Positions 1-64,000 of a stretch of 64,000 bases of DNA are shown here, in pieces; position 1 is the first letter of the stretch, and each line of letters begins with the position of its first letter. Made by a program: the position numbers and the translations under genes. The notes under the pieces are model-generated. The model was not told the origin of the DNA, did no database searches, and was given only the letters and a program-made list of their open reading frames with translations. Origin of the DNA: Kribbella antiqua (GTDB taxonomy: Bacteria; Actinomycetota; Actinomycetes; Propionibacteriales; Kribbellaceae); NCBI RefSeq assembly GCF_004345665.1, contig NZ_SLWR01000005.1:62001-126000 (forward strand), written 5' to 3'.

Positions 1-349
1 TCGCCTCCGGCGGGTTCGAGTTGTGGAACATGTCGGTGTCGGTCGCTCCCGGCGACACCGCGTTGACGGTGATCCGGCGCGCGCCGTACTCGCGGGCCGC
101 GACCTTCACGGACTGCTCCAGCGCCGCCTTGCTCGCCGCGTAGAGCGAGATGCCCGGGCCGGGTACGGCGGTGTTGAGGGTGGAGATCGCGATGATCCGG
201 CCGCCGTCGGGCAGCACCCGGCCGGCTTGCTGGATGGCGAAGAACGGGCCCTTGAGGTTCGTCGCGAAAAGCTGGTCGTAGTCGTCCTCGGTGACGTCCG
301 CGATCGGCTTGACCACCGCCTGCGCCGCGTTGCCGTCGAGTACCCCCAT
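1..349 (-). pseudogene. Short-chain dehydrogenase remnant lacking its N-terminal half (also cut by the window edge)
   Basis: Reading the minus strand from 349 gives about 116 residues of a classical SDR: a degenerate NNAG-like segment (GNAAQ) near residue 7, an NLKGPFFAIQ helix, the catalytic Ser in IIAISTLNT, the YAASK catalytic Tyr/Lys pair and the TVNAVSPGATDTDM loop. The family normally has about 80 residues before the NNAG motif, carrying the TGxxxGIG nucleotide-binding turn. Here they are absent, because the frame opens at an ATG that overlaps the stop of the DUF305 gene (TGATG). An AAGGAG sits just upstream of this ATG, so the fragment could still be translated by coupling, but it could not bind NAD(P) normally. 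I call it a 5'-truncated gene remnant. The C-terminus lies outside the window. Confidence 0.7.
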
Positions 350-969
350 CACAGCTCCTTCAGCAGTTGCCGCATCGTCGCGATCTCTTTGGTCTGGGTG
401 ACCCCGACCTCCTGGGCCACCTCGCCGATCTGCGCGTCTGTCCCCTTGTCTATCACCGTGCCGGTCATCGTCACCGCGCCCTGATGGTGCTTGATCATCA
501 GCGTGAGGAAGAGCCGGTCGAAGGCCTTGCCGCGCGCCTGCTCCAACTTGGCCAACTCGGCGGGCGTCGCCATCCCGGGCATGCCGCTGTGGTCCAGGTG
601 CTGCACGTGCTCGAGGTTCGGCGGCGTCTGGCCGCGGGCGACGAGTAGTTGCCGCATCGCGTCGATCTCAGGCTGCTGGCCGGCCCTGATCCGGTCCGCG
701 AGCGCCTTCACCCGCTGATTCGTGGCCGAGGTCGTGGCGTAGCCGGTCAGCTGGATCGCCTGGGTGTGGTGGACCATCATGTCGGCCAGGAACGTGACGT
801 CGTCCTGGTCCACCTCGGCTTCCTGGGTCGGTACGGCCGAGACGGTCTGGTTCGGGCCACCTGGCGTGCCGGGAACGATCACCGGCACCTGCACTGTTGC
901 TGTCGGCGTGCTACACCCAGCCAGTACGACGGCCAGCACCGCGGCAGCGCATGATCGACGGACCCCCAC
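349..969 (-). CDS. DUF305 family lipoprotein
   Basis: The protein has 206 residues. A GTG start at 969 is chosen because AAGGAG lies 7 nt upstream and because it opens directly into a lipoprotein signal with lipobox LAGC near residue 17. The frame is open farther upstream but without a signal peptide. The mature part carries the DUF305 hallmarks: MMVHHTQAI, HLDHSGMPGM and MIKHHQGAV. These His/Met-rich helices are of the ferritin-like type and are suspected to bind metal (copper) at the cell surface. The family function is not established. The gene is divergent from the LVIVD-repeat gene at 1055, with 85 bp between them. Its stop overlaps the start of the truncated SDR. Confidence 0.88.
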   Translation of the reverse strand: MGVRRSCAAAVLAVVLAGCSTPTATVQVPVIVPGTPGGPNQTVSAVPTQEAEVDQDDVTFLADMMVHHTQAIQLTGYATTSATNQRVKALADRIRAGQQPEIDAMRQLLVARGQTPPNLEHVQHLDHSGMPGMATPAELAKLEQARGKAFDRLFLTLMIKHHQGAVTMTGTVIDKGTDAQIGEVAQEVGVTQTKEIATMRQLLKEL

Positions 970-1054
970 GGCCTCACTCCTTGTGTCAGATCGCTTCCAT
1001 AACGTGTCTATCACGCATACGCTTGGCTGACACAGCCGACGAAAGGGCTCCAGC

Positions 1055-2404
1055 ATGCGCCGCCCCCGCACGCTCGTCCTGCTAGCCGCACTTGCTCTGA
1101 CCGGACTGGGAAGCCAGGCCGCTGCTGCGCCGCCTGACACCGGCGCGACCAAGAGCGACAACATCACGCATCTGGCCAGCGTGCCGATGACCGGGCCGCT
1201 GACCGGCGGTGTGAACACCGACATCGCGTTCGCCGGCAAACGCGCGTACGTCGGTAACTACGCCGGCTTCGCGATCTACGACATCGGCGACCCGGCGAAC
1301 CCGCAGCTGATCAGCCAGGTCTCCTGCCCGGGCAGCCAGAACGACATCAGCATCTACGACGGCCTGCTGTTCCTCAGCACCGACCAGTCCCGCAGCGACA
1401 GCTCGTGCCAGAGCATCCCGCAGTCGCCGAAGATCAAGGAGTCGTGGGAGGGCATCAAGATCTTCGACGTCCGCGACCCGGCCAATCCCCGGTACGTCGC
1501 CGCCGTCGAGACCAAGTGTGGGTCGCACACGCACACGCTGATCCCGGACCCGGCTCATCGCTCGGTCTTCATCTACAACTCGTCGTACTTCCCGAACGCC
1601 GAGTACCCGGACTGCCAGCCGCCGAACGACCGGATCGACATCGTGAAGGTGCCACTGCGCGAGCTGGCCAAGGCCGCGGTGGTGGCGTCGCCGGTGCTGT
1701 TCCCGGACGGCGGGTTCCCCGGCAGCGAGACCGGTTACGAGACGAGCGGTTGCCACGGCATCACCGCGTTCCCGGCGCGGAAGATCGCGGCCGCGGCCTG
1801 CATGGGCGACGGCGTACTGCTGGACATCTCGCGGCCGGCCGCGCCGCGGGTGATCGACCAGGTGCAGGACGCGGCGAACTTCTCCTTCTGGCACGGCGCG
1901 ACGTTCAACGGCGACGGGTCGAAGGTCGTCTTCATGGACGAGCTCGGCGGTGGCGGCGGGGCCGAGTGCAATGCTGAGGTCGGGCCCTCGAAGGGGGCGA
2001 CGGCGGTCTTCGACATCACGAACCGGAAGCTGAAGTTCCGTAGCTACTACAAGATCCCGCGGCACCAGGCCGCCCAGGAGAACTGTGTGTCGCACAACGG
2101 CTCGCTGATCCCGGTCCGCGGCCGCGACATCATGGTGCAGGCGTGGTACCAGGGCGGCTTCTCGGTCTGGGACTTCACCGACTCGGCGCGGCCTCATGAG
2201 ATCGGGTACTTCGATCGGCCGCCGCGCGTACCGGCGTCGTTCGGCGGCTACTGGTCCGTGTACTACTACAACGGAACCATCTACGGCACCGAGGCGGTCA
2301 CCGCCTTCGACACCTTCAAGATCACCGATCCCCGGACAGATCCCGCGGCTCGCGTCGTACTCTCCGAGCTCAACGTCCAGACCCAACCGGCCTTCCGGAG
2401 GTGA
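1055..2404 (+). CDS. Secreted LVIVD-repeat protein
   Basis: The protein has 449 residues with a Sec signal peptide (residues 1-25, ending QAAAA). The remainder is a series of LVIVD-type propeller blades. Recognisable blade endings are FAIYDIGDPANP (~75), IKIFDVRDPANP (~130), VLLDISRPAAP (~255) and FSVWDFTDSARP (~370). Several paired cysteines fit an extracytoplasmic protein. The repeats predict a beta-propeller; ligand and partners are unknown. The start has AAAGG upstream. The divergent DUF305 lipoprotein shares the promoter region, so the two may form a surface module, but this is inference. Confidence 0.85.
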   Translation: MRRPRTLVLLAALALTGLGSQAAAAPPDTGATKSDNITHLASVPMTGPLTGGVNTDIAFAGKRAYVGNYAGFAIYDIGDPANPQLISQVSCPGSQNDISIYDGLLFLSTDQSRSDSSCQSIPQSPKIKESWEGIKIFDVRDPANPRYVAAVETKCGSHTHTLIPDPAHRSVFIYNSSYFPNAEYPDCQPPNDRIDIVKVPLRELAKAAVVASPVLFPDGGFPGSETGYETSGCHGITAFPARKIAAAACMGDGVLLDISRPAAPRVIDQVQDAANFSFWHGATFNGDGSKVVFMDELGGGGGAECNAEVGPSKGATAVFDITNRKLKFRSYYKIPRHQAAQENCVSHNGSLIPVRGRDIMVQAWYQGGFSVWDFTDSARPHEIGYFDRPPRVPASFGGYWSVYYYNGTIYGTEAVTAFDTFKITDPRTDPAARVVLSELNVQTQPAFRR

Positions 2405-2572
2405 GGCTCGGGCCGTGGTAGCGCTTACATCCGTGCTTAGGTCACGCTCCGAGGTCATCCGGGACAGACCCGTTGTGACGCGCGCGCGTTGGGGCATACG
2501 GTGAGACGCAGGGCAGTGCCGCCACGCCAGGACCGGCCGGTGTTCGGGGTGCCGCCCGGGGGAGAGACCAGC

Positions 2573-2959
2573 GTGACGAGTCACCCTGATCCGCGGGACG
2601 GCGAGATGATCAGAACCACATTCGACGCGGTAACCGAAGAGCTGGAGCCTGGCGTCCTGCTGGTCCGGCTGTCCGGCGAGATCGATATCGCGACCACCGA
2701 CTTCGCCGCCGAGTCGATCCGGGCCGCGGTCGCCCCACCGGCCCGGCTGGTGCTGATCGACGTCTCCGCCGTCACGTTCTGCAGTTCCGCCGGGCTGGGC
2801 AACCTGGTCGAAGCCCGCAACCTCGCGGGCCAGCACAACATCACCCTGGCCCTGGTCGGCGTCGGCCGGCCAGTGGACCGCCCACTCTCGGTCACCGGCC
2901 TGGGCGGCCAGTTCCGCATCTACGCAGACGTCGAAGAGGCCCGCCGCGAACTCCCCTGA
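2573..2959 (+). CDS. STAS-domain anti-sigma factor antagonist
   Basis: The protein has 128 residues and is a single STAS domain: LSGEIDIATTDFAAESIRAA, then VLIDVSAVTFCSSAGLGNLV. The serine in CSSAGL aligns with the phosphorylated serine of SpoIIAA/RsbV-type proteins. Unphosphorylated, such proteins bind an anti-sigma kinase and release the sigma factor. No anti-sigma kinase gene lies beside it, so it is an orphan antagonist. The GTG at 2573 follows a GGGGGAGA ribosome site; an ATG at 2608 is the alternative start. The frame is open farther upstream but without a better start. Confidence 0.85.
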   Translation: MTSHPDPRDGEMIRTTFDAVTEELEPGVLLVRLSGEIDIATTDFAAESIRAAVAPPARLVLIDVSAVTFCSSAGLGNLVEARNLAGQHNITLALVGVGRPVDRPLSVTGLGGQFRIYADVEEARRELP

Positions 2960-3184
2960 CCCACACTTCGTTGCCTACAGCAACCCTCGATCCGCCTTAT
3001 CCGCAACGGCTTCGCCGCCTCGCCGGACGTCATGACCTGCGGCTGGCGTGCTCACCGGCGTACGTGATCGCACCGTCCGGAACTCGGCGTACGGTCAGGT
3101 TCGTCGTACCGATATCCACACCCAGCCAGGTCGTCCTAGCCCGGGTATGCGATAGCGTCCGGTGGTCCCCGAAGAAGGAATGTC

Positions 3185-3913
3185 ATGGGTGAGCTAGCGA
3201 AGATCGTCGTCGTCGTGCCGACCTACAACGAGCGCGAGAACCTGCCCGTACTCGCCGGGCTGCTGTCCGACCTGCAGCTGACCGGCCTGCAGATGCTGGT
3301 GGTCGACGACAACTCCCCCGACGGTACCGGCGATGTGGCCGACGAACTGGCGAAGGCGTCGCCGGAACAGGTCGGCGTACTGCACCGGACCGAGAAGAAC
3401 GGCCTCGGCCGCGCGTACATCGCCGGCATCAGCCGGGCGCTGGACGAGGGCGCCGACATCGTGATCCAGATGGACGCCGACCTGTCCCACCCGGCCTCGG
3501 TGATCCCGATCATGGTCGAGAAGCTGCGGACGACCGACGCCGGAGTGGTGATCGGCTCGCGGTACGTCGAGGGCGGCTCGGCCGCGGCGGAGTGGGGCTG
3601 GCACCGGCGGCTGCTGTCGGCCTGGGCGAACTTCTACGTGAACGCGATCCTCCGCCTGGGAGTGAAGGACGCGACCGCCGGCTTCAAGGCGTGGAAGGCC
3701 GACACGCTGCGCTGGATCGACGTGGGCTCGATCCAGAGCAACGGGTACTCGTTCCAGGTCGAGATGAACTACCGCACGGTCCGGCGCGGACTGCACATCG
3801 CCGAGGTCCCCATCCGGTTCGAGGAGCGCACCGCCGGCGCCTCGAAGATGAGCCTGCGAGTCCAGCTCGAGTCCGCACTGATGCCCTGGAAGCTCCTCTT
3901 CAAGCGCTCCTAG
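3185..3913 (+). CDS. Polyprenol monophosphomannose synthase (GT2 family)
   Basis: The protein has 242 residues and is a GT-A glycosyltransferase of the dolichyl-phosphate mannose synthase type. It opens with VVVPTYNERENLP, then LVVDDNSPDGTGDVAD and the metal-binding MDADLSHP motif (~98), followed by the conserved DATAGFKAW segment. The family transfers mannose from GDP-mannose to polyprenyl phosphate for lipoglycan and protein O-mannosylation at the inner membrane face. Mycobacterial Ppm1 is often fused to an N-acyltransferase (Lnt) domain; here the synthase stands alone. AAGGA precedes the ATG. The stop overlaps the convergent stop of the next gene by 4 bp (CTAG). Confidence 0.92.
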   Translation: MGELAKIVVVVPTYNERENLPVLAGLLSDLQLTGLQMLVVDDNSPDGTGDVADELAKASPEQVGVLHRTEKNGLGRAYIAGISRALDEGADIVIQMDADLSHPASVIPIMVEKLRTTDAGVVIGSRYVEGGSAAAEWGWHRRLLSAWANFYVNAILRLGVKDATAGFKAWKADTLRWIDVGSIQSNGYSFQVEMNYRTVRRGLHIAEVPIRFEERTAGASKMSLRVQLESALMPWKLLFKRS

Positions 3914-4833
3914 ATCGACCTGGCGACGGATGCCAGCATGCGGGCGCCGTCGCGGAAGACCACTGCCTGAGCGTCCTTGCAGGCCGCGACGCACACCGTG
4001 ACAGTGGCGTTGTGGATCGACTCGACGCCGGTCATCGTCGTGCATTTGGCGACCAGCGTGAAGACCCCGCCGTTGCTCGCGGTGTATCGGCCCGAATAGG
4101 ACAACTGGGCCTGGCTGCCGATGTTCGAATTCGCCGGGCTGAGAGTCTTGACGGCTGACTTTCGGACGCCCTTGAGGTGATCGGCGGTGATCAACGCCTG
4201 CGCGACGGACCCAACCGCGACGCGCGCCGGATAGCCGACGGGATTGACCACGACCATGACGGCACCAGCGCGGCTCCGGGAACCGAGCGTGACCGAGTAC
4301 TGCGACGCGCGGTTCTTGCGCCAGCCCGTCGCCGGTTTGATGTACACGTCGTCGTACACCTTTATGCCCTCGTCGATGTCCTTGAGCGTCCTGGTTCGCT
4401 CCGTTGGCGTCGGGGTGGGCTTGGGGGTTGGCGTCGGCGTCGGACTGGAGGATGTCGGCGGGTCTGAGGGGCTGGGGGTGGAGACGCCGTCGCTGTAGGT
4501 GGCGATGGGTTCCGTGGTGGTGCTTGAGCCCGGGCGGGTGAGGAGGACCACGGCTACGCCGCCGATGAGCGCGACCACGACTGCGATGGCGGCTGCCAGG
4601 ATCCAGGGCGTCTTGCTTCTGGGTGGTGGCTGGTGGTGCCCCAGGTGTTGCCGCTGGTCGACGTACGGCGGCTGGGGTAGGCCGGTGTACGGGCCCTGCT
4701 GCGGGTGGTTGTACGGACCTTGCTGCGGCTGGTTGTACGGACCTTGCTGCGACTGGCCGGGCGGGACGCCGTACGGGAGTGTCCGCTCGTTGTCGGGGTT
4801 CCAGGCAGGCGGCTGGGAGGTCGGGTCGCTCAC
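3910..4833 (-). CDS. Single-pass membrane protein with Pro/Gln-rich cytoplasmic tail
   Basis: The protein has 307 residues. Residues 1-75 are Pro/Gln/Tyr-rich with repeated QQGPYN units. One transmembrane helix follows (about 78-100: WILAAAIAVVVALIGGVAVV), then a Ser/Thr/Pro linker (115-150) and a 155-residue extracytoplasmic domain with conserved-looking cysteines near the C-terminus. I do not recognise the outer domain. The layout (low-complexity tail, one helix, outer sensor-like domain) is common among uncharacterised actinobacterial envelope proteins. It converges on the mannose synthase with a 4-bp overlap. Confidence 0.75.
   Translation of the reverse strand: MSDPTSQPPAWNPDNERTLPYGVPPGQSQQGPYNQPQQGPYNHPQQGPYTGLPQPPYVDQRQHLGHHQPPPRSKTPWILAAAIAVVVALIGGVAVVLLTRPGSSTTTEPIATYSDGVSTPSPSDPPTSSSPTPTPTPKPTPTPTERTRTLKDIDEGIKVYDDVYIKPATGWRKNRASQYSVTLGSRSRAGAVMVVVNPVGYPARVAVGSVAQALITADHLKGVRKSAVKTLSPANSNIGSQAQLSYSGRYTASNGGVFTLVAKCTTMTGVESIHNATVTVCVAACKDAQAVVFRDGARMLASVARSI
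4687..4758 (-). repeat. Three tandem 24-bp coding repeats
   Basis: Three consecutive 24-bp units (4687-4710, 4711-4734, 4735-4758) differ at only a few positions and encode the QQGPYN-type octapeptide repeats of the membrane protein tail. Length polymorphism by slippage is expected here. Confidence 0.8.
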
Positions 4834-4956
4834 GGCAAGGCCTCACTCGATAGGTGATGACGAAGAGGCCGGTCCCCGACTCCGGCCGGGTGAGGTTACC
4901 TCAATCGCGTGATCCGCGTCGCATTCTTACGGCCGAGTTGCAGCAAGTGGCAACGG

Positions 4957-5298
4957 TCAGCCGTAGCCGAGTTCGTGCAGGCGGGCGTCGTCGATGCCGA
5001 AGTGGTGGGCGATCTCGTGCACCACCGTGATGTTCACCTCGTCGATGACGTCGTCGACGGTGTCGCAGATCGCCAGCGTCGGGTTGCGGTAGATCGTGAT
5101 CCGGTCCGGCAGTACGCCGCCGTAGTAGTGCCCCCGCTCGGTCAGCGGGATGCCCTCGTAGATCCCGAGCAACCCCGGATCGCTGCCCGGCGGCTCGTCC
5201 TCGACGAAGATCGCCACGTTGTCGATCAGCGCGGCCAGCTCCATGGGCACCTCGTCGAGCGCCTCCGACACCAGCACTTCGAAGTCCGCCCGGCTCAT
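4957..5298 (-). CDS. Minimal zincin metallopeptidase-like protein
   Basis: The protein has 113 residues and belongs to the small metallopeptidase family (zincin_1). It is recognised by VVHEIAHHFGIDDARLHELG near the C-terminus, an HExxH motif with a downstream Asp/His ligand. The middle part, YGGVLPDRITIYRNPT, is also typical of the family. The protein is cytoplasmic, with no signal peptide, and its substrate is unknown. ATG at 5298 is preferred, with GGGGTG upstream; a GTG at 5307 in the same frame is possible. It lies upstream of the tRNA cluster and faces away from it. Confidence 0.85.
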   Translation of the reverse strand: MSRADFEVLVSEALDEVPMELAALIDNVAIFVEDEPPGSDPGLLGIYEGIPLTERGHYYGGVLPDRITIYRNPTLAICDTVDDVIDEVNITVVHEIAHHFGIDDARLHELGYG

Positions 5299-5345
5299 CT
5301 CGATCACCCCGCCAGCGTAGGCAGACGGGCCCCCGGTATCTCGTT

Positions 5346-5374
5346 TTGGTTGCTGGGCAAGTCTCCTCTATGCT
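5346..5374 (+). promoter_or_regulatory. Probable promoter of the tRNA cluster
   Basis: A -35-like TTGGTT (5346-5351) and a -10 TATGCT (5369-5374) are separated by exactly 17 bp, ending 38 bp before tRNA-Glu. This matches vegetative sigma factor spacing. Confidence 0.55.
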
Positions 5375-5412
5375 TACGGCTGTCCCTGGAGCTTCGGCTC
5401 CCGCGGGTCCGA

Positions 5413-5485
5413 GTCCCCATCGTCTAGTGGCCTAGGACGCTGCCCTTTCAAGGCGGTAACGCGGGTTCGAATCCCGTTGGGGATA
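5413..5485 (+). tRNA. tRNA-Glu (TTC)
   Basis: This is a 73-nt cloverleaf. The acceptor stem GTCCCCA pairs with TGGGGAT, the anticodon stem CTGCC/GGCGG holds the loop CTTTCAA (anticodon TTC), and the T-arm is GCGGG TTCGAAT CCCGT. The discriminator is A and CCA is not encoded. It is first of three tRNAs in the cluster. Confidence 0.95.
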
Positions 5486-5542
5486 CGGTCGAAAGGCCGG
5501 TGCAGTACCAGCTCGGAGATGGTGTAACATCGTCGAGGATCT

Positions 5543-5619
5543 GGCCCAGTGGCGCAGTTGGTTAGCGTGCCGCCCTGTCACGGCGGAGGTCGCGGGTTCG
5601 AGTCCCGTCTGGGTCGCCA
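5543..5619 (+). tRNA. tRNA-Asp (GTC), CCA encoded
   Basis: The acceptor stem GGCCCAG pairs with CTGGGTC. The anticodon stem CCGCC/GGCGG carries the loop CTGTCAC (anticodon GTC), and the T-loop TTCGAGT is canonical. The discriminator G is followed by an encoded CCA (5617-5619), unlike the Glu tRNA upstream. Confidence 0.95.
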
Positions 5620-5665
5620 GGAGAAGGCGGCGGGTAAATTTTCCCGCCGCCATATTTTCTCCACC

Positions 5666-5741
5666 GGTCAGGTAGCTCAGCTGGTAGAGCGTCCGCCTGA
5701 AAAGCGGAAGGTCGGCGGTTCGAGACCGCCCCTGACCACCA
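5666..5741 (+). tRNA. tRNA-Phe (GAA), CCA encoded
   Basis: The acceptor stem GGTCAGG pairs with CCTGACC, the anticodon stem TCCGC/GCGGA carries the loop CTGAAAA (anticodon GAA), and the discriminator A is followed by CCA (5739-5741). A strong terminator follows immediately. Confidence 0.95.
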
Positions 5742-5770
5742 CCCTCTCCGGCGCACGGGGAGGGATTTTT
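5742..5770 (+). terminator. Intrinsic terminator of the tRNA cluster
   Basis: The 8-bp stem CCCTCTCC/GGGGAGGG (5742-5749 with 5757-5764; one G-U pair) has a 7-nt loop and is followed by ATTTTT. It begins one base after the tRNA-Phe CCA. Confidence 0.9.
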
Positions 5771-6039
5771 CTTTCCCCCGCGAGCTCCGCAGCCCCTCCT
5801 CGTTGCTCCGCTCCTCGTCGAGCCCGCTACGCCCGCTCCCGCCCACCCGACGCTTCCTTGTGAGCTGTCGCTCACGACATTCGCGCTGCCGCGCGACCGA
5901 CCACTCCCGGGCGGGCTATATCCGCCAGGTGACTGCGATCACGCGTCATCGCTAACCACTTCGCCAGGACCGCCGGTCTGCTGAGTGGGGTGTGGATAGG
6001 TTTGATACGCGGAGGGTCTGCTCGGAGTAATTTGGTGCC
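5771..6039. other. Non-coding stretch after the tRNA cluster
   Basis: No credible gene is seen on either strand. I looked for a duplicated tRNA-Phe 3' end, as an integrated element would leave, and did not see one. The last 60 bp should hold the promoter of the next gene, but no clear -10/-35 pair stands out. Confidence 0.4.
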
Positions 6040-6333
6040 ATGACTGCTCAGCCGGCGCAGAGCTCGGCGGACGACCCCGGCGAGATCCTCCGTCTTTTGC
6101 CGGCGAAGTGGCATGAGCAGTTCCTCAGCGAGTGCCACGGCGCTCTCGACGCTGCCCACGAGGTGTGGCGCTTCCAGCAACTGCGGTACGTGTTGCACCT
6201 GTGGCGCCTGCGGGCAGTCGCGTACGCCGATCCGGGATTCGATGATGCACTGGAAGCGACCCGCGAGGATCGAGCTGACGAGTTCGTGCCGGCCGAGCAT
6301 GCGATATCGGGCTGGTCCGATCGGCTGAGATGA
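6040..6333 (+). CDS. Small hypothetical protein (DUF6247-like)
   Basis: The protein has 97 residues and is cytoplasmic and helical. The core LPAKWHEQFLSECHGALDAA, followed by a YVLHLWRLRAVAYADPGF segment, recalls a family of small actinobacterial proteins annotated DUF6247. That assignment is from memory and unchecked. Such genes often sit in accessory regions, sometimes near toxin-antitoxin-like genes; no toxin is recognisable here. A GGAG lies about 12 nt upstream of the ATG, farther than ideal, so the start is uncertain. Function is unknown. Confidence 0.6.
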   Translation: MTAQPAQSSADDPGEILRLLPAKWHEQFLSECHGALDAAHEVWRFQQLRYVLHLWRLRAVAYADPGFDDALEATREDRADEFVPAEHAISGWSDRLR

Positions 6334-6442
6334 GCCGAGCTTTCGGCAATGCGCCTTTTGTGGCCTCGGGCTGCTGCCCTTCCCTGTCGACGGTGAGCGC
6401 GAGCAGATCCGGATCTTCGACGTGACCTGGGTCGGCTGAGCT

Positions 6443-6952
6443 ATGACGCTTCTTCCGTTGGTGCTCACGGGTGGGCCCGCGGTGGGTAAGAGCGTGACGG
6501 CGCGTGCTCTCGCGGAAGGGCGCCCGAGATGTGCCTTTATCGATGTGGATGATGTGCGCCAACTGGTCGTAGCTGGCGCTGCCGCACCGTGGGAGGGAGA
6601 GGAAGGCCGGGAACAGCAAAGGCTCGGCGTGACAAACGCCTGCAGCCTTGCTCGCAATTTCGTGGCCATGGGCATCGAGGTCGTCGTCGCTGACGTGCTC
6701 ACGCCAGAGACCTGTGACATGTACAGACGGGAGCTGCCCGGGTGCCTGATTGTGCACATGACGGTCGATTTTCCGGAGGCGATACGCCGTGCTGCGTCCA
6801 GGAAAGTCTGGCTGACCGACCATGAATTCCGAATGCTCCACGAGGCGGACGCAACGAATCCCCCGGACGCCGATCACCGCATCCAGGTGGACACACTCGA
6901 TGTGCAGAGCCAGACCGAGAAGGTGGCAAGACTCTGGGAAGGGCGCCGATGA
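6443..6952 (+). CDS. P-loop nucleoside/aminoglycoside-kinase-like ATPase
   Basis: The protein has 169 residues with a Walker A motif GGPAVGKS at residues 10-17 and an acidic strand FIDVDDVRQL (~35) that may act as metal/base site. The size and the DxDxxR arrangement resemble small-molecule kinases of the AAA_33 type (zeta-toxin, chloramphenicol phosphotransferase and shikimate kinase relatives). The substrate cannot be read from the sequence. Codon use is less GC-biased than its neighbours (GAT, TAT and CAA are common), which fits foreign origin. It lies 109 bp after the previous gene on the same strand. Confidence 0.7.
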   Translation: MTLLPLVLTGGPAVGKSVTARALAEGRPRCAFIDVDDVRQLVVAGAAAPWEGEEGREQQRLGVTNACSLARNFVAMGIEVVVADVLTPETCDMYRRELPGCLIVHMTVDFPEAIRRAASRKVWLTDHEFRMLHEADATNPPDADHRIQVDTLDVQSQTEKVARLWEGRR

Positions 6953-7360
6953 TCCGCCGAGAACCGACTGTGGACGGTGCAGGACCCTGTGTGGACTGTC
7001 CTGGCGGCTGCCTGACGTCCGGTGTGAATGGCATCGAAAAGGTCGTGAGCCACCCGAAATGACACTGGTAGCCGACCGCAACCAGAACGCAACGGCCAAC
7101 GCCAACCGACCTGATCCGACGGAGCGACCCACTGGGGAACGGTTCCCGTAAGCGGCCCAGTTGGGCCAGCCGCGCGAGCGCGAGACGCTGAGCCCGCAGC
7201 GACGAGCGGGCGGAAATCCGTGGCCTGAGCCCTGCTTGCGACCTGAGATGTCGTGTGCGGCGTTGACACTCCGGGGACGCCGGCGTACGACGGTAGAAGG
7301 CCGGTCTGGTCGGAGGGGGCTCCGAAGTCGCCAGCGGCTTCTGCCTGGAGGGGGTAACTC
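6953..7360. other. 408-bp region without a gene
   Basis: No supported ORF was found. Two adjacent perfect inverted repeats, GGGAAC-G-GTTCCC and GGCCCA-GT-TGGGCC (about 7135-7170), could form hairpins and may terminate transcription from 6443-6952. The right half contains the promoter of the secreted protein gene at 7361. Confidence 0.4.
7263..7291 (+). promoter_or_regulatory. Promoter for the secreted protein at 7361
   Basis: A perfect -35 TTGACA (7263-7268) and a -10-like TACGAC (7286-7291) are spaced by 17 bp. A leader of about 60 nt would follow, ending in GGAGGGGG before the ATG. Confidence 0.55.
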
Positions 7361-7747
7361 ATGCTCAAGCGTCTCTGCGCAGTACTCAGCACCGCGATCG
7401 TCGCGATGACAGCCATCGCCACCAATGCGGCAGCCGACCCGAAGGGAGACATCATTCCGCTGACGTGCGACAACGGACAGACGGTCGAAGTTGCAGTCAA
7501 CGGGAATGGGGACTTCACGCCTGGCCATCTCGTGGGAGGTACGGCGGTCTATGTCGTGCAGTCTCTGGACGCGACCTTCACGTTCACCCCACCCGGAGGG
7601 CCGACAGAGACCCAGCACTTCGTGACGTCCAAGGGCAACGTCCACGGGGACCTGGTCACCTGCACCTTCGACTTCAGTGAGACCTCGCCAGAGGGGACCT
7701 TCCACGGATTCGGGACCGTCGTCGTCTTTGTCACGCCGGCGTCATAG
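7361..7747 (+). CDS. Small secreted protein of unknown function
   Basis: The protein has 128 residues with a Sec signal peptide (residues 1-26, AIATNAAA then DP). The mature part is about 100 residues, rich in Thr, Val and Gly, with only two cysteines (in LTCDNG and LVTCTF) that could pair. The pattern suggests a compact beta-sandwich. GGAGGGGG lies 5 nt before the ATG. It resembles in layout, though not clearly in sequence, the secreted protein at 11432-11977. I do not recognise the family. Confidence 0.75.
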   Translation: MLKRLCAVLSTAIVAMTAIATNAAADPKGDIIPLTCDNGQTVEVAVNGNGDFTPGHLVGGTAVYVVQSLDATFTFTPPGGPTETQHFVTSKGNVHGDLVTCTFDFSETSPEGTFHGFGTVVVFVTPAS

Positions 7748-7836
7748 CGAGTGCGCCTCTCACCTGCGGTTTCTCAATCCGGGAACCGCCGATCGTTCCG
7801 CTGTTCCTCCAGCGATCCGGCATTGCCGTCACGCGT

Positions 7837-8287
7837 TCATGGCCGGGACTTGTGGGCCAGGAGGTAGCCGTGGGTGGTTTCTCCGCGCCCTCACGCTCGC
7901 GTACTGCCGTCATCGACAGCTCGAAGCCTGCCTCGCGCAGCAGGTCGGCGACCTCGTCCGGTGTTGCCGGTACCAATCGAGGGACACAGGCGTGCCGAAC
8001 AGCTCCGTGTACTGGCTCCGCCCGTCGCCGATCTGGAAGACCAGCATCAACTGCCCGCCGGGCGCGAGCACCCGGTGAAACTCGGCGAAGACCTGCGGTC
8101 GCTGCTCCCACGGAATGTGGATGATCGAGTAATAGGCAAGCAATCCGCCGAGTGAAGCGTCCGGCAGATCCAACGCCAGCATCGTCCCCTCCTCGAACCG
8201 CAAGTCCGGGTAGGTCCGGCGCGCTAATGCCAGCATCCCGGGTGACAGGTCGATGCCGAAGGCGTCCAGGCCAAGGTCGGACAGCAT
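7837..8287 (-). pseudogene. Class I SAM-dependent methyltransferase pseudogene (5' deletion plus two frameshifts)
   Basis: Reading down from 8287, the first frame gives AFGIDLSPGMLALARR (motif I-post), then DLPDASLGGLLAYYSIIHIP and VLAPGGQLMLVFQ up to SLDWYR. The sequence then continues in a second frame (TPDEVADLLREAGFELSMTA) and finally in a third (ETTHGYLLAHKSRP) to a stop at 7837. Each switch equals a one-base deletion; the second falls in an A run (AAA where AAAA would restore the frame). The GxGxG SAM-binding motif and everything before it is missing: upstream in frame is a stop, 18 bp after the end of the next gene. The gene is therefore dead unless the two shifts are sequencing errors, and it is 5'-truncated in any case. 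Confidence 0.8.
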
Positions 8288-8305
8288 CCACCATGGCTAC
8301 GGACG

Positions 8306-8998
8306 CTAGGCGCCACCACCGACAGTGTCAGGTAGGCCGAGCTCAGGTCGGCGGATTAGTAGTACGGCGGTGGTTATGAGCCAGAGCCAGACGGCTATGT
8401 ACGGGAGGAGCCAGGCCACCTCTATCGTCCAGACGAACTGGGCCAGGGCGAGGGCGATGCCGCTGATGATGCCCCAGCGGCCCAGCCAGCGGGGCATGGT
8501 GCCGGACGTCAGGATGATCCAGCCGCAGGCGAAGGCGAAGCCGCCCATTGGCAGCAAGATATTGATGAGTCCGAAGTGCGTGACGTCGTACGCGTAAGCC
8601 AGCTGCGCTTGATCGAGGTCGGCGGCTCGGTGGGTGGCTGCATCCTCGCTGGAGTCGAGGATGACGAAGGCGGCGGCCAGTACGGCGGACAGCAGCGCCA
8701 TGGTCGATCGCACCGGGACAGCTCCGTCGACGCGGCGGAGGAGGAGAGCCAGGCCCACCATGAACCAGAGCAGAACAAACATCCCGATGTCGGCTACGAC
8801 CTCCAGCAGCCGCACCCAGGTCGCGTCGAGGCCGCGGACGTACTCGGCCGCCTGAGCAACGGTCGCGTTGATCGGTGGCTCACCCGGCGAACCGGTGATC
8901 AACGCCGCGAAGAGCACCACGGCGCCGACCACCCCGGTCAGGCCGATGATTCGAGCGATCGGGGTGCCGCGCACCAGCAATTCGTCACGATCCGTCAT
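8306..8998 (-). CDS. Polytopic membrane protein (DUF4386-like)
   Basis: The protein has 230 residues and about six predicted transmembrane helices (for example IIGLTGVVGAVVLFAALI near the start, IGMFVLLWFMVGLALLL and LLPMGGFAFACGWIIL). Length, helix number and the loop between helices 1 and 2 resemble the DUF4386 family of unknown function, but I cannot confirm this. The ATG at 8998 has GAGGG upstream and is preferred over an in-frame upstream start at 9040. The decayed methyltransferase follows directly. Confidence 0.7.
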   Translation of the reverse strand: MTDRDELLVRGTPIARIIGLTGVVGAVVLFAALITGSPGEPPINATVAQAAEYVRGLDATWVRLLEVVADIGMFVLLWFMVGLALLLRRVDGAVPVRSTMALLSAVLAAAFVILDSSEDAATHRAADLDQAQLAYAYDVTHFGLINILLPMGGFAFACGWIILTSGTMPRWLGRWGIISGIALALAQFVWTIEVAWLLPYIAVWLWLITTAVLLIRRPELGLPDTVGGGA

Positions 8999-9102
8999 GC
9001 CCTCAGGATGCGCCGGACCCCGCTTCTTGCCTACTGGCAACAGCGGGCCGATGGCGAAGGCCCGCGAGCCATCTTCGCCCCAGGGTCGGGCCTGCCGGAT
9101 GA

Positions 9103-10050
9103 CTAGCTCAGGAGTTTCCCGACGGTCATGTGCAAGCTGCCGCTTCGGTCGGCACCGGTGTAGATCCGGTTGAGGACGTCGCCAGTCAGTTGGCGTTCTG
9201 TGTGGCCGTCGTCGGTGCCGTTGTGCCAGCAGCCTGCGTAGCGCACGATGACCTCCTGGTCGTGCTTGGAGCCGTGGACGACCAGGACGTAGACGCGCTC
9301 ACCGAAATCGCCGGCTGTGCAGGCCGAGTCGTTCGGGCCGCTGCCTGCCGGTGCGGATCGGATCGCGTCGACCAGGCCGCTGGCCGCCGTACCGGTGAAG
9401 GTGCGGCCTGTGAAAAGTGGCGTGCCGGCTGACCCAAGCAGGTAACTGCAGACCGACACCGACCGTACGTCGCCCACCGAACCAAGACCGCCGTCGGATC
9501 TCGGCCGGGTCGTCGGGTTGGTGGCGGCAGGATGGCTTGGGGCGCAGCCGTTCACGTCCGCGGTAGTGATCTCACGCGCCGAGCCGAAGATCCGGGCACG
9601 CAGCGCGGCGTCGTCGCTGAAGATCGTGACCATCGTGCCGCCGATGCTCCGAGACTCCCGGACCCAGCCGTGATCGAGGTTGCGAACGCCGGCCTCGCCG
9701 CCGAGGAAGGACACGTACGGCGCGCGGCTGCCGACAGGCGGCAGCTCCGGGCAGCCGACCAACGTGGACGCGCCTGGGCGGAAGACCCGAGGCACCTGCT
9801 TGCCTCCGCTCGACCCCACGCACCACTGCGACGGATCGCTGCCGTACCGCCAGGTGTCGGGCACCTGGAGCTCGGCCTTCCCATACGACTCCCATCGCCA
9901 GCCCTCCGGAGCCTGGTCGGCGACCTGGGGAGAGATGCCGGCCTGCTTGCCCGCAGAGGTCGCGATGGCCACACCGAGTACTGCGGCAGCCGCCAGCACC
10001 GAGGCGCCAACGGCCCGCACAGTACGGCGTCGCCGGCCGAAGTCAGTCAT
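9103..10050 (-). CDS. Membrane-anchored or secreted protein of unknown function
   Basis: The protein has 315 residues. An RRRRT basic start and a hydrophobic stretch at about 13-31 form a signal anchor or signal peptide. The outer domain contains WRWESYGKAELQVPDTWRYG and several cysteines (WCVGS, VGCPE, NGCAP, VSVCSYL, SACTAG, AGCWHN), consistent with disulfide bonding outside the cell. No catalytic motif is recognised. It is on the same strand as the serine hydrolase upstream, with a 20-bp gap, so the two are probably co-transcribed. Confidence 0.7.
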   Translation of the reverse strand: MTDFGRRRRTVRAVGASVLAAAAVLGVAIATSAGKQAGISPQVADQAPEGWRWESYGKAELQVPDTWRYGSDPSQWCVGSSGGKQVPRVFRPGASTLVGCPELPPVGSRAPYVSFLGGEAGVRNLDHGWVRESRSIGGTMVTIFSDDAALRARIFGSAREITTADVNGCAPSHPAATNPTTRPRSDGGLGSVGDVRSVSVCSYLLGSAGTPLFTGRTFTGTAASGLVDAIRSAPAGSGPNDSACTAGDFGERVYVLVVHGSKHDQEVIVRYAGCWHNGTDDGHTERQLTGDVLNRIYTGADRSGSLHMTVGKLLS

Positions 10051-10070
10051 ACCTGAGGGACGTCCGTGCG

Positions 10071-11183
10071 CTAGCCGACGTTGCAGATGGCCTTGTCCAG
10101 GAATGCGTCGACGAGGTCGTCGGGGTCGGCCCGGAAGTTGGGCGTCAGGGCGACGGTCACCTGGTGGTCGCCGTTCGGAGTCGTGAAGGACCAGGACTGG
10201 TAGGCGAGAGCATCACCATCGTTGCCATACACACGGATGCCACAGGAGGTATCGATCCACGCCAGGCCGAGTCCGTAGTTCCGGCCCTCGACGGCCGGTT
10301 TCTTCATCTCCTCGAGAAGGTACGGCGGAAGCAGTCGCCCACCGAGCAGCGCAGTGAAGAAGCGGCTGAGGTCTGCAGCCGTGGAGATCATTTCGCCTCC
10401 GGCCCCGAACAGCGACGGATTCATCTCGGTGAAGTCGACCAGCTGGACCTTGCCGTTCTGCTCAATCGGCACGTAGCCGTGCGGGTGCGGCCCGCGAATC
10501 CACGGCGATGTCCCCGGTACGACGGTCTCGCGCAACCGCAGCGGTTTGATCAGCCGGCGTTCGACCTCCACGCCGTACGGGCGTCCGGTCACCTGCTGGA
10601 TGATCTCGCCGAGCACGAGGTAGTTGGTGTTCGAGTACTTGTACGCCGAACCCGGCGGCTCGAAGGTCGGCGGGTTGGCGACCGCGCGCTGAATCTGCTC
10701 AGCCGCGGTCCAGGTCCGCCACCGGTAGTCGAGGAACTCCGGGTTCGGCGGGACCGTCAGGGTGTTCTTGAAGTCGTACAAACCACTGGTGTGGTTGAGC
10801 AACTGACGCACGGTGATGTGGTCGCCGTTCGGCACGACTCCGGGCAGCCACTTCTCGACGGTGTCGTCCAGCCGCAGCCGCTTCTCGGCAACCAGTTGCA
10901 GTACGACGGTGGCGACGAACGTCTTGGTGATGCTGCCAATCCGGAACCGGCTGCGGGCTGCGACCGGTTGCGTCGTACCCAGCTCGGCAACGCCGCTGGT
11001 GCCACGCCAGACGCGGTGCTCGTCGCGCACCTCCGCGAGCGCGCCCACTGCGCTGGCCGCTACGACGTCGTCCAGCTGTGTCTGCAGCGCGGTGCGATCT
11101 GGCGCGGCCATGGCAACGGTCGGCGTCGCGACCACCGCCGCCACCGTCGTCGCAGCCACCAGACCCCGAAGCACTCGCTTCAT
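10071..11183 (-). CDS. Secreted serine hydrolase, beta-lactamase class C / D-Ala-D-Ala carboxypeptidase type
   Basis: The protein has 370 residues. A signal peptide (1-27, ending VAMA) precedes a class C-type serine hydrolase fold. The nucleophile motif SITK (SxxK) lies at about 87-90 and YSN (Tyr-x-Asn) at about 183 in YKYSNTNYLVLGEI. A GLAW/GNDG region near the C-terminus occupies the KTG-equivalent position. Members act on peptidoglycan peptides, beta-lactams or small esters, and substrate cannot be told from sequence. Similar Kribbella/Streptomyces genes are annotated D-alanyl-D-alanine carboxypeptidase. Divergent from the secreted protein at 11432. Confidence 0.88.
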   Translation of the reverse strand: MKRVLRGLVAATTVAAVVATPTVAMAAPDRTALQTQLDDVVAASAVGALAEVRDEHRVWRGTSGVAELGTTQPVAARSRFRIGSITKTFVATVVLQLVAEKRLRLDDTVEKWLPGVVPNGDHITVRQLLNHTSGLYDFKNTLTVPPNPEFLDYRWRTWTAAEQIQRAVANPPTFEPPGSAYKYSNTNYLVLGEIIQQVTGRPYGVEVERRLIKPLRLRETVVPGTSPWIRGPHPHGYVPIEQNGKVQLVDFTEMNPSLFGAGGEMISTAADLSRFFTALLGGRLLPPYLLEEMKKPAVEGRNYGLGLAWIDTSCGIRVYGNDGDALAYQSWSFTTPNGDHQVTVALTPNFRADPDDLVDAFLDKAICNVG

Positions 11184-11213
11184 TCCTGCCTCCTTGGCAA
11201 TCGGTTACCGCAA

Positions 11214-11237
11214 GCCTGTCGGGTCGGCGCGACAGGC
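11214..11237. promoter_or_regulatory. Inverted repeat upstream of the serine hydrolase
   Basis: The perfect 8-bp arms GCCTGTCG/CGACAGGC with an 8-bp spacer lie 31 bp before the hydrolase start. They could be an operator or a leader hairpin. The rest of 11184-11431 shows no gene. Confidence 0.35.
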
Positions 11238-11431
11238 ACATCGGGGAACGCCCCCGGGGCTCCCCGAACGCCGTCCAGGGATGTACAGGACGGCACAGTC
11301 AGGCGTTTGCTGGATCAAGGAGTTGGCAGAAGATGCCACTGGGGGTGGAATCACCACGGGCTCAGCCCGGGAGGATTACCCGTACCGCCGGGCACGACAC
11401 AAGCCGGCGGGAGCAAGAATCGAGGGGACCA

Positions 11432-11977
11432 ATGCGTAGATTCGCGCTGTTGGTCGGAATCATCGTGGTACTAGGGCTCGGCGGAGCACCGTCAGCGGTC
11501 GCCGCGTCACCTGACGTCAGCCACTTCGCCTTCTCGGAGTCGTTCACCGACCCCGACTTCTGTGGGACCGGTCAGCCGGTGGACGTCTCGGTCTCCGTCC
11601 GGGGAACGGAGTTCTTCGCACCCAACCAGCCGGTCGACTACCGCAACATCAGCCAGGGCACCATCGTGTACACGAACCCTGAGAACGACGTCACCGTCAG
11701 CCGGCAGTTCGCCGGGCCGCTCTCCGACACGCTCATCTCGGGCGACCCAGAGGGTGTGTTCACCGTCGAGCGCGTCGTCAGCGGGCTGTCCGGGAAGCTC
11801 CGGACCCCCGACGGCACCGTCCTGCTGGGCGCGGGCTACCTCATCTTCCACGAGACCTTCGACGGTGACGAGTTGCTCAGCCGGGAGATCCTCGTCGACC
11901 GCGGACCGCATCCCAACCTGGAAAGCGATCTAGCCCTGTTCTGCGAGGTCATGACGGACGTACTGGGACTGGGCTGA
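11432..11977 (+). CDS. Secreted protein of unknown function
   Basis: The protein has 181 residues with a Sec signal peptide (1-27, PSAVAA). The mature part begins with a SHFAFSESFTDPDFCGTG segment and contains only two cysteines, one near each end (FCGTG and LFCEV). The predicted content is mainly beta. Proteins of this kind are frequent among Kribbella/Streptomyces secreted orphans with no assigned function. The ATG at 11432 follows GAGGGG; the frame is open far upstream but without coding character. Confidence 0.75.
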   Translation: MRRFALLVGIIVVLGLGGAPSAVAASPDVSHFAFSESFTDPDFCGTGQPVDVSVSVRGTEFFAPNQPVDYRNISQGTIVYTNPENDVTVSRQFAGPLSDTLISGDPEGVFTVERVVSGLSGKLRTPDGTVLLGAGYLIFHETFDGDELLSREILVDRGPHPNLESDLALFCEVMTDVLGLG

Positions 11978-12050
11978 CAGCTCATACTTTCGTTTGTTTT
12001 CTGAGATCCGTCGTTGCCAGCCGCTGGGCGGCATCGGATAGCGTCACACC

Positions 12051-13115
12051 ATGACGGAGACGGATGGACGCAGCACGGTGCAGCCGACGGAATGGTCCGC
12101 GCTGACCGAGCGGACTCTTGCAGAGGTCAAGACCTGCGCACCGATCTACCGGCCGACGAATTTCTGGGATTTCGGTCTGGACAAGATCCTGCGCGACATG
12201 GACACGCTGGGCCTGGCCAGGTTCAAGTCGTGGCCGACCTCGATGGAGTGGTTCTATCCGCGCTACGGCGACGGCTTCCACAACGCGTCGATCGGGCTGG
12301 CCTGGGAGGCCGCCGTACAGGCCAACCCGAAGGCGCGGAAGAACTGGTTCGTCTCCGCGCTGAACGGTGCCTTCGAGGCCCGCCGCGACTTCGACGTCGC
12401 CGCCCTCGCCTGGAACCGGGACCGCTGGCCGACGAGCATCGACGACTTCGGCGAGAGCTCGATCGGCACTCCGCCCCAGGCGTACGGACTGAGCCAGACC
12501 CCAGGGGTGAAGTTCGGCCGGCCGTACCTCAACTACCTCATCGTGATGGCCGCCCTGTCGAACCATGTCGACTCCCCGCCGAAGAGTTTCCTGGAGATCG
12601 GCGGTGGCTTCGGCGTACTCGGCGAGATCGTGCTGGCCCGCGACCCGGAGGCCAGGTACGTCGACGTCGACATCCCGCCGCTGGTGACAGTCTCGTCGTA
12701 CTACCTGAGCGAACTGTTCGGCCGGGACCGGTTCCAGGTGTACGACGACTCGATCGCCGAGACCGGGCCGATCGAGCTGAAGCAGTCCGCGGTGATCCCG
12801 AGCTGGCGGCTCGAGGACGTCGAGGCCGAGTTCGATGTGTTCGTCAACTCCTTCTCGTTCCAGGAGATGGAGCCCGAGGTGGTCGACAACTACATCGACA
12901 AGGTCTGCGCCATGGGCGTCACGTACGCCGTCTCACTCAACTCCAAACTCGGGACCGACAGGGCGGCGAAGGCCGGCGAATGGGGCTCGCTGGAGCCGGT
13001 CACGTCGGCGCACATCATCGACGCCTTCGAGAAGAACGGCTACAGCCTGGTCGGCCAGTACGGCGCCCCCCTCGTCCACGGCGGCCGCCAACTCAACGTC
13101 CTGAAGCGCAACTGA
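12051..13115 (+). CDS. Putative sugar O-methyltransferase
   Basis: The protein has 354 residues. The SAM-binding motif FLEIGGGFGVLGEIVL (~185) is followed by YVDVDIPPLVTVSSYYLSEL, the arrangement of the putative sugar O-methyltransferase family. The N-terminal 180 residues are the family's own domain with conserved aromatic residues. Such enzymes usually methylate sugars on cell-surface glycans or natural products. No glycosyltransferase or NRPS neighbours are present, so the substrate is open. No strong ribosome site is visible before the ATG. Confidence 0.8.
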   Translation: MTETDGRSTVQPTEWSALTERTLAEVKTCAPIYRPTNFWDFGLDKILRDMDTLGLARFKSWPTSMEWFYPRYGDGFHNASIGLAWEAAVQANPKARKNWFVSALNGAFEARRDFDVAALAWNRDRWPTSIDDFGESSIGTPPQAYGLSQTPGVKFGRPYLNYLIVMAALSNHVDSPPKSFLEIGGGFGVLGEIVLARDPEARYVDVDIPPLVTVSSYYLSELFGRDRFQVYDDSIAETGPIELKQSAVIPSWRLEDVEAEFDVFVNSFSFQEMEPEVVDNYIDKVCAMGVTYAVSLNSKLGTDRAAKAGEWGSLEPVTSAHIIDAFEKNGYSLVGQYGAPLVHGGRQLNVLKRN

Positions 13116-13252
13116 TCAACGGAGAGCTGCGGCCCAGGCGTCGTGGTGGCCGGCCGCTCGTCTGAGGCCCAACCGGCTTCCGCACGGTGTCCCCCACCCG
13201 AACAACAGATGCGGAGACATTTCCCCCAGTCAGCACTTCTTCGATGTCCACG

Positions 13253-13498
13253 TCAGCGCCTGTTCTTGTGGTTGCGGACGATGACGACCGCGAAGACGAC
13301 TTGGATGATGAGAAAGGTTATGAGACCCGCGGGGAAGGTGTTCATCAGCCAGTAGAACTCGGCGTCCGGGTCGCCGTCGCAGTCGCAGGGGTTCAGGCGG
13401 TAGGCGACGTACCAGGCGATGGCGCCGAGTGCGACCGAGGCCAGGAACGAGCCGCAGCCCCATCCGAAGATGGGGCTGGGGCGGAAGTCGTCGGGCAC
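13253..13498 (-). CDS. Small two-helix membrane protein
   Basis: The protein has 81 residues, with helices at about 14-34 and 53-73 separated by a short acidic loop with two cysteines (NPCDCDGDPDAE). It ends in a basic tail (RNHKNRR). The start is GTG at 13498. No family is recognised. It lies 50 bp downstream of the MFS pump on the same strand but is likely independent. Confidence 0.6.
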   Translation of the reverse strand: MPDDFRPSPIFGWGCGSFLASVALGAIAWYVAYRLNPCDCDGDPDAEFYWLMNTFPAGLITFLIIQVVFAVVIVRNHKNRR

Positions 13499-13548
13499 AC
13501 GTTGACCGTACGCATGTCGGAGGTCATGACCGTTGCTTTAGGCAAGAG

Positions 13549-14976
13549 TCAGGCCGCGGCGGTGGCTTCGGTGAGTTGTTCTGAGGTGGGCTGGAGTTGG
13601 GGAGAGGCGAGGGTCAACAGGAGGTTCGCCACGGCGAAGGCGGATGCGACCAGGAGGCCTCGCTCGAAGCCAGAGACCAGCGCTGCTTGCTGAGTGGCGC
13701 CGTGGGTTAGTTCGTTGGTGACGTGGGTGATCGACAGAGTGGTGACGATGGCCAGGCCGAGTGCGCCACCGACCTGGTACATGGCATTGACCACGCCGGA
13801 CGCGGCGCCGGCCTCGTGGTGCTGGACCTCGGAGACCGCGGTGATCTGGCCGGGAACGCCGACGCCGAGGATGCCGAAGCCGAAGATCAACAACCCAGGC
13901 AGGATCTCCGTCGCGTAGCTGCCCACAGCATCAGCCTGCGACAGAAGCAGCAGCCCGATCACACTGAGCACCGTGCCGGCCAACTGCACCGTACGAGTGC
14001 CGACGCGCTGTACCAACTGCGACGCGAGTACGGCGCCCACAATCGCGGCACCACCCATCGGCAGGAAGTGCACACCCGCCTCGAGCGCACTGTCCCCACG
14101 CACCTGCTGCAAGTAGATAGCAGTCAGGAAGAACATCGACAGGAACGCAGCACCGTTCAGAGCAAGCGCTCCACCCGACACACTCAACGCCCGCGACCGG
14201 AACAACCGCAGCGGCACCAGCGGTGCCTTCGACCGCGCCTCCACCAGCACAAACGCCACCAGCAACGCGACGCCGCCCACCAGCGAGGCAAGGACTTCGA
14301 ACGATCCCCATCCGCGTGGCTCCGACCGCACTACGCCGTACACGACCGCCATCAACCCGGCCGTACCGAGCACCGCGCCGAGAGTGTCGAATGTACGACG
14401 CGCGCCGTCATGGTGCCGCACATCGCGGACAAAGACGGGAATCACCGCAACCAGCGCGATCACGATCGGCACGTTGACGAAGAAGATCCACTTCCAGCTG
14501 AGCGAGTCGACCAGTAAGCCGCCGGCGACCACACCGAGCGTGCCGCCAAGACCGGCCAGTCCGCCCCACACGCCCATCGCGATGTTCCGCTCGCGACCAT
14601 GCGCGAACGTCATCGTAAGAAGCGCCAGCGCGGCCGGCGACAGCAGCGCCCCACCAAGCCCTTGTGCGGCGCGCGCACCGATCAGGAACTCAGGCGACCG
14701 CGACAACCCCGCCACCAGCGAGGTGATACCGAACAGCAGCAGCCCGGCGACGAACACCCGGCGCGGGCCGAGCAGGTCGGCCATCCGGCCGCCGAGCAGC
14801 AGGAAGCCGCCGAAGAGCAGCGTGTAGGCGTTGATCACCCACTGCAGCGAGTCGGCGGAGAAGTTCAGGTCCGCCTGGATGTGCGGCAGCGCGACGTTCA
14901 CGATCGTCACGTCGAGCACCACGATGAATTGCGCGAGGGCCAGCACCGCCAGGGTGGCCCAGGGACTGCGTCGCAT
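13549..14976 (-). CDS. MFS drug exporter, DHA2 (14-helix) type
   Basis: The protein has 475 residues and about 14 predicted helices. The DHA motif LDVTIVNVALPHI lies in helix 1 (~22-34), with a GRMADLLGPRRVF motif A at ~62 and ARAAQGLGGALLSPAALAL in helix 4. The family exports toxic organic compounds using the proton gradient. It is divergently transcribed from a TetR regulator through an intergenic region dense in palindromes, the classic arrangement of a drug-inducible pump. Confidence 0.93.
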   Translation of the reverse strand: MRRSPWATLAVLALAQFIVVLDVTIVNVALPHIQADLNFSADSLQWVINAYTLLFGGFLLLGGRMADLLGPRRVFVAGLLLFGITSLVAGLSRSPEFLIGARAAQGLGGALLSPAALALLTMTFAHGRERNIAMGVWGGLAGLGGTLGVVAGGLLVDSLSWKWIFFVNVPIVIALVAVIPVFVRDVRHHDGARRTFDTLGAVLGTAGLMAVVYGVVRSEPRGWGSFEVLASLVGGVALLVAFVLVEARSKAPLVPLRLFRSRALSVSGGALALNGAAFLSMFFLTAIYLQQVRGDSALEAGVHFLPMGGAAIVGAVLASQLVQRVGTRTVQLAGTVLSVIGLLLLSQADAVGSYATEILPGLLIFGFGILGVGVPGQITAVSEVQHHEAGAASGVVNAMYQVGGALGLAIVTTLSITHVTNELTHGATQQAALVSGFERGLLVASAFAVANLLLTLASPQLQPTSEQLTEATAAA

Positions 14977-14995
14977 TGCCTACCTCACAGGGAAG

Positions 14996-15060
14996 AAGTT
15001 TACGCCGTATGTATACGCTGTATGCGTACCCTGTAGACACTAGGTCTACGGTGTAAACTT
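14996..15060. promoter_or_regulatory. Nested operator palindromes between MFS pump and TetR
   Basis: Four inverted repeats are packed in 65 bp. The outer arms AAGTTTACGCCGTA (14996-15009) and TACGGTGTAAACTT (15047-15060) match 13 of 14 as reverse complements. Inside them are CGTAT-GT-ATACG (15006-15017), TACGC-TGTAT-GCGTA (15014-15028) and GTAGAC-ACTAG-GTCTAC (15033-15049). This fits binding of several TetR dimers repressing both genes. Confidence 0.8.
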
Positions 15061-15066
15061 GTCAAC

Positions 15067-15741
15067 GTGATCACCAAGGAGACCACCCGCCGCCTCGATC
15101 CGGACAAGGTCGTCGACAGCGCGCTGGGCATCGCGGACGACGAGGGACCGGCAGCCATCAGCTTCCGGCGCCTGGCAGCCCAGCACGGTGTCACAGCGAT
15201 GGCGCTGTACCGGCACTTCAAGGACAAGGACGACCTGCTCGCCGCACTTGGCGACCGGTTGCTGGCGGACGTCGTACTGCCGGAGCCGACCGACGAGCGG
15301 TGGGACGTGCAGCTGCAAAACGTCCTGACCGCGTTCGTGACCGCATTGCGCGAGCACCCGCGGGTCGCCGACCTGACGCTGTTGCGGATCCTGGTGTCGG
15401 AGCCTGGGCTGGCAATGGCCGAGCGGATTATGGAGCTGCTGACCGAAGGCGGATTCTCGGTCGACGACGCCGCAGAGGTCGGCAGGCAGTCGATCTCCTC
15501 CCTGATCAGCCTGGTGACGACCGATCCGATGGCTCGCGAGGTGAGTGACCCGGTGGCGCGTGAGGATTCATTGCGGATGAAGCGCGCGTCGTTGGCAGCC
15601 CTGTCACCGCGGCGATACCCGCTGATCACGGCGGCCGCGGACACGCTGATCTGCCCGACGTCCAGAGACCGCTACTACGCCCTGGGCATCGAAATGACAG
15701 TCGCCGGCATCCGCGGCGTACTAAGGGAGGAGAAGCAGTAG
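15067..15741 (+). CDS. TetR family regulator of the adjacent MFS pump
   Basis: The protein has 224 residues. The N-terminal HTH is ISFRRLAAQHGVTAMALYRH (residues ~36-55). A TetR_C-type ligand domain follows, with long helices such as LQNVLTAFVTALREHPRV. The GTG start has no ribosome site and lies 6 bp from the operator edge, so translation may be leaderless. Divergent orientation to the pump implies local repression relieved by the exported compound. Confidence 0.9.
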   Translation: MITKETTRRLDPDKVVDSALGIADDEGPAAISFRRLAAQHGVTAMALYRHFKDKDDLLAALGDRLLADVVLPEPTDERWDVQLQNVLTAFVTALREHPRVADLTLLRILVSEPGLAMAERIMELLTEGGFSVDDAAEVGRQSISSLISLVTTDPMAREVSDPVAREDSLRMKRASLAALSPRRYPLITAAADTLICPTSRDRYYALGIEMTVAGIRGVLREEKQ

Positions 15742-16334
15742 TGGCCCTGAGCGTCCTCACGTACTTGCAGCAACTGAGCCCCGACGAACTGATACCGGCA
15801 CGAGAGAACCCGGTGGAGATCCGGCTGGTCGAGGAGGTCTCGCCGGAGTTCGCGCGGTACCTCTACACCGGCGTCGGCGGGCACTGGCACTGGATCGGCA
15901 AACTCGGCTGGAACTGGGACCAGTGGGTCGACTGGCTGAGCCGCCCCGGCTTCGAGACCTACGTGCCGTGGGTCGGCGGTGTTCCGGCCGGGTACGTCGC
16001 TATCCGGGGAGTCGGCAGTGAGGTCGAGATCGAGAACTTCGGCCTGCTCAAAGGGTTCTTCGGCCGCGGTATCGGCGGCCACCTGCTGACCGTCGGGCTC
16101 CGCAACGCCTGGACCTTGCACGAGCGGCACGACAGCGTCGACCCGGTGACTCGCGTCTGGGTGAACACCAACACCCTCGACGGGCCGAACGCGCTGGCCA
16201 ACTACCAGGCCCGCGGCCTGAAGCCCTACAAGACAGTCGAGGAGCAGCGCCCCGACGCCGACGGGACAGCGCCCGGACCGTGGCCGGGCTGGTCCGGCCC
16301 ACCCGGCGTGGTGCGGGAGGTGCCGGCCGGCTGA
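15741..16334 (+). CDS. GNAT family N-acetyltransferase
   Basis: The protein has 197 residues. The acetyl-CoA loop is GLLKGFFGRGIGGHLLTVGL (~93-112), an RGxGxG-like P-loop, followed by WVNTNTLDGPNALANYQARG, the typical final GNAT helix-strand. The N-terminus has a W/H-rich segment (GGHWHWIGKLGWNWDQW) that may shape the acceptor site. The GTG start shares one base with the TetR stop (TAGTG), and a GGGAGGAG lies inside the TetR end, so it is translationally coupled to TetR and probably part of the same resistance response. Confidence 0.85.
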   Translation: MALSVLTYLQQLSPDELIPARENPVEIRLVEEVSPEFARYLYTGVGGHWHWIGKLGWNWDQWVDWLSRPGFETYVPWVGGVPAGYVAIRGVGSEVEIENFGLLKGFFGRGIGGHLLTVGLRNAWTLHERHDSVDPVTRVWVNTNTLDGPNALANYQARGLKPYKTVEEQRPDADGTAPGPWPGWSGPPGVVREVPAG

Positions 16335-16385
16335 AAGGACTACGCTCCGAAATGGAGTGATTACCAATCAGCTGGAGGTAGGGCG

Positions 16386-16571
16386 ATGGCGGGGAAGTTC
16401 GAGCTGTACGAGGACAAGTCGGGCGGATTCCGGTTCCGGCTCAAGGCGGGGAACGGCGAGGTGATCGCGACCAGCAGCGAGAGCTACGAGTCCAAGGCCG
16501 GCGCCCTGAACGGGATCGAGTCGATCAAGCGCAACGCCGCCGAGGCGAACGTCGACGACCAGACGGCCTGA
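16386..16571 (+). CDS. YegP-like DUF1508 protein
   Basis: The protein has 61 residues forming one DUF1508 unit: KFELYEDKSGGFRFRLKAGN then EVIATSSESYESKAGALNGI. Many homologues are two-unit proteins (about 110 residues); this is a single-unit form, common in actinobacteria. Function is unknown. GGAGG lies 6 nt before the ATG. Confidence 0.88.
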   Translation: MAGKFELYEDKSGGFRFRLKAGNGEVIATSSESYESKAGALNGIESIKRNAAEANVDDQTA

Positions 16572-16583
16572 AGACCCCATAAA

Positions 16584-16615
16584 CAAGGGGGTCTCTGCTA
16601 CCAGAGACCCCCTTG
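16584..16615 (-). terminator. Strong hairpin, terminator for the minus-strand YCII gene
   Basis: The 14-bp perfect arms CAAGGGGGTCTCTG/CAGAGACCCCCTTG with a 4-nt loop are followed on the minus strand by TTTATGG. Without a T run on the plus side it acts mainly in the minus direction. Confidence 0.75.
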
Positions 16616-16620
16616 CACCC

Positions 16621-16654
16621 CCACCCCGAGCGCAGCGAGGGTGGTTTCTTGTTT
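16621..16654 (+). terminator. Plus-strand terminator after the DUF1508 gene
   Basis: The arms CCACCC/GGGTGG (16621-16626 with 16639-16644) are followed by TTTCTTGTTT, placed to end transcription of the gene at 16386-16571. Confidence 0.65.
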
Positions 16655-16655
16655 C

Positions 16656-17018
16656 TCAGAGACCTTCGGAGAACTCCACCGCCCGGACCTCGACCCCGAG
16701 GCCCTCGATCCCCGCGTCCGGGATCAGCGCGGCCAGCTCGTACGCGCGTTCGGCCGAGGCGACGTCGACCAGGTAGTAGCCGCCGAGGAACTCCTTCGAC
16801 TCCACGAATGGCCCGTCCGTCACCGCTGGTACGCCGTTGCGGACCTTGACCACCGCGGACTTCGCCGGCTCGGCCAGGGCGACGGTGCTGTGGAACTCGC
16901 CCGACTCCTTCGTGGCTGCCATGAACTTCTCGTGCCCAGCGAAGATCGCCTGCTGCTCCGCCTCGGTCAGCGCGGCCAGCACGTCGGGGTTGATGTTCAG
17001 GATCAGTAGGTACTTCAC
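16656..17018 (-). CDS. YCII-domain (DGPF family) protein
   Basis: The protein has 120 residues. KYLLILNINPDVLAAL is followed by the signature VTDGPFVESKEFLGGYYLVD (~60-79), typical of DGPF/YCII proteins, whose ferredoxin-like fold is often found beside ECF sigma factors. No sigma factor is adjacent here. GTG at 17018 has GGAGGAG upstream. Function is unknown. Confidence 0.88.
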   Translation of the reverse strand: MKYLLILNINPDVLAALTEAEQQAIFAGHEKFMAATKESGEFHSTVALAEPAKSAVVKVRNGVPAVTDGPFVESKEFLGGYYLVDVASAERAYELAALIPDAGIEGLGVEVRAVEFSEGL

Positions 17019-17111
17019 GGTGTCTCCTCCACCCGCGGCCCCCGGCCGGGAGCCTCTCAACCATCAGTACGGCGCCGACCGGCCCATCTTGACATCGGAT
17101 AGCGTCGCCGC

Positions 17112-18077
17112 ATGACCGACTTGACCGTCGAGCACGTCAAGGCAGCAGCGGACCGGATCGCCGGAGTTGCCCACCGTACGCCGGTCCTGACCTCGCGGAC
17201 GCTGGACGAGCGGGTCGGGGCGCGTGTCTTCCTCAAGGCAGAGAACCTGCAGCGGATCGGCGCGTTCAAGTTCCGCGGCGCGTACAACGCGATCAGCCGG
17301 CTCTCGCCCGAGCAGCTCCGGTACGGCGTTTCGGCGTACTCGTCCGGCAATCACGCGCAGGCCGTCGCGCTGGCGGCCCGGATCGCCGGGACGAACGCGG
17401 TCATCCTGATGCCGGCGGACGCACCGCCGACGAAGCTCGCCGCCACCCGTGGGTACGGCGCCGAGGTCGTCACGTACGACCGGTACACGCAGGACCGGGC
17501 GGCGCTGGCGAAGGAGTTGTCGACCGAACGCGGGCTCACGCTCATTCCGCCGTACGACCACTATGACGTGATGGCCGGGCAGGGGACGGTCGCGTTGGAG
17601 CTGATCGAGGAGGTCGGTCCGCTCGGCGCGCTGCTCGTCCCGGTCGGCGGTGGCGGGCTGATGGCCGGCTGTGCGACCGCGGCGACCGCGTTGTCGCCGG
17701 GGATCCGGATGATCGGGGTCGAGCCGGCGGCGGGCGACGACCATGCCCGGTCGCTGGCGCAGGGCGAGCGGGTGGAGATCGACATACCGCGGACGATCGC
17801 CGACGGTCAGGCGATCTCGACGCCCGGTGAGCTGACCTTCGCGGTGAATCGGCGATTGGTGGAAAGTTTCGCACTGGTCGGTGACGAGGAAATTCTGGCC
17901 GCAATGGCATTTGCGTTCGAGCGGCTCAAGATCGTGCTCGAACCGAGCGGAGCGAGTGCGTTGGCGGCCTTGCTGGCCGGGCGAATCGAGGCTCTGCCGG
18001 AGCGTGTCGGCGTCGTACTGTCGGGCGGGAATGTCGGCCTGGACCGGTTCCTCGAGCTGCTGAAATCCAGGCCCTGA
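17112..18077 (+). CDS. PLP-dependent threonine/serine dehydratase
   Basis: The protein has 321 residues and is a fold-type II PLP enzyme. The Schiff-base lysine sits in AFKFRGAYNA (~54), with SSGNHAQAVALAARI (phosphate and substrate contacts) and the phosphate-binding loop PVGGGGLMAG (~178). The length lacks the C-terminal ACT domain of biosynthetic IlvA, matching catabolic threonine ammonia-lyase, serine racemase or threo-hydroxyaspartate dehydratase. It deaminates threonine to 2-oxobutanoate, or a related hydroxy amino acid. Confidence 0.88.
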   Translation: MTDLTVEHVKAAADRIAGVAHRTPVLTSRTLDERVGARVFLKAENLQRIGAFKFRGAYNAISRLSPEQLRYGVSAYSSGNHAQAVALAARIAGTNAVILMPADAPPTKLAATRGYGAEVVTYDRYTQDRAALAKELSTERGLTLIPPYDHYDVMAGQGTVALELIEEVGPLGALLVPVGGGGLMAGCATAATALSPGIRMIGVEPAAGDDHARSLAQGERVEIDIPRTIADGQAISTPGELTFAVNRRLVESFALVGDEEILAAMAFAFERLKIVLEPSGASALAALLAGRIEALPERVGVVLSGGNVGLDRFLELLKSRP

Positions 18078-18096
18078 ACACATCCTGAACACGTAC

Positions 18097-18144
18097 TGTG
18101 CTCGTTGTCACAGATAGCAATCTTCAAATGTGACCGGGGTCACA
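18097..18144. promoter_or_regulatory. Two CRP-like operator sites upstream of the NlpC/P60 leader
   Basis: TGTGACCGGGGTCACA (18129-18144) is a perfect TGTGA-N6-TCACA site. TGTGCTCGTTGTCACA (18097-18112) matches at nine of ten defined positions. Their centres are exactly 32 bp apart, about three helical turns, so two dimers would sit on the same DNA face. The consensus is that of actinobacterial CRP/GlxR regulators. Confidence 0.7.
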
Positions 18145-18334
18145 TGAGAGCGCTCATTTGCCGCCTGAGCGCCGCTCAGACACGCTCAGGACACCAGGTG
18201 TTCACCATGGATCGCTGACCCGTCAGAGAGTCATTGAGGGCCTTTAAAAGCCCTTCCTGTGGATCAGAGGGTTTGCGTTGTGATCATTCTGTTATACAGT
18301 CGTCGGCGGTTCGGTAAATACGACGAACCGCACA

Positions 18335-18518
18335 GGTGTCAACGCCGAGCCCTGCCAGGCACCTGCGCTCCCCTCGAACAAACCAATGGCAGGGGTGGGG
18401 GACCCAGGAGGTTGGGTCTCGACCGTGAGTGGTCGGAACCCTGGGGTGAAGTCCGCGGGAGCGGACCGGGCTATTGACTCTCAGCCCGAACCCGACAGCT
18501 AACTCCGCAGGCGTGGGG
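18335..18518 (+). ncRNA. c-di-AMP riboswitch (ydaO/yuaA type)
   Basis: The leader shows the conserved ydaO signatures in order: AACGCCGAGCC near 18341, GGGGGACCCAGGAG near 18397, CCTGGGGTGAAGTCC near 18440 and the 3' signature GCCCGAACCCGACAGCTAAC followed by TCCGCAGGC (18484-18512). The class binds two c-di-AMP molecules and usually turns off expression of cell-wall hydrolases and ion transporters. It ends about 10 nt before the start codon of the NlpC/P60 gene, covering its ribosome site region. A possible -10 TATACA lies near 18293. Confidence 0.9.
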
Positions 18519-18526
18519 AGACAACC

Positions 18527-19381
18527 ATGCCCGTCACTGCCCGACGGCTGTCGCTGCTGCGCGCCGTCAGCCAGACCAGCGAGCTCTGTATCAGGCCTAC
18601 CGGCCGTACGCTCGCGAAGCACCGCAAGCCCACCAAGTCCAAGGCCCCCAAGGCCGCGGCCACCGTCCTCTCGGTCGGCCTCGCAGTCGGCGGTGGAGCC
18701 GCCATCACCGTCAGCGCTCCGCCGGCCACCGCCTCGGCGGCCACGACCTCCGCCACCGCGGCGCGGGGTTCCCAGAGCATCGCGAGCCGGCCGCTGCTGC
18801 GGTACGGCGACCGCGGTCCGACCGTCAGGTACGTCCAGAAGGTCCTGCACGTCACCCCCCGGACCGGTTTCTACGGGAAGATCACCACGGCGCGAGTGAA
18901 GGCGTACCAGCGCTCGTGGGGTCTCAAGGTCACCGGTACGACGACCCGCGAGACCTGGAGCCGCTTGATCTGGAGCGCCCAGCACCACCACCTCTGGGGC
19001 CCGAGGGTCGCCTCGACAGCTTCGAACTCGACCTTCCGGGCTCGGGTGCTGCGCGAGGCCGCCAAGCTGAAGGGCACGCCGTACCGCTACGGCGGCACGA
19101 CCACGCGCGGCTTCGACTGCTCCGGCTACACCGGCTACGTCTACAAGAAGGCCGGCAAGAAGCTGCCGCGTACGTCGCGCCAGCAGTACAAGGCGGTCAA
19201 GCACATCAGCCGCAAGGCCGCCAAGCCGGGTGACCTCGTGTTCTTCAAGAGCGGTGGCGGCGGCGTGTACCACGTCGGCATCTACGCCGGTGGCAACACG
19301 CTGTGGCACGCATCGCGGCCGGGCCGCCCGGTCGCCAAGGCGAAGATCTGGACCAAGAGCGTGGCCTTCGGCCGCGTCTGA
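18527..19381 (+). CDS. Secreted NlpC/P60 peptidoglycan endopeptidase with PG-binding domain
   Basis: The protein has 284 residues. A long basic N-terminus and a hydrophobic stretch (~47-70, ending ATASA) form the export signal. A peptidoglycan-binding domain follows (LRYGDRGPTVRYVQKVL to GKITTARVKAYQRSWGLKVT). The NlpC/P60 catalytic domain carries the nucleophile in GFDCSGYTGYVYKKAG, the general-base His in VYHVGIYAGG and the third residue in LWHASRPGRP. It cleaves peptide stems in the wall during growth or resuscitation. GGGGAG precedes the ATG. The CRP-like sites and the c-di-AMP riboswitch upstream imply dual nucleotide control. Confidence 0.93.
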   Translation: MPVTARRLSLLRAVSQTSELCIRPTGRTLAKHRKPTKSKAPKAAATVLSVGLAVGGGAAITVSAPPATASAATTSATAARGSQSIASRPLLRYGDRGPTVRYVQKVLHVTPRTGFYGKITTARVKAYQRSWGLKVTGTTTRETWSRLIWSAQHHHLWGPRVASTASNSTFRARVLREAAKLKGTPYRYGGTTTRGFDCSGYTGYVYKKAGKKLPRTSRQQYKAVKHISRKAAKPGDLVFFKSGGGGVYHVGIYAGGNTLWHASRPGRPVAKAKIWTKSVAFGRV

Positions 19382-19433
19382 GCCTGGATCCATCCCGTCA
19401 GCGCGTTCTCTCCCCCAGGAACAGCTGACATCC

Positions 19434-19493
19434 GAAACCGGTCGCGGTCCGTCGTCCCCCACCCCTCCGACGGCCCGCGGCCGGTTTCTTTTT
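19434..19493 (+). terminator. Intrinsic terminator after the NlpC/P60 gene
   Basis: The outer arms GAAACCGG/CCGGTTTC (19434-19441 with 19481-19488) and the inner CCGTCG/CGACGG pair form a long hairpin followed by TTTTT. Its end touches the stop of the convergent response regulator. Confidence 0.88.
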
Positions 19494-20148
19494 AGTTATC
19501 GAGCAATCCGGCGTCGTGCGCCAGGATCGCGACCTGAACCCGGTTGGTGGCGTCGAGTTTCACCAGCACCCGGGAGACATGCGCCTTCACGGTCGCCTCG
19601 CTCATGAAGAGCTCCCGGCCGATCTCCGCGTTCGACAGCCCGCGCCCGACCGCCGTCAGCACCTCGCGCTCCCGGTCGGTGAGCTTGACCAGCCGCTCCC
19701 GCGCCTGCCGCTGCCGATCCGTCCGCGAATCCGCCGCGAAATGCCCGATCAATCGCCGCGTCACCGCCGGCGACAGCATCGCGTCACCGGCCGCGACCAC
19801 CTTGACCGCCTGCACCAGCTCCCGCGGCGGAGTGTCCTTCAGCAGGAAGCCGCTGGCACCAGCCTGCAGCGCCCTGAACACGTAGTCGTCCAGATCGAAC
19901 GTGGTCAGTACGACGACCTTCGGCGGCTCCGGCAACGCCTGCAACTCACGCGTCGCGGCCAGCCCGTCCAGCCGTGGCATCCGGATGTCCATCAGTACGA
20001 CGTCCGGCCGGTGCTCCCGGACCATCGACGCGGCGTCGGCACCGTCCTCGGCCTCGGCGACCACCTCGAGGTCGTCGTCCGACTCGAGGATCATCTTCAG
20101 CCCGGCGCGGACCAGCGCCTCGTCGTCCACGATCAGCAACCGTGTCAT
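19492..20148 (-). CDS. NarL/FixJ-type response regulator
   Basis: The protein has 218 residues. The receiver domain has acidic DDE near residue 8, the phospho-acceptor Asp in VLMDIRMPRLDG (~53), Thr in VLTTFDLDDYV and Lys in FLLKDTPP. The LuxR-type HTH is at 150-210 (LTDREREVLTAVGRGLSNAE). ATG at 20148 has AGGAGAGG upstream and overlaps the kinase stop by 4 bp, so the pair is translationally coupled. It probably controls the divergent ABC exporter. Confidence 0.93.
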   Translation of the reverse strand: MTRLLIVDDEALVRAGLKMILESDDDLEVVAEAEDGADAASMVREHRPDVVLMDIRMPRLDGLAATRELQALPEPPKVVVLTTFDLDDYVFRALQAGASGFLLKDTPPRELVQAVKVVAAGDAMLSPAVTRRLIGHFAADSRTDRQRQARERLVKLTDREREVLTAVGRGLSNAEIGRELFMSEATVKAHVSRVLVKLDATNRVQVAILAHDAGLLDN

Positions 20149-21326
20149 CGCACCTCTCCTACTGGCTCTGCTGGCTCGCGCCCGTCCGGCCACGGCAGCC
20201 AGGCCTCCACCTGCCATCCGCCTTCGGGCGTCGGTCCCGTCATCAGCCGTCCGCCGGCCAGCTGAACCCGCTCACGCAACCCGACCAGTCCGGCACCGGC
20301 TCCCGGGAGCAGTGAACCAGCAGCCACCGGGCGTACGTTCGTCACCCTCGCCGTCACGCCTTCACCGCGCATACCCCGCACGAAAACCTCGGTCGAGGCG
20401 CCACGCGCATGCTTGTGCACATTGGTCAGCGACTCCTGTACGACGCGATACACCGTCCGCCCTATTGACACCGGTACGTCGTCCGGGAGCGCGAACCGGC
20501 CACTCACGCTGACCCCGGCATCACGGGACGCCTCGACCAACCGGTCCAGGTCCGCGGCCTGCGGCACCGGGGCCAGGTCGGCGCCGGCTTCGCTGACGTC
20601 AGTACGCAGTACGCCGAGAACCTCGCGCAGGTCCTCCATCGCCTGACGGGCGGTCTCGCGGATCAGCCGGGCCGAGCCCTCCACCTTCTCCGGGCCGACC
20701 GCCGGGTTCACCTCCAGACCGCCTGCGTGCAAGGCGATGAGCGACACCTTGTGGGCCAGGACGTCATGCATTTCCTGCGCGATCCGGGCTCGCTCGCCCA
20801 GTCGGGCCTGCTCGCCGCGCAGCTCGCGTTCGGCCTCGGCCCGCTCCGCACGGTCCCGTAGCGTGACCATCAGGTCCCGGCGGGCGCCGACGTACGCGCC
20901 GATCGCGATCCAGGTCCCGACCAGGAATGGTCCGGTGAACAGCGAGACCCAGAGCTCTCCCCCGCCGTACCAGCCGTTCACGACGAAAGCGGCGTACGCG
21001 GCGACGCCCAGGACGGCGAGGACGAGGTCCCGGCGGCGGATCGACAGGGTGAGCAGGGCCAGGCCCATCGGCACGAAGATGGCGGCCGTCAGCATGGCCG
21101 CGATCGCGATCACGGTGACGATCGACGGGAACCGCCGCCGCCAGAACAAGGCCAGCGAGGCGACGGTGCCGGCGGCGAACACGAACCAGTCGTGCGAGCC
21201 CCAGCCGCTCCCGCCCGACGCGGCCTGGGCGACGATCGTGAGCAGGCTGAAGCCGACGAACATGACGTCGCGCAGTCGCGGGGCATGCCTGACCCACCAG
21301 GCGTACCACCGGCGCAACCGTCGCAT
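20145..21326 (-). CDS. Sensor histidine kinase (HisKA_3, DesK/NarX-like)
   Basis: The protein has 393 residues. About five membrane helices lie in residues 20-150. The dimerisation/phosphoacceptor helix contains the His in IAQEMHDVLAHKVSLIALHA (~205), and an HATPase_c domain follows with VVQESLTNVHKHARG (N box) and GAGAGLVGLRERV (G box). No separate extracellular domain is seen, so sensing is likely within the membrane, as in kinases paired with exporters. Divergent from the ABC genes by 133 bp. Confidence 0.92.
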   Translation of the reverse strand: MRRLRRWYAWWVRHAPRLRDVMFVGFSLLTIVAQAASGGSGWGSHDWFVFAAGTVASLALFWRRRFPSIVTVIAIAAMLTAAIFVPMGLALLTLSIRRRDLVLAVLGVAAYAAFVVNGWYGGGELWVSLFTGPFLVGTWIAIGAYVGARRDLMVTLRDRAERAEAERELRGEQARLGERARIAQEMHDVLAHKVSLIALHAGGLEVNPAVGPEKVEGSARLIRETARQAMEDLREVLGVLRTDVSEAGADLAPVPQAADLDRLVEASRDAGVSVSGRFALPDDVPVSIGRTVYRVVQESLTNVHKHARGASTEVFVRGMRGEGVTARVTNVRPVAAGSLLPGAGAGLVGLRERVQLAGGRLMTGPTPEGGWQVEAWLPWPDGREPAEPVGEVR

Positions 21327-21459
21327 TCAGTCAGCGTAGTTGCGGACTGTACTGACTAACGTCCCCCATTCGGGGGTGATCCCCGACGACTTTGGTAGGG
21401 GGTTGCTCCAGCCGCTCGTCCGATGTGCGGAAGGGGTGCCGGACGGTTGACTCGACGTC

Positions 21460-22350
21460 ATGATCACCGTCGAGAATCTGACCAAGCGGTACGGCGGCAC
21501 CACCGCCGTACAGGACGTCTCCTTCACCGTGCAGCCGGGCAGCATCACGGGCTTCCTCGGCCCGAACGGCGCCGGCAAGTCCACCACGCTGCGGATGCTG
21601 ACCGGGCTCACCCCGCCCACGTCGGGCACCGCGACCATCACCGGCAAGCGGTACGCCGACCTGCCCAACCCCGGCCGGGTCGTCGGGGTCATGCTCGACG
21701 CCGCCGCGCAGCACCCAGGGCGGACCGGGCGGGAGACGCTGCTGCTCAACGCGAGCCTGCTCGGCGTACCGAAGGGTCGCGTCGACGAGATGCTCGAGGC
21801 GGTCGGGCTGACCTCCGCGGCGAAGCGCCGCGTCGGGCAGTACTCGCTCGGCATGCGGCAGCGGCTGGGGATCGCGAGCGCACTGCTGGGTGATCCCGCC
21901 GTACTGATCCTGGACGAGCCGGCCAACGGGATGGACCCGGAGGGCATCCGGTGGATGCGTGGGCTGCTGCAGGACTTCGCGGCCCGCGGCGGCACGGTGA
22001 TCCTGTCGAGTCACCTGCTCGGCGAGGTGCAGGCGACTGTGGACCGGCTGGTCGTCATCGGCGGCGGCCGGATCGTCGCCAACGGCGCGCTGGAGGAGCT
22101 GCTCGCGGGCAGCGGCACGCTCGTCCGGGGCCTCGACCCGATCGGACTGAACCAGGCACTGACCGCCGCGGGCCTGCGGCTCGAGCCGTTGCAGGACGGC
22201 GCGCTGCGGGTCGACGCCACCGCCGAGCAGGTAGGCCGGGCCGCCGCAGCCGCGGGCCAGATCCTGATCGAACTCCGCCAGAGCGACGGAGCCGGCTTGG
22301 AGGAGCTGTTCTTCCAGCTCACCAGCGCCCCGGTCGCCGAAGCCGCCTGA
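21460..22350 (+). CDS. ABC transporter ATP-binding protein
   Basis: The protein has 296 residues. Walker A is FLGPNGAGKSTTLRML (~38-53), the signature YSLGMRQRLGIASAL (~132) and Walker B AVLILDEPANGMDP (~152), with a switch His in ILSSHLLGEV. The DrrA/CcmA-like family with a C-terminal accessory region usually powers export of drugs, lipids or antibiotics. The permease follows 28 bp downstream. Divergent from a kinase/regulator pair that probably senses the exported compound. Confidence 0.92.
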   Translation: MITVENLTKRYGGTTAVQDVSFTVQPGSITGFLGPNGAGKSTTLRMLTGLTPPTSGTATITGKRYADLPNPGRVVGVMLDAAAQHPGRTGRETLLLNASLLGVPKGRVDEMLEAVGLTSAAKRRVGQYSLGMRQRLGIASALLGDPAVLILDEPANGMDPEGIRWMRGLLQDFAARGGTVILSSHLLGEVQATVDRLVVIGGGRIVANGALEELLAGSGTLVRGLDPIGLNQALTAAGLRLEPLQDGALRVDATAEQVGRAAAAAGQILIELRQSDGAGLEELFFQLTSAPVAEAA

Positions 22351-22378
22351 CCACATCTACTTTCTGGAGCTCAGAGAT

Positions 22379-23185
22379 ATGACCACCGTCACCGATGTAG
22401 CACCCTCGGCCCCGGCAAAGCACCGGGCCGAGGTGGCGACCGCTCTGCCGCCCGCGCGCGGGCAGTCCTTCCTCAAGCTTGTCGCGATCGAGCTGCGCAA
22501 GTCCGTCAACACCCGCAGCGGCCGGGTCCTGCTCGCCGCGATCCTGTTGCTCGCCCTGGTCGCGATCGGTTGGCAGCTGACCCACTTGCCACCGGGGGCC
22601 GCCGGTTTCGATGGTTTCCTCGGCGCTGCTTCCAGCGGGGTGATGCTGTTGCTGCCCGTGATCGGCGTGATGGCGATGACCAGCGAATGGACTCAGCGGA
22701 CCGCGCTGACCACCTTTACGCTGTCGCCGCGCCGGGTCCGGGTTCAGCTGGCCAAGTTCCTGTCCGCGATCGTGCTGGCAGTAGTGGCGATGACCGTAGT
22801 CATCCTGCTCGCGGTCGCCGGGACGGCTCTCGCCGGTGCCGTCACCGACCACACGACGTCGTACGCCGGAATGGGCGGTCAGCTGGCCGGGGCGTACCTG
22901 ACGATCATGCTGAACGTGGTGATGGGTGCGGCCTTCGGCGCGGTGATCCCGCAAACCGCGGTCGCGATCCTGGTGTTCTTCATCGCTCCGACCGCGTGGT
23001 CGCTGGCCGGGCCGGCGCTGTTCAAGGACAACGCCAACTGGCTGGACGTCTGGGGCGCCTTCGGCCGGATCGCCGAGCGCGACCTGCACGGGATGGTGCC
23101 GGAGACACTGACCGCGCTCGGGGTCTGGATCGTTCTCCCGACCATCGCCGGACTGTGGGCTAGCTCACGTCGCGAGGTCAAATAA
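22379..23185 (+). CDS. ABC transporter permease
   Basis: The protein has 268 residues with about six helices. The first segment, SGRVLLAAILLLALVAIGW, is followed by TSEWTQRTALTTFTLSPRRV, the coupling region typical of ABC-2-type exporters. It forms the transmembrane half of the complex with the preceding ATPase; two of each would assemble. A GGAG lies upstream of the ATG. Confidence 0.88.
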   Translation: MTTVTDVAPSAPAKHRAEVATALPPARGQSFLKLVAIELRKSVNTRSGRVLLAAILLLALVAIGWQLTHLPPGAAGFDGFLGAASSGVMLLLPVIGVMAMTSEWTQRTALTTFTLSPRRVRVQLAKFLSAIVLAVVAMTVVILLAVAGTALAGAVTDHTTSYAGMGGQLAGAYLTIMLNVVMGAAFGAVIPQTAVAILVFFIAPTAWSLAGPALFKDNANWLDVWGAFGRIAERDLHGMVPETLTALGVWIVLPTIAGLWASSRREVK

Positions 23186-23369
23186 CGGGGGTTCAGCACG
23201 GTGGGACGGGCCGGTTTGAGGGGACCGGTTCGCCCTACCTGCCGTCCAGTCCGGGGGCGCTGCGTGTGTCGGTCCGCCGCTCCGGGTATCCTAGAACCAC
23301 GATTACTGACGACTGATCCGTGGGCGCCACGCTGCGTACCCGGTTGACTTGTGCGAGGGGGTCGACGCT

Positions 23370-23555
23370 ATGGGGCGCGGCCGTGCAAAGGCCAAGCAGA
23401 CGAAGGTCGCTCGCGACCTGAAGTACCGCACCTGGGACACCGACTTGGACCAGCTCAAGCGAGAGCTGTCCGGGGACCAGGGTGGCGACCGTTCTGCGAA
23501 CGGCGACAACGACGGCGACGATTACGACGCCGACGACTACCACCCCCGTCGGTAA
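23370..23555 (+). CDS. DUF3073 protein
   Basis: The protein has 61 residues. The start MGRGRAKAKQTKVARDLKY is the invariant beginning of actinobacterial DUF3073. A charged middle and an Asp/Gly-rich acidic tail follow. The basic N-terminus suggests nucleic acid or ribosome binding, but the role is unknown. ATG at 23370 is chosen with GAGGGGG upstream. It is commonly found near purM/purF in actinobacteria, as here. Confidence 0.92.
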   Translation: MGRGRAKAKQTKVARDLKYRTWDTDLDQLKRELSGDQGGDRSANGDNDGDDYDADDYHPRR

Positions 23556-23719
23556 GCAACATCAGCTCGGCTGACCTGCTCAAGCACCCTTGCGGTGTCT
23601 GAGCAGCTAGCCGCGCGTCCGACGAGCTACACCACACCAGCACCACCGTGCGTGTCAGGTGCTGCCTGAAACACCGGCTGCGGTGCCGCCTTCCGTTGGG
23701 TCGGCGGCTCCGCCGGTGC

Positions 23720-24793
23720 TTACTTGGCGTAGGAGCCTTCGAGGGTGACCGTGCCGCCGGGCGTCGAGGTGACCTCGCCGCACACCCACGCGGGGATGTC
23801 GCGGGCCACCAGGGCAGCGATCGCCTGGTCGGCCGCAGCCGGATCCAGTACGGCGACCATGCCGGCGCCCATGTTGAGCGTCTTCTCGAGCTCGGGCAGT
23901 GCCACCTCGCCCAGCTGACCGACCAGGCCGAAGATCGGCGCCGGCGTCCACGTCGCGCGGTCGATGCGGACCGACAGCTCGGCCGGGATCACCCGGGCCA
24001 GGTTCGCCGCGAACCCGCCGCCGGTAATGTGCGACATCGCATGCAGCGGCTTCTCGTCGTCGCCGTTCAGCTCCTGGATCAGCTCCAGGCAGTGCTTGGC
24101 GTACACCCGCGTCGGCGTCAGCAGCACCTCACCCAGCGTGCCGCCCAGCTCCGGGACCTCCCGGTCCAGTGACCAGCCGGCCCGCTGGAAGAACACGTGC
24201 CGCACCAGCGAGTACCCGTTCGAGTGCAGCCCCGACGATCCCATCGCCACGACCACGTCACCCGCGCGCACCCGCTCCGCCCCGAGCACCTCGTCGGCCT
24301 CGACGACACCCGTCGAAGCGCCGGCGACGTCGTACTCGTCCGGCTCCAGCAGGCCCGGGTGCTCGGCCGTCTCGCCGCCGACCAGCGCCGTACCGGCTTC
24401 CACGCAGGCTTCGGCGATGCCCTTCACGATCTGCGCGATCGTCTCCGGAACCACCTTGCCGGTGCAGATGTAGTCGGTCATGAACAGCGGCTCGGCACCG
24501 CACACGACCAGGTCGTCGACGACCATCCCGACCAGGTCGAACCCGATCGTGTCGTGCTTGTCCAGCTTCTGCGCGATCGCGACCTTCGTCCCGATCCCGT
24601 CGGTCGAGGTCGCCAGCAGCGGCCGCCGGTACGACGTCAGCGCGGTCGCGTCGAACAACCCCGCGAACCCGCCGAGCCCGCCGATGACCTCTGGCCGGGT
24701 CGCCTTCGCCACCCACTCCTTCATCAGCTCGACGGCCCGGTCACCGGCCTCGATGTCGACCCCGGCAGCGGCGTAGCTGGCGCCTTCGCTCAC
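23720..24793 (-). CDS. purM: Phosphoribosylformylglycinamidine cyclo-ligase
   Basis: The protein has 357 residues, the full length of PurM (AIR synthetase). Conserved segments include TSYRRPLLATSTDGIGTKVA, the DLVGMVVDDLVVCGAEPLFM loop and LVGGETAEHPGL. It closes the imidazole ring of FGAM with ATP to give AIR, step 5 of purine synthesis. GTG start at 24793. It lies 22 bp after purF on the same strand, forming a purF-purM operon. Confidence 0.96.
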   Translation of the reverse strand: MSEGASYAAAGVDIEAGDRAVELMKEWVAKATRPEVIGGLGGFAGLFDATALTSYRRPLLATSTDGIGTKVAIAQKLDKHDTIGFDLVGMVVDDLVVCGAEPLFMTDYICTGKVVPETIAQIVKGIAEACVEAGTALVGGETAEHPGLLEPDEYDVAGASTGVVEADEVLGAERVRAGDVVVAMGSSGLHSNGYSLVRHVFFQRAGWSLDREVPELGGTLGEVLLTPTRVYAKHCLELIQELNGDDEKPLHAMSHITGGGFAANLARVIPAELSVRIDRATWTPAPIFGLVGQLGEVALPELEKTLNMGAGMVAVLDPAAADQAIAALVARDIPAWVCGEVTSTPGGTVTLEGSYAK

Positions 24794-24815
24794 GTTCTCT
24801 CCTCAGTACGGCGTA

Positions 24816-26378
24816 CTACGGGCGGCTGAGGGCGTCGGCGGCACCGGCGCCGCCGGAGACCGTCGCCAGGCCGTCGACGTCGGTGGCCACCGGCAGCTCC
24901 AGCAGGTGCTTGCCGAGGTGCTCCGGATCCGGCAGCTCGATCGGATAGACACCGTCGAAGCACGCGCGGCAGAGCCGCTCCTTCGGCACCGTGGTGGCCT
25001 CGACCAGGGTGTCCAGGCTGATGTAGCCGAGCGAGTCGGCGCCGAGCGAGCGGCAGATCTCCTCGGTGTTCAGGCCGTTCGCGATCAGCTCGGCGCGGCT
25101 GGCGAAGTCGATGCCGTAGAAGCACGGCCACTTCACCGGCGGCGCGGTGATCCGTACGTGGATCTCCTTCGCGCCGGCCTCGCGGAGCATCCGGATCACC
25201 GCACGCTGGGTGTTGCCGCGGACGATCGTGTCGTCGACCACAACCAGCCGCTTGCCCTCGATCACCTCGCGCAGCGGGTTCAGCTTCAGCCGGATGCCGA
25301 GCTGACGGATGGTCTGGCTCGGCTGGATGAAGGTGCGGCCGACGTACGCGTTCTTGACCAGGCCTGAGCCGTACGGGATGCCGGACTCCTCGGCGTACCC
25401 GATCGCGCCGGGTACGCCGGACTCCGGCGTGGCGATGACGAGGTCGGCTTCGACCGGGTGCTCACGGGCCAGCCGGCGGCCGATCTCGACCCGGGTGGAG
25501 TGGATCCGCTGACCGGAGATCTGGGTGTCCGGACGGGCCAGGTAGACGAACTCGAACAGGCAGCCCTTCGGGTCGGCCTCGGCGAACCTGGTCGAGCGCA
25601 GCCCTTCGGCGTCGACCGCGACCATCTCACCGGGCTCGATCTCACGGATGAACGAGGCGCCGACGATGTCGAGGGCGGCGGTCTCGCTGGCGATCACCCA
25701 GCCGCGCTCGAGCCGGCCGAGCACCAGCGGGCGGATGCCCTGCGGGTCGCGGGCGGCGTACAGGGTGTTCTCGTCCATGAAGATCAGGCTGTAGGCGCCC
25801 TTGACCTTCGGCAGCACCTTCGCCGCGGCCTGCTCGATGGTCAGGTCCGGGTAGCCGGCCAGCATCGAGGTGAGGATGTCGGTGTCGGAGGACGCGCCGT
25901 GCTTGGCGTTCGCCTTCGCGTGCTCGACCTCGACGTCCAGACCGAGATCGAGGTCGCCGCCGCCGTTGAGGCTGGCGGCGAGCTCACCGGTGTTGGTCAG
26001 GTTGCCGTTGTGACCGAGTGCGATCGACCCGGTCGCGGTGGACCGGAACGTCGGCTGTGCGTTGGCCCACACACTCGACCCGGTGGTCGAGTACCGGCAG
26101 TGGCCGATCGCGATATGCCCGCGCAGCGAGGCCAGAGTCGCCTCGTCGAACGCCTGGCTGACCAGCCCCATGTCCTTGTAGACCAGGATCTGACTGCCGT
26201 TGCTGACCGCTATGCCAGCCGACTCCTGCCCCCGGTGCTGCAGAGCGTAGAGCCCGAAATAGGTGAGTTTGGCGACCTCTTCCCCTGGCGCCCAGACCCC
26301 GAAGACGCCACAAGCGTCCTGCGGGCCGAGATCCTGCGGGTCAAGATCATGAGTGAGCCGACCATCGCCACGAGCCAC
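24816..26378 (-). CDS. purF: Amidophosphoribosyltransferase
   Basis: The protein has 520 residues. A 22-residue propeptide ends before the catalytic Cys in GPQDACGVFGVW, which becomes N-terminal after self-cleavage. The glutaminase half has YALQHRGQESAGI and CRYSTTGSS. The PRTase half has the PRPP loop RLVVVDDTIVRGNTQRA. The C-terminal LCRACFDG cysteines match [4Fe-4S]-type PurF. It makes phosphoribosylamine from PRPP and glutamine, the committed step of purine synthesis, and is feedback inhibited by nucleotides. Confidence 0.97.
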   Translation of the reverse strand: MARGDGRLTHDLDPQDLGPQDACGVFGVWAPGEEVAKLTYFGLYALQHRGQESAGIAVSNGSQILVYKDMGLVSQAFDEATLASLRGHIAIGHCRYSTTGSSVWANAQPTFRSTATGSIALGHNGNLTNTGELAASLNGGGDLDLGLDVEVEHAKANAKHGASSDTDILTSMLAGYPDLTIEQAAAKVLPKVKGAYSLIFMDENTLYAARDPQGIRPLVLGRLERGWVIASETAALDIVGASFIREIEPGEMVAVDAEGLRSTRFAEADPKGCLFEFVYLARPDTQISGQRIHSTRVEIGRRLAREHPVEADLVIATPESGVPGAIGYAEESGIPYGSGLVKNAYVGRTFIQPSQTIRQLGIRLKLNPLREVIEGKRLVVVDDTIVRGNTQRAVIRMLREAGAKEIHVRITAPPVKWPCFYGIDFASRAELIANGLNTEEICRSLGADSLGYISLDTLVEATTVPKERLCRACFDGVYPIELPDPEHLGKHLLELPVATDVDGLATVSGGAGAADALSRP

Positions 26379-26410
26379 ACGAGCAGTCTACGGGACGCCG
26401 CCCGGCGCTC

Positions 26411-26530
26411 TTACCAGCAGATCGCGCCGACGCAGGGTGGCTCACTGCTGCCGGCAGCTGACGCGGTCGTCGGGGCGGCCACCGCGAGAAACAGGGCGAC
26501 GCCGACCACGGTCAGCAACTTCTTGATCAC
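26411..26530 (-). CDS. 39-residue secreted peptide, candidate signal peptide (previously uncalled small gene)
   Basis: The minus strand encodes 39 residues from GTG at 26530 to TAA at 26411. The basic start VIKK and hydrophobic core LLTVVGVALFLAVAA lead to a signal-peptidase-like TTASAA site. After it only about 13 residues remain, ending PPCVGAICW, with two Cys four residues apart that could form a disulfide ring. An AGGGAC lies 6 nt upstream of the GTG. It lies 32 bp upstream of purF and is divergent from the tandem sensor-like regulators at 26631. I know no family for it; a signal, bacteriocin-like peptide or lipid-modified peptide are possible. Confidence 0.7.
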   Translation of the reverse strand: MIKKLLTVVGVALFLAVAAPTTASAAGSSEPPCVGAICW

Positions 26531-26568
26531 AGTTCGTCCCTTCAGAAATAATCCAAGCCATCGATTGA

Positions 26569-26609
26569 TTGCTCATTGTCGACGCGCTCTGTATATGGTC
26601 GGTTCCGAC
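26569..26609 (+). promoter_or_regulatory. Promoter and palindrome for the tandem regulator genes
   Basis: A -35-like TTGCTC (26569-26574) and a -10 TATATG (26592-26597) are spaced by 17 bp. Directly after lies the perfect 12-bp inverted repeat GTCGG-TT-CCGAC (26598-26609), placed where an autoregulator would bind near the transcription start. The secreted-peptide gene reads the other way from this same 100-bp region. Confidence 0.55.
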
Positions 26610-26630
26610 AAGTCGTGAAGGAGAAGGATC

Positions 26631-27614
26631 GTGCTCGAGCCGCTGGGGGTGGACGAAGCCACCTTTGCGGTCTATCACGCCCTTCTCAGCCACCCAGACA
26701 GTACGCCCGAGCAGATTGCGGCGCTAGTTGATCGGCCTCTGGAAGACGTTCAGGAGCTAATGCAGAAGCTCCGCAGACTGGAACTTCTGGTGCCAACGTG
26801 GACCAACCCGGACGGCGAGCACGCGGTCCATCCACGCGTCGGACTGACCAGCCTGGCCGAGCGACGGCGGACCGAGCTCAACACGATGCTGGGCGAACTG
26901 AAGGAAGCCGAGGCATCCGCCGAACTGATCGCCGAGCAGTACAACGAACTGCTGACCGCCCGCACGAGCGGTGACGTCGAGGTACTCAAGGGCCGCGCGA
27001 ACGCGTCTCGTCGGATCGAGGAACTCGCCCTGAAGGCCAGCGAGTCGTTCTGGGGTTTGATACCCGCCCACTTCGACGAATCAATCCCTGAGGTCGACAG
27101 GTCCCCGGACTTCGCGCTGCTCGAGCGCGGGCTCAAGATGCGGACTGTCTACCTCCAGAGCATGACCGCGTCGAGGCAGGCCTTGGAGTACGCGGGGAAG
27201 ATGCACCGCCTCGGCGGCGAGGTACGCGCGACCCCGACCCTGCCGATGCGGCTGCTCATCCTCGACCAGGCAATCGCCATCATGCCGATGGACCCGGAGA
27301 ACCCGACGGCCGGCGCGGTGATCCATCGCACACCGGCCGTCGTCTCGGTCGCCGTCGCCTTGTTCGACGCCTACTGGTCCCGTGCCGTCGAACTCTTCGA
27401 CCCGGACGACCGCGACGACCAGACCGAACTGACTCCACACGAGGCCGAGGTCCTACGCCTCCTCGCCGGCGGCGCCAAGGACGAACAGGTCGCCCGCCTG
27501 CTCGGCATCTCCCTTCGTACGGCGCGACGCATCACCGCCAACCTCTCCGAACGCCTAGACGCCGCCAGCCGCTTCGAACTAGGCGTAGCCGCCGCCAAAC
27601 GCGGCTGGGTCTGA
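26631..27614 (+). CDS. TrmB-like/LuxR-type two-HTH regulator, copy 1
   Basis: The protein has 327 residues. The N-terminal 70 residues form a TrmB/MarR-like winged helix (AVYHALLSHPDSTPEQIAAL). A coiled helical linker (about 75-120) follows. The middle domain has the pattern TPTLPMRLLILDQAIAIMPM, seen in TrmB-type sensor domains. The C-terminus is a LuxR HTH (LTPHEAEVLRLLAGGAKDEQ, then RLLGISLRTARRITANL). Such proteins are frequent in actinobacteria as stand-alone regulators and their ligands are mostly unknown. GTG at 26631 has GAAGGAGAAGG upstream. Divergent from the small secreted peptide. Confidence 0.85.
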   Translation: MLEPLGVDEATFAVYHALLSHPDSTPEQIAALVDRPLEDVQELMQKLRRLELLVPTWTNPDGEHAVHPRVGLTSLAERRRTELNTMLGELKEAEASAELIAEQYNELLTARTSGDVEVLKGRANASRRIEELALKASESFWGLIPAHFDESIPEVDRSPDFALLERGLKMRTVYLQSMTASRQALEYAGKMHRLGGEVRATPTLPMRLLILDQAIAIMPMDPENPTAGAVIHRTPAVVSVAVALFDAYWSRAVELFDPDDRDDQTELTPHEAEVLRLLAGGAKDEQVARLLGISLRTARRITANLSERLDAASRFELGVAAAKRGWV

Positions 27615-27619
27615 CACCA

Positions 27620-28606
27620 TTGTTCGAATCACTGGGCCTCACGGACCGCACAATCACCGTTTACCGTGAATGCCTGCAGAACCCGCGACTGCTGAATCAA
27701 ACCGGGTTTTCGGAGCTCGGCGAGAAACTCGAATTGCCGGCGGACGAAGTCGCCGCCGAAATCGATCACCTCCGCAATCTCGGCCTTGTGGTGCCGCGCT
27801 GGAACATCGCCGACGAGGAATACCCGCTGCATCCGTCGGTCGCATTCGAACGCCTGGCCGCACGCCGGCAGCAGGAAATCGATGATCTGGCCGCGAATCT
27901 CAAGAACGACCAGGTCGCAGCCAATCAGTTCGTCGCCGACTACAGCGATTTCCTGGTGGAGCGCACCGCCCGCGACATCGAAGTCCTCGAGGGACGCGAG
28001 CGCGCGCATCAGCGAATGCAGGACTTCCAGCCGACGAAGTCCTCCTGGGGAATGGTGCCTGCTTCGAAAATCCCCAGCGGCAAGCCAAGCGAAAGTCCTG
28101 ATCAGCCACTACTTGAGCGCGGTATCGACACGCGGTATCTGTTCCCTGAATCCGGGCTGAAGATTCGGGAGATTCGCGAGGTCTGCGAGCATCTCGTGGA
28201 ATATGGCGCCAAGGTCCGCACGGCGGCGTCGGTCCCGATGCGACTGATCATCTTCGACGGGGACACCGCCGTCATGGGCATCGACCCGGATGACACCTCG
28301 GTCGGCGCCGTCGTCCACCACAGCAAGGCTGTCGTGCGCCTGGCTCAGGAGCTCTTCCTGCACTACTGGAAGCACGCTGACGACCCCTTCTCCGACGGCC
28401 CGAGCAACTCCCGCGAGATCAGCTCGCAAGAGGCGGAGTTTCTCAGTCTGCTTGTGCAAGGGGCGACGGATGAGCAGGTGGGGCGGAAGTTGGGGGTTTC
28501 TATGCGGACTGTGCGGCGGATGGCGGCTAAGTTGAGTGAGCAGGTGGGGGCTTCGGGGCGGTTTGAGCTTGGGGTGCGGGCGGCTCAGCGTGGGTGGGTT
28601 AAATAG
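27620..28606 (+). CDS. TrmB-like/LuxR-type two-HTH regulator, copy 2
   Basis: The protein has 328 residues and is a clear paralogue of the gene 5 bp upstream. It has the same N-terminal winged helix (TVYRECLQNPRLLNQTGFSE), helical linker, sensor core (AASVPMRLIIFDGDTAVMGI) and LuxR HTH, ending GRFELGVRAAQRGWVK against SRFELGVAAAKRGWV in copy 1. It uses a TTG start without a visible ribosome site, so it depends on coupling to copy 1. In the last 150 bp codon use switches to G/T-ending codons, unlike the body of the gene. Confidence 0.85.
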   Translation: MFESLGLTDRTITVYRECLQNPRLLNQTGFSELGEKLELPADEVAAEIDHLRNLGLVVPRWNIADEEYPLHPSVAFERLAARRQQEIDDLAANLKNDQVAANQFVADYSDFLVERTARDIEVLEGRERAHQRMQDFQPTKSSWGMVPASKIPSGKPSESPDQPLLERGIDTRYLFPESGLKIREIREVCEHLVEYGAKVRTAASVPMRLIIFDGDTAVMGIDPDDTSVGAVVHHSKAVVRLAQELFLHYWKHADDPFSDGPSNSREISSQEAEFLSLLVQGATDEQVGRKLGVSMRTVRRMAAKLSEQVGASGRFELGVRAAQRGWVK

Positions 28607-28783
28607 GAAATACGGTCAGCCCCAGTCCCAGGTGCGTTTGGGGCGGAATACTGGAAATCGGCAGGACAAAGTAGGCCTCTCGGAAATGGGATGGTGGCCG
28701 GGAGAGATGTTCCTGGCCGATTCCGAGTCAAACAGAGGCGGATATTCGGGGTCAACGGCACTGCGTGTCCGGGGTGGGACGTT

Positions 28784-28797
28784 GGCCGCAGGCGGCC
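28784..28797 (+). terminator. Possible terminator after the regulator pair
   Basis: GGCCGC-AG-GCGGCC is a perfect 6-bp hairpin, followed 12-20 bp later by a short T-rich stretch. It is the only structure noted in the 220 bp between 28606 and the convergent pntB stop; no gene is supported there. Confidence 0.35.
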
Positions 28798-28826
28798 AGA
28801 CCGGCCGTGGTTTAGTTCGCGTCTTT

Positions 28827-30197
28827 TCAGACGGTCTTGAGGGCGGCTAGGAGTTTGGTGAGGGAGTCTCGGGCGTCGCCGAAGAGGAGGGTTGTTCGGG
28901 GGTCGTACAGGAGTTCGTTCTCGATGCCGGCGAAGCCGGGGCGCATCGAACGTTTGAGGAAGATGACTCGCTGTGCCTCGTCGGCGTTGAGAATGGGCAT
29001 CCCGTAGATGGGGGCGCTCGGGGTGTTGCGGGCGGCTGGGTTGACCACGTCGTTGGCGCCGACGACCAGGACGACATCGGTGGACTTGAAGTCGCCGTTG
29101 ATCTCGTCCATCTCGCGCAGCTGCTCGTACGGCACCTGCGCCTCGGCCAGCAGCACGTTCATGTGGCCCGGCATCCGGCCCGCGACCGGGTGGATGGCGT
29201 AGTCGACCTTGACGCCGCGCGCCTGCAGCTCCTCGACCAGGTCCCGCAGGGTGTGCTGCGCCTGCGCGACCGCCAGTCCGTAGCCCGGCACGATGATGAC
29301 CCGGTTCGCGTACCCGAGCAGGATGGCGACGTCCTCCGCACCACCCGAGATGACCGGCCGGTCGGACGCCGTACCGCCGCCCAGCGTCGACCCACCACGG
29401 ACCGCACCGAACAGGATGTTGAAGACGGACCGGCCCATCGCATCGGCCATCAGCTTGGTCAGCAACGTACCGGCGGCGCCGACCAGCGTGCCTGCGACCA
29501 GCAGCAGCGTGTTGCCGAGCACGTAACCACCGGCGGCAACGGTCAGACCGGTGAAGGCGTTCAGCAGCGAGATGACGATCGGTACGTCGGCCCCGCCCAC
29601 CGGCAGCACCAGCATCACACCGATCGCGAGGCCGATCAGGCAGAGCAGGATGCCGACCCACACACGCGGATCGGAGACCAGCCAGCCGGCGAGCGCGATG
29701 CCGCCGAGCACAGACGCGATGAATAGCACCGGCAGACCGGGGAAGATCACCGGCCGGGTCGTCATCAGTTCCTGCAGCTTGGCGAACGTCACGACCGAGC
29801 CAGAGAAGCTGATCGCGCCGACCAGGATGGTGAACGCGGTCGCGATCGCAGCGACCGTCTGCCCGTCGTGAACGTCGCCGAGCTCCATCAGGGCCACCAG
29901 CGCGGCCGCGCCGCCGCCGACGCCGTTGAACAAGGCAACGAGCTGCGGCATGTGGGTCATCTGCACCCGGCGCGACCCGATCACACCGCCGACGGTGCCA
30001 ACGCCGAGCGCGATCAGGATCGGCACCAGGTGGTCAGGCTTGTAGGCGACGAACGTGATCACCACCGCCAGCACCGCGCCCGCGGCGCCGAGCGCGTTGC
30101 CGGCCCGGGCGGACCGGGGTGACGACAGCGCCTTCAGCGCGACGATGAAACAGACCGCGGCGACCAGATAACCGATCTGGGCCCAGGTGGGGATCAC
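28827..30197 (-). CDS. pntB: NAD(P) transhydrogenase subunit beta
   Basis: The protein has 456 residues. Nine or so N-terminal helices form domain II. The C-terminal domain III binds NADP(H), with VIIVPGYGLAVAQAQHTLRD and VDYAIHPVAGRMPGHMNVLL. It couples proton flow across the membrane to hydride transfer from NADH to NADP+. GTG at 30197 overlaps the pntA2 stop by 4 bp. The last part of the gene shows strong C bias on its coding strand. Confidence 0.96.
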   Translation of the reverse strand: MIPTWAQIGYLVAAVCFIVALKALSSPRSARAGNALGAAGAVLAVVITFVAYKPDHLVPILIALGVGTVGGVIGSRRVQMTHMPQLVALFNGVGGGAAALVALMELGDVHDGQTVAAIATAFTILVGAISFSGSVVTFAKLQELMTTRPVIFPGLPVLFIASVLGGIALAGWLVSDPRVWVGILLCLIGLAIGVMLVLPVGGADVPIVISLLNAFTGLTVAAGGYVLGNTLLLVAGTLVGAAGTLLTKLMADAMGRSVFNILFGAVRGGSTLGGGTASDRPVISGGAEDVAILLGYANRVIIVPGYGLAVAQAQHTLRDLVEELQARGVKVDYAIHPVAGRMPGHMNVLLAEAQVPYEQLREMDEINGDFKSTDVVLVVGANDVVNPAARNTPSAPIYGMPILNADEAQRVIFLKRSMRPGFAGIENELLYDPRTTLLFGDARDSLTKLLAALKTV

Positions 30198-30499
30198 TTC
30201 TGCAGCTCCTTCTTGCGCGCCCCCGGACCACGGAACATCTCCAGCATCCGGTCGGTCACGACGAACCCGCCGACCATGTTCACCGTCGCCAGTACGACGG
30301 CCAGCAGCCCGACGACCACCACGATCGCGGACTCGGCCTGGCCGGTGACGATGATGGCGCCGACCAGGATCACCCCGTGGATCGCGTTGGCGCCGGACAT
30401 CAACGGGGTGTGCAGGGTCGACGAGACCTTGCTGATCACCTCGACGCCGACGAACGCCGCGAGTACGAAGATCGTCAAAAGCGCGATGGACTCGGTCAT
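30194..30499 (-). CDS. NAD(P) transhydrogenase subunit alpha part 2 (membrane segment)
   Basis: The protein has 101 residues and three to four helices. The conserved HTPLMSGANAIHGVILVGAI lies at its centre, with MLEMFRGPG near the C-terminus. This is the separate membrane part of the alpha subunit seen when pntA is split in two, giving a three-gene pnt operon. It overlaps both neighbours by 4 bp. Confidence 0.94.
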   Translation of the reverse strand: MTESIALLTIFVLAAFVGVEVISKVSSTLHTPLMSGANAIHGVILVGAIIVTGQAESAIVVVVGLLAVVLATVNMVGGFVVTDRMLEMFRGPGARKKELQK

Positions 30500-31623
30500 G
30501 CCAGCGGGCGTCCTTCCAACAGTTCGCGGGTCGGCTCGTGCAGCACGCTGCCGTCGTGGGTGACGCAGCAGCCGCGGACGATCTCGTCGTCGAAGTCCGG
30601 ATCGAAGGCCGCGTTGCGGGTCATCAGCCGGATCAGGTTCGCGATGTTCTGACCGTAGAGCCGGCTAGCCGGTCCGGCCATCTGGCTGGGCACATTCGCG
30701 CCGCCCCAGACCAAAGCGTTACCAATGGTCAGTTCGGTCCCGGCCACCGAGCCCTCGACGTTGCCGCCCTGCTCGGACGCCAGGTCGACGACGACCGAGC
30801 CCGGCTTCATCTGCTCGACCATCGACCGGGACACCAGCATCGGCGCGGTCCTCCCCGGTACGGCGGCTGTCGTGATCAGCGCGTCCGCCGCGGCGACGAA
30901 CGGCGTCAGGAGTTCACGCTGCAGCTGAGCGCGTTCCGGCGTCATCTCCCGGGCGTAGCCGCCGGGGCCGTCGAGAGTGCCGAGCTCGAGCTCGATCGGG
31001 ACTGCGCCCATCGACGCGATCTCCTCGGCGGCTGCGGTACGGACGTCGTACGCCTTGACCACGGCACCGAGACGCTTGCAGGTCGCGATCGCCTGCAGGC
31101 CAGCCACACCGGCGCCGAGGACGAGGACCTGGGCCGGCGGCACCGTGCCGGCCGCGGTCATGTTCAGCGGGAAGAATCGCGGTAGCCGCTCGGCCGCGAC
31201 GATCGCCGCGCGGTACCCGGCGACGAGCGCCTGGGAGGACAGCGCGTCCATCGACTGGGCTCTCGAGATACGCGGGATCAGTTCCATCGCGAAGATGGTC
31301 AGCTTGGCCCGGGTTGCGGACCGGACCACATCCGGCGGATTCGTCGGCAGGAACGACATCAGCGCCGTACCGGCGTGCAACCGCTGCAGGCGCTCGCGTT
31401 CCAGCGGCTGCACCGACGCGACGATGGTGGCGGCGTGGTCGGCACCCCAGGCAACCTCGGCACCGGCATCGCGGTACTGATCGTCGGAGAACAGCGCCCG
31501 CTCGCCGGCTGCCGGCTCGACGGCCACCTCGTATCCGAGCTCGATGAGTTTCGCGACTTGTTCCGGCACCAGAGCCACCCGGCGCTCGGCCGGTCTGGTC
31601 TCCCGTACGACTGCGATCTTCAC
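30496..31623 (-). CDS. NAD(P) transhydrogenase subunit alpha part 1 (NAD-binding)
   Basis: The protein has 375 residues, in the alanine dehydrogenase/PntA family. KIAVVRETRPAERRVALVPE opens the protein; QVLVLGAGVAGLQAIATCKR (~165) is the Rossmann NAD site. A soluble domain I protein, it binds NADH. The GTG start at 31623 is where family similarity begins; the ORF is open upstream without similarity. The M20 peptidase gene ends 43 bp before it on the same strand. Confidence 0.94.
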   Translation of the reverse strand: MKIAVVRETRPAERRVALVPEQVAKLIELGYEVAVEPAAGERALFSDDQYRDAGAEVAWGADHAATIVASVQPLERERLQRLHAGTALMSFLPTNPPDVVRSATRAKLTIFAMELIPRISRAQSMDALSSQALVAGYRAAIVAAERLPRFFPLNMTAAGTVPPAQVLVLGAGVAGLQAIATCKRLGAVVKAYDVRTAAAEEIASMGAVPIELELGTLDGPGGYAREMTPERAQLQRELLTPFVAAADALITTAAVPGRTAPMLVSRSMVEQMKPGSVVVDLASEQGGNVEGSVAGTELTIGNALVWGGANVPSQMAGPASRLYGQNIANLIRLMTRNAAFDPDFDDEIVRGCCVTHDGSVLHEPTRELLEGRPLA

Positions 31624-31666
31624 TCGCCGAAACCTATGCCAAACACTGGGTCGCCGGAAAGCCCGA

Positions 31667-33013
31667 TCACGCTTGCCCGGAAACTTGCTGGGCCAGGTTC
31701 TGCAGGAGCAGGGCCTCGGCCAGGCAGACCTTGGTGAACTCGGCCAGGTGCAGACCCTCGTCGATCCCGTGCGCCCGGGTGTCCGGATCCTCCACGCCGG
31801 TGACCAGAATCGACGCCTGTGGGAAGGTCTGCTGGAACTCCGCGATGAACGGAATCGACCCGCCCATCCCCATGTCGATCGGCTCGACGCCCCAGGCTTC
31901 CTTGAAGGCGGACCGGGCCGCTTCATATCCGGCGCCGCGTGCGTTGACGCTGCACGGCTGACCGAGCTGCCCCTCGGTCACGGTCACCTGCGCACCCCAA
32001 GGCGCATTCCGCTCCAGGTGATCGCGAAGCGCCGCGCTCGCCTTGATCGCGTCGTCGCCCGGCGCGACCCGAAGGCTCACCTTGGCCCGCGCGACCGGCA
32101 CCAGCGTGTTGCTCGCGTCCGCGACCGCCGGTGCATCAATAGCCAGTACGGCGATCGCCGGGCGCGTCCACAACCGGTCGACCAACGAGCCCGACCCGGT
32201 CAGGCGGACGGAGTCCAGCACACTCGACTCGGCGCGCAGCCGGTCCTCTGGGTACTCCACATCGGCCGCCCGGCTCGCGTGCAGGCCATCGACCGCGACA
32301 TCGCCCTTGTCGTCGTGCAAAGTGGCGAGCAGCCGGCACAACGTCGTCAGCGCATCCGGGATCGGGCCGCCGAACAAGCCGGAATGGACCGCGTGGTCCA
32401 GCGTCCGCACCTGGACGTACGCCTCGACCAAACCGCGCAGGGACACGGTCAGCGCCGGCCGGCCCACGTCCCAGTTGCCCGAGTCCGCGATCACGATCGC
32501 GTCGGCGGCCAGCTCGGCGGAGTACTCGTCCAGCAGCTGCAGCAGGGTCGGCGAACCGATCTCCTCCTCGCCCTCGACGAACACCGTCACGCCCACCGGC
32601 AGATCGTTGCCAAAGGCCCGTACGGCGGCCAGATGCGCCGCGATGCCGGCCTTGTCGTCGGCCGCACCCCGGCCGTACAACCGGTCTCCACGCTCGGTCG
32701 GCTCGAACGGGTCGGAGGTCCACTGCTCCACCGGACCGGTCGGCTGTACGTCGTGATGCGCGTACAGCAGCACCGTCGGCCGCCCGGCCGGCGCGGGCTT
32801 CTTCGCGATCACCGCCGGCGCACCAGCGCCGGCCCGGACGATGTTCACCGTGAAGCCCTCGGCCTCGAAGAGCGCGGCCGTCGCCTCCGCGGACCGCTGG
32901 ACGTCGGCCGCACGGGCCGGATCGGCGCTGACCGACGGGATCCGGACGAGGTCCTCGAGGTCGGCACGAACACTGGGCAGAACGCGGTCGATCGCCGCGG
33001 ACAGATCGGTCAT
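31667..33013 (-). CDS. M20 family dipeptidase
   Basis: The protein has 448 residues and is a zinc peptidase of the M20 dipeptidase type. Metal motifs are LLYAHHDVQPTGPVEQW (His, with Asp two residues on), GRGAADDKAG (bridging Asp), FVEGEEEIGSP (Glu-Glu) and a late His in HGIDEGLHL. The dimerisation domain interrupts the catalytic part (AVHSGLFGGPIPDAL). It hydrolyses dipeptides or acylated amino acids in the cytoplasm. ATG at 33013. Confidence 0.92.
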   Translation of the reverse strand: MTDLSAAIDRVLPSVRADLEDLVRIPSVSADPARAADVQRSAEATAALFEAEGFTVNIVRAGAGAPAVIAKKPAPAGRPTVLLYAHHDVQPTGPVEQWTSDPFEPTERGDRLYGRGAADDKAGIAAHLAAVRAFGNDLPVGVTVFVEGEEEIGSPTLLQLLDEYSAELAADAIVIADSGNWDVGRPALTVSLRGLVEAYVQVRTLDHAVHSGLFGGPIPDALTTLCRLLATLHDDKGDVAVDGLHASRAADVEYPEDRLRAESSVLDSVRLTGSGSLVDRLWTRPAIAVLAIDAPAVADASNTLVPVARAKVSLRVAPGDDAIKASAALRDHLERNAPWGAQVTVTEGQLGQPCSVNARGAGYEAARSAFKEAWGVEPIDMGMGGSIPFIAEFQQTFPQASILVTGVEDPDTRAHGIDEGLHLAEFTKVCLAEALLLQNLAQQVSGQA

Positions 33014-33133
33014 GCGCCTACCGTACGGCGTCCGTTCGCCGGCGCGACGCTCGGAACACCTGAGCACGTTACTCGTTGCCGATCTACTCTGAAATTCTCG
33101 TAGGTTTCCGCCCAACCGAAGAGGACAACAGCC

Positions 33134-34075
33134 ATGGCCAGCCGCCCGTTCGCCATCCTGACCGCCTTCATCACAACCGCCGCAGCACTGACCATCGCTG
33201 CTCCAGCCAGCGCCGCGATCACCTGCGACACCGCCACCAGCGGAGGCTCCACCTTCTACGACGGCCCGTCCGCCTCCTACAAGTACGACGCCCGCTTCAG
33301 CAACAGCGCGAGCATCCCGAATCTCAGCACGCACACCCCGCAAGGCGCCGGCACTTGGTACAACTGGGACGGCTCCGGCAAGAACCTGGTGCTGATCGCG
33401 TCCTACCGCGACGGCGCCGACTCCCAGATCTACGGCATCGACCCGTCCACCGGCTCCACTGTCGGAGTGGTCGCCATCGCCGAGTCACACGTCGGCGGCA
33501 TCACCGTCAGCAAGGGCTGGGCCTTCGTGTCCGGCCAGGGCAGCAGCATCCGCAAGTACCGCCTGACCGAACTGCGCGACGCCCTGAAGGCAGCCGGTAC
33601 GCCGTACCTCGCCCAGGTCGGCACTGCCCGGGACGTAGCGGCCTCGTCGTTCATGGGCAGCTACGGCGACTCCCTGTTCTCCGGCTCCTTCAACGCGGAC
33701 GGCCGCGGAACCATGTACGAGTACAAGATCGCCGACGACGGCACACTCACCACTGTGGCCGGCGCGTGGGAGGTGCCGACCAAGACGCAAGGTCTGACGG
33801 TCACCGCCAACCACTTCATCTACAGCACGTCGTACGGGCGTGGGAACCGCAGCAACATCTACGTCGTCAAGCGCGGCCAGAAAGACCTGGACGCGGCCGC
33901 ACTGAGCTGCTTCCGAGCACCGAGCATGACCGAAGGCGTCACCGAGCTGAGTGGTACGGCGTACCTGGTCTACGAGTCCGCGTCACACCTCTACGGCTCA
34001 GACCCAGCCACCCTCAACGTCATCCCCCGCATGCACAAGGCGTCGGTCTCGTCCCTGACGTCCCTAGTTCCCTGA
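33134..34075 (+). CDS. Secreted beta-propeller-like protein of unknown function
   Basis: The protein has 313 residues with a signal peptide (1-28, ending PASAA). The mature protein shows blade-like strands such as NLVLIASYRDGADSQIYGID and HVGGITVSKGWAFVSGQGSS, and ends in a region rich in Ser/Thr. Similar proteins in Streptomyces and Kribbella are annotated only as secreted. It may bind extracellular ligands. It overlaps the convergent kinase gene by 12 bp. Confidence 0.72.
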   Translation: MASRPFAILTAFITTAAALTIAAPASAAITCDTATSGGSTFYDGPSASYKYDARFSNSASIPNLSTHTPQGAGTWYNWDGSGKNLVLIASYRDGADSQIYGIDPSTGSTVGVVAIAESHVGGITVSKGWAFVSGQGSSIRKYRLTELRDALKAAGTPYLAQVGTARDVAASSFMGSYGDSLFSGSFNADGRGTMYEYKIADDGTLTTVAGAWEVPTKTQGLTVTANHFIYSTSYGRGNRSNIYVVKRGQKDLDAAALSCFRAPSMTEGVTELSGTAYLVYESASHLYGSDPATLNVIPRMHKASVSSLTSLVP

Positions 34076-35491
34076 CGGCGTGTACGACGCTGATGCCAGC
34101 ACCTCCGCACCTTGATCCGGATCGCGATCACGGACCTGGACCCGGAGCAGCGTGGTGTCATTGACCTTCCTGTACTGCTCCACGACAGACGGGCCCTTGT
34201 CGCAGGTGTGGGTGAACGTAACTGTTTTGCCGTCGTTGGAGTCAACCGCCTGGCCTGCTTTGCAGCCTGATGGTGCAGTGGCAGTTCTCGGCAGCGCTGA
34301 CGCCTTCACTACGCCGAGGTAGACGCCCTCCGTCCCGGGGTCGGCCTGCCAGCGCGAGGTATTCGTGCTGACTAGCAGAGCCGGCCCCGTGGCGTTCTCC
34401 GCTTTCTCCGACCACGCGCGCGGAACCTTCACGGACAGGTCACCGCTCTCAACCGCCACCGGCCGGCTCAGCACGAGCTGGTAACCGCCGTACCCACCGG
34501 CGGCCGCGAGTACGACGGCAGCGAGCACTGCGATCACCCCGCCGCGCCCCGACCCCCTGGCCGGCTTGGCGACTGTGGGCTGGTTGTCGGTGGCTAGGGC
34601 CGTCTCCTGGTCGACTCGACCCGGGGGAGCGGGTGGAGGCATCGCCGCGGCAGGTACCAGGCCGGTCGGGACGTGCCCCGTGGCATGAGCCTCGGCCAGC
34701 GCGTTGAGGAAGCTGTCCAGGTCCGGCCATCGCTTGTCCCGGTCCGGCTCCAGAGCACGTCGTACGACGACATCGATCGCGTCCGGGATGTCCGCACGGT
34801 GGGTCGTCATCGACGGCGGTGGTTTCTCGATCTGCATGACCGCGCCCAGGCTGGCGACGCCGTGCGGCGCCTGCCCGGTGAAGGCGGCGTACGCGACAGC
34901 GCCCAGCGAGTAGAGGTCGGCCCGCGGATCCAGGCGTTCACCCCGCACCTGCTCCGGAGCGACGTACGACGGAGTGCCGCCGGGCATGGTGATCCGGGAG
35001 ACCTCGGCCAGGGACTTGCCCAGGCCCAGGTCGGACAGCATCGCACGGTCGCCGGCCGGTTCGGTCCGGAAGAGGACGTTCGCCGGCTTCACGTCGCGGT
35101 GCAGGACGCCACGCGCGTGGAGGTGCTTGAGGCCCTTGCCCACCTGAGTGATGATGCGAACCACCTCGGCGAGCTCCAGCGGCCCGGCCTTGATCCGATC
35201 CGCGAGCGTGCCGCCGTCGGCGTACGTGAGAACCATGAACGGGCGGCCGTCGTCGGCCTCACCAATGTCGTGCACGCCGACGACGTAGAGCGAGTCGACC
35301 TTGCGAAGGAACCGTCCTTCGGCCAGGAACCGGCGCCGGACGTCCTCGTCCTCGATCCAGTTGTCGGAGAGGACCTTGACCGCGACCTCGGCGTCCAGTT
35401 GCTCGTCCCGGGCCAACCAAACGGTCGCGAAACCCCCGGCACCGACCCGGCGGACCAGGGCGTACCGGCCGATCCGCTCTGGCTGGTCCAT
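34064..35491 (-). CDS. Membrane Ser/Thr protein kinase (PknB-like, with extracellular domain)
   Basis: The protein has 475 residues. The kinase domain at 1-265 has the glycine loop VGAGGFATVW, AVKVL Lys, the catalytic HRDVKPANVL, a DLG in place of DFG, and an APEQVRGE activation-segment end. A Pro-rich linker, one transmembrane helix (about 323-346, VIAVLAAVVLAAAGGYGGY) and a 125-residue outer domain follow. The outer domain is not PASTA. ATG at 35491 is chosen; the ORF is open upstream. Divergent from the propeller protein at 35608. Confidence 0.9.
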   Translation of the reverse strand: MDQPERIGRYALVRRVGAGGFATVWLARDEQLDAEVAVKVLSDNWIEDEDVRRRFLAEGRFLRKVDSLYVVGVHDIGEADDGRPFMVLTYADGGTLADRIKAGPLELAEVVRIITQVGKGLKHLHARGVLHRDVKPANVLFRTEPAGDRAMLSDLGLGKSLAEVSRITMPGGTPSYVAPEQVRGERLDPRADLYSLGAVAYAAFTGQAPHGVASLGAVMQIEKPPPSMTTHRADIPDAIDVVVRRALEPDRDKRWPDLDSFLNALAEAHATGHVPTGLVPAAAMPPPAPPGRVDQETALATDNQPTVAKPARGSGRGGVIAVLAAVVLAAAGGYGGYQLVLSRPVAVESGDLSVKVPRAWSEKAENATGPALLVSTNTSRWQADPGTEGVYLGVVKASALPRTATAPSGCKAGQAVDSNDGKTVTFTHTCDKGPSVVEQYRKVNDTTLLRVQVRDRDPDQGAEVLASASYTPSGN

Positions 35492-35607
35492 GGCGTAATT
35501 ATGCTCGATCCTGCTGCGCTCGGTTCGCCGGACCGAACAAATGCTCATCATTCGGCGTCAAAAGCGCCGAAAGACGTGTGACGATACCGAGCTACGAGGG
35601 AGCCCTG

Positions 35608-36741
35608 ATGGCGCGCACGAACAGGCAGCTGGTGGTGCTGATCGCCGCCATCGCCGTGGCCGCTGTCGCGATCGGCGGAGCCTTCGCCTACGGCCAGGAC
35701 CCGGAAGCCGGCGACGCAGCCGCCGCCCCACTCAGCGGTACGCCGTCCACAACCGCCAGCACGACACCCTCTAACACCCCCACCACGCCCACCGCGACGC
35801 CAAGCCCCACCGCGACCAAGGTGAAGACGACGGTCAACCTGGCCAAGCTGCCCCAAGGCCGCGCCCCACAGGTCCCCTACCTGGTAGGCCGCACGGTCAT
35901 GGGCGGCGCCGGCGGGGACGTGAAGATCCCGGGCACCGAGCAGATCCAGGCGGTCGCCCGCCTCGGTCAGGACGCGATGGCCATCGTGAGCAAGGGCGCC
36001 GGCACGGAGCTGCTCAAGATCGAGAACACCGGCGAGGTCCGCCGGACGCCGGACGTCACCCAGATCCTCACTGCCGACGACGGCAACGCCGCGGTGTACG
36101 TCGCCTCGCGGACGAACGAGAACGGCGAGGAGCTGGCCGGCGCGACCGTCTATCTGGAGACCTCCGAGGTCCAGAAGATCAGCATCCCCGACCGCTACGG
36201 TGTCATGCCACTCGGCTACGTGGACGGCAAGGTGTACTTCAGCGCCCAGACCACGCAGGACGGGTCGGCCTGGGCTCTCTACGAATGGACGCCGGGAGCG
36301 AAGCCGGTCGCGATCAAGACCGTCGCCAATCCGACCGGCGTGACCGCGGACGGCACGATGGCGGCGTCGATGAGCACCCTCACTGACAGCTCAAGCTGCT
36401 CCAACGCCATCGAAGTGGCCACTGGCAAGCGTCTCTGGCGCACCTGCGACTACCAGATCCACGGCTTCACCCCCGACGGCGCCACGGCGATCGCCGCACC
36501 GGCTTACCAGGACGGGTACGGCGATGGTGTGGCCGCGGCGCTCGATATGACGAAGGGTGATCTGCTGCACGAGTGGTCCGGCGTCTTCCGGCAGACGGTA
36601 GCCGAGGACGACCAGCACCTCCTGCTGCTCGCCGACGATGGTGAGGAGACACCGGCGTCGATCATCCGGTGCACCATCACCACTGGCGCCTGTGAGCTCG
36701 CCACACCGCTCGCCAAGGGCGAGCTCCTGATCGGGACCTGA
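35608..36741 (+). CDS. Membrane-anchored beta-propeller-like protein
   Basis: The protein has 377 residues. A single N-terminal helix (QLVVLIAAIAVAAVAIGGAF) anchors it, followed by a Thr/Pro/Ser-rich linker (about 45-75) and an outer domain of repeated beta-strand units (AVYVASRTNENGEELAG, KVYFSAQTTQDGS), likely a propeller. Function is unknown; it shares a divergent promoter with the kinase and may be a substrate or ligand partner, which is inference. ATG at 35608 has GAGGGAG upstream. Confidence 0.72.
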   Translation: MARTNRQLVVLIAAIAVAAVAIGGAFAYGQDPEAGDAAAAPLSGTPSTTASTTPSNTPTTPTATPSPTATKVKTTVNLAKLPQGRAPQVPYLVGRTVMGGAGGDVKIPGTEQIQAVARLGQDAMAIVSKGAGTELLKIENTGEVRRTPDVTQILTADDGNAAVYVASRTNENGEELAGATVYLETSEVQKISIPDRYGVMPLGYVDGKVYFSAQTTQDGSAWALYEWTPGAKPVAIKTVANPTGVTADGTMAASMSTLTDSSSCSNAIEVATGKRLWRTCDYQIHGFTPDGATAIAAPAYQDGYGDGVAAALDMTKGDLLHEWSGVFRQTVAEDDQHLLLLADDGEETPASIIRCTITTGACELATPLAKGELLIGT

Positions 36742-36797
36742 TCTGCTTTTAGCAGATATCCCAACGTCTGAAGGGATTCCGGAGCAGACTGGGCGGC

Positions 36798-37535
36798 ATG
36801 GAACGTGTTGCTGTTCTGGCCGATATCCACGGAGTGCTGCCTGCACTAGAGGCTGTGCTGGCAGAGCCTGATGTGCGGAGCGCGGACGCCATCGTGCTGG
36901 CTGGGGACATCGCCAGTGGGCCGCAGCCCGTGGAAACGCTCGACTTGCTCAAGGAGCTCGGAGACCGGGCGGTGTGGGTGCGGGGGAACGCGGACCGCGA
37001 GCTGGTGGAGATGGCGCGCAAGCAGTACGACGACGATCCGCCGGACGCAGTCAGCCCGTGGGCGGCGACCCAGCTCCGACCGGACCAGGTGGAGCTTCTG
37101 GCCGCCCTGCCGACGACTGTGACGCTCGACAATGTCTTGTACTGCCACGCCACCCCGCAGAACGACGTAGACGTCGTACTGGTCGACAGTCCGATCGCAA
37201 GGTGGGCTCAAGTCTTCAGCGATCTCCCAGACGAGGTCAGGACAGTCGTTTGCGGGCACACGCACATGCCGTTCGCGCGGCAGGTCGACCGGCGCCTGGT
37301 GGTCAACGCCGGCAGCGTCGGCATGCCGTACGGCGCTCCTGGTCCGAGCTGGGCCCTCCTGACGCCAGACGGCGTACAGCTCCGCCGGTCCGCCCTGGAC
37401 ACCGCAGCAGCCGCCGAGCGGATTGTCCAAGAGTCGACGTACCCGGGCCGGCAGGAGTGGGTGGACGAGTACCTGCTGCACACCTACTCCGACACAGAAG
37501 CTCTGGAAGCGTTCAGACCGCGCTCTGAAGCCTGA
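36798..37535 (+). CDS. Metallophosphoesterase (calcineurin-like)
   Basis: The protein has 245 residues. Metal motifs are in order: LADIHGVL (D-x-H), LAGDIASGP (GD), VRGNADREL (GN, with Ala for the usual His in GNHD), CHATPQND and CGHTHMPF. The size matches the YfcE/MJ0936-like group of small phosphodiesterases. Substrate is unknown; candidates are cyclic nucleotides or phosphate esters. It lies 17 bp before the LytS-type kinase and is probably co-transcribed. Confidence 0.88.
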   Translation: MERVAVLADIHGVLPALEAVLAEPDVRSADAIVLAGDIASGPQPVETLDLLKELGDRAVWVRGNADRELVEMARKQYDDDPPDAVSPWAATQLRPDQVELLAALPTTVTLDNVLYCHATPQNDVDVVLVDSPIARWAQVFSDLPDEVRTVVCGHTHMPFARQVDRRLVVNAGSVGMPYGAPGPSWALLTPDGVQLRRSALDTAAAAERIVQESTYPGRQEWVDEYLLHTYSDTEALEAFRPRSEA

Positions 37536-37552
37536 GCAGCTACCGTCAAGGT

Positions 37553-38683
37553 GTGTTCGCACGGCGGCGGAAGCATTTCGGGACTCAGGCTGACAAGGCG
37601 ACGTACGCGACTCTGCATACCGCCTCGCTGGCCTCACCGAGCCTGCGCGAGGGCCTGACCCCTGCTGCGGCCGGCAAAGCGAGCAAGCACCTCCGCGACC
37701 TCCTTGGTACGGCGGCCATCGCCATCTGCGACTCCTCCGGCGTACTGGCGTGGGACGGCGTCGGCGGACCCTACGAGAGCAACCACCGGGGCGACGCGAA
37801 GGCACTCGCCGCACACACCCTCCGCAGCGGACGCACAGCTGTGCTGGGCGCACACGACGTCGCCTGCAGTGATCCGCAGTGTCCGATCCGTACGGCGGTT
37901 GTAGCGCCGATCGTCACCGAGGAGCGGGTAGTCGCCGTACTGGTCGCGTACAGCATCCGCACCTCCGCTGCATTGGTCAGGGCCACCGAGGAGGTCGCCC
38001 GCTGGGTGTCCGGCCAGGTGGAGCTCGCTGAGCTCAACAAGGAACGTACGCGCGCTATGGAGGCCGAGCTGCGCGCGCTGCGGGCGCAGATCAGCCCGCA
38101 CTTCATTTACAACGCCCTGGCCGCTATCGCGTCGTTCGTGCGGACCGACCCGGAGCGGGCGCGGGAGCTGCTGCTGGAGTTCGCCGACTTCTCCCGATAC
38201 GCCCTGAGGCGCGGTGGCGAGTTCACCACACTGGCGGATGAGCTGCGCAACGTCGAGCGGTATCTGGTGCTCGAACAGGCCCGGTTCGGTGACCGGTTGG
38301 TGGTGTCGTTGCAGATCGCGCCGGAGGTGCTGCCGGTGGTGATCCCGTTCCTGGTCGTGCAGCCGCTGGTGGAGAACGCCGTACGCCATGGGTTGGAGGG
38401 GACTACCGGGGTCGGCAGGATCACGATCCGCGCGCGGGACCGGATCAGCGAGGCCGAGATCAGCGTCGAGGACGACGGCGCCGGCAGCGACCCCGAGGTG
38501 ATCCGGGCCGCCCTGGCCGGCGAGTCCGGCAGCGACTCGGTCGGCCTCGGCAACGTCGACGCGCGGCTCCGGCAGGTGTACGGCGACGCCTACGGCCTGG
38601 TCGTCGAGACCGCGGTCGACGCCGGCACCAAGGTCACCTTCCGCGTACCCAAGTACTCCTCAGGAGTCCGTGCCTCGCCGTAG
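37553..38683 (+). CDS. LytS/YehU-type sensor histidine kinase (cytoplasmic)
   Basis: The protein has 376 residues. The N-terminal 170 residues form a GAF-like sensor without transmembrane helices, with cysteines in HDVACSDPQCPIR that might bind metal or sense redox. The kinase part is of the His_kinase type: phosphoacceptor in LRAQISPHFIYNALAAIASF (~180-200), N-box QPLVENAVRHGLEG and G-box GLGNVDARLRQVYG. The partner regulator is separated by a convergent aldo/keto reductase at 38660-39601. Overlap of 24 bp with that gene's end. Confidence 0.9.
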   Translation: MFARRRKHFGTQADKATYATLHTASLASPSLREGLTPAAAGKASKHLRDLLGTAAIAICDSSGVLAWDGVGGPYESNHRGDAKALAAHTLRSGRTAVLGAHDVACSDPQCPIRTAVVAPIVTEERVVAVLVAYSIRTSAALVRATEEVARWVSGQVELAELNKERTRAMEAELRALRAQISPHFIYNALAAIASFVRTDPERARELLLEFADFSRYALRRGGEFTTLADELRNVERYLVLEQARFGDRLVVSLQIAPEVLPVVIPFLVVQPLVENAVRHGLEGTTGVGRITIRARDRISEAEISVEDDGAGSDPEVIRAALAGESGSDSVGLGNVDARLRQVYGDAYGLVVETAVDAGTKVTFRVPKYSSGVRASP

Positions 38684-39601
38684 AGCCTCGACTTCCGCAT
38701 CGTCCAACGTGAAGGTGAGCGCTCCGGCGTTCTGGATGGCTTGGCTCGAATTCTTGGCGCCCGGAATCGGCAGTACGGCGTCCTGCTGGATCAGCCACCG
38801 GAGTGCGACCTGGCTGGGAGTCCTGTCGTGACGCTCACCGATTTCGCGCAGCAACTGGACCAGCGTCGGCAGATTCTCGTTGCGGAAGACGCTGCTCCGA
38901 CTTCGCCACCCAGCTGGTTGGTTCGAGGCTGAGTACTTGCCGGTGAGCGCCCCCGAAGCCAGCGGCATGTAGGCGATGAGAGTCACCCCCAGCTCTCGGC
39001 ACGCGTCCAGTACGCCGTCCGTCTCGGGGTTCCGGCGCAGCAGCGAGTACTGCACCTGGTTGGACGCCAGCACGAGCCCGCGACGGACGAGTTGGGCATG
39101 AGCCGCACGCATCTGTTCGGCGTTGTAGTTGCTCACGCCCACTGCCCGGACCTTCCCCGCCTCGACCGCGTCCGCCATCAGGTCCATCAGTTTCGGAATC
39201 GACATCCACCGGACCGGGAAGTGCACCTGATACAGGTCGATCGTCGTACGCCGGAGCCGGGCAAGGCTGCCGTCCAGCGTCGCCGGCAGGCTGCCCGTAC
39301 GCGACAAGAACCCGAACGGGAACTTGGTCGCGACCACGACGTCCCGGCCCTCCGTCAGCTCACCGACCCGCCGCTCGGAAGCGCCCTTCCCGTACATCGC
39401 GGCGGTGTCGACGAAGTTCACCCCAGCGGCCAGGCTCGTCTCGAGCGCCGCTTGCTGCTCCTCGGCAGTGCTGGTCGGGCCATAAGCGTTGCGGGCGGGA
39501 TTCCACCGCGGCGCCGTCGACATGTCGCCCCAGACCATCGCTCCGAGGCCCAGCCGCGAGACGCGGACCTCCGTCTGTCCCAGCGTCATCGACTCGGTCA
39601 T
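38660..39601 (-). CDS. Aldo/keto reductase
   Basis: The protein has 313 residues in a TIM barrel. The catalytic Tyr is in FVDTAAMYGKGASERRVGE, the Lys in VVVATKFPFGF and the His in YQVHFP. The NADPH loop is in IPGAKNSSQAIQNAG near the C-terminus. It reduces aldehydes or ketones with NADPH; substrate unknown. ATG at 39601 has GGGGGTGAG upstream. It is inserted in opposite orientation between the two-component genes and divergent from the LytTR regulator. Confidence 0.92.
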   Translation of the reverse strand: MTESMTLGQTEVRVSRLGLGAMVWGDMSTAPRWNPARNAYGPTSTAEEQQAALETSLAAGVNFVDTAAMYGKGASERRVGELTEGRDVVVATKFPFGFLSRTGSLPATLDGSLARLRRTTIDLYQVHFPVRWMSIPKLMDLMADAVEAGKVRAVGVSNYNAEQMRAAHAQLVRRGLVLASNQVQYSLLRRNPETDGVLDACRELGVTLIAYMPLASGALTGKYSASNQPAGWRSRSSVFRNENLPTLVQLLREIGERHDRTPSQVALRWLIQQDAVLPIPGAKNSSQAIQNAGALTFTLDDAEVEALRRGTDS

Positions 39602-39680
39602 CTCACCCCCTCGGTGCACGCTGAGAAAACAGTAACTCCATTGTCTCGGCTGCCGGTTTGGCTGGCATTAGTGTGTGGGC

Positions 39681-40427
39681 ATGGCCGACACTCCCCTGCG
39701 CGCGCTGGTCGCGGACGACGAGGAGCCCGCCCTGGCCGAGCTGGTGTACCTGCTGTCGCGGGACGACCGCATCGGCGAGATCCGGACCGCGTCGAACGGG
39801 CCGGACGCCCTGAAGATCCTGCAGGCGGCCGACCTCGACGTGGTGTTCTGCGACATCAAGATGCCCGGCCTGGACGGCATCGATCTGGCCCGCGTGCTGT
39901 CCAAGTTCGCCAGCCGCCCACAGATCGTCTTCGTCACGGCGTACGACGAACACGCGGTGCAGGCGTTCGACCTCGAAGCGACCGACTACGTGATGAAGCC
40001 GGTCCGGGCCGAGCGGCTGGCCGAGGCGGTCCGCCGGGTCGTCACCGCGGGCGCACCGGTCGCACTCCACACGCCGGAGGAGACCGAGGACGAGGTGATT
40101 CCGGTCGAGCTGGCCGGCGTCACCCGCTTCGTCCAGCGCTCGACGGTCCGGTACGTCGAGGCCCAAGGCGACTACGCCCGCCTGCACACCGGCCAGAACT
40201 CGCATCTCGTCCGGATTCCGCTCAGCACGCTCGAGGAACGCTGGCGCGACGCCGGCTTCACCCGGATTCACCGCAGTACGCTCGTCGCCCTCGCGCACGT
40301 GGACGAGATGCGCGTCGACGGCGGCCGGTGCTCGGTCCGCGTCGGCGACGACTGGCTCCCGGTCAGCCGCCGCCATACCCGCGAGCTCCGCGACCTGCTC
40401 GTCCGTTCCACCTCACTGCGCGGCTGA
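39681..40427 (+). CDS. LytTR-type response regulator
   Basis: The protein has 248 residues. The receiver has VADDEEPALAELV, the phospho-acceptor in VFCDIKMPGLDG (~55), T/A in FVTAYDEHAV and K in DYVMKPVRAE. The LytTR DNA-binding domain (RYVEAQGDYARLHT, then RWRDAGFTRIHRSTLV) is at about 135-245. Partner of the LytS-type kinase at 37553. It heads a five-gene run with two monocarboxylate symporters, its probable targets. Confidence 0.92.
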   Translation: MADTPLRALVADDEEPALAELVYLLSRDDRIGEIRTASNGPDALKILQAADLDVVFCDIKMPGLDGIDLARVLSKFASRPQIVFVTAYDEHAVQAFDLEATDYVMKPVRAERLAEAVRRVVTAGAPVALHTPEETEDEVIPVELAGVTRFVQRSTVRYVEAQGDYARLHTGQNSHLVRIPLSTLEERWRDAGFTRIHRSTLVALAHVDEMRVDGGRCSVRVGDDWLPVSRRHTRELRDLLVRSTSLRG

Positions 40428-40428
40428 C

Positions 40429-40818
40429 GTGAGTACGCCGGAGGACAGTCAGCGCCCGCGGCGGGTACGCGTGACGAGCCCGAGGACGAGTGCGGCTCGC
40501 CGGCCGATCATCCCGACCGGCACCCGGGAGATCGACGAGCAGACCCGCCTCGGCGAGGTCTACATGCACTCGCTGATCCAGTCCCAGCTCCGGCTCGCCC
40601 TCGCCGTCATCGGCGGCTGCGTCATCGTCCTCGGCGGCATCCCGCTGCTGTTCACGCTCGTGCCCGCGACGCGCACGCTCTCGGTCTTCGGGCTCCCGCT
40701 GCCCTGGCTGCTGCTCGGCGTCGCGCTCTATCCCGTCGTCTACGTTGCCGCGCGCATCTATGTCCGCAACGCCGAGCGGATCGAGGCCGAGTTCACCGAG
40801 TTCGTCGGGCAGAAGTAG
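40429..40818 (+). CDS. Small two-helix membrane protein, symporter partner
   Basis: The protein has 129 residues. A basic N-terminal 40 residues precede two helices (about 58-80 and 90-112) and an acidic C-terminal tail. It starts 1 bp after the regulator stop and ends immediately before the symporter start (TAGATG). This position parallels DUF485 proteins next to acetate permeases, so I infer a stabilising or regulatory subunit. Confidence 0.75.
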   Translation: MSTPEDSQRPRRVRVTSPRTSAARRPIIPTGTREIDEQTRLGEVYMHSLIQSQLRLALAVIGGCVIVLGGIPLLFTLVPATRTLSVFGLPLPWLLLGVALYPVVYVAARIYVRNAERIEAEFTEFVGQK

Positions 40819-42372
40819 ATGTCACCGGCAACCAGTCTGACGGCGATCGGTCTGGTGATCGTGGCAACGATCGGGATCGGCTTGTTCGGGTTGCGGATCT
40901 CCCGCACCACGAGCGACTTCTACGTCGCCAGCAGGGCCGTCACCCCGCGCTGGAACGCCTCCGCGATCAGTGGCGAATACTTGTCGGCGGCATCGTTCCT
41001 CGGCGTCGCCGGCCTGGTGCTGATGAACGGCGCCGACATGCTCTGGTTCTCGGTCGGCTACACGGCCGGTTACCTGATGCTGCTCGTCCTGGTCGCCGCA
41101 CCGCTGCGCAGATCGGGTGCCTACACCCTCCCCGACTTCGCCGAAACCCGCTTCGAATCAGCTGTCGTACGACGGATCTGCTCGGGACTCGTCGTCGGCA
41201 TCGGCACCCTCTACCTCCTGCCCCAGCTGCACGGCGCCGGCCTCACCCTGCAGACAGTGACCGGTGCACCACCCGACGTCGGCGCCGCGATGGTCGCGGT
41301 GATCGTGGTGATCAACGTCGCCGCGGGTGGGATGCGCTCGATCACCTTCGTACAGGCCTTCCAGTACTGGCTGAAGCTGACCGCACTGGCCGCCCCGATC
41401 TTCGTCATCCTGATCTCGTGGCGATCCGCCGACCACCCCGTCGGCCTGCTCGCATCGCTGCAAGGCGCCGGCGCGGAGTGGGCCGAGCCGCTGTCCCGGG
41501 CGGGCGGTCGCGACCACCCGCTGTACGCGACCTATTCGTTGCTGCTGGCCCTTTGTTTCGGGACGATGGGCCTCCCGCACGTGCTCGTCCGGTTCTACAC
41601 GAACCCCGACGGCCGAGCCGCACGCCGTACGACGGTCGTCGTACTGGCGCTGCTCGGGACGTTCTACCTGTTCCCACCGATGTACGCCGTACTGGGTCGA
41701 TCGTTCGCGCCGGATCTGGTCGGGCATGGCGCGGATACCGTCGTACTGGAGCTGCCGGGGCGGATTTTCCCTGGTACAGCAGGGGATTTGCTCGGGGCGC
41801 TGGTCGCGGCCGGGGCGTTCGCGGCGTTCCTGTCGACGTCGTCGGGGCTGACGGTCGCGATCGCCGGAGTGATCGACCAAGACCTGCTACGGAGCCGGCT
41901 GCATCGCTGGACCGGCGGTGACTACGTGGCAGTGAACAGCTTCCGGATCGCCGCGCTGTTGTCGATGACCGTGCCATATCTCGCATTCCTGCTGACCGGG
42001 TCGCTGAGTCTCGCCGACACCGTCGGGCTCGCGTTCGCGGTCGCCGCGTCGACCTTCTGTCCGTTGCTGGTGTTGGGGATCTGGTGGCGCCGGATGTCCA
42101 CGACCGGTGCCGCCGCGGGGTTGATTGTCGGCGGGATCGCCGCGAGTGCCGCCGCGCTGGTCAACGTGATCGGCGGTCCGGACGGTGGCTGGCCGCGCGC
42201 GCTGGTCGGTCAGCCGGCCGCGTGGACGATGCCGCTCGCGTTCCTCGCCGTGATCGTGGTGTCCAAGCTGACCCCGGACAAGATCCCGGCCGGCACCGCG
42301 CTCAGCATGGTCCGCCTGCACACTCCGGAGGCCGTCGACGTCGACCGCGGCCTGCCGTACCGCTCGTCGTAG
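40819..42372 (+). CDS. Sodium:solute symporter (acetate/monocarboxylate type), copy 1
   Basis: The protein has 517 residues and about 13 helices of the SSS family. FYVASRAVTPRWNASAISGE (~35) and LSAASFLGVAGLVLMNGADM follow the ActP/MctC pattern, and GLPHVLVRFYTNPDGRAARR (~250) is the family sodium-solute signature region. It likely takes up acetate, propionate or pyruvate with sodium. Adjacent to its small partner and under the LytTR regulator. Confidence 0.92.
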   Translation: MSPATSLTAIGLVIVATIGIGLFGLRISRTTSDFYVASRAVTPRWNASAISGEYLSAASFLGVAGLVLMNGADMLWFSVGYTAGYLMLLVLVAAPLRRSGAYTLPDFAETRFESAVVRRICSGLVVGIGTLYLLPQLHGAGLTLQTVTGAPPDVGAAMVAVIVVINVAAGGMRSITFVQAFQYWLKLTALAAPIFVILISWRSADHPVGLLASLQGAGAEWAEPLSRAGGRDHPLYATYSLLLALCFGTMGLPHVLVRFYTNPDGRAARRTTVVVLALLGTFYLFPPMYAVLGRSFAPDLVGHGADTVVLELPGRIFPGTAGDLLGALVAAGAFAAFLSTSSGLTVAIAGVIDQDLLRSRLHRWTGGDYVAVNSFRIAALLSMTVPYLAFLLTGSLSLADTVGLAFAVAASTFCPLLVLGIWWRRMSTTGAAAGLIVGGIAASAAALVNVIGGPDGGWPRALVGQPAAWTMPLAFLAVIVVSKLTPDKIPAGTALSMVRLHTPEAVDVDRGLPYRSS

Positions 42373-42525
42373 GGATTCGACCGCTCGTCGCAGGCCGGTG
42401 ATCCACCGGCCGACTGGTGTCGTCCGCTGAGCGCTCAGGGCGTGTGGATGCTGTTTGGCGGGGCGTGACACCGAACACAGTACGACCAGCAACCCCGCTC
42501 GATCCTCGTCTGGAGGTGCCGCGAA

Positions 42526-42867
42526 GTGAGCGACACACGACCAACCGGCGACCAGGGGCTGACGACGTACCGAGACGTTCAGGTATCGCCTGACTTCTCC
42601 GAGCTACGTCGCCGGTTCCGGCGCTTCGTGTTCCCGATGACCGGTCTGTTCCTGGTCTGGTACTTCCTCTATGTCCTGCTCGCCGACTACGCCCACGACT
42701 TCATGTCGCAGAAGGTCGGCGGCAACATCACCGTCGCCCTGCTGTTCGGGCTCGGCCAGTTCGTGTCGACCTTCGCCATCACGATGATCTACGTCCGCTG
42801 GGCCGACCGGCGGCTGGACGCCGACGCCGACCGGATGCGCCGGCTGATCGAAGGAGAGCACGAGTGA
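42526..42867 (+). CDS. DUF485 membrane protein
   Basis: The protein has 113 residues with two helices. FRRFVFPMTGLFLVWYFLYV and VLLADYAHDFMSQKVGGNIT are the DUF485 signature, as in YjcH encoded upstream of actP. GTG at 42526 has GGAGGTG upstream; its stop overlaps the next start (GTGA). The 153 bp before it may contain a separate promoter. Confidence 0.92.
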   Translation: MSDTRPTGDQGLTTYRDVQVSPDFSELRRRFRRFVFPMTGLFLVWYFLYVLLADYAHDFMSQKVGGNITVALLFGLGQFVSTFAITMIYVRWADRRLDADADRMRRLIEGEHE

Positions 42868-44510
42868 GCACCCCACTCTTGTTGCCGCAAGCAACCGATA
42901 TCGGCAACCCGACCGTCAACGTCGCCATCTTCGCACTGTTCGTGGTCGCCACCCTGGCGATCGTGTTCCGGGCCTCGCGCAACAACCGCACCGCCGCCGA
43001 CTTCTACGCCGGCGGCCGCAACTTCACCGGCCCGCAGAACGGCATCGCGATCGCCGGCGACTACCTGTCCGCCGCATCCTTCCTCGGCATCGCGGGCGCG
43101 ATCGCCATCAACGGGTACGACGGCTTCCTCTACTCCATCGGATTCCTGGTGGCCTGGCTGGTGGCACTGCTGCTGGTCGCCGAACTGCTCCGGAACACCG
43201 GCCGGTTCACCATGGCCGACGTACTGTCGTTCCGGCTCAAGCAGCGGCCGGTCCGGATGGCGGCCGCGATATCGACCCTCGGCGTCTGCTTCTTCTACCT
43301 GCTGGCGCAGATGGCAGGCGCCGGGGGTCTGGTCGCGCTGCTGCTCGGCATCGACAGCCGCGCGGGCCAGAGCCTGGTGATCGCGGTGGTCGGCATCATC
43401 ATGATCACCTACGTGCTGGTCGGCGGTATGAAGGGCACCACCTGGGTGCAGATCATCAAGGCCGTCCTGCTGGTGATCGGCGCCGGCATCATGACGCTGT
43501 GGGTGCTGGCGAAGTACACCTTCAACCTGTCCGGCCTGCTCGGTGCCGCCGTCGACAAGAGCCCGGCGGCCGGCGAGAAGCTGCTCAGCCCGGGCCTGCA
43601 GTACGGCCTCACCGGTGTCACCAAGCTGGACTTCATCTCGCTCGCGCTGGCGCTGGTGCTCGGCACCGCCGGTCTGCCGCACGTGCTGATGCGGTTCTAC
43701 ACGGTGCCGTCGTCCAAGGAGGCCCGGCGCAGTGTGAGCTGGGCGATCTGGATCATCGGCATCTTCTACCTGTTCACCCTCGTCCTCGGGTACGGCGCCG
43801 CCGCCATCGTCGGTCCGGACGCGATCAAAGCCGCCCCCGGCAAGGCCAACTCGGCCGCACCGCTGCTGGCGTTCGAGCTCGGCGGCGAGCTGCTCCTCGG
43901 CGTCATCTCCGCGGTCGCCTTCGCCACCATCCTGGCGGTCGTGGCCGGCCTGACGATCACCGCGAGTACGTCGTTCGCGCACGACATCTACGGCCAGGTG
44001 ATCAAGAAGGGCCAGGTCAACGCCGACGGTGAGGTCCGGGTGGCCCGGATCACCGCGCTGGTGATCGGCGCGGTCGCGATCCTCGGCGGGATCTTCGCCA
44101 ACGGCCAGAACATCGCGTTCCTGGTGGCCCTCGCGTTCGCGGTCGCGGCCAGTGCGAACCTGCCGACCATCCTGTACTCGCTGTTCTGGCGGCGGTTCAA
44201 CACCCGCGGCGCGCTGTGGAGCATCTACGGCGGTCTGGCGGCGACGATCATCCTGATCGCGTTCAGCCCGGTCGTCTCCGGCAAGGTGGACGCCAAGACC
44301 GGCAAGAGCCTGTCGATGATCACCGACACCGGGATCGACTTCCACTGGTTCCCGCTGGACAACCCGGGCATCGTCTCGATCCCGCTGGCGTTCCTGCTCG
44401 GCTGGCTCGGCACCGTGACCAGCAAGGAGCCGGTCGACGTCGACAAGTTCGCCGAGATGGAGGTCCGCTCCCTCACCGGCGCGGGCGCCGAGAAGGCGGT
44501 ACACCACTAA
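42864..44510 (+). CDS. actP: Cation/acetate symporter, copy 2
   Basis: The protein has 548 residues, the full ActP type. ADFYAGGRNFTGPQNGIAIA and GDYLSAASFLGIAGAIAING are near-invariant in acetate permeases; GLPHVLMRFYTVPSSKEARR matches copy 1. Translationally coupled to DUF485. Together with copy 1 it gives the cell two related uptake systems next to one two-component system. Followed by hairpins at 44515-44605. Confidence 0.94.
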   Translation: MSTPLLLPQATDIGNPTVNVAIFALFVVATLAIVFRASRNNRTAADFYAGGRNFTGPQNGIAIAGDYLSAASFLGIAGAIAINGYDGFLYSIGFLVAWLVALLLVAELLRNTGRFTMADVLSFRLKQRPVRMAAAISTLGVCFFYLLAQMAGAGGLVALLLGIDSRAGQSLVIAVVGIIMITYVLVGGMKGTTWVQIIKAVLLVIGAGIMTLWVLAKYTFNLSGLLGAAVDKSPAAGEKLLSPGLQYGLTGVTKLDFISLALALVLGTAGLPHVLMRFYTVPSSKEARRSVSWAIWIIGIFYLFTLVLGYGAAAIVGPDAIKAAPGKANSAAPLLAFELGGELLLGVISAVAFATILAVVAGLTITASTSFAHDIYGQVIKKGQVNADGEVRVARITALVIGAVAILGGIFANGQNIAFLVALAFAVAASANLPTILYSLFWRRFNTRGALWSIYGGLAATIILIAFSPVVSGKVDAKTGKSLSMITDTGIDFHWFPLDNPGIVSIPLAFLLGWLGTVTSKEPVDVDKFAEMEVRSLTGAGAEKAVHH

Positions 44511-44514
44511 GAGC

Positions 44515-44605
44515 CTGTCAGGCAGGCCCTGCTGAACCGACGCGAACCTGCCTGACAGCCCCACCTCCGCCCCAGACGGACCCGGCGCCTCCGGCCGGGT
44601 CCGTC
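44515..44605. terminator. Two strong hairpins between convergent genes
   Basis: CTGTCAGGCAGG/CCTGCCTGACAG (12-bp arms, 20-nt loop; 44515-44526 with 44547-44558) and GACGGACCCGGC/GCCGGGTCCGTC (12-bp arms, 7-nt loop; 44575-44586 with 44594-44605). Neither has a T run, common for high-GC terminators. They separate actP from the convergent CYTH-CHAD gene. Confidence 0.75.
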
Positions 44606-44614
44606 GTCGTACGT

Positions 44615-46102
44615 TCAGAGCTTGAGGTTGGGCCAGAGTTCGAAGAAGGCGTTGCGGGAGTTGGTGCCGCGGATCTCCTCGGCGGCGTGCAGGCGGCCGA
44701 AGGTGAAGGAGTTGCCGCCGTCGAGGTGGACCTGGACGGCCAGCTGGCGCAGCAGGTCGCGGGAGACGACGCTGTCCTGGTGTTCGCCGAGGACCTCCTG
44801 GACTTCCTCAGCCCGCGCGGACAGGTCAGCGGCTTCGTCACCCAGCACCGGTACGGCGGACTCCGCAGCGTACCGGAGGCGCTTCGCGGCCTTGCGTACC
44901 TCGTGCAGCTCGTGGTCCTCCTCGGCGGAGGTCTCCGCGGCCTTGGCCCGCTTGACCGCCTTCCGCATCCGCTTCCAGTCGTGGTCGAGGAGGTCGCTGA
45001 TCTGCTTGGCCGCCTTCCGGTCGTCGCCGACCAGCGGCGGCTTCGCGATCAGTTCGTCGAGCGCGTCGAGCAGCCGGAAGTACCGCACACTCTCCAGCGC
45101 GGCCATCGCACCCGCCCGGCCTTCCTTGTACACGCCGCGCAGGTGATCGTCGATCCGGCCGGCGACGCGTCCCATCACCAGCTCGGCTGGCTGCTCCGCA
45201 ACCTCGGCAGCGAAATGCTCGCGCTGCACCTCCGCGTCCCGCGCGACTCCGAGCTCCCCGGCCAGCCACTTCAGCTCGACGCGAATCCGGTCTCCCGCCT
45301 CGCGGTCCACCACCGGCCGGTACGTCGCCAGCGCCGACCGCAGCCGCCGCGTCGCCACCCGGAACTTGTGGATGGAGTCCGGCACATCACGCCGTACCTC
45401 GGGATCCCGCTCCCGGATCGCCTGCACCTGCGCACCGGCGTACGCGCGGAACAGGTCCGAGGTCCGCGGTTTCGACGGAAGCTCCCACTGGTCGACCGCG
45501 GGCACCCGGTCGCCCAGGGCACGGGCAAGCTTGCTCGGCCCCGACGCCGGTTCAGCCCCCGCAGATCGCAGTACGGCGTCAGCGGCCTCGAGCAGCGACC
45601 GGTCCCCGGCGACGAGCTCGACCTCCCACTCCCGCCAGCTATCCGGCTCTGCGCCCTCGACCGTCGCGGTGACACGGTCGTCGGCGAGCTCGGCCAGCAC
45701 CTGGCCATCCGGGTCGAGAAGCCGGTGTACGACGCGCCGCGTGTTCAGCGACACCACCGGCACCAGCTCGTGGTCGCGGACGTGCACGCGAACGGCCCGC
45801 ACAACTGTGATCGGCACCTTCTGCACCGCGCGGCCCAACGGATGGTGAACCTCCAGCCGCTCACCCGACGACACCGGGAACTTCACATGCCATCCGTCGT
45901 CCTCACCGCCGGTTCGTCGGCGCAGCGTCACTTTGTTGCACGCCAGATCCAGCTCGGCGGTGTCGTAGTACACCGCTTCCAGATCCAGCTCCACAGGTTG
46001 CGCCACGCTCGCGACCCCGGGCAGCTCATGCAACGCCGGCAGACTCGTCTGCTCGTCGACGTCGTACTTGGTCTCGATTTCCAGCTGTTCGGTCGGCGCC
46101 AT
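44615..46102 (-). CDS. CYTH and CHAD domain protein
   Basis: The protein has 495 residues. The CYTH domain (1-200) begins with the EIETKYDV signature (ExExK) for binding triphosphates and metal. The CHAD domain (about 215-490) is a helical bundle with conserved His/Lys/Arg (SIHKFRVATRRLRSALATYR; LHEVRKAAKRLRYAAESA) that binds inorganic polyphosphate. Such proteins hydrolyse tripolyphosphate or associate with polyphosphate granules. Confidence 0.94.
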   Translation of the reverse strand: MAPTEQLEIETKYDVDEQTSLPALHELPGVASVAQPVELDLEAVYYDTAELDLACNKVTLRRRTGGEDDGWHVKFPVSSGERLEVHHPLGRAVQKVPITVVRAVRVHVRDHELVPVVSLNTRRVVHRLLDPDGQVLAELADDRVTATVEGAEPDSWREWEVELVAGDRSLLEAADAVLRSAGAEPASGPSKLARALGDRVPAVDQWELPSKPRTSDLFRAYAGAQVQAIRERDPEVRRDVPDSIHKFRVATRRLRSALATYRPVVDREAGDRIRVELKWLAGELGVARDAEVQREHFAAEVAEQPAELVMGRVAGRIDDHLRGVYKEGRAGAMAALESVRYFRLLDALDELIAKPPLVGDDRKAAKQISDLLDHDWKRMRKAVKRAKAAETSAEEDHELHEVRKAAKRLRYAAESAVPVLGDEAADLSARAEEVQEVLGEHQDSVVSRDLLRQLAVQVHLDGGNSFTFGRLHAAEEIRGTNSRNAFFELWPNLKL

Positions 46103-46134
46103 GTCCCCCTGTTTACCAGGTGTTCATGAACTGG

Positions 46135-46278
46135 TCAGTTGAGTGCACGCAGGTCGGCGACGAGCCGTTCCAGGTCGCGATCCGGCGGGCCGTTGAACGC
46201 GGTCGGGCGGAGCTGTCGCCGGTGGTTCCGGCTGAGTCCCCAGTAGATCAGTACGACGAGAGCCAGCAACGCGATCAT
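46135..46278 (-). CDS. 47-residue membrane micro-protein coupled to a methyltransferase
   Basis: One N-terminal helix (MIALLALVVLIYWGLS) is followed by a basic/polar tail (RNHRRQLRPTAFNG) ending ERLVADLRALN. ATG at 46278 overlaps the methyltransferase stop by 4 bp (ATGA) and follows GGTGGGAC, so it is translationally coupled. It lies 33 bp beyond the CYTH-CHAD start. No family is recognised. Confidence 0.65.
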   Translation of the reverse strand: MIALLALVVLIYWGLSRNHRRQLRPTAFNGPPDRDLERLVADLRALN

Positions 46279-47075
46279 GTTCGTCCCACCGCCTTGAAGA
46301 ACGTGTAGTGGAAGGTGCCACCGGATTCGGCAGCCTTTTCCAGGTCGCGGATTCCGGCCGCCCACTCGGCCGGGGTTCGCATTCCGGCGGCGATGGCCCG
46401 GTCGCGGACCGACTCGACCATCGCGATGAACGTCTTGCGGGTGAAGCCGTCAACGAGGTGAGGCAGGGTCTCGTCGGCGTACACCGTGCAGGGCCAGGCG
46501 CGGACGTCGTCGTACCCGGCGTCCTTGAGCAACGGCTGCAACCGACGGCCGATCAGCGAGTCGCCGCCGGCTTCGGCCTGCAAGTCGATGAGACAGTCAA
46601 TGACGGCTTGGGCCGCCGTACTGCGTGGGTGGAAGAAGGCTGACTCGTGGTCGCCTTCGATGACGGTGATCGTGCCGCCGGGCTTCAGGTGGCGGCGCAG
46701 TCTGACCAGAGCGTCGTGTGGGTTCGGCAGGTGTTCGAGCACGAAGCAGAGGAAGACGTGGTCGAAGCTCGCATCGGCGAACGGCAGGTCGAGGAGGTCG
46801 CCGTGGTGCCATTCCACCTGCGCGCCGGTGGCCGCGACCCGCGCTTTGGCCTCGGCAAGAGACTCTTCGGAGATGTCGACCGAAACGAGGTCGATGCCCC
46901 GGCTGCGGGTCACCAACTGCACCGTCTGCGCGCCGACGCCGCAGCCCGCTTCGAGCACGCGGCTCCCGGCGGGGTAGCTCGTGCCGCCATGCAGCAGGTC
47001 GGCGAGCGTCTGCGCCTGGTCGGTCAGCCGGCGGGTCTCCGCCGGGGTGTAGCCGTGGACGTAATCAGTTCCCAT
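46275..47075 (-). CDS. Class I SAM-dependent methyltransferase
   Basis: The protein has 266 residues. Motif I is VLEAGCGVGAQTVQL (~40), the acidic motif II loop LVSVDISEESLAEAK, then FDHVFLCFVLEHL and PGGTITVIEGDH. It is of the methyltransferase 11/25 type, acting on small molecules or lipids. ATG at 47075 has AGAGGT upstream. Divergent from the MocR gene at 47104 with only 28 bp between starts. Confidence 0.88.
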   Translation of the reverse strand: MGTDYVHGYTPAETRRLTDQAQTLADLLHGGTSYPAGSRVLEAGCGVGAQTVQLVTRSRGIDLVSVDISEESLAEAKARVAATGAQVEWHHGDLLDLPFADASFDHVFLCFVLEHLPNPHDALVRLRRHLKPGGTITVIEGDHESAFFHPRSTAAQAVIDCLIDLQAEAGGDSLIGRRLQPLLKDAGYDDVRAWPCTVYADETLPHLVDGFTRKTFIAMVESVRDRAIAAGMRTPAEWAAGIRDLEKAAESGGTFHYTFFKAVGRT

Positions 47076-47097
47076 ACCTCTAAGCTGCGGCCACAAT

Positions 47098-47116
47098 GGT
47101 CCAGTGAACAGGTCCA
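47098..47116. promoter_or_regulatory. MocR-type direct repeat over the start codon
   Basis: GGTCCA occurs twice with a 13-bp period (47098-47103 and 47111-47116), the spacing of GntR/MocR operator half-sites. The second copy lies inside the start of the MocR gene, and the first ends at its GTG, suggesting autorepression and joint control of the divergent methyltransferase. Confidence 0.5.
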
Positions 47117-48564
47117 ATCAGCCTCAAAGTGGCCAGTCCAAAGCCGGAGCCGACTTCCTCCAGTTAGACACTGCGGACGCGCCTGCGGGCGGGCTGTCGG
47201 ACTGGCTCACCGAGCGGCTCCGGGCCGCGATCTCGGACGGCCGGCTCCCGATCGGCAGCCGCCTGCCCGCCACTCGTGTCCTGGCCGCCGAACTGCAGAT
47301 CTCGCGCGGTGTCGTCACCGAGGCCTACCAACGCCTCACCGAAGACGGCCAGGTAGCCGGACGGGGCCGCGCCGGCACCGTCGTTGTCGCTGTACCACCA
47401 TTGGCCACGGGCCGCCGACCCACCTCGCCCAGCCCAGCTCCCGTGATGAGCGAACCTGGCTTGGACATCTTCGACACCTTGAGAGCAGCTCCGGCACGCA
47501 TCGACCTGACACCCGGCGTCCCCGATCTCGCCGCCTTCCCTCGCGCGGCCTGGCTACGGGCCGAGCGGGCCGTACTGAACGACCTCGAGTCCTCGGAGTT
47601 CGGGTACGGCGATCCGGCCGGTACGCCGAGGCTCCGTCGCGCCGTCGCCACCTGGCTGGCCCGCAACCGCGGCGTGTCGGCGCACCCCGACGAACTGATC
47701 ATCGTCGCCGGCGTCTCGCAGGCGATCGGCCTGGTCGCCCAGATGCTCCAAACGCATGGCATCACGGAGATGGCGATCGAGGACCCCGGCTCCCTCGGCA
47801 CCCGCCAGCACCTGCAGAACTGGGGGCTATCCACACCTCCGATCCCGGTCGACGGTTCAGGGCTCCGCGTCGATGTGCTCCGCTCAACCGGCGCCCGAGT
47901 GGTGATGGCGACTCCGGCTCACCATTTTCCGACTGGCGTCGTACTCGAGGGGGAACGGAGGCGGGAGCTGATCCAGTGGGCTGCCGAGGGTGGGTTGATC
48001 GTGGAGGACGACTACGACGCCGAGCACCGGTACGACCGGCCGCCGGTCCCCGCATTGCGGGCGATGCTCGCGGATCAGGTGATCTACAGCGGCAGCGTGT
48101 CGAAGTTGCTGGCGCCGTCGTTGCGGATCGGGTGGATGCTGCCGCCGCCGCAGTACAAGGACGAGCTGATCGGGATGAAGCGCCTCGCCGACCTCGGCAA
48201 CGCGGCACTTCCGCAGCTCACCCTCGCGCAACTGATGGAATCCGGTGACCTGGAACGCCAGCTCCGCTTCCTCCGCCGGCGGCACCGCGTCCGCCGTGAC
48301 GCCATGGTCGACGCCATCGGCAACTACTTGCCGACAGCAACCATCCACGGTGCCGCAGCCGGGCTGCACCTCACCATCACCTTCGCCGACGACACCGTGA
48401 AGGACGCAGAACTGGCAGCGGCAGCCCTCCAGAAAGGCGTCAAAACCCACCCACTCTCCTGGCACTGCCAACTCCCCCACGCACCAGGCCTCGTCCTCGG
48501 CTACGCCGCCCGCACCCCCACCGAACTGACAGAAGCAATAGCAACGATCGCCGCGGTCATGTGA
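47104..48564 (+). CDS. MocR-type transcriptional regulator (GntR HTH fused to aminotransferase domain)
   Basis: The protein has 486 residues. The N-terminal GntR winged helix (LPIGSRLPATRVLAAELQIS, then VVTEAYQRLTEDGQVAGR) lies at about 30-95. A fold-type I aminotransferase domain follows with the PLP lysine in IYSGSVSKLLAPSLRIGWM (~330) and GASRV/EDDYDAEHRYDRP elements. It resembles PdxR/GabR regulators that use PLP as effector. GTG at 47104 has no ribosome site and probably starts a leaderless mRNA. Confidence 0.92.
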   Translation: MNRSNQPQSGQSKAGADFLQLDTADAPAGGLSDWLTERLRAAISDGRLPIGSRLPATRVLAAELQISRGVVTEAYQRLTEDGQVAGRGRAGTVVVAVPPLATGRRPTSPSPAPVMSEPGLDIFDTLRAAPARIDLTPGVPDLAAFPRAAWLRAERAVLNDLESSEFGYGDPAGTPRLRRAVATWLARNRGVSAHPDELIIVAGVSQAIGLVAQMLQTHGITEMAIEDPGSLGTRQHLQNWGLSTPPIPVDGSGLRVDVLRSTGARVVMATPAHHFPTGVVLEGERRRELIQWAAEGGLIVEDDYDAEHRYDRPPVPALRAMLADQVIYSGSVSKLLAPSLRIGWMLPPPQYKDELIGMKRLADLGNAALPQLTLAQLMESGDLERQLRFLRRRHRVRRDAMVDAIGNYLPTATIHGAAAGLHLTITFADDTVKDAELAAAALQKGVKTHPLSWHCQLPHAPGLVLGYAARTPTELTEAIATIAAVM

Positions 48565-50605
48565 ACCTGGGGCTCCACCAGTTGGCCCGCCCAGCGAGCT
48601 TCATGAAGGCCGGCAACAACACCCCACGGATCACCGTCGCATCCACCAGCACCGCCACCGCCATCCCGATCCCGATCATCTTCAAATAGACGACTCCACC
48701 CGTCGCATAGACCGCGAACGACAACGCGAGTACGGCGGCCGCCGTCGTCACCAGTGGCGCGGACTGCTGCAGCCCGGTCGCCACCGCGTTCACCGTGTCA
48801 CCCGTACGCAGGTACTCCTCCCGGATCCGCGACACGATGAACACCTCGTAGTCCATCGACAACCCGTACACGATGCAGAACATCAGCGTCGGCATGCTCG
48901 CCTCCAGCACCCCGGTCGCCGTGAACCCGAGCGGCCCGGACAGATTGCCCTGCTGGAACACCCACACCATCACGCCGAACATCACCGCCAGACTGAGCAG
49001 ATTCAGCACGGTCGCCTTCAGCGGCAGCAGCACACTCCCGGTCGCCAGATACAGCACCGCAAAGCTCAGCAGCAGAATCAGCCCCAGCACCAACGGCATC
49101 CGCTCGGTCAGCGCCGACCGCCAGTCCACCATCTCGGCCGGCGTCCCACCGATGATGGACTCGTACGGCGACCCGACCGCCCGCACGCGGTCCACGAAAT
49201 CGGCCACATCACCCTCGAGCGCTTCCTGCGTCGGCGTCACCGTCAGATACGCACCATGGCTGCGCACGTAGGTATCCACCTGCGCCACACCTTCCAACCT
49301 CGACAGCTTCTCGCTGTACGGCGCGAGGACAGAGGCCGAGGGCGCGTCCGGCATCACGACGTACAGCGCGTCCGACTCTTCCTGGCCGAAGTTGGCCCGG
49401 ACCTGGTCGGCCATGATCCGGCTGCTCGCATCGGCCGGCAGGATCCGCGCATCCGGCAATCCGAAGCGCAGCCCCAGAACCGGTGCCGAGAGCAACAAAA
49501 TCAGCGCTAGCACGGCGCCGCCGGTCAACGCCGGGCGGCGCATCACGTACTGCGCCAGCCGGAACCATCCGAGGCCTTGGCGCCCACTCACCCCCGCGGC
49601 ACGCCGCCCGAGGAGCGCGAGCGCTGCCGGGAGAATGACGAGCGCACCGATCAACGCCGACGTCACGACAAGCACACCGGCGTACCCGAAGGACCGCAGG
49701 AAGGACAACGGGAACAGGAGCAGTGCAAGGAGCGACGCGGCAACGGTCAGTCCACTGAAGAAGACCGTCCGGCCCGCCGTGCGCACCGCCGTCACCACTG
49801 CTTCGCCGACGTCGGCGCCACCGGCCAACTCCTCGCGGAACCGCGCGATGACGAACAAGCAGTAGTCGACGCCGAGCGCAAGACCCATGACGAGCGCGAG
49901 GTTGGCAGCGAAGGTCGAGACTTCGGTGAACGAGGCAACCAACCTCAACCCGGCGAGAGCGCCGCCGACCGCGAAGATGCCGACTCCCAGCGTCACGAGA
50001 GCAAGCGAAAACCTTCGGTAAACAAGGACAAGCAGGATCAGCACCATCGGGAGCACGATCATCTCCGCGCGCAGAAAGTCCTCCCGAGCCTGCGCGCCGA
50101 TCTCCCGGAACACCTCGTCCTGCCCACCCGACTGCACGCTGATCCCGTCGCGCTGCCCGGCGAACTCCGCCGCCAACTCGCCCACTCTCGCTCGCGCCTC
50201 GTTCACCCCGCCCGGCACGCGCACAAGCACCAGAGCCTGCCGGCCGTCCTTGCTGCGCAGCGCCGGGCTGTCACCACGCGACCAGTACGACACCGCCTCG
50301 GCCACCCCGGCGCGGTCGGCGACTTCCGCCGTCAGCTTCACTCCAGCCGCGCGTACGGCGGGATCGTCCACCGTGCCGGCATCAGCGGTCACCAGGAATG
50401 CCAGGTTCGGCGGACCGGTCTCGAACTGCTCCGCCAGTACCTGCCGCGCACGATCCGACTCCGACGCCGGGTCGGCGATCCGGGACAGCGACAACGCATT
50501 CAACGCACCCGCCGCGACAGCGAGCACCAGCACCGCTCCGATCGCGGAGAGGACGGCAACCATCCGCCGCTGTCGAACCACGAACAGGCCAAGGCGATCG
50601 AGCAC
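48557..50605 (-). CDS. MMPL-type RND exporter
   Basis: The protein has 682 residues with 11-12 predicted helices in two halves (first helix near residues 15-40), each with a large outer loop: the first loop at about 50-170, the second at about 365-480. Conserved segments include GLALGVDYCLFVIARFREEL and MFCIVYGLSMDYEVFIVSRI, the intramembrane Asp-containing helices that conduct protons. It exports lipids, pigments or hydrophobic drugs. Divergent from a TetR gene through a palindrome-rich promoter. Confidence 0.94.
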   Translation of the reverse strand: MLDRLGLFVVRQRRMVAVLSAIGAVLVLAVAAGALNALSLSRIADPASESDRARQVLAEQFETGPPNLAFLVTADAGTVDDPAVRAAGVKLTAEVADRAGVAEAVSYWSRGDSPALRSKDGRQALVLVRVPGGVNEARARVGELAAEFAGQRDGISVQSGGQDEVFREIGAQAREDFLRAEMIVLPMVLILLVLVYRRFSLALVTLGVGIFAVGGALAGLRLVASFTEVSTFAANLALVMGLALGVDYCLFVIARFREELAGGADVGEAVVTAVRTAGRTVFFSGLTVAASLLALLLFPLSFLRSFGYAGVLVVTSALIGALVILPAALALLGRRAAGVSGRQGLGWFRLAQYVMRRPALTGGAVLALILLLSAPVLGLRFGLPDARILPADASSRIMADQVRANFGQEESDALYVVMPDAPSASVLAPYSEKLSRLEGVAQVDTYVRSHGAYLTVTPTQEALEGDVADFVDRVRAVGSPYESIIGGTPAEMVDWRSALTERMPLVLGLILLLSFAVLYLATGSVLLPLKATVLNLLSLAVMFGVMVWVFQQGNLSGPLGFTATGVLEASMPTLMFCIVYGLSMDYEVFIVSRIREEYLRTGDTVNAVATGLQQSAPLVTTAAAVLALSFAVYATGGVVYLKMIGIGMAVAVLVDATVIRGVLLPAFMKLAGRANWWSPRFT

Positions 50606-50636
50606 GGTGGAACCTCCGGCAGGCGGTAGGATGACG

Positions 50637-50688
50637 AAACACGAGCAGTTGCTCGCATAACGAAAAATACGAGCATTTACTCGTGTTT
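50637..50688. promoter_or_regulatory. Operator palindromes between MMPL exporter and TetR
   Basis: The outer perfect 9-bp arms AAACACGAG (50637-50645) and CTCGTGTTT (50680-50688) enclose CGAGCA-GT-TGCTCG (50642-50655) and ACGAG-CATTTA-CTCGT (50669-50684). The repeated core ACGAGCA/TGCTCGT occurs in both, suggesting two TetR dimer sites. Confidence 0.78.
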
Positions 50689-50707
50689 GTCAACGAAGGG
50701 GTGGCGC

Positions 50708-51310
50708 ATGCCTGAGGAGCCGCGGCGGCAGGCGCGTGGGCAGCGGCGGATGGAACAGTTGACGGACGCGGCGGCAGTGGTGTTCGCCGAGGTCGGGTAC
50801 GCGAAGGCGACCACCAACGCGATCGCCAAGCGGGCCGGGGTGTCGCCCGGCACCCTCTACCAGTTCTTCGCCAACAAGGAAGCGCTGGCCGAGGCCCTGG
50901 CCGAGCGCTACCGGGACGAGCTCAAGGCCGCCCACGAGAAGGCGTTCGACCTGAGCATGGTGGACCTGCCGCTGCCCGAGCTGGTCGACCGGATGATCCG
51001 CCCGATGGTCGAGGTCAACCTCGCCAACCCCGGCTTCAAGGCCCTCTTCACCAGCGGCGACCTCCCCGACCGCCTCACCGCCCCCACCCAGGCCCTCCAC
51101 CAAGCAGTCACCGGCCGCGTCGCCGAGGTCTTGGCCGCCCGCATCCCCGGCCTCCCACCCACCCAACGCGACACCGCCGCGGCCGTAGCCACCCAGATCT
51201 TCGCCGCCCTCCTCGGCACCGTGGTCACCGCGCCGGCCCCCGACCGCGACCGCTGGATCACCGAACTGAACAAAGCCCTGGTCGGCTACCTCTCTCCCCT
51301 CGAGTCCTAG
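50708..51310 (+). CDS. TetR family regulator of the MMPL exporter
   Basis: The protein has 200 residues. The HTH is ATTNAIAKRAGVSPGTLYQF (~36-55), followed by FFANKEALAEALAER, a helical ligand domain and a C-terminal tail. ATG at 50708 follows AAGGGG; an upstream TTG at 50687 overlaps the operator and is less likely. Divergent from the exporter it probably represses. Confidence 0.9.
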   Translation: MPEEPRRQARGQRRMEQLTDAAAVVFAEVGYAKATTNAIAKRAGVSPGTLYQFFANKEALAEALAERYRDELKAAHEKAFDLSMVDLPLPELVDRMIRPMVEVNLANPGFKALFTSGDLPDRLTAPTQALHQAVTGRVAEVLAARIPGLPPTQRDTAAAVATQIFAALLGTVVTAPAPDRDRWITELNKALVGYLSPLES

Positions 51311-51361
51311 CCCGGCCAAAACGGTTCGTCGAAAATCGGTTTCCCATGCCACCATCTGGCA

Positions 51362-52657
51362 GTGGCATCACGTGTCCGCAGAGCGCTTTCCCGGGTGCGC
51401 GTCGATCTGACGCCGTGGCGGGGTTCCCGCGACTTCCGCATCCTGACGATCTCCGGTTCCGTCTTCTTTCTGGGCGGAATGGTCGGATACGTCGCGTTGC
51501 CGTATCAGCTGTACCGATTGACGAATTCGAACTTCGCGGTCGGCGCGATGGGACTGGTGACGATCGCACCGCTCATCGTGTTCGGTCTGTACGGCGGCGC
51601 ACTCGCGGACCATGTGGACCGCCGCAAAATGCTGATCCTCACCGGCGTCGCGCAAGCCGCGATCTGCGCTTTGCTGCTCGGCAACAGCCTGCTGAACAAC
51701 CCGCAGGTCTGGGTCATCTATGTCTGCGGTGGTCTCAACGCCATCGCCTCGTCGCTGCAGCGCCCGAGCCGGGACGCTCTGTTCCCGCGGACGGTGAAGC
51801 ACGAGGAAATGCCGGCCGCCGTCACGCTGAACGCACTCACCATGCAGGTCGGCCAGCTCGCCGGCCCCGCGCTCGGCGGCGTACTGGTCGCGACAGCTGG
51901 CGTCACCTGGGCGTTCGGGGTCGAGCTCACCGGCCTCTTCGTAGCGACCCTGCTCTACCTGTTCCTGAAGCCGTACAAGACGAGCGAGCACAGCACGCCG
52001 CCGAGCCTGCGCGCGATCGGCGAAGGGATCACCTACGCCTTCCGCCGCCGCGACCTGCTCGGCACCTACGCGGTGGACATGGTCGGGATGTTCCTGGCAA
52101 TGCCGATCGTGCTGTTCCCGGCCTTCGCGACCGAGGTGCTGAAGGAACCGAAACTGCTCGGTCTCCTCTACAGCGCGGAGGCAGTCGGCGCCATGCTCGC
52201 GACGCTGACCAGCGGCTGGGCACGGCGCGTGCACCACCACGGCCGGGCCGTCGTACTGGCGACGATCACCTGGGGTGCTTCGGTCGGGATCGCCGGGCTG
52301 GCGCCGAACATCTGGTTCGCGATCGCGTTCTTCGCCGTCGCCGGCGGCGCGGACATGATCTCCGGCCTGTTCCGTGCGGTGATCTGGAACCAGACGATCC
52401 CGGACGAGATGCGCGGCCGGCTGGCCGGCATCGAGATGCTGTCGTACTCCCTCGGCCCGCTCGGCGGTCAGACCCGATCCGGCCTGGTCGCGGACATCAC
52501 CAGCGTGCGTACGTCGATCGTCAGCGGCGGCGTCCTGTGCGTCGCCGGCGTGATGGCGACGGCTGTCTGGCTGCGGGACTTCTGGCGGTACGACGCCCGC
52601 ACGGACGAGCACGCCGTACGGGAACGGGAGCTGCGGGCCGCCGCCGAAGCGGTGTGA
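51362..52657 (+). CDS. MFS transporter (EntS/MdtG-like exporter)
   Basis: The protein has 431 residues and about 12 helices. LADHVDRRKMLILTGVAQA is the motif A loop; SSLQRPSRDALFPRTVKHEE is typical of the EntS-like MFS group that exports siderophores or drugs. GTG at 51362 lacks a clear ribosome site. The next gene begins 34 bp downstream on the same strand. No siderophore genes lie nearby, so the substrate is open. Confidence 0.88.
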   Translation: MASRVRRALSRVRVDLTPWRGSRDFRILTISGSVFFLGGMVGYVALPYQLYRLTNSNFAVGAMGLVTIAPLIVFGLYGGALADHVDRRKMLILTGVAQAAICALLLGNSLLNNPQVWVIYVCGGLNAIASSLQRPSRDALFPRTVKHEEMPAAVTLNALTMQVGQLAGPALGGVLVATAGVTWAFGVELTGLFVATLLYLFLKPYKTSEHSTPPSLRAIGEGITYAFRRRDLLGTYAVDMVGMFLAMPIVLFPAFATEVLKEPKLLGLLYSAEAVGAMLATLTSGWARRVHHHGRAVVLATITWGASVGIAGLAPNIWFAIAFFAVAGGADMISGLFRAVIWNQTIPDEMRGRLAGIEMLSYSLGPLGGQTRSGLVADITSVRTSIVSGGVLCVAGVMATAVWLRDFWRYDARTDEHAVRERELRAAAEAV

Positions 52658-52691
52658 GACTGAAACGGTGTGAGACTACAGTCGGGTCATC

Positions 52692-53657
52692 ATGCGTATC
52701 CGTCCTGTAGTCCTCGCCCTTGGATTGCTTGCCGTGGCCGGCTGCGGTGGTCCCGGCCAGGAGACCGCGCCGAGCGTCCCGCCCCTGGTGTCCGTGAGTA
52801 CGACGCCCACCGAGACACCGTCGGAGACGCCATCGCCGAGCAATCCGGCGACGGCGAAGGTCGCAGAGACGTTGTGTGTGCGGATGGACCAAGCGCTGGT
52901 CCGGTCCACGCTCGCCGTACCGGTGGCGCAGCTCCAGACGAAGCCGGTCCCGGCCGACTTCGGACTTCCGACGTACGACGTCTGCCAGTTCGGCCTCAGC
53001 ACGAATCCGGCCGGTCCGGTGCTGCGCGTCGGGATCTCGGTGCTCCCGGCAACGAAGGCGATGCTGACCGCGGCGCAGAAGGCGTACGCGGCGACGAAGG
53101 GTGAGCCGGCCAAGCCCGCGGTGGTCGGCGAGGGCGGGTTCGGGACGAGCAGCTTCGTGGTGTTCCTGCTGAACGCGCGGCTGTACAAGGTCAGCGGACC
53201 ACGCGCCACGCTGGCGAAGTACGTCGTACTCGCGCAGGACGCGGTCCGGCAGGCGCCCGGGCTGCCGGAAGCGTCGCCGCTGATCGCCCGGCCGGAGTGT
53301 GAGCGCGGCTCGTCCGCCGCGGAGAAGGTGATGGGCGTGCCGGCGATGGTCCGGCGCGACGGCGAGACCGCGGTCGGCGACCTCGTCTGCGGCTGGATCA
53401 CCCCGAACAGCGTGCTCTACACGTCCGTACGGCGTACTCCGAACGCCGAGGCGCTGATGGAGCCGATCCGCAATGCCGCGACGTCGCAGTCGATCCCGCT
53501 GGGCGACGAGGCGTACGTCGACACCGCCACCGGCCGGACCGTCATCCGCGTCGGCGACGACAAGCTGATCGACCTCGTCCCCCTCCCGGCCCGCGCCATC
53601 GACCCCGACACCATGACGTCCTTCGCCCTGGCCATGTCCCCGCTCTACACCCGCTGA
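52692..53657 (+). CDS. Lipoprotein of unknown function (DUF3558-like)
   Basis: The protein has 321 residues with lipobox AVAGC (residue ~18) and a Thr/Pro/Ser-rich linker (about 30-55). Two similar halves each contain a LCVRMDQALVRSTLAVP-like or GDLVCGWITPNS motif with single cysteines, recalling DUF3558 lipoproteins. Surface-exposed; role unknown. Confidence 0.72.
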   Translation: MRIRPVVLALGLLAVAGCGGPGQETAPSVPPLVSVSTTPTETPSETPSPSNPATAKVAETLCVRMDQALVRSTLAVPVAQLQTKPVPADFGLPTYDVCQFGLSTNPAGPVLRVGISVLPATKAMLTAAQKAYAATKGEPAKPAVVGEGGFGTSSFVVFLLNARLYKVSGPRATLAKYVVLAQDAVRQAPGLPEASPLIARPECERGSSAAEKVMGVPAMVRRDGETAVGDLVCGWITPNSVLYTSVRRTPNAEALMEPIRNAATSQSIPLGDEAYVDTATGRTVIRVGDDKLIDLVPLPARAIDPDTMTSFALAMSPLYTR

Positions 53658-53676
53658 GCTCAAATGAGCGGCAGGC

Positions 53677-54012
53677 TCAAGTGAGCGGCAGGAAGGCGCT
53701 CAGGTCTGTGCGTTCGCCGCTGGCGCGGAGTTTGCCGGTGTCGCGGGCGTCCGGCCAGGTGGTGCGGCCGAGGGCAAGGTCGATCCACAGCTCCGGCGGG
53801 AGCTCGATCACCGCGCCGGGCGTGCCGCGGGTGTGCCGGGGTCCCTCGATGCACTGCACGGCGCCGTACGGCGGAACGCGGACCTCCACCGCATGCCCGG
53901 GAGCCTTCGCGACCAGGAGTTTCAGGAGTTGCTTGGTGAGCAGTTTGAGGTCGGCGCGTTCGGCCGTGCCGGCGTCGTACCGGTGCAAAGCCTGATCGAA
54001 TGCGGGGTCCAC
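53677..54012 (-). CDS. Sterol carrier family (SCP2-like) protein
   Basis: The protein has 111 residues. The pattern VEVRVPPYGAVQCIEGPRHT followed by GAVIELPPELWIDLALGRTT is that of the short actinobacterial sterol-carrier family proteins, a partial SCP2 fold with a hydrophobic cavity. GTG start at 54012. It lies convergent to the lipoprotein gene. Role unknown. Confidence 0.85.
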   Translation of the reverse strand: MDPAFDQALHRYDAGTAERADLKLLTKQLLKLLVAKAPGHAVEVRVPPYGAVQCIEGPRHTRGTPGAVIELPPELWIDLALGRTTWPDARDTGKLRASGERTDLSAFLPLT

Positions 54013-54095
54013 GACGTGCCAGCGTACGCGCGAATTGCGGGGTCGCCCCCTTCGTAGTCGATAATCAGCGGGGAGAGAACGGAAGCGAGGTCGGG

Positions 54096-54725
54096 ATGCT
54101 CACGCCCAGGCACCAGGCGCTGCTGATGACGCTGGCGGGAATGACCGTCGGCGTAGCCGTCTTCGGCACCGTACTGGCGATCAACGGGAACCTGACCGGC
54201 GACGACACACCCGCCGCCGGCATCGTGAAGACCCAGACCACGCCCAGCACCCCGGCCTGCACCGACTGCCTGCAGGCGTCGTCCCTGCAGTACGTCCTGC
54301 AGACGTTCGGCACCGACAACGAGCCGGTCTCGGCCGAGGTCCCGGCCGGGTGGACCAGCACCCAGGACGGCACCCGGCCGCGGTTCATCGATCCGACCGG
54401 TGTCTGGCAGATCCGATTCGACACCCGCGGCAGCAAGCGGTCGCCGGAGGAGCAGGTCGACAACCGCGCCCGCAGCATCGACGAGCAGGACCTCAAGGTC
54501 ATCAGCCGCGAGGACGGCACGCTGATCTACACGTACGTCGACAAGACGCGCGGGCCGCGGATGGGCCTGTCCCGCTGGATCGCGCCCGACGGCGGCGAGG
54601 GCACGGCCATCGAGATCACCGTCGGCGGCCGTCCCAAGGACGAAGCCGCGCTACGCGCCGTCCTCGAGCATGCCACTCAGACGCTCCAGCTGCCGCCAAG
54701 CCAGGGCGACACCCGCCCGAGCTAG
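54096..54725 (+). CDS. Membrane-anchored protein of unknown function
   Basis: The protein has 209 residues. An N-terminal helix (about 8-29) is followed by a CTDC pair near residue 52 and an outer domain containing VSAEVPAGWTSTQDGTRPRF and LIYTYVDKTRGPRMGLSRWI, similar in feel to lipoprotein LpqN/PknH sensor-like folds. No catalytic motif. The ATG at 54096 has a GAGG upstream. Its stop overlaps the convergent hydrolase stop by 4 bp (CTAG). Confidence 0.7.
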   Translation: MLTPRHQALLMTLAGMTVGVAVFGTVLAINGNLTGDDTPAAGIVKTQTTPSTPACTDCLQASSLQYVLQTFGTDNEPVSAEVPAGWTSTQDGTRPRFIDPTGVWQIRFDTRGSKRSPEEQVDNRARSIDEQDLKVISREDGTLIYTYVDKTRGPRMGLSRWIAPDGGEGTAIEITVGGRPKDEAALRAVLEHATQTLQLPPSQGDTRPS

Positions 54726-56260
54726 CACTTGATGTCGGCGGTCGGGGCGATCCCCTGCAGCAGGTAGGTCTCGACGGCGCCGTCGACGCACGCGTTGCCC
54801 TCCTTGTAGCCGGTGTGGCCGTCACCGTCGCGCGTGACCAGGACACCGCTCTCGAGCTGGTGAGCGAGTGCGACAGCCCCTGCGTACGGCGTGGCAGGAT
54901 CCCGGGTGGTGCCGACGACCATGATCGGCTTCGCGCCGGCCGCCTTGATCGCGTGTGGCTTGTTCTCTGGCTTCACCGGCCAATGCGCGCACGCCAGCGA
55001 GCCCCAGAGCAGGTACGGCCCGAACCGCGGCGAGGCCGCCTTGAATTCCGCCTCCTCGGACTTCGCCTGCGCGACCGAGGTGAGGTCCGGGCGATCCAGG
55101 CAGTTGACCGCGACGATCGCCTCGTTCATGTTGCCCGAGTACCCGTTCCGCTCCCGGTCGGTGAAGGCGTCAGCCAGCGCCAGCAGCCGGGCGCCGTTTC
55201 CGGCCAGCCCGTCGACCACAGCATCCTCGAGGCGCGGCCAGAAGTCCTTCAGATACAGCGGGTAGAGCACGCCGAGCACCACCAGCGCCTGCGTCACCTG
55301 CCGTTGTCCGTCACCCGGCAACGGGTTCGCGTCGCTGTCGCTGATCAGCTTGTCGATCTTGGCGAGCACTTCTTCCTTGGTGTCGCCAAGCTTGCACGAC
55401 CGCTGTGCGCAGTCCGCGGCGAACGCGTTCAGCGCGGTGTCGAAGCCCTTCGCCTGCCCGAGGTAACCCGCCTTCGCCGACTCTGACGGGTCCACCGCGC
55501 CGTCGAGCACCATCCGGCCGACGTTCTTCGGGAACAGCTCGGCGTACGTCGCGCCCAGGTACGTGCCGTAGGACATGCCGAGGTAGTACAACTCCGAGTC
55601 CCCGACGATCCCGCGCAGTACGTCGATATCGCGAGCGGCGTCCTTGGTCGAGACGTGCGGGAGGAGCTCACCGGAGCGCTGCTCGCAGCCGGCCGCCAGG
55701 GTCTTGGCCTGGTTGTCCACTTCGGTGATCTCGGCCTCGTTGTCCGGACTGCCGTCGGTCGCGATGAGCTTGTCCAGCTGCGCGGTGTCGAGGCAGCGGA
55801 CCGGCGTCGAATCCGCCACCCCGCGCGGGTCCCAGCCGATCACGTCGAACTTCCGCAGCAGCGGTGCGCCGAGCACGAACCCGGCCGAGGCCGCGTACTC
55901 CTGCCCGGAGGCACCCGGCCCGCCGGGATTGATGAACAGCGTGCCGATCCTGCCGGTGCGGTCGCGGGCCAGCACCTTCCGCGCCCGCAGCTCGATCGTC
56001 TGGCCGGTCGGTTTCGAGTAGTCCAGCGGCACGGTGATGGTCGCGCACTCCTGGTTGCGCCCGCAGCGCTCCCAGTCCGGCTTCTGCTGGTAGAACCTCT
56101 CCAGCCCAGCCGGGATCGGTCCCGCCGGCCCTTTCGACGGGCCGGAGCCGGTTCCGCCCGTAGTCCCGTCCCCCGCATCCTGAGCGCGACTCGCCACGCC
56201 ACATCCACTCGCCAGCAAAACCACGGCTGTCAGGAGTGCGATCGGCCTGCGGTTTCTCAC
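54722..56260 (-). CDS. TAP-like alpha/beta hydrolase lipoprotein (tripeptidyl aminopeptidase type)
   Basis: The protein has 512 residues with lipobox LASGC (residue ~17). The hydrolase fold has the oxyanion loop FINPGGPGASGQEY, nucleophile in YLGMSYGTYLGATYA, Asp in VGTTRDPATPYAGA and His in RDGDGHTGYKEGNAC, with a C-terminal TAP domain. Streptomyces SlpD/E and mycobacterial CaeA are relatives that cleave short peptides or esters outside the cell. GTG at 56260 overlaps ricT by 4 bp. Confidence 0.93.
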   Translation of the reverse strand: MRNRRPIALLTAVVLLASGCGVASRAQDAGDGTTGGTGSGPSKGPAGPIPAGLERFYQQKPDWERCGRNQECATITVPLDYSKPTGQTIELRARKVLARDRTGRIGTLFINPGGPGASGQEYAASAGFVLGAPLLRKFDVIGWDPRGVADSTPVRCLDTAQLDKLIATDGSPDNEAEITEVDNQAKTLAAGCEQRSGELLPHVSTKDAARDIDVLRGIVGDSELYYLGMSYGTYLGATYAELFPKNVGRMVLDGAVDPSESAKAGYLGQAKGFDTALNAFAADCAQRSCKLGDTKEEVLAKIDKLISDSDANPLPGDGQRQVTQALVVLGVLYPLYLKDFWPRLEDAVVDGLAGNGARLLALADAFTDRERNGYSGNMNEAIVAVNCLDRPDLTSVAQAKSEEAEFKAASPRFGPYLLWGSLACAHWPVKPENKPHAIKAAGAKPIMVVGTTRDPATPYAGAVALAHQLESGVLVTRDGDGHTGYKEGNACVDGAVETYLLQGIAPTADIKC

Positions 56261-57279
56261 TGCGAGTTGTCTCCCTCGTCGTCGTGATGCAAGCGCCGCC
56301 GTCGCCGCGGCTTCCGCCGGCGCGGCTGCTCGGTCGGCTCCGACGCCTCCGGCTCCGCCGTGTCTTCCGGTTCTGCCGCAGCTTCCGGTTCCGCCAGTAC
56401 GACGTCCGGCACCATGTCCGGTTCCTTGGCCGGCGCATCGGGTGTCGTCGTACTGGAGGCTTCGTACTGCTGCCGCGGCGAGCAGACGTCCGCCCGGCTG
56501 CAGGCGCACTTGCGGCCCGACGCCGCCAGCCGCACGACCACGGTGTCGCTCGGGACGTTGTGCCCGACCACTACTCCATCACCCGCGGGGGTCTCCACCT
56601 GCGTCCCGGCCGCCGGAGCCTTCGCGTTGAACTCCTGGTACAGCGGGTGCTCGTACTTCAGGCAGCACATCAGCCGCCCGCACGCGCCGGAGATCTTCAG
56701 CGGATTGAGCGGCAGGTCCTGGTCCTTCGCCATCCGCACGCTGACCGGCTCGAAGTCCTTCAGGAACGTCGCGCAGCACAGGTCCCGCCCGCACGGCCCG
56801 ATCCCACCCTGCAGCCGGGCCTCGTCGCGCGCGCCGACCTGGCGCAGCTCGATCCGCGCCCGCAGGCCGCGAGCCAAGTCGCGGACGAGCTCGCGGAAGT
56901 CGACCCGATGCGGGGCGGAGAAGTACACGATGACCAGCTGGTCGACATCCGGCCGGCGGTCCACGAAGTCGATGCCGACGACCTTCATCGGCAGCCCGTG
57001 CTGGCGGATCAGGCGCTTCGCGGTCACCCGCGCGTCGGCTCGGCGCTGCCGGTTCTGCTCGTCGCGGTCGAGATCCGCGCCGGTCGCGATGCCCTCACAG
57101 AGCGGCAGCCCGCCGATCTCCTCCGTGACGTACTGCGGCGCCCACACGCACTCCGCCACCTCCGGCCCGTCGTCGGTCGGGACCAGCACTTTGTCCCCGA
57201 CGCGCGGACGATGCGGGCCGGGGTCCAGGTAGTAGAGCCGCCCGTACCGCTCGAACGACACCGCCATCACCATGCCCAC
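56257..57279 (-). CDS. ricT: PSP1-domain protein RicT/YaaT
   Basis: The protein has 340 residues. The PSP1 core holds GIGPCGRDLCCATFLKDFEP and SGACGRLMCCLKYEHPLYQE, cysteine pairs that in the B. subtilis RicAFT complex bind [4Fe-4S]. In Firmicutes the gene follows holB, and its complex works with RNase Y. The acidic/Pro C-terminal tail and final RRRKPRRRRR cluster are lineage-specific. RicA and RicF were not found in the window. It lies downstream of holB with two septum-domain genes between. Confidence 0.92.
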   Translation of the reverse strand: MGMVMAVSFERYGRLYYLDPGPHRPRVGDKVLVPTDDGPEVAECVWAPQYVTEEIGGLPLCEGIATGADLDRDEQNRQRRADARVTAKRLIRQHGLPMKVVGIDFVDRRPDVDQLVIVYFSAPHRVDFRELVRDLARGLRARIELRQVGARDEARLQGGIGPCGRDLCCATFLKDFEPVSVRMAKDQDLPLNPLKISGACGRLMCCLKYEHPLYQEFNAKAPAAGTQVETPAGDGVVVGHNVPSDTVVVRLAASGRKCACSRADVCSPRQQYEASSTTTPDAPAKEPDMVPDVVLAEPEAAAEPEDTAEPEASEPTEQPRRRKPRRRRRLHHDDEGDNSQ

Positions 57280-57300
57280 GGCAGCCAGAGTACTTGCGTC

Positions 57301-58275
57301 TTACCTCCGGGTCCCCTTCACGCTGCCGAAGAGGGGGTCGTAGTCGGGTCCGTAGGCCGCGCAGATGACCACTCGGTCGTTGTGTTCCCAGAGGTCTTTG
57401 GTCGGGGTCCACCACCCGGGCTCCAGCTCCGAGTCCTCCACCGACTTGCCCACGTACTCGCCGAATTCCGTACCGCAGGTCTCCTCGGCGGCCTTGTCGA
57501 CGCCCTTGTCGCCCGGGTACGGACCAGCCGGGAGGGTGACCTCGGCGATGATCTCGGCGTCGTGCGGCTCGGCGCAGGTCTTCCGGATCGCCTCGTCCTC
57601 CTCGTCACCTTCGTCGAAGCAGTCGCCGACCACGAGGTCGTCCACGTAGACGGTGTTCGCCGAGTACGACGTGGACGGCTGCGGCGCACTGTAGTACTCG
57701 TCGTCGGCGGTCGAGCCCAGCGTGATCATCAGCGCGATGAGCAGCACCCAGCCCAGGGTGACGACGGCGCCCAGCACCAGGCCCGCGATCGCCATGCCCT
57801 TGCCGTCCTGCTGCCGGTTCTTGATCTGCACCAGCGCGGCGATGCCGAGCCCGATCGCCACCGGAGCCGTGACGCCGACGATGAACCCGCCCGCCCCACA
57901 GATCAGCGCGGCCGTCGCCAGCCCGTTCGTCCCAGTCCCGCCCGCGGCCGGATACCCATACCCGTACGGCGTCGGCCAGTTCCCCGGCGGCGGATACCCA
58001 TACTGCGGCTGTCCGTACTGCGGCTGTCCGTACTGCGCCAACCCATACGGCGCCTGTCCGTGCTGGGACTGCCCGTACGGCGCTTGGACCGGTTGCTGCG
58101 GTTGCCCGTACGGCGCCTGAGCGCTCGGCTGACCAGGCGCAACCCAGGGCGCTTGGCTGCCGGGCTGCTGGGTGTGCTGCGAGCCGGAACGGCCATAGGT
58201 CGGGAACGACCTCGGCGCGTCCTGCGGCCGGTCCTGTGGCCGGTCAGGCGGCAGTCCGTACGGTGGTTGCGTCAC
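57301..58275 (-). CDS. DUF4190 and septum-formation-domain membrane protein
   Basis: The protein has 324 residues. Residues 1-115 are Gln/Pro/Tyr-rich (QYGQPQYGQPQYGY). Two helices form a DUF4190 unit (GLATAALICGAGGFIVGVTA and GMAIAGLVLGAVVTLGWVLL). The outer C-terminal domain fits the Septum_form family: VVGDCFDEGDEEDEAIRKTC, CAEPHDAEIIAEV, then VVICAAYG. It starts 30 bp after the preceding gene. Confidence 0.85.
   Translation of the reverse strand: MTQPPYGLPPDRPQDRPQDAPRSFPTYGRSGSQHTQQPGSQAPWVAPGQPSAQAPYGQPQQPVQAPYGQSQHGQAPYGLAQYGQPQYGQPQYGYPPPGNWPTPYGYGYPAAGGTGTNGLATAALICGAGGFIVGVTAPVAIGLGIAALVQIKNRQQDGKGMAIAGLVLGAVVTLGWVLLIALMITLGSTADDEYYSAPQPSTSYSANTVYVDDLVVGDCFDEGDEEDEAIRKTCAEPHDAEIIAEVTLPAGPYPGDKGVDKAAEETCGTEFGEYVGKSVEDSELEPGWWTPTKDLWEHNDRVVICAAYGPDYDPLFGSVKGTRR
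58001..58045 (-). repeat. 15-bp coding repeats in the Gln/Tyr-rich tail
   Basis: Two exact 15-bp units (58001-58015 and 58016-58030) followed by a degenerate third encode the GQPQY repeats. They invite replication slippage. Confidence 0.75.
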
Positions 58276-58304
58276 GATTTCCCCCAGTGTCCCCCGAGCC
58301 GGTG

Positions 58305-58973
58305 CTACCGCTGAGACCCGCGCATGCTACCCGTCAGATGGGTCCCCGGCATTCCGAGCAGGCACAGGACGTTGCCGCTAGCAACAGCACGATCGTCCAG
58401 GACGACGTAGTACATGTCCAGTTCGGATTGTTCGTACGGCTTGCCCACGAAGCTGCCGAACGCGGTCGCGCACTGCTGGGTCGCCATCGTGCCGGTGTCC
58501 TCGGGCGACAGGCCGGTCAGGTTGGCTCGGACCCGCGCGTACGCCTCGCCGGTGTGCAGCCGGTCGCAGTCCGCGATCCGCACGATCCGCAGGCTGTCCG
58601 CCTCCAGATCCGCGTCGAAGCACTGCTGGACCCGGACCTCGCCGATGCCGACGGTCCGCCCGATGCCGTTCCGCCAATCGCCGTACAGGCCCAGTCCAAC
58701 CGCGACGGCGACCGCGATCACCCAGCAGACGCTGATCGCCAGCGCGCCGTATGCGAGCCGCTTGCCGCGACTGCCGGTCCGCTTGATCCGGCGCAGCGCG
58801 ATCCCGGCCAGCACCACAGCGACCGGCACCAGCCCGGGCAGGCTGGTGATCAACGCCGCCAGGGCGTACCGGTCCTGTCGCTGCTGCGCAGGCGTCGGCA
58901 CACCTTCCAGCCAGGACTCGGCCGGCGGCAAAGAGGGCCGCGCAGGCTGCGTCGGTGGGGGCGGCTGCGTCAT
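58305..58973 (-). CDS. DUF4190-like membrane protein with septum-formation-like domain
   Basis: The protein has 222 residues. A short Pro-rich tail (1-30) is followed by two helices (LAALITSLPGLVPVAVVLAG and LAYGALAISVCWVIAVAVAV) and an outer domain with VQQCFDADLEADSLRIVRIA, DCDRLHTGEAYA and NVLCLLG, in the same order as the Septum_form pattern of the next gene. Probably a diverged paralogue of 57301-58275. Confidence 0.8.
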   Translation of the reverse strand: MTQPPPPTQPARPSLPPAESWLEGVPTPAQQRQDRYALAALITSLPGLVPVAVVLAGIALRRIKRTGSRGKRLAYGALAISVCWVIAVAVAVGLGLYGDWRNGIGRTVGIGEVRVQQCFDADLEADSLRIVRIADCDRLHTGEAYARVRANLTGLSPEDTGTMATQQCATAFGSFVGKPYEQSELDMYYVVLDDRAVASGNVLCLLGMPGTHLTGSMRGSQR

Positions 58974-59095
58974 TCGGGTCCGTTCGGGCAATCGCCGAGC
59001 GGTCTGCCCGGACACCGCAGACATCGGCCATACCGGTCCCGGTGTTACACCGGCTGCCCATCAGACGGACGTGGATCTCAGAACCTGACGGTCGG

Positions 59096-60304
59096 CTAGC
59101 GCAGCAGCCGGCGCGGAATGCGCGGGCCGTCGTTCCGTCCCTCGAACAGCGCCACCGTCATCGCCTCCAGCGCGAGCAGTGGTGCGACGTTGGCCTCGAT
59201 GGCATCGCGGCAGGCGGCGATCGCCTCGATCCGATGAAGCGTCTGCTCGGGCGTCGTACGGCCGGCGAATTGCTCGATGTTCGAACGCCGTTCCGCGTTG
59301 ATCAGCTCGGTGCCGGCGTGCGTCTGCACCACCAGCACATCGCGATAGAGCGCCATCAGATCGACCAGCGATCGGTCCAGGACGTCGCGCTCCCAGCGCT
59401 TGGCCCGGGCCTTCTGCTGCTCGTCGAGTTCCTTCAGCGCCGCGTTCGCCTCCCGCGGTTTGGCGCCTTTGGTGCCGACGCCGAGCGCCTGCTCGAGCGC
59501 GGCCCGCTCCTTCTCGTCGACCTTCTCGGCGCTGGCTTTGGCCTCGTCCTTGGCCGCCTCGACCAGCTGCTGAGCCGCCTTCAGGCACGCACCGAGGTCT
59601 CGCAGCGCGAACGGGACCTCGAGCACCTTGTTCCGCCGCTCCCGCACCTCGGCGTCCCGGGCCAGCGCCCGAGCCCGGCCGATGTGCCCCTGCGCCGCCC
59701 GCGCCGCGAACCCGGCCAGCTCGGCATCCACCGCCAGCTTGCTGATCAGCATGTCCGCGATCGCATCCACCGGTGGCGTCCGCAACACGAGCAGCCGGCA
59801 TCGCGACCGGATCGTCGGTACGACGTCCTCGACGGTCGGAGCGCACAACACCCAGACGGTCCGTGGCGCGGGTTCCTCGATGCTCTTCAGCAACGCGTCC
59901 GCGGCCTGCTCAGTCAGGCGGTCCGCGTCCTCGACCACCATCACCTGCCAGCGGCCCTGGGTCGGGCTCATCGCGGCCCGGCGGATCAGCTCGCGGATCT
60001 CGCTGACCCGGATCGACAGCAGCTCGGTGCGGATCAGCGACACATCCGGATGCGCGCCGCTGAGCGCCGTACGGCACTCGTTGCACCCACCACAGCCTGA
60101 GTTCGCGCATTGCAGGGCAGCAGCGAACGCCCGGCCGGCGTTGGATCGGCCGGATCCAGGCGGGCCCGTGATCAGCCAGGCGTGCGTCATCCCAGCCACC
60201 GCGGCGCCGGCCTCGCCCCGCATCCCGGCCTCCGCACCCGCCACAGCCTTCTTGAGTACGGCGACCGCCGGCTCCTGCCCGACCAGGTCGTCCCAAACAC
60301 TCAT
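59096..60304 (-). CDS. holB: DNA polymerase III delta' subunit
   Basis: The protein has 402 residues, AAA+ clamp-loader type. The start SVWDDLVGQEPAVAVLKKAV is typical. The P-loop is modified, LITGPPGSGRSNAGRAFA (GRS in place of GKT), as in other delta' subunits that do not hydrolyse ATP. A zinc-binding CANSGCGGCNEC and the sensor RSRC region follow. ATG at 60304 overlaps the thymidylate kinase stop by 4 bp. Confidence 0.95.
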   Translation of the reverse strand: MSVWDDLVGQEPAVAVLKKAVAGAEAGMRGEAGAAVAGMTHAWLITGPPGSGRSNAGRAFAAALQCANSGCGGCNECRTALSGAHPDVSLIRTELLSIRVSEIRELIRRAAMSPTQGRWQVMVVEDADRLTEQAADALLKSIEEPAPRTVWVLCAPTVEDVVPTIRSRCRLLVLRTPPVDAIADMLISKLAVDAELAGFAARAAQGHIGRARALARDAEVRERRNKVLEVPFALRDLGACLKAAQQLVEAAKDEAKASAEKVDEKERAALEQALGVGTKGAKPREANAALKELDEQQKARAKRWERDVLDRSLVDLMALYRDVLVVQTHAGTELINAERRSNIEQFAGRTTPEQTLHRIEAIAACRDAIEANVAPLLALEAMTVALFEGRNDGPRIPRRLLR

Positions 60305-62286
60305 AGGTCCACCTTCGGAAGCATCGGCTGGAGTCTGGCGCGGATCTGCTCGGCGATCGCTTCGCGGTCCTGGGTCGCGTCGATGACCAGGTAATGCTGT
60401 GGTTCGGCCGCGGCCAGTTCGAGGAAGGCGTTCCGGACCCGGACGTGGAAGTCGTGCGACTGGGCCTCGATCCGGTCCCGTTCGGTGAAGCGGTCGAGCC
60501 CGCTCTTCGGCGGCAGGTCGAGCAGGATGGTCAGATTCGGCCGCAGGTCGTCGGTCGCCCAGCGATTGACCCGTTCGACGTCGGACAGGTCCAGATCCCG
60601 GCCGGAGCCCTGGTAGGCGAGAGCGGAGTCGACATACCTGTCGGTGATGACGACCGCACCGGCCTTCAACGCGGGTTTGATCACCGAGTCGACGTGCTCG
60701 GCCTTGTCCGCGGCGTAGATCAGCGCCTCGGTGCGGTGCGAGATGTCGCCGGTGGCCGGGTCCAGGACGATCTGCCGCAGCGTCTTGCCGACGTCGGTCG
60801 CGCCGGGCTGGCGGGTCATCACGACCTGATGCCCTTGCGCCTTCAGCCACTCCATCAGCAAGGCGGACTGCGTCGACTTGCCGGCGCCGTCACCGCCTTC
60901 CATCGCGATGAACAGGCCGGTCGTCGGATAGACACCCGGAGTCTTGCCGAAGCTACGTCGTAGGTCGCGCCAGAACGGGACGCCTGGGCGGTCGTCCATC
61001 TGCCGCCAGGCGATCAGGCCGATCACGCCGGCCACGATCGCGGCGATCAGCATGGTCATCGACGCGCCGTTGTAAGTGACCGACTCGCCGCCGATCGTCC
61101 ACGTGTTCCGGCCGATCGCGCCGGCGGCGAACGGTGCGATGGCCAAGGTGACCGCGAGTACGGTCCGGACCGCCGACTGGACGAAGGCGAACGTCCGGCC
61201 GCGTACGGCGTCCGGCACTTCCAGACCGAGCAACGTGTACCCGGAGACCCACGAGGCGCCGGCGCAGAAGCCGAGCAGGATCGCGATCATCGTGGCGATC
61301 TCGATCTGCTGGATCAGCGCCAACGCGGCCAGGCAGATGCCGGAACCGACCAACCCGGCGGAGAACAACCGGCGCCGGGACAGGCCGGAGAAGAGCCGCG
61401 GCGCGAAGCCCATGCCAAGGGCGAGACCGCCGAACACGGCCCCGAAGAGGACGCCGTACCCAGGGTCGCCCGCCCCGAGGTCCTCGACGTACGTCCGGCC
61501 GAGGCCGATCACGACCGCGCCGGCCGCGAAGGCGCCGGAGATCCCGACCACGAGTCCGCGGACGACCGGCGTACCGGTGACGTAGGACCAGCCCTCGACC
61601 ATCGTCCGCCAGAGCGTCGGGTGGTCCTCGTGGTCGTGGATGGCCCGGCCGATCTCGGCGACCGACACGATCGCGATCGCGGAGACGACGAAGGTGGCCG
61701 CGTTGACGTAGACGGCCAGGTCGATGGAGAAGTCACCGGCCCAGCGGGTGACCAGGGTGATCGCGGTGAAGATGACGGCAGCCGGCAGGGCCGTGCCGTA
61801 GGTGGTGATCAGGCTGATCTGGTTTGCTGCCTCGAGGCGGTGCCGCGGGACGAGGTTGGGCACGCTGGCGTCCTTGGCCGGACCCCAGACCAGGCTGACG
61901 ATCTCGATCAGCACGGTCGCGACCAGCAGCCAGGTGAGCGTGCCGACCAGCGGGATGGTGACGAAGAACGCGGCCCGGATCAGGTCGCCCAGGATCATCG
62001 TCCAGCGCCGGTCCAGCCGGTCCGCGACCCAGCCCGCCACCGGGCCCATCACCAGCGCCGGCAGCACGCGCAGGAACAGCACACCGCCGATCGCGAAGTT
62101 CGCCGCCTGGTAGTCGTCCCCGGCGAACGACTTCGCCATCGCGGTCAGCGCCAGCAACCCGATCCAGTCACCCAGGCTGGACAGCCCGAACGCCACCCAC
62201 AGTCGCCGGAACGCCCGGATCCGCAACACCGCGCGCACATCATGCGCCGGTGCAGGATCAGTCAACGGGTCATAAACCTCCGGCAC
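60301..62286 (-). CDS. tmk: MFS transporter fused to thymidylate kinase
   Basis: The protein has 661 residues from GTG at 62286; a TTG at 62292 is the alternative. Residues 1-430 form a 12-helix MFS domain (WVADRLDRRWTMILGDLIRA as motif A; LGLEVPDAVRGRTFAFVQSA). From about 455 a complete dTMP kinase follows: P-loop IAMEGGDGAGKSTQSALL, the DR(Y/H) motif VITDRYVDSALAYQG and the LID-type DLPPKSGLDRF. dTMP kinase is essential for DNA synthesis; the role of the transporter half is unknown. The fusion is known in some actinobacteria and no other tmk is visible in the window. The aminotransferase gene ends 9 bp upstream. Confidence 0.92.
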   Translation of the reverse strand: MPEVYDPLTDPAPAHDVRAVLRIRAFRRLWVAFGLSSLGDWIGLLALTAMAKSFAGDDYQAANFAIGGVLFLRVLPALVMGPVAGWVADRLDRRWTMILGDLIRAAFFVTIPLVGTLTWLLVATVLIEIVSLVWGPAKDASVPNLVPRHRLEAANQISLITTYGTALPAAVIFTAITLVTRWAGDFSIDLAVYVNAATFVVSAIAIVSVAEIGRAIHDHEDHPTLWRTMVEGWSYVTGTPVVRGLVVGISGAFAAGAVVIGLGRTYVEDLGAGDPGYGVLFGAVFGGLALGMGFAPRLFSGLSRRRLFSAGLVGSGICLAALALIQQIEIATMIAILLGFCAGASWVSGYTLLGLEVPDAVRGRTFAFVQSAVRTVLAVTLAIAPFAAGAIGRNTWTIGGESVTYNGASMTMLIAAIVAGVIGLIAWRQMDDRPGVPFWRDLRRSFGKTPGVYPTTGLFIAMEGGDGAGKSTQSALLMEWLKAQGHQVVMTRQPGATDVGKTLRQIVLDPATGDISHRTEALIYAADKAEHVDSVIKPALKAGAVVITDRYVDSALAYQGSGRDLDLSDVERVNRWATDDLRPNLTILLDLPPKSGLDRFTERDRIEAQSHDFHVRVRNAFLELAAAEPQHYLVIDATQDREAIAEQIRARLQPMLPKVDL

Positions 62287-62295
62287 ACCCAAAGC

Positions 62296-63399
62296 CTAGA
62301 CGGGCGACCCGACAGCTTTGCGGACTGCCACCGTCAAGGCGTCCAGCGCGGCCTTCAGCTCGACGGGCGGCGGGAATCCGAACCCGAGCCGGAAGACCCG
62401 CGGCTCGTCCCCGAACCAGTCACCGTCGGCAACCCGGACGCTCAGCTCCGCGGCCGCCTCCCGGAACCGGTCGACCGAGACTTCCGGCTTGAGCCGGACG
62501 CAGCACAAGGCGCCGGCGTCCGGGCGGACCCACTCGATCAGCTCCCGGTTGTCGTGCACCCAGCGCTCGGTCGTGGCCAGCCCTTCCGCCAGCCACTTCC
62601 GTCGTACGCCGAGAATCTCGTCCTCGCGCTCGAAGACGCGCAGGGCGAGGGCCTCGGTCAGCGGGGCGGCGGTCACGACGGTGTTGAACTTGGCGGTCAC
62701 CATCCGGTCGACGAGTTCGGCATCGGTACTGACGAGCCAGCCGATCCGCAGCCCGGCGGCGCCATGACACTTCGACAGCGACGCCACGGACACCACCTTG
62801 GGGCCTAGATGTACGGCGGTCTCCGCCACCGGATCGTCGCCGTACGCGGCAGTCCGGTAGGTCTCGTCGACCATCAGATACGCGTCGGGACAGACCTCCG
62901 ACATCGCATCGACGATCTCTTGCAGGGTTTCTCGTGGCGTTGACACGCCGGAGGGGTTCTGTGGCGTCGCGAGGCTCACCAGCTTGGTTTCAGGCGTAAG
63001 ACACGCGCGTACGGCGTCTGCCGTCAGCTGATAGCCGTCGTCGAAGGACAGCGGGATCACCAGTACGTCGGCGCCGATCGACTCGTAGCAGTTGCGAGCC
63101 AACGGGAACAGCGGCGCCGTCGTCACGACCTGACCGCCGACCAGGTATGCGAGCAGGAAGATCGCGTGCATGCCGCCCACGGTGATGACGACCTGGTCCG
63201 GTCGTACGCCATGGCGGTCCGCGATCGCCGTACGCAGCCGCAGATCGCCGTACGCCGTGCCGTAGCCGAGCTCCAGCTCGCCAAGCTCGGGGGTCATCAG
63301 GTCTGCCAGCGTGAGGTCCGGTCCGTAGCTCTCGCCCAGCTCGTGGCGAGGCTGAACGTCTGTCAGAGACACGATGTCGTTGCGAGGAAAGGTGGCCAT
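62296..63399 (-). CDS. PLP-dependent aminotransferase class I/II
   Basis: The protein has 367 residues, fold-type I. The asparagine contact is in LATPQNPSGVSTP, the Asp/Tyr in LMVDETYRTAAYG and the Schiff-base lysine in VASLSKCHGAAGLRIGW (~230). The size and shape suggest an alpha-amino acid aminotransferase. ATG at 63399. Divergent from a MocR regulator, whose operator half-sites lie between, so it is the likely target. Confidence 0.9.
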   Translation of the reverse strand: MATFPRNDIVSLTDVQPRHELGESYGPDLTLADLMTPELGELELGYGTAYGDLRLRTAIADRHGVRPDQVVITVGGMHAIFLLAYLVGGQVVTTAPLFPLARNCYESIGADVLVIPLSFDDGYQLTADAVRACLTPETKLVSLATPQNPSGVSTPRETLQEIVDAMSEVCPDAYLMVDETYRTAAYGDDPVAETAVHLGPKVVSVASLSKCHGAAGLRIGWLVSTDAELVDRMVTAKFNTVVTAAPLTEALALRVFEREDEILGVRRKWLAEGLATTERWVHDNRELIEWVRPDAGALCCVRLKPEVSVDRFREAAAELSVRVADGDWFGDEPRVFRLGFGFPPPVELKAALDALTVAVRKAVGSPV

Positions 63400-63438
63400 G
63401 CCGCCATCGTCCGTGGCCGGGCCCTGGTCACCCCAGAG

Positions 63439-63475
63439 CCAATCCGGCAGAATTGGTTCGCGAATGAGACCAATT
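63439..63475. promoter_or_regulatory. MocR-type half-sites between aminotransferase and regulator
   Basis: Three ATTGG/CCAAT half-sites: CCAAT at 63439-63443, AATTGGT at 63451-63457 and its reverse complement ACCAATT at 63469-63475. The third overlaps the first codons of the MocR gene. The pattern fits autorepression and divergent activation. Confidence 0.55.
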
Positions 63476-64000
63476 GAGCTGAGCGACCGTTTGGGCCGCT
63501 GGTCATCGGGCCGCGGCCCCCTGTACGTGCTGCTCGCAGGCAGGCTGCGACGACTGATCGACGACGGCGAGCTGCCGCCGGGCGTGCTGCTGCCGCCGGA
63601 CCGGGCACTCGCCGGCGCACTCGCGGTCGGCCGCACCACCGTGGTCGCCGCCTACGAACTGCTGCGCTCGGAGGGCCGGATCACCCGTCGCCAGGGCAGC
63701 GGGACCCGCGTCGCCGGTGCGCCGTCTGCTTCCGGGGTTGAGGACGCGCCGGTCGACCCGATCTTCCTCGACTCGCTGGAGGCGCGGGATGACGACGTAC
63801 TGCTCGCCATCTGTGCCGCGCCCGGCGATCCGCCACCGCAGGTCGCCGAGGCGTACGCGCGGATCGTGCCGGAGCTCGCCCAGATCTCGGGCGACATCGG
63901 CTACTACCCCTACGGTCATCTGGTACTGCGGCAGGCGATCGCTGCCCGGTACGTCGATCGCGGCGTACCGACTTCTCCGGACCAGATCCTGGTGACGAAC
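63464..64000 (+). CDS. MocR-type regulator, cut by window end
   Basis: The first 179 residues are visible. The GntR winged helix at about 20-85 contains PPGVLLPPDRALAGALAVGR and TTVVAAYELLRSEGRITRRQ. The aminotransferase domain begins thereafter (GYYPYGHLVLRQAIAARYVD). ATG at 63464 lacks a clear ribosome site. It is the second MocR in the window; the fold is the same as 47104-48564. Confidence 0.9.
   Translation, partial: MRPIELSDRLGRWSSGRGPLYVLLAGRLRRLIDDGELPPGVLLPPDRALAGALAVGRTTVVAAYELLRSEGRITRRQGSGTRVAGAPSASGVEDAPVDPIFLDSLEARDDDVLLAICAAPGDPPPQVAEAYARIVPELAQISGDIGYYPYGHLVLRQAIAARYVDRGVPTSPDQILVTN

Follow-up and report, generated by a model that had tools for sequence, protein, structure and literature searches.

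Does the short frame that faces two tandem regulator genes in Kribbella antiqua encode a secreted peptide signal, and which regulator would sense it? The window (the whole stretch of DNA analysed, 64,000 nt) contains the following features at this place:

24816–26378, minus strand: gene with amidotransferase and phosphoribosyltransferase domains, which we take to be purF; downstream neighbour of the peptide gene.
26411–26530, minus strand: secreted-type peptide precursor, taken as the predicted signal of the pair, 39 aa, GTG start, ending in PPCVGAICW.
26537–26543, minus strand: ribosome-binding site of the peptide gene, GAAGGGA, read from the sequence; the same site or a close variant precedes the homologues printed.
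26631–27614, plus strand: R1, predicted receptor, with a TrmB-type winged helix (about residues 1–60), a long helix, a degenerate phospholipase D (PLD)-like sensor domain (113–258) and a LuxR-type helix-turn-helix (HTH, 263–327).
27620–28606, plus strand: R2, which stands in tandem with its paralogue R1 (39% identity to R1); an accessory gene, lost or damaged in many relatives.

Genes for NAD(P) transhydrogenase subunits (28827–30499, minus strand) lie directly beyond R2 and are convergent with it.

The 39-codon frame at 26411–26530 reads VIKKLLTVVGVALFLAVAAPTTASAAGSSEPPCVGAICW and is followed by a stop. Its N-terminus is made of KK, a hydrophobic run and then A-S-A-A, and its signal type was judged by sequence alone. 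The tail, GSSEPPCVGAICW, has 13 residues with Cys-x4-Cys. No family name was obtained for the peptide in Pfam or NCBIfam. The gap between the end of the peptide gene and purF is 32 nt in the window and 10–95 nt across 38 genomes of the genus, so the two genes may share a common transcript.

Conservation was followed in 38 genomes of the genus, the same ones that were covered by the family-level search. A first search gave 21 homologous peptides at E ≤ 0.0242, all between purF and the R1 orthologue. For the other 17 genomes the R1 locus was fetched, and a peptide of the same form was found in each. Altogether, a homologous frame of 38–50 aa stands between R1 and purF in 38/38 genomes. With a profile built from all 38 peptides, each genome gave a single strong match (E ≤ 1.4e-8); the runner-up in any of these genomes (9e-5) was the start of a longer frame. 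No variation was seen in the start, in Leu6 or in the closing Cys and Trp. The C-terminus has the form C-x5-CW in 16 peptides, C-x4-CW in 14 and C-x2-CW in eight, and the stop follows the Trp directly in 30 of the 38. All-pair codon comparison gave a pN/pS of 0.45 for codons 2–10, i.e. purifying selection, and a pN of 0 for the Cys-Trp codons, while the four codons before CW were hypervariable (1.18). The small frame with its ribosome site, signal-type N-terminus and 13-residue tail with two Cys is thus present as the original prediction had described it. Its expected conservation in close relatives was borne out (38/38), and it is not separated from the regulator, standing together with R1 in all 38 genomes in a pairing that recurs across the class. 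A disulfide or cyclic form of the peptide is possible in this genus; most relatives found outside it are pentapeptides without Cys.

R1 was analysed by domain and structure comparison. Its TrmB winged helix (PF01978) scored 28.2 bits against a cut-off of 25.6 and its LuxR-type HTH (PF00196, GerE) 30.5 bits against 23.5; the GerE domain of R2 is also above the Pfam cut-off. Among the 21 Pfam families matched by R1 at E ≤ 1 there was neither a TPR family nor an acyl-homoserine-lactone-binding domain. Secondary structure and structure matches cover the chain with the TrmB winged helix, an alpha/beta domain and the LuxR HTH, and the part where a lactone-binding domain would be expected is assigned to TrmB/PLD folds. 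The R1 model (pLDDT 89.2, pTM 0.56) matches archaeal TrmBL2 over residues 1–255 (Foldseek E 4e-14); the domains are placed differently in the two proteins, since the overall rmsd is 14–21 Å. The central domain was close to the PLD-family nucleases NucT (Z 16.9, 2.5 Å over 135 residues) and Nuc (Z 16.3), and residues 115–258 to the TrmB sugar-binding domain 2f5t (Z 15.2, 2.4 Å over 129 residues). PF11495 was matched in a relative, weakly and below the cut-off. Residues 263–327 match the structures of LuxR-type HTHs. The HKD motif H-x-K-x4-D is absent from R1, which has P205-x-R207-x4-D212 at what we read as the corresponding position. Among 62 sequences P205 and D212 are invariant and R207 is kept in at least 90%. 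Because this position reads as a nearly invariant P-x-R-x4-D, the PLD-like domain probably acts as a binding pocket rather than as an enzyme.

The R1 orthologue was present in 38/38 genomes and formed one unbroken match in 37 of them. In the remaining one (G018, locus L011) R1 is split over two frames, by a real mutation or a sequencing error, and the peptide is intact. The second regulator behaves otherwise. No R2 match adjoining R1 was found in 16/38 genomes, a count in which 21 genomes were examined over only about 0.4 kb beyond R1 (16 with a match, five without). In the 17 genomes with about 2 kb beyond R1, R2 was full-length in three, in pieces in three and absent in 11. The R2 copies of G013 and G023 contain stops, and R2 reads as a receptor paralogue in decay. 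The proposal of two receptor paralogues for one peptide does not survive these counts, and R2 was rejected as a necessary second receptor: it is unmatched beside R1 in 16/38 genomes and in pieces or interrupted by stops in others. Since R2 is lost or broken while R1 and the peptide persist, R1 was retained as the partner of the peptide.

Paralogues of R1 elsewhere in the genus were also inspected. In the genome of the window no Trp peptide was seen at L048–L050, i.e. three of the six other R1 matches (the start of L050 is approximate), nor was one seen beside the paralogues of other genus genomes at three loci (L093–L095). The L048 paralogue (contig C16, 72000–79000), which is R1-like and without a Trp precursor, has as neighbours a long divergent subtilisin-like frame and an ABC-ATPase-like frame, both recognized by eye.

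The intergenic region between the peptide gene and R1 is 98–104 bp long in the 38 genomes. Two elements were considered there:

26579–26606, plus strand: promoter/operator-like element TCGACGC-N3-CTGTATATGGTCGGTTCC, from the 38-region alignment, with most columns identical in at least 36 regions.
26598–26609, no strand assigned: earlier-proposed palindrome GTCGG-TT-CCGAC, whose right half varies between genomes.

The first element is composed of TCGACGC (26579–26585) and CTGTATATGGTCGGTTCC (26589–26606). The 18-base part occurs exactly once in its own genome, and two further sites differ from it by 3 mismatches. As no second good site of the element was found in this genome, no regulon is visible, and the single exact copy points to local regulation or to a mere promoter. 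The alignment ruled out the palindrome as a conserved operator: its right half-site, GAC, varies among the 38 genomes and is not kept as a palindrome. What stands of the predicted peptide–regulator signalling pair is therefore the conserved secreted-type frame facing R1; the two-receptor form and the conserved palindrome were given up.

The pairing was then followed outside the genus. In the order, R1 was matched at E ≤ 1e-25 in 54/293 genomes, 38 of them from the genus of the window. Twenty order-level loci were fetched, 17 from other genera and three being paralogues from the genus of the window. A secreted-type Trp-ended precursor was present at six of the 20, all from other genera, with the ends SPCIDCW (twice), VPCIGCW, AAGGFQW (a further GGFQW lies within this precursor), VANGFGW and GQDWGWE; the last precursor lies downstream of the receptor. 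At 14/20 no recognizable Trp precursor was found, looser rules included, and purF was not found at any of the 20 loci when searched for. In the class, R1 was matched at E ≤ 1e-28 in 69/394 genomes. The precursor rule flagged 15 of 40 class-level loci, one of which was judged spurious, and in five more (L117, L122, L127, L134 and L136) the motif was picked up with relaxed rules or lay at a greater distance from the end. No recognizable Trp precursor was found at 21/40, looser rules included.

A further set of named loci was obtained by scanning genome contigs with ten R1-like receptors and keeping the best 80 of 465 loci. These come mostly from Streptomyces and Kitasatospora, other genera being Streptacidiphilus, Actinospica, Catenulispora, Actinoplanes, Streptosporangium, Planomonospora and others. 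By the first rule a precursor was scored at 46 of the 80, 44 of them divergently upstream of the receptor. The later rule flagged 59 (56 divergently upstream), L194 among the 59 being judged spurious. Looser rules gave four more (L142, L186, L187 and L211), two of them decayed, and at 18/80 no Trp precursor was recognized, looser rules included. Over all scans, the spurious matches dropped by eye were L091, L092, L103 and L194, and L178 under the first rule.

R1-like regulators with a divergent Trp-ended precursor beside them occur in Streptomyces, Kitasatospora, Catenulispora and other genera. The Trp pentapeptide ends include VIGWD, SINWD, TTAWE, DLGWQ and CIDCW, with up to six copies per precursor. 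Tandem units were VIGWD ×5 in S. lavendulae, SINWD ×4 in S. roseus and TTAWE ×4 in S. goshikiensis, with NTIWD ×3 and DTIGWD ×3 as further examples among the best 80 of the 465 loci. Cysteine forms were CAGCWS in Actinospica and CGACWE in Catenulispora. Units in L211 and L142 are decayed, with GWQ changed to GRQ in the last copies and the last copy truncated; these are possibly signals being lost.

Whole-genome searches gave ten receptor matches at E ≤ 1e-20 in each of S. lavendulae and Streptomyces sp. CB01881, with a Trp precursor at only 3/10 in each under a loose rule. The three S. lavendulae precursors are different (VIGWD ×5, DTGWT ×6 and DVGWN ×3), and those of CB01881 carry SISWD, SLGWG and DLRWE. 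Receptors were also found on 68 plasmid records. Four of the six plasmid regions examined carry a precursor; three are annotated only as 'hypothetical protein', and in a S. clavuligerus plasmid DLPWT occurs twice in one unannotated precursor. Two plasmid cassettes, L222 (Streptomyces sp. NBC_01343) and L221 (Streptomyces sp. HUAS CX7), adjoin biosynthetic-type genes, respectively a luciferase-like monooxygenase and flavin reductase, and ATP-grasp proteins and a BTAD regulator; these genes are possible targets. No phage copy was found at E 1e-10 in a phage collection of 50,697 records, and the 64 viral-contig stretches that fit the pattern included no relative. Precursors other than that of the window gave only below-cut-off matches to named families (Pfam 1/4, NCBIfam 3/3).

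The extent of the repeated unit was read from 48 distinct multi-copy precursors, near-identical precursors of related strains being counted separately. The copies agree at 98–100% at positions –3 to +1 around the Trp; since the copies had been selected on positions –3 to 0, the independent facts are the 98% at +1 and the drop to 32% at –4 and 53% at +2. Agreement at +3 to +7 is 27–69%. The Trp is second-last, with one residue after it, in 68/84 distinct precursors. The mature unit is likely to be a pentapeptide, roughly [SDGV][ILFM][GNST]W[DGQET], and CxxCW is its cysteine form, of which most of the genus of the window has an enlarged version. Peptide motif follows receptor phylogeny. On a maximum-likelihood tree of 87 receptors, 17 changes of motif label were counted against a shuffled mean of 39.1 (0/200 shuffles as low), a result to which near-copies contribute. 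The genus of the window falls together with the order-level CIDCW/CIGCW loci (95/86), a placement for which the tree program gave a long-branch warning.

Several controls were made for the position and frequency of the motif. Within 1 kb, on the divergent upstream side, 44/51 small secreted-type frames had a Trp in the last nine residues, against 1/32 for the three remaining sides. Farther than 1 kb away in the same DNA, 21/51 such frames also had it, so a Trp close to the C-terminus says little when taken alone. Everything outside the divergent upstream 1 kb, taken together, gave 22/83 against the 44/51 (Fisher 8e-12). Repeated Trp motifs were sharper, with 30/51 divergently upstream and 1/83 elsewhere in the same DNA. 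As a separate control, 150 long open frames taken as genes were drawn from eight class genomes (twenty stretches of 20 kb). The precursor rule, within 1 kb, held at 56/80 of the best 80 of 465 loci vs 3/150 control genes (Fisher 2e-30), and at least two copies were present at 36/80 vs 0/150 (Fisher 5e-20); these P values overstate independence because the loci are related to each other. The scan rule was changed between scans, and the motif was already known from other loci when the 80 named ones were retrieved.

A third gene recurs at the named loci. A protein of about 90–130 aa is encoded divergently upstream of the receptor at 65/80 (best 80 of 465 loci), beyond the precursor or between precursor and receptor. 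The example is taken from loci L138–L217:

L172, 2215–2538, minus strand: companion protein, divergent upstream of the receptor.

No Pfam match was found in the three copies tested. Its model has a ferredoxin-like fold (pLDDT 88.6), and the best PDB match (E 0.014) gives no confident solved relative. In the 38 genomes of the genus it had three weak, partial matches (E 0.005–0.01) inside longer frames; as no convincing match exists there, the companion is not essential to the peptide–receptor pair. No recurring importer or protease gene was found among 89 scanned neighbour proteins within about 3 kb of the receptor, and at E ≤ 1e-6 no Pfam family occurred in more than 6/89 (top 25 of 76 families by count). 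The commonest neighbours of the named loci were FG-GAP repeat proteins (6/89); CHAP domains occurred in 3/89.

We consider it probable that the locus encodes a secreted peptide pheromone and, in R1, its cytoplasmic one-component receptor. The precursor would be exported through its N-terminal signal sequence, and proteases would free a C-terminal Trp peptide, five residues long in most relatives and in the window CVGAICW or a slightly longer form, perhaps with a disulfide. The peptide would re-enter the cell, probably through an oligopeptide permease, and would bind the PLD-like domain of R1, which has no HKD catalytic residues. Peptide-bound R1 may then alter its grip on DNA and regulate at least the shared divergent promoter.

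The same anatomy would serve self-sensing, in which the re-imported peptide reports to the cell its own export, protease activity or growth phase. One strong copy per genus genome, beside the housekeeping gene purF, fits such a role; the hypervariable residues before a fixed Cys-Trp and the distinct peptides that accompany receptors of a single Streptomyces genome fit signal specificity better, and self-sensing without communication between cells appears unlikely. It is rather improbable that the peptides have an antimicrobial or other bioactivity of their own (as a bacteriocin or a modified RiPP) and that the regulator merely controls their gene. In keeping with such products are the small size, the secreted type and the Cys or Trp of the peptides, the two plasmid loci among biosynthetic-type genes and a companion that could be a tailoring partner. 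Against them, the units have five residues and several copies, the top 25 of 76 neighbour families contain no recurrent modifying enzyme or transporter, and the motif tracks receptor phylogeny.

A leader frame upstream of purF, controlling its translation or transcription by means of a peptide without a role of its own, would explain why the frame ends 10–95 nt before purF in 38/38 genus genomes. This is very improbable, as it is the amino acids of the N-terminus and Cys-Trp that are conserved and the N-terminus is signal-like; outside the genus, precursors adjoin R1-like regulators, and purF was not found when searched for at the 20 order-level loci. Small frames are common in GC-rich DNA, and a chance frame in such intergenic DNA might have been suspected here, but this is refuted by the 38/38 conservation and the 3/150 background, which leave it hardly any probability.

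The preferred reading, a secreted pheromone sensed by R1, can be extended to the class, and we lean towards this extension with somewhat less assurance. Actinomycetota would possess a class-wide, multi-channel pheromone system made of multi-copy Trp-pentapeptide precursors, receptors of a new class that combines a TrmB winged helix, a dead phospholipase D and a LuxR HTH, and often a third, ferredoxin-fold partner, with several channels per genome and on plasmids, giving ligands to many orphan LuxR-type regulators. No prior description of the Trp-peptide/R1 system was found in openly licensed literature, where the motif strings occurred only in four works on unrelated subjects, and the Trp peptides with R1-like regulators look like an undescribed family of chemical signals and receptors. 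The genome itself spells the candidate ligands beside the LuxR-type regulators. As these are genome-encoded, about five residues long and cheap to synthesize, the signalling idea is directly testable. If true, it would equip Streptomyces with peptide-operated switches, some of them close to biosynthetic-type genes, and would yield orthogonal parts for use in engineering. Signals of Actinomycetota are typically small molecules made by enzymes, according to a passage of a 2023 paper (PMC10075063), and a section of a 2016 review (PMC4748050) calls actinobacterial LuxR proteins intriguing, no AHLs being known there.

Among known systems, the nearest in organization are the RRNPP systems of Bacillota (Rap-Phr, NprR-NprX, PlcR-PapR), which share the adjacent secreted-type propeptide and regulator, seen here in 38/38 genus genomes. 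Their mature signal is a short C-terminal peptide, a pentapeptide for Phr. R1, with 327 aa, is inside the 250–500 aa range of RRNPP receptors, but has in place of TPRs a TrmB winged helix, a PLD-like domain and a LuxR HTH; many precursors here carry 2–6 units, and the hosts are Actinomycetota. RRNPP criteria, as given in part of PMC10075063, are a TPR receptor and a secreted propeptide gene adjoining a cytoplasmic regulator. The system was not filed under RRNPP because its receptor fails the defining feature, though it would work alike.

In the ComR-XIP and Rgg-SHP systems of streptococci, a short peptide, Trp-rich in XIP, is sensed by an adjoining one-component regulator. The receptor family is unrelated to R1, and the precursors described here differ by their multiple copies and Sec-type N-termini. 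The yeast alpha-factor precursor, also secreted, contains several copies of one short pheromone, which is sensed by a GPCR; this eukaryotic likeness is to be taken as an analogy only. R1 resembles the TrmB family (archaeal TrmB, TrmBL2) by PF01978 above the cut-off, by TrmBL2 as its best solved structure and by a middle domain that best matches PLD-family proteins and the TrmB sugar-binding domain, and differs from it by the extra C-terminal LuxR HTH and the paired secreted-type peptide. With the actinobacterial LuxR solos it shares the LuxR-type HTH of a regulator; it differs in that no acyl-homoserine-lactone-binding domain was detected in R1 and that a ligand gene can now be proposed. Finally, BldK of Streptomyces coelicolor imports a peptide of 655 Da that presumably serves as an extracellular signal for aerial mycelium formation, as stated in a passage of a 2022 pangenome paper (PMC9640686). 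If the pheromone reading is true, the Trp peptides would be candidates to compare with such unidentified peptide signals imported by Streptomyces.
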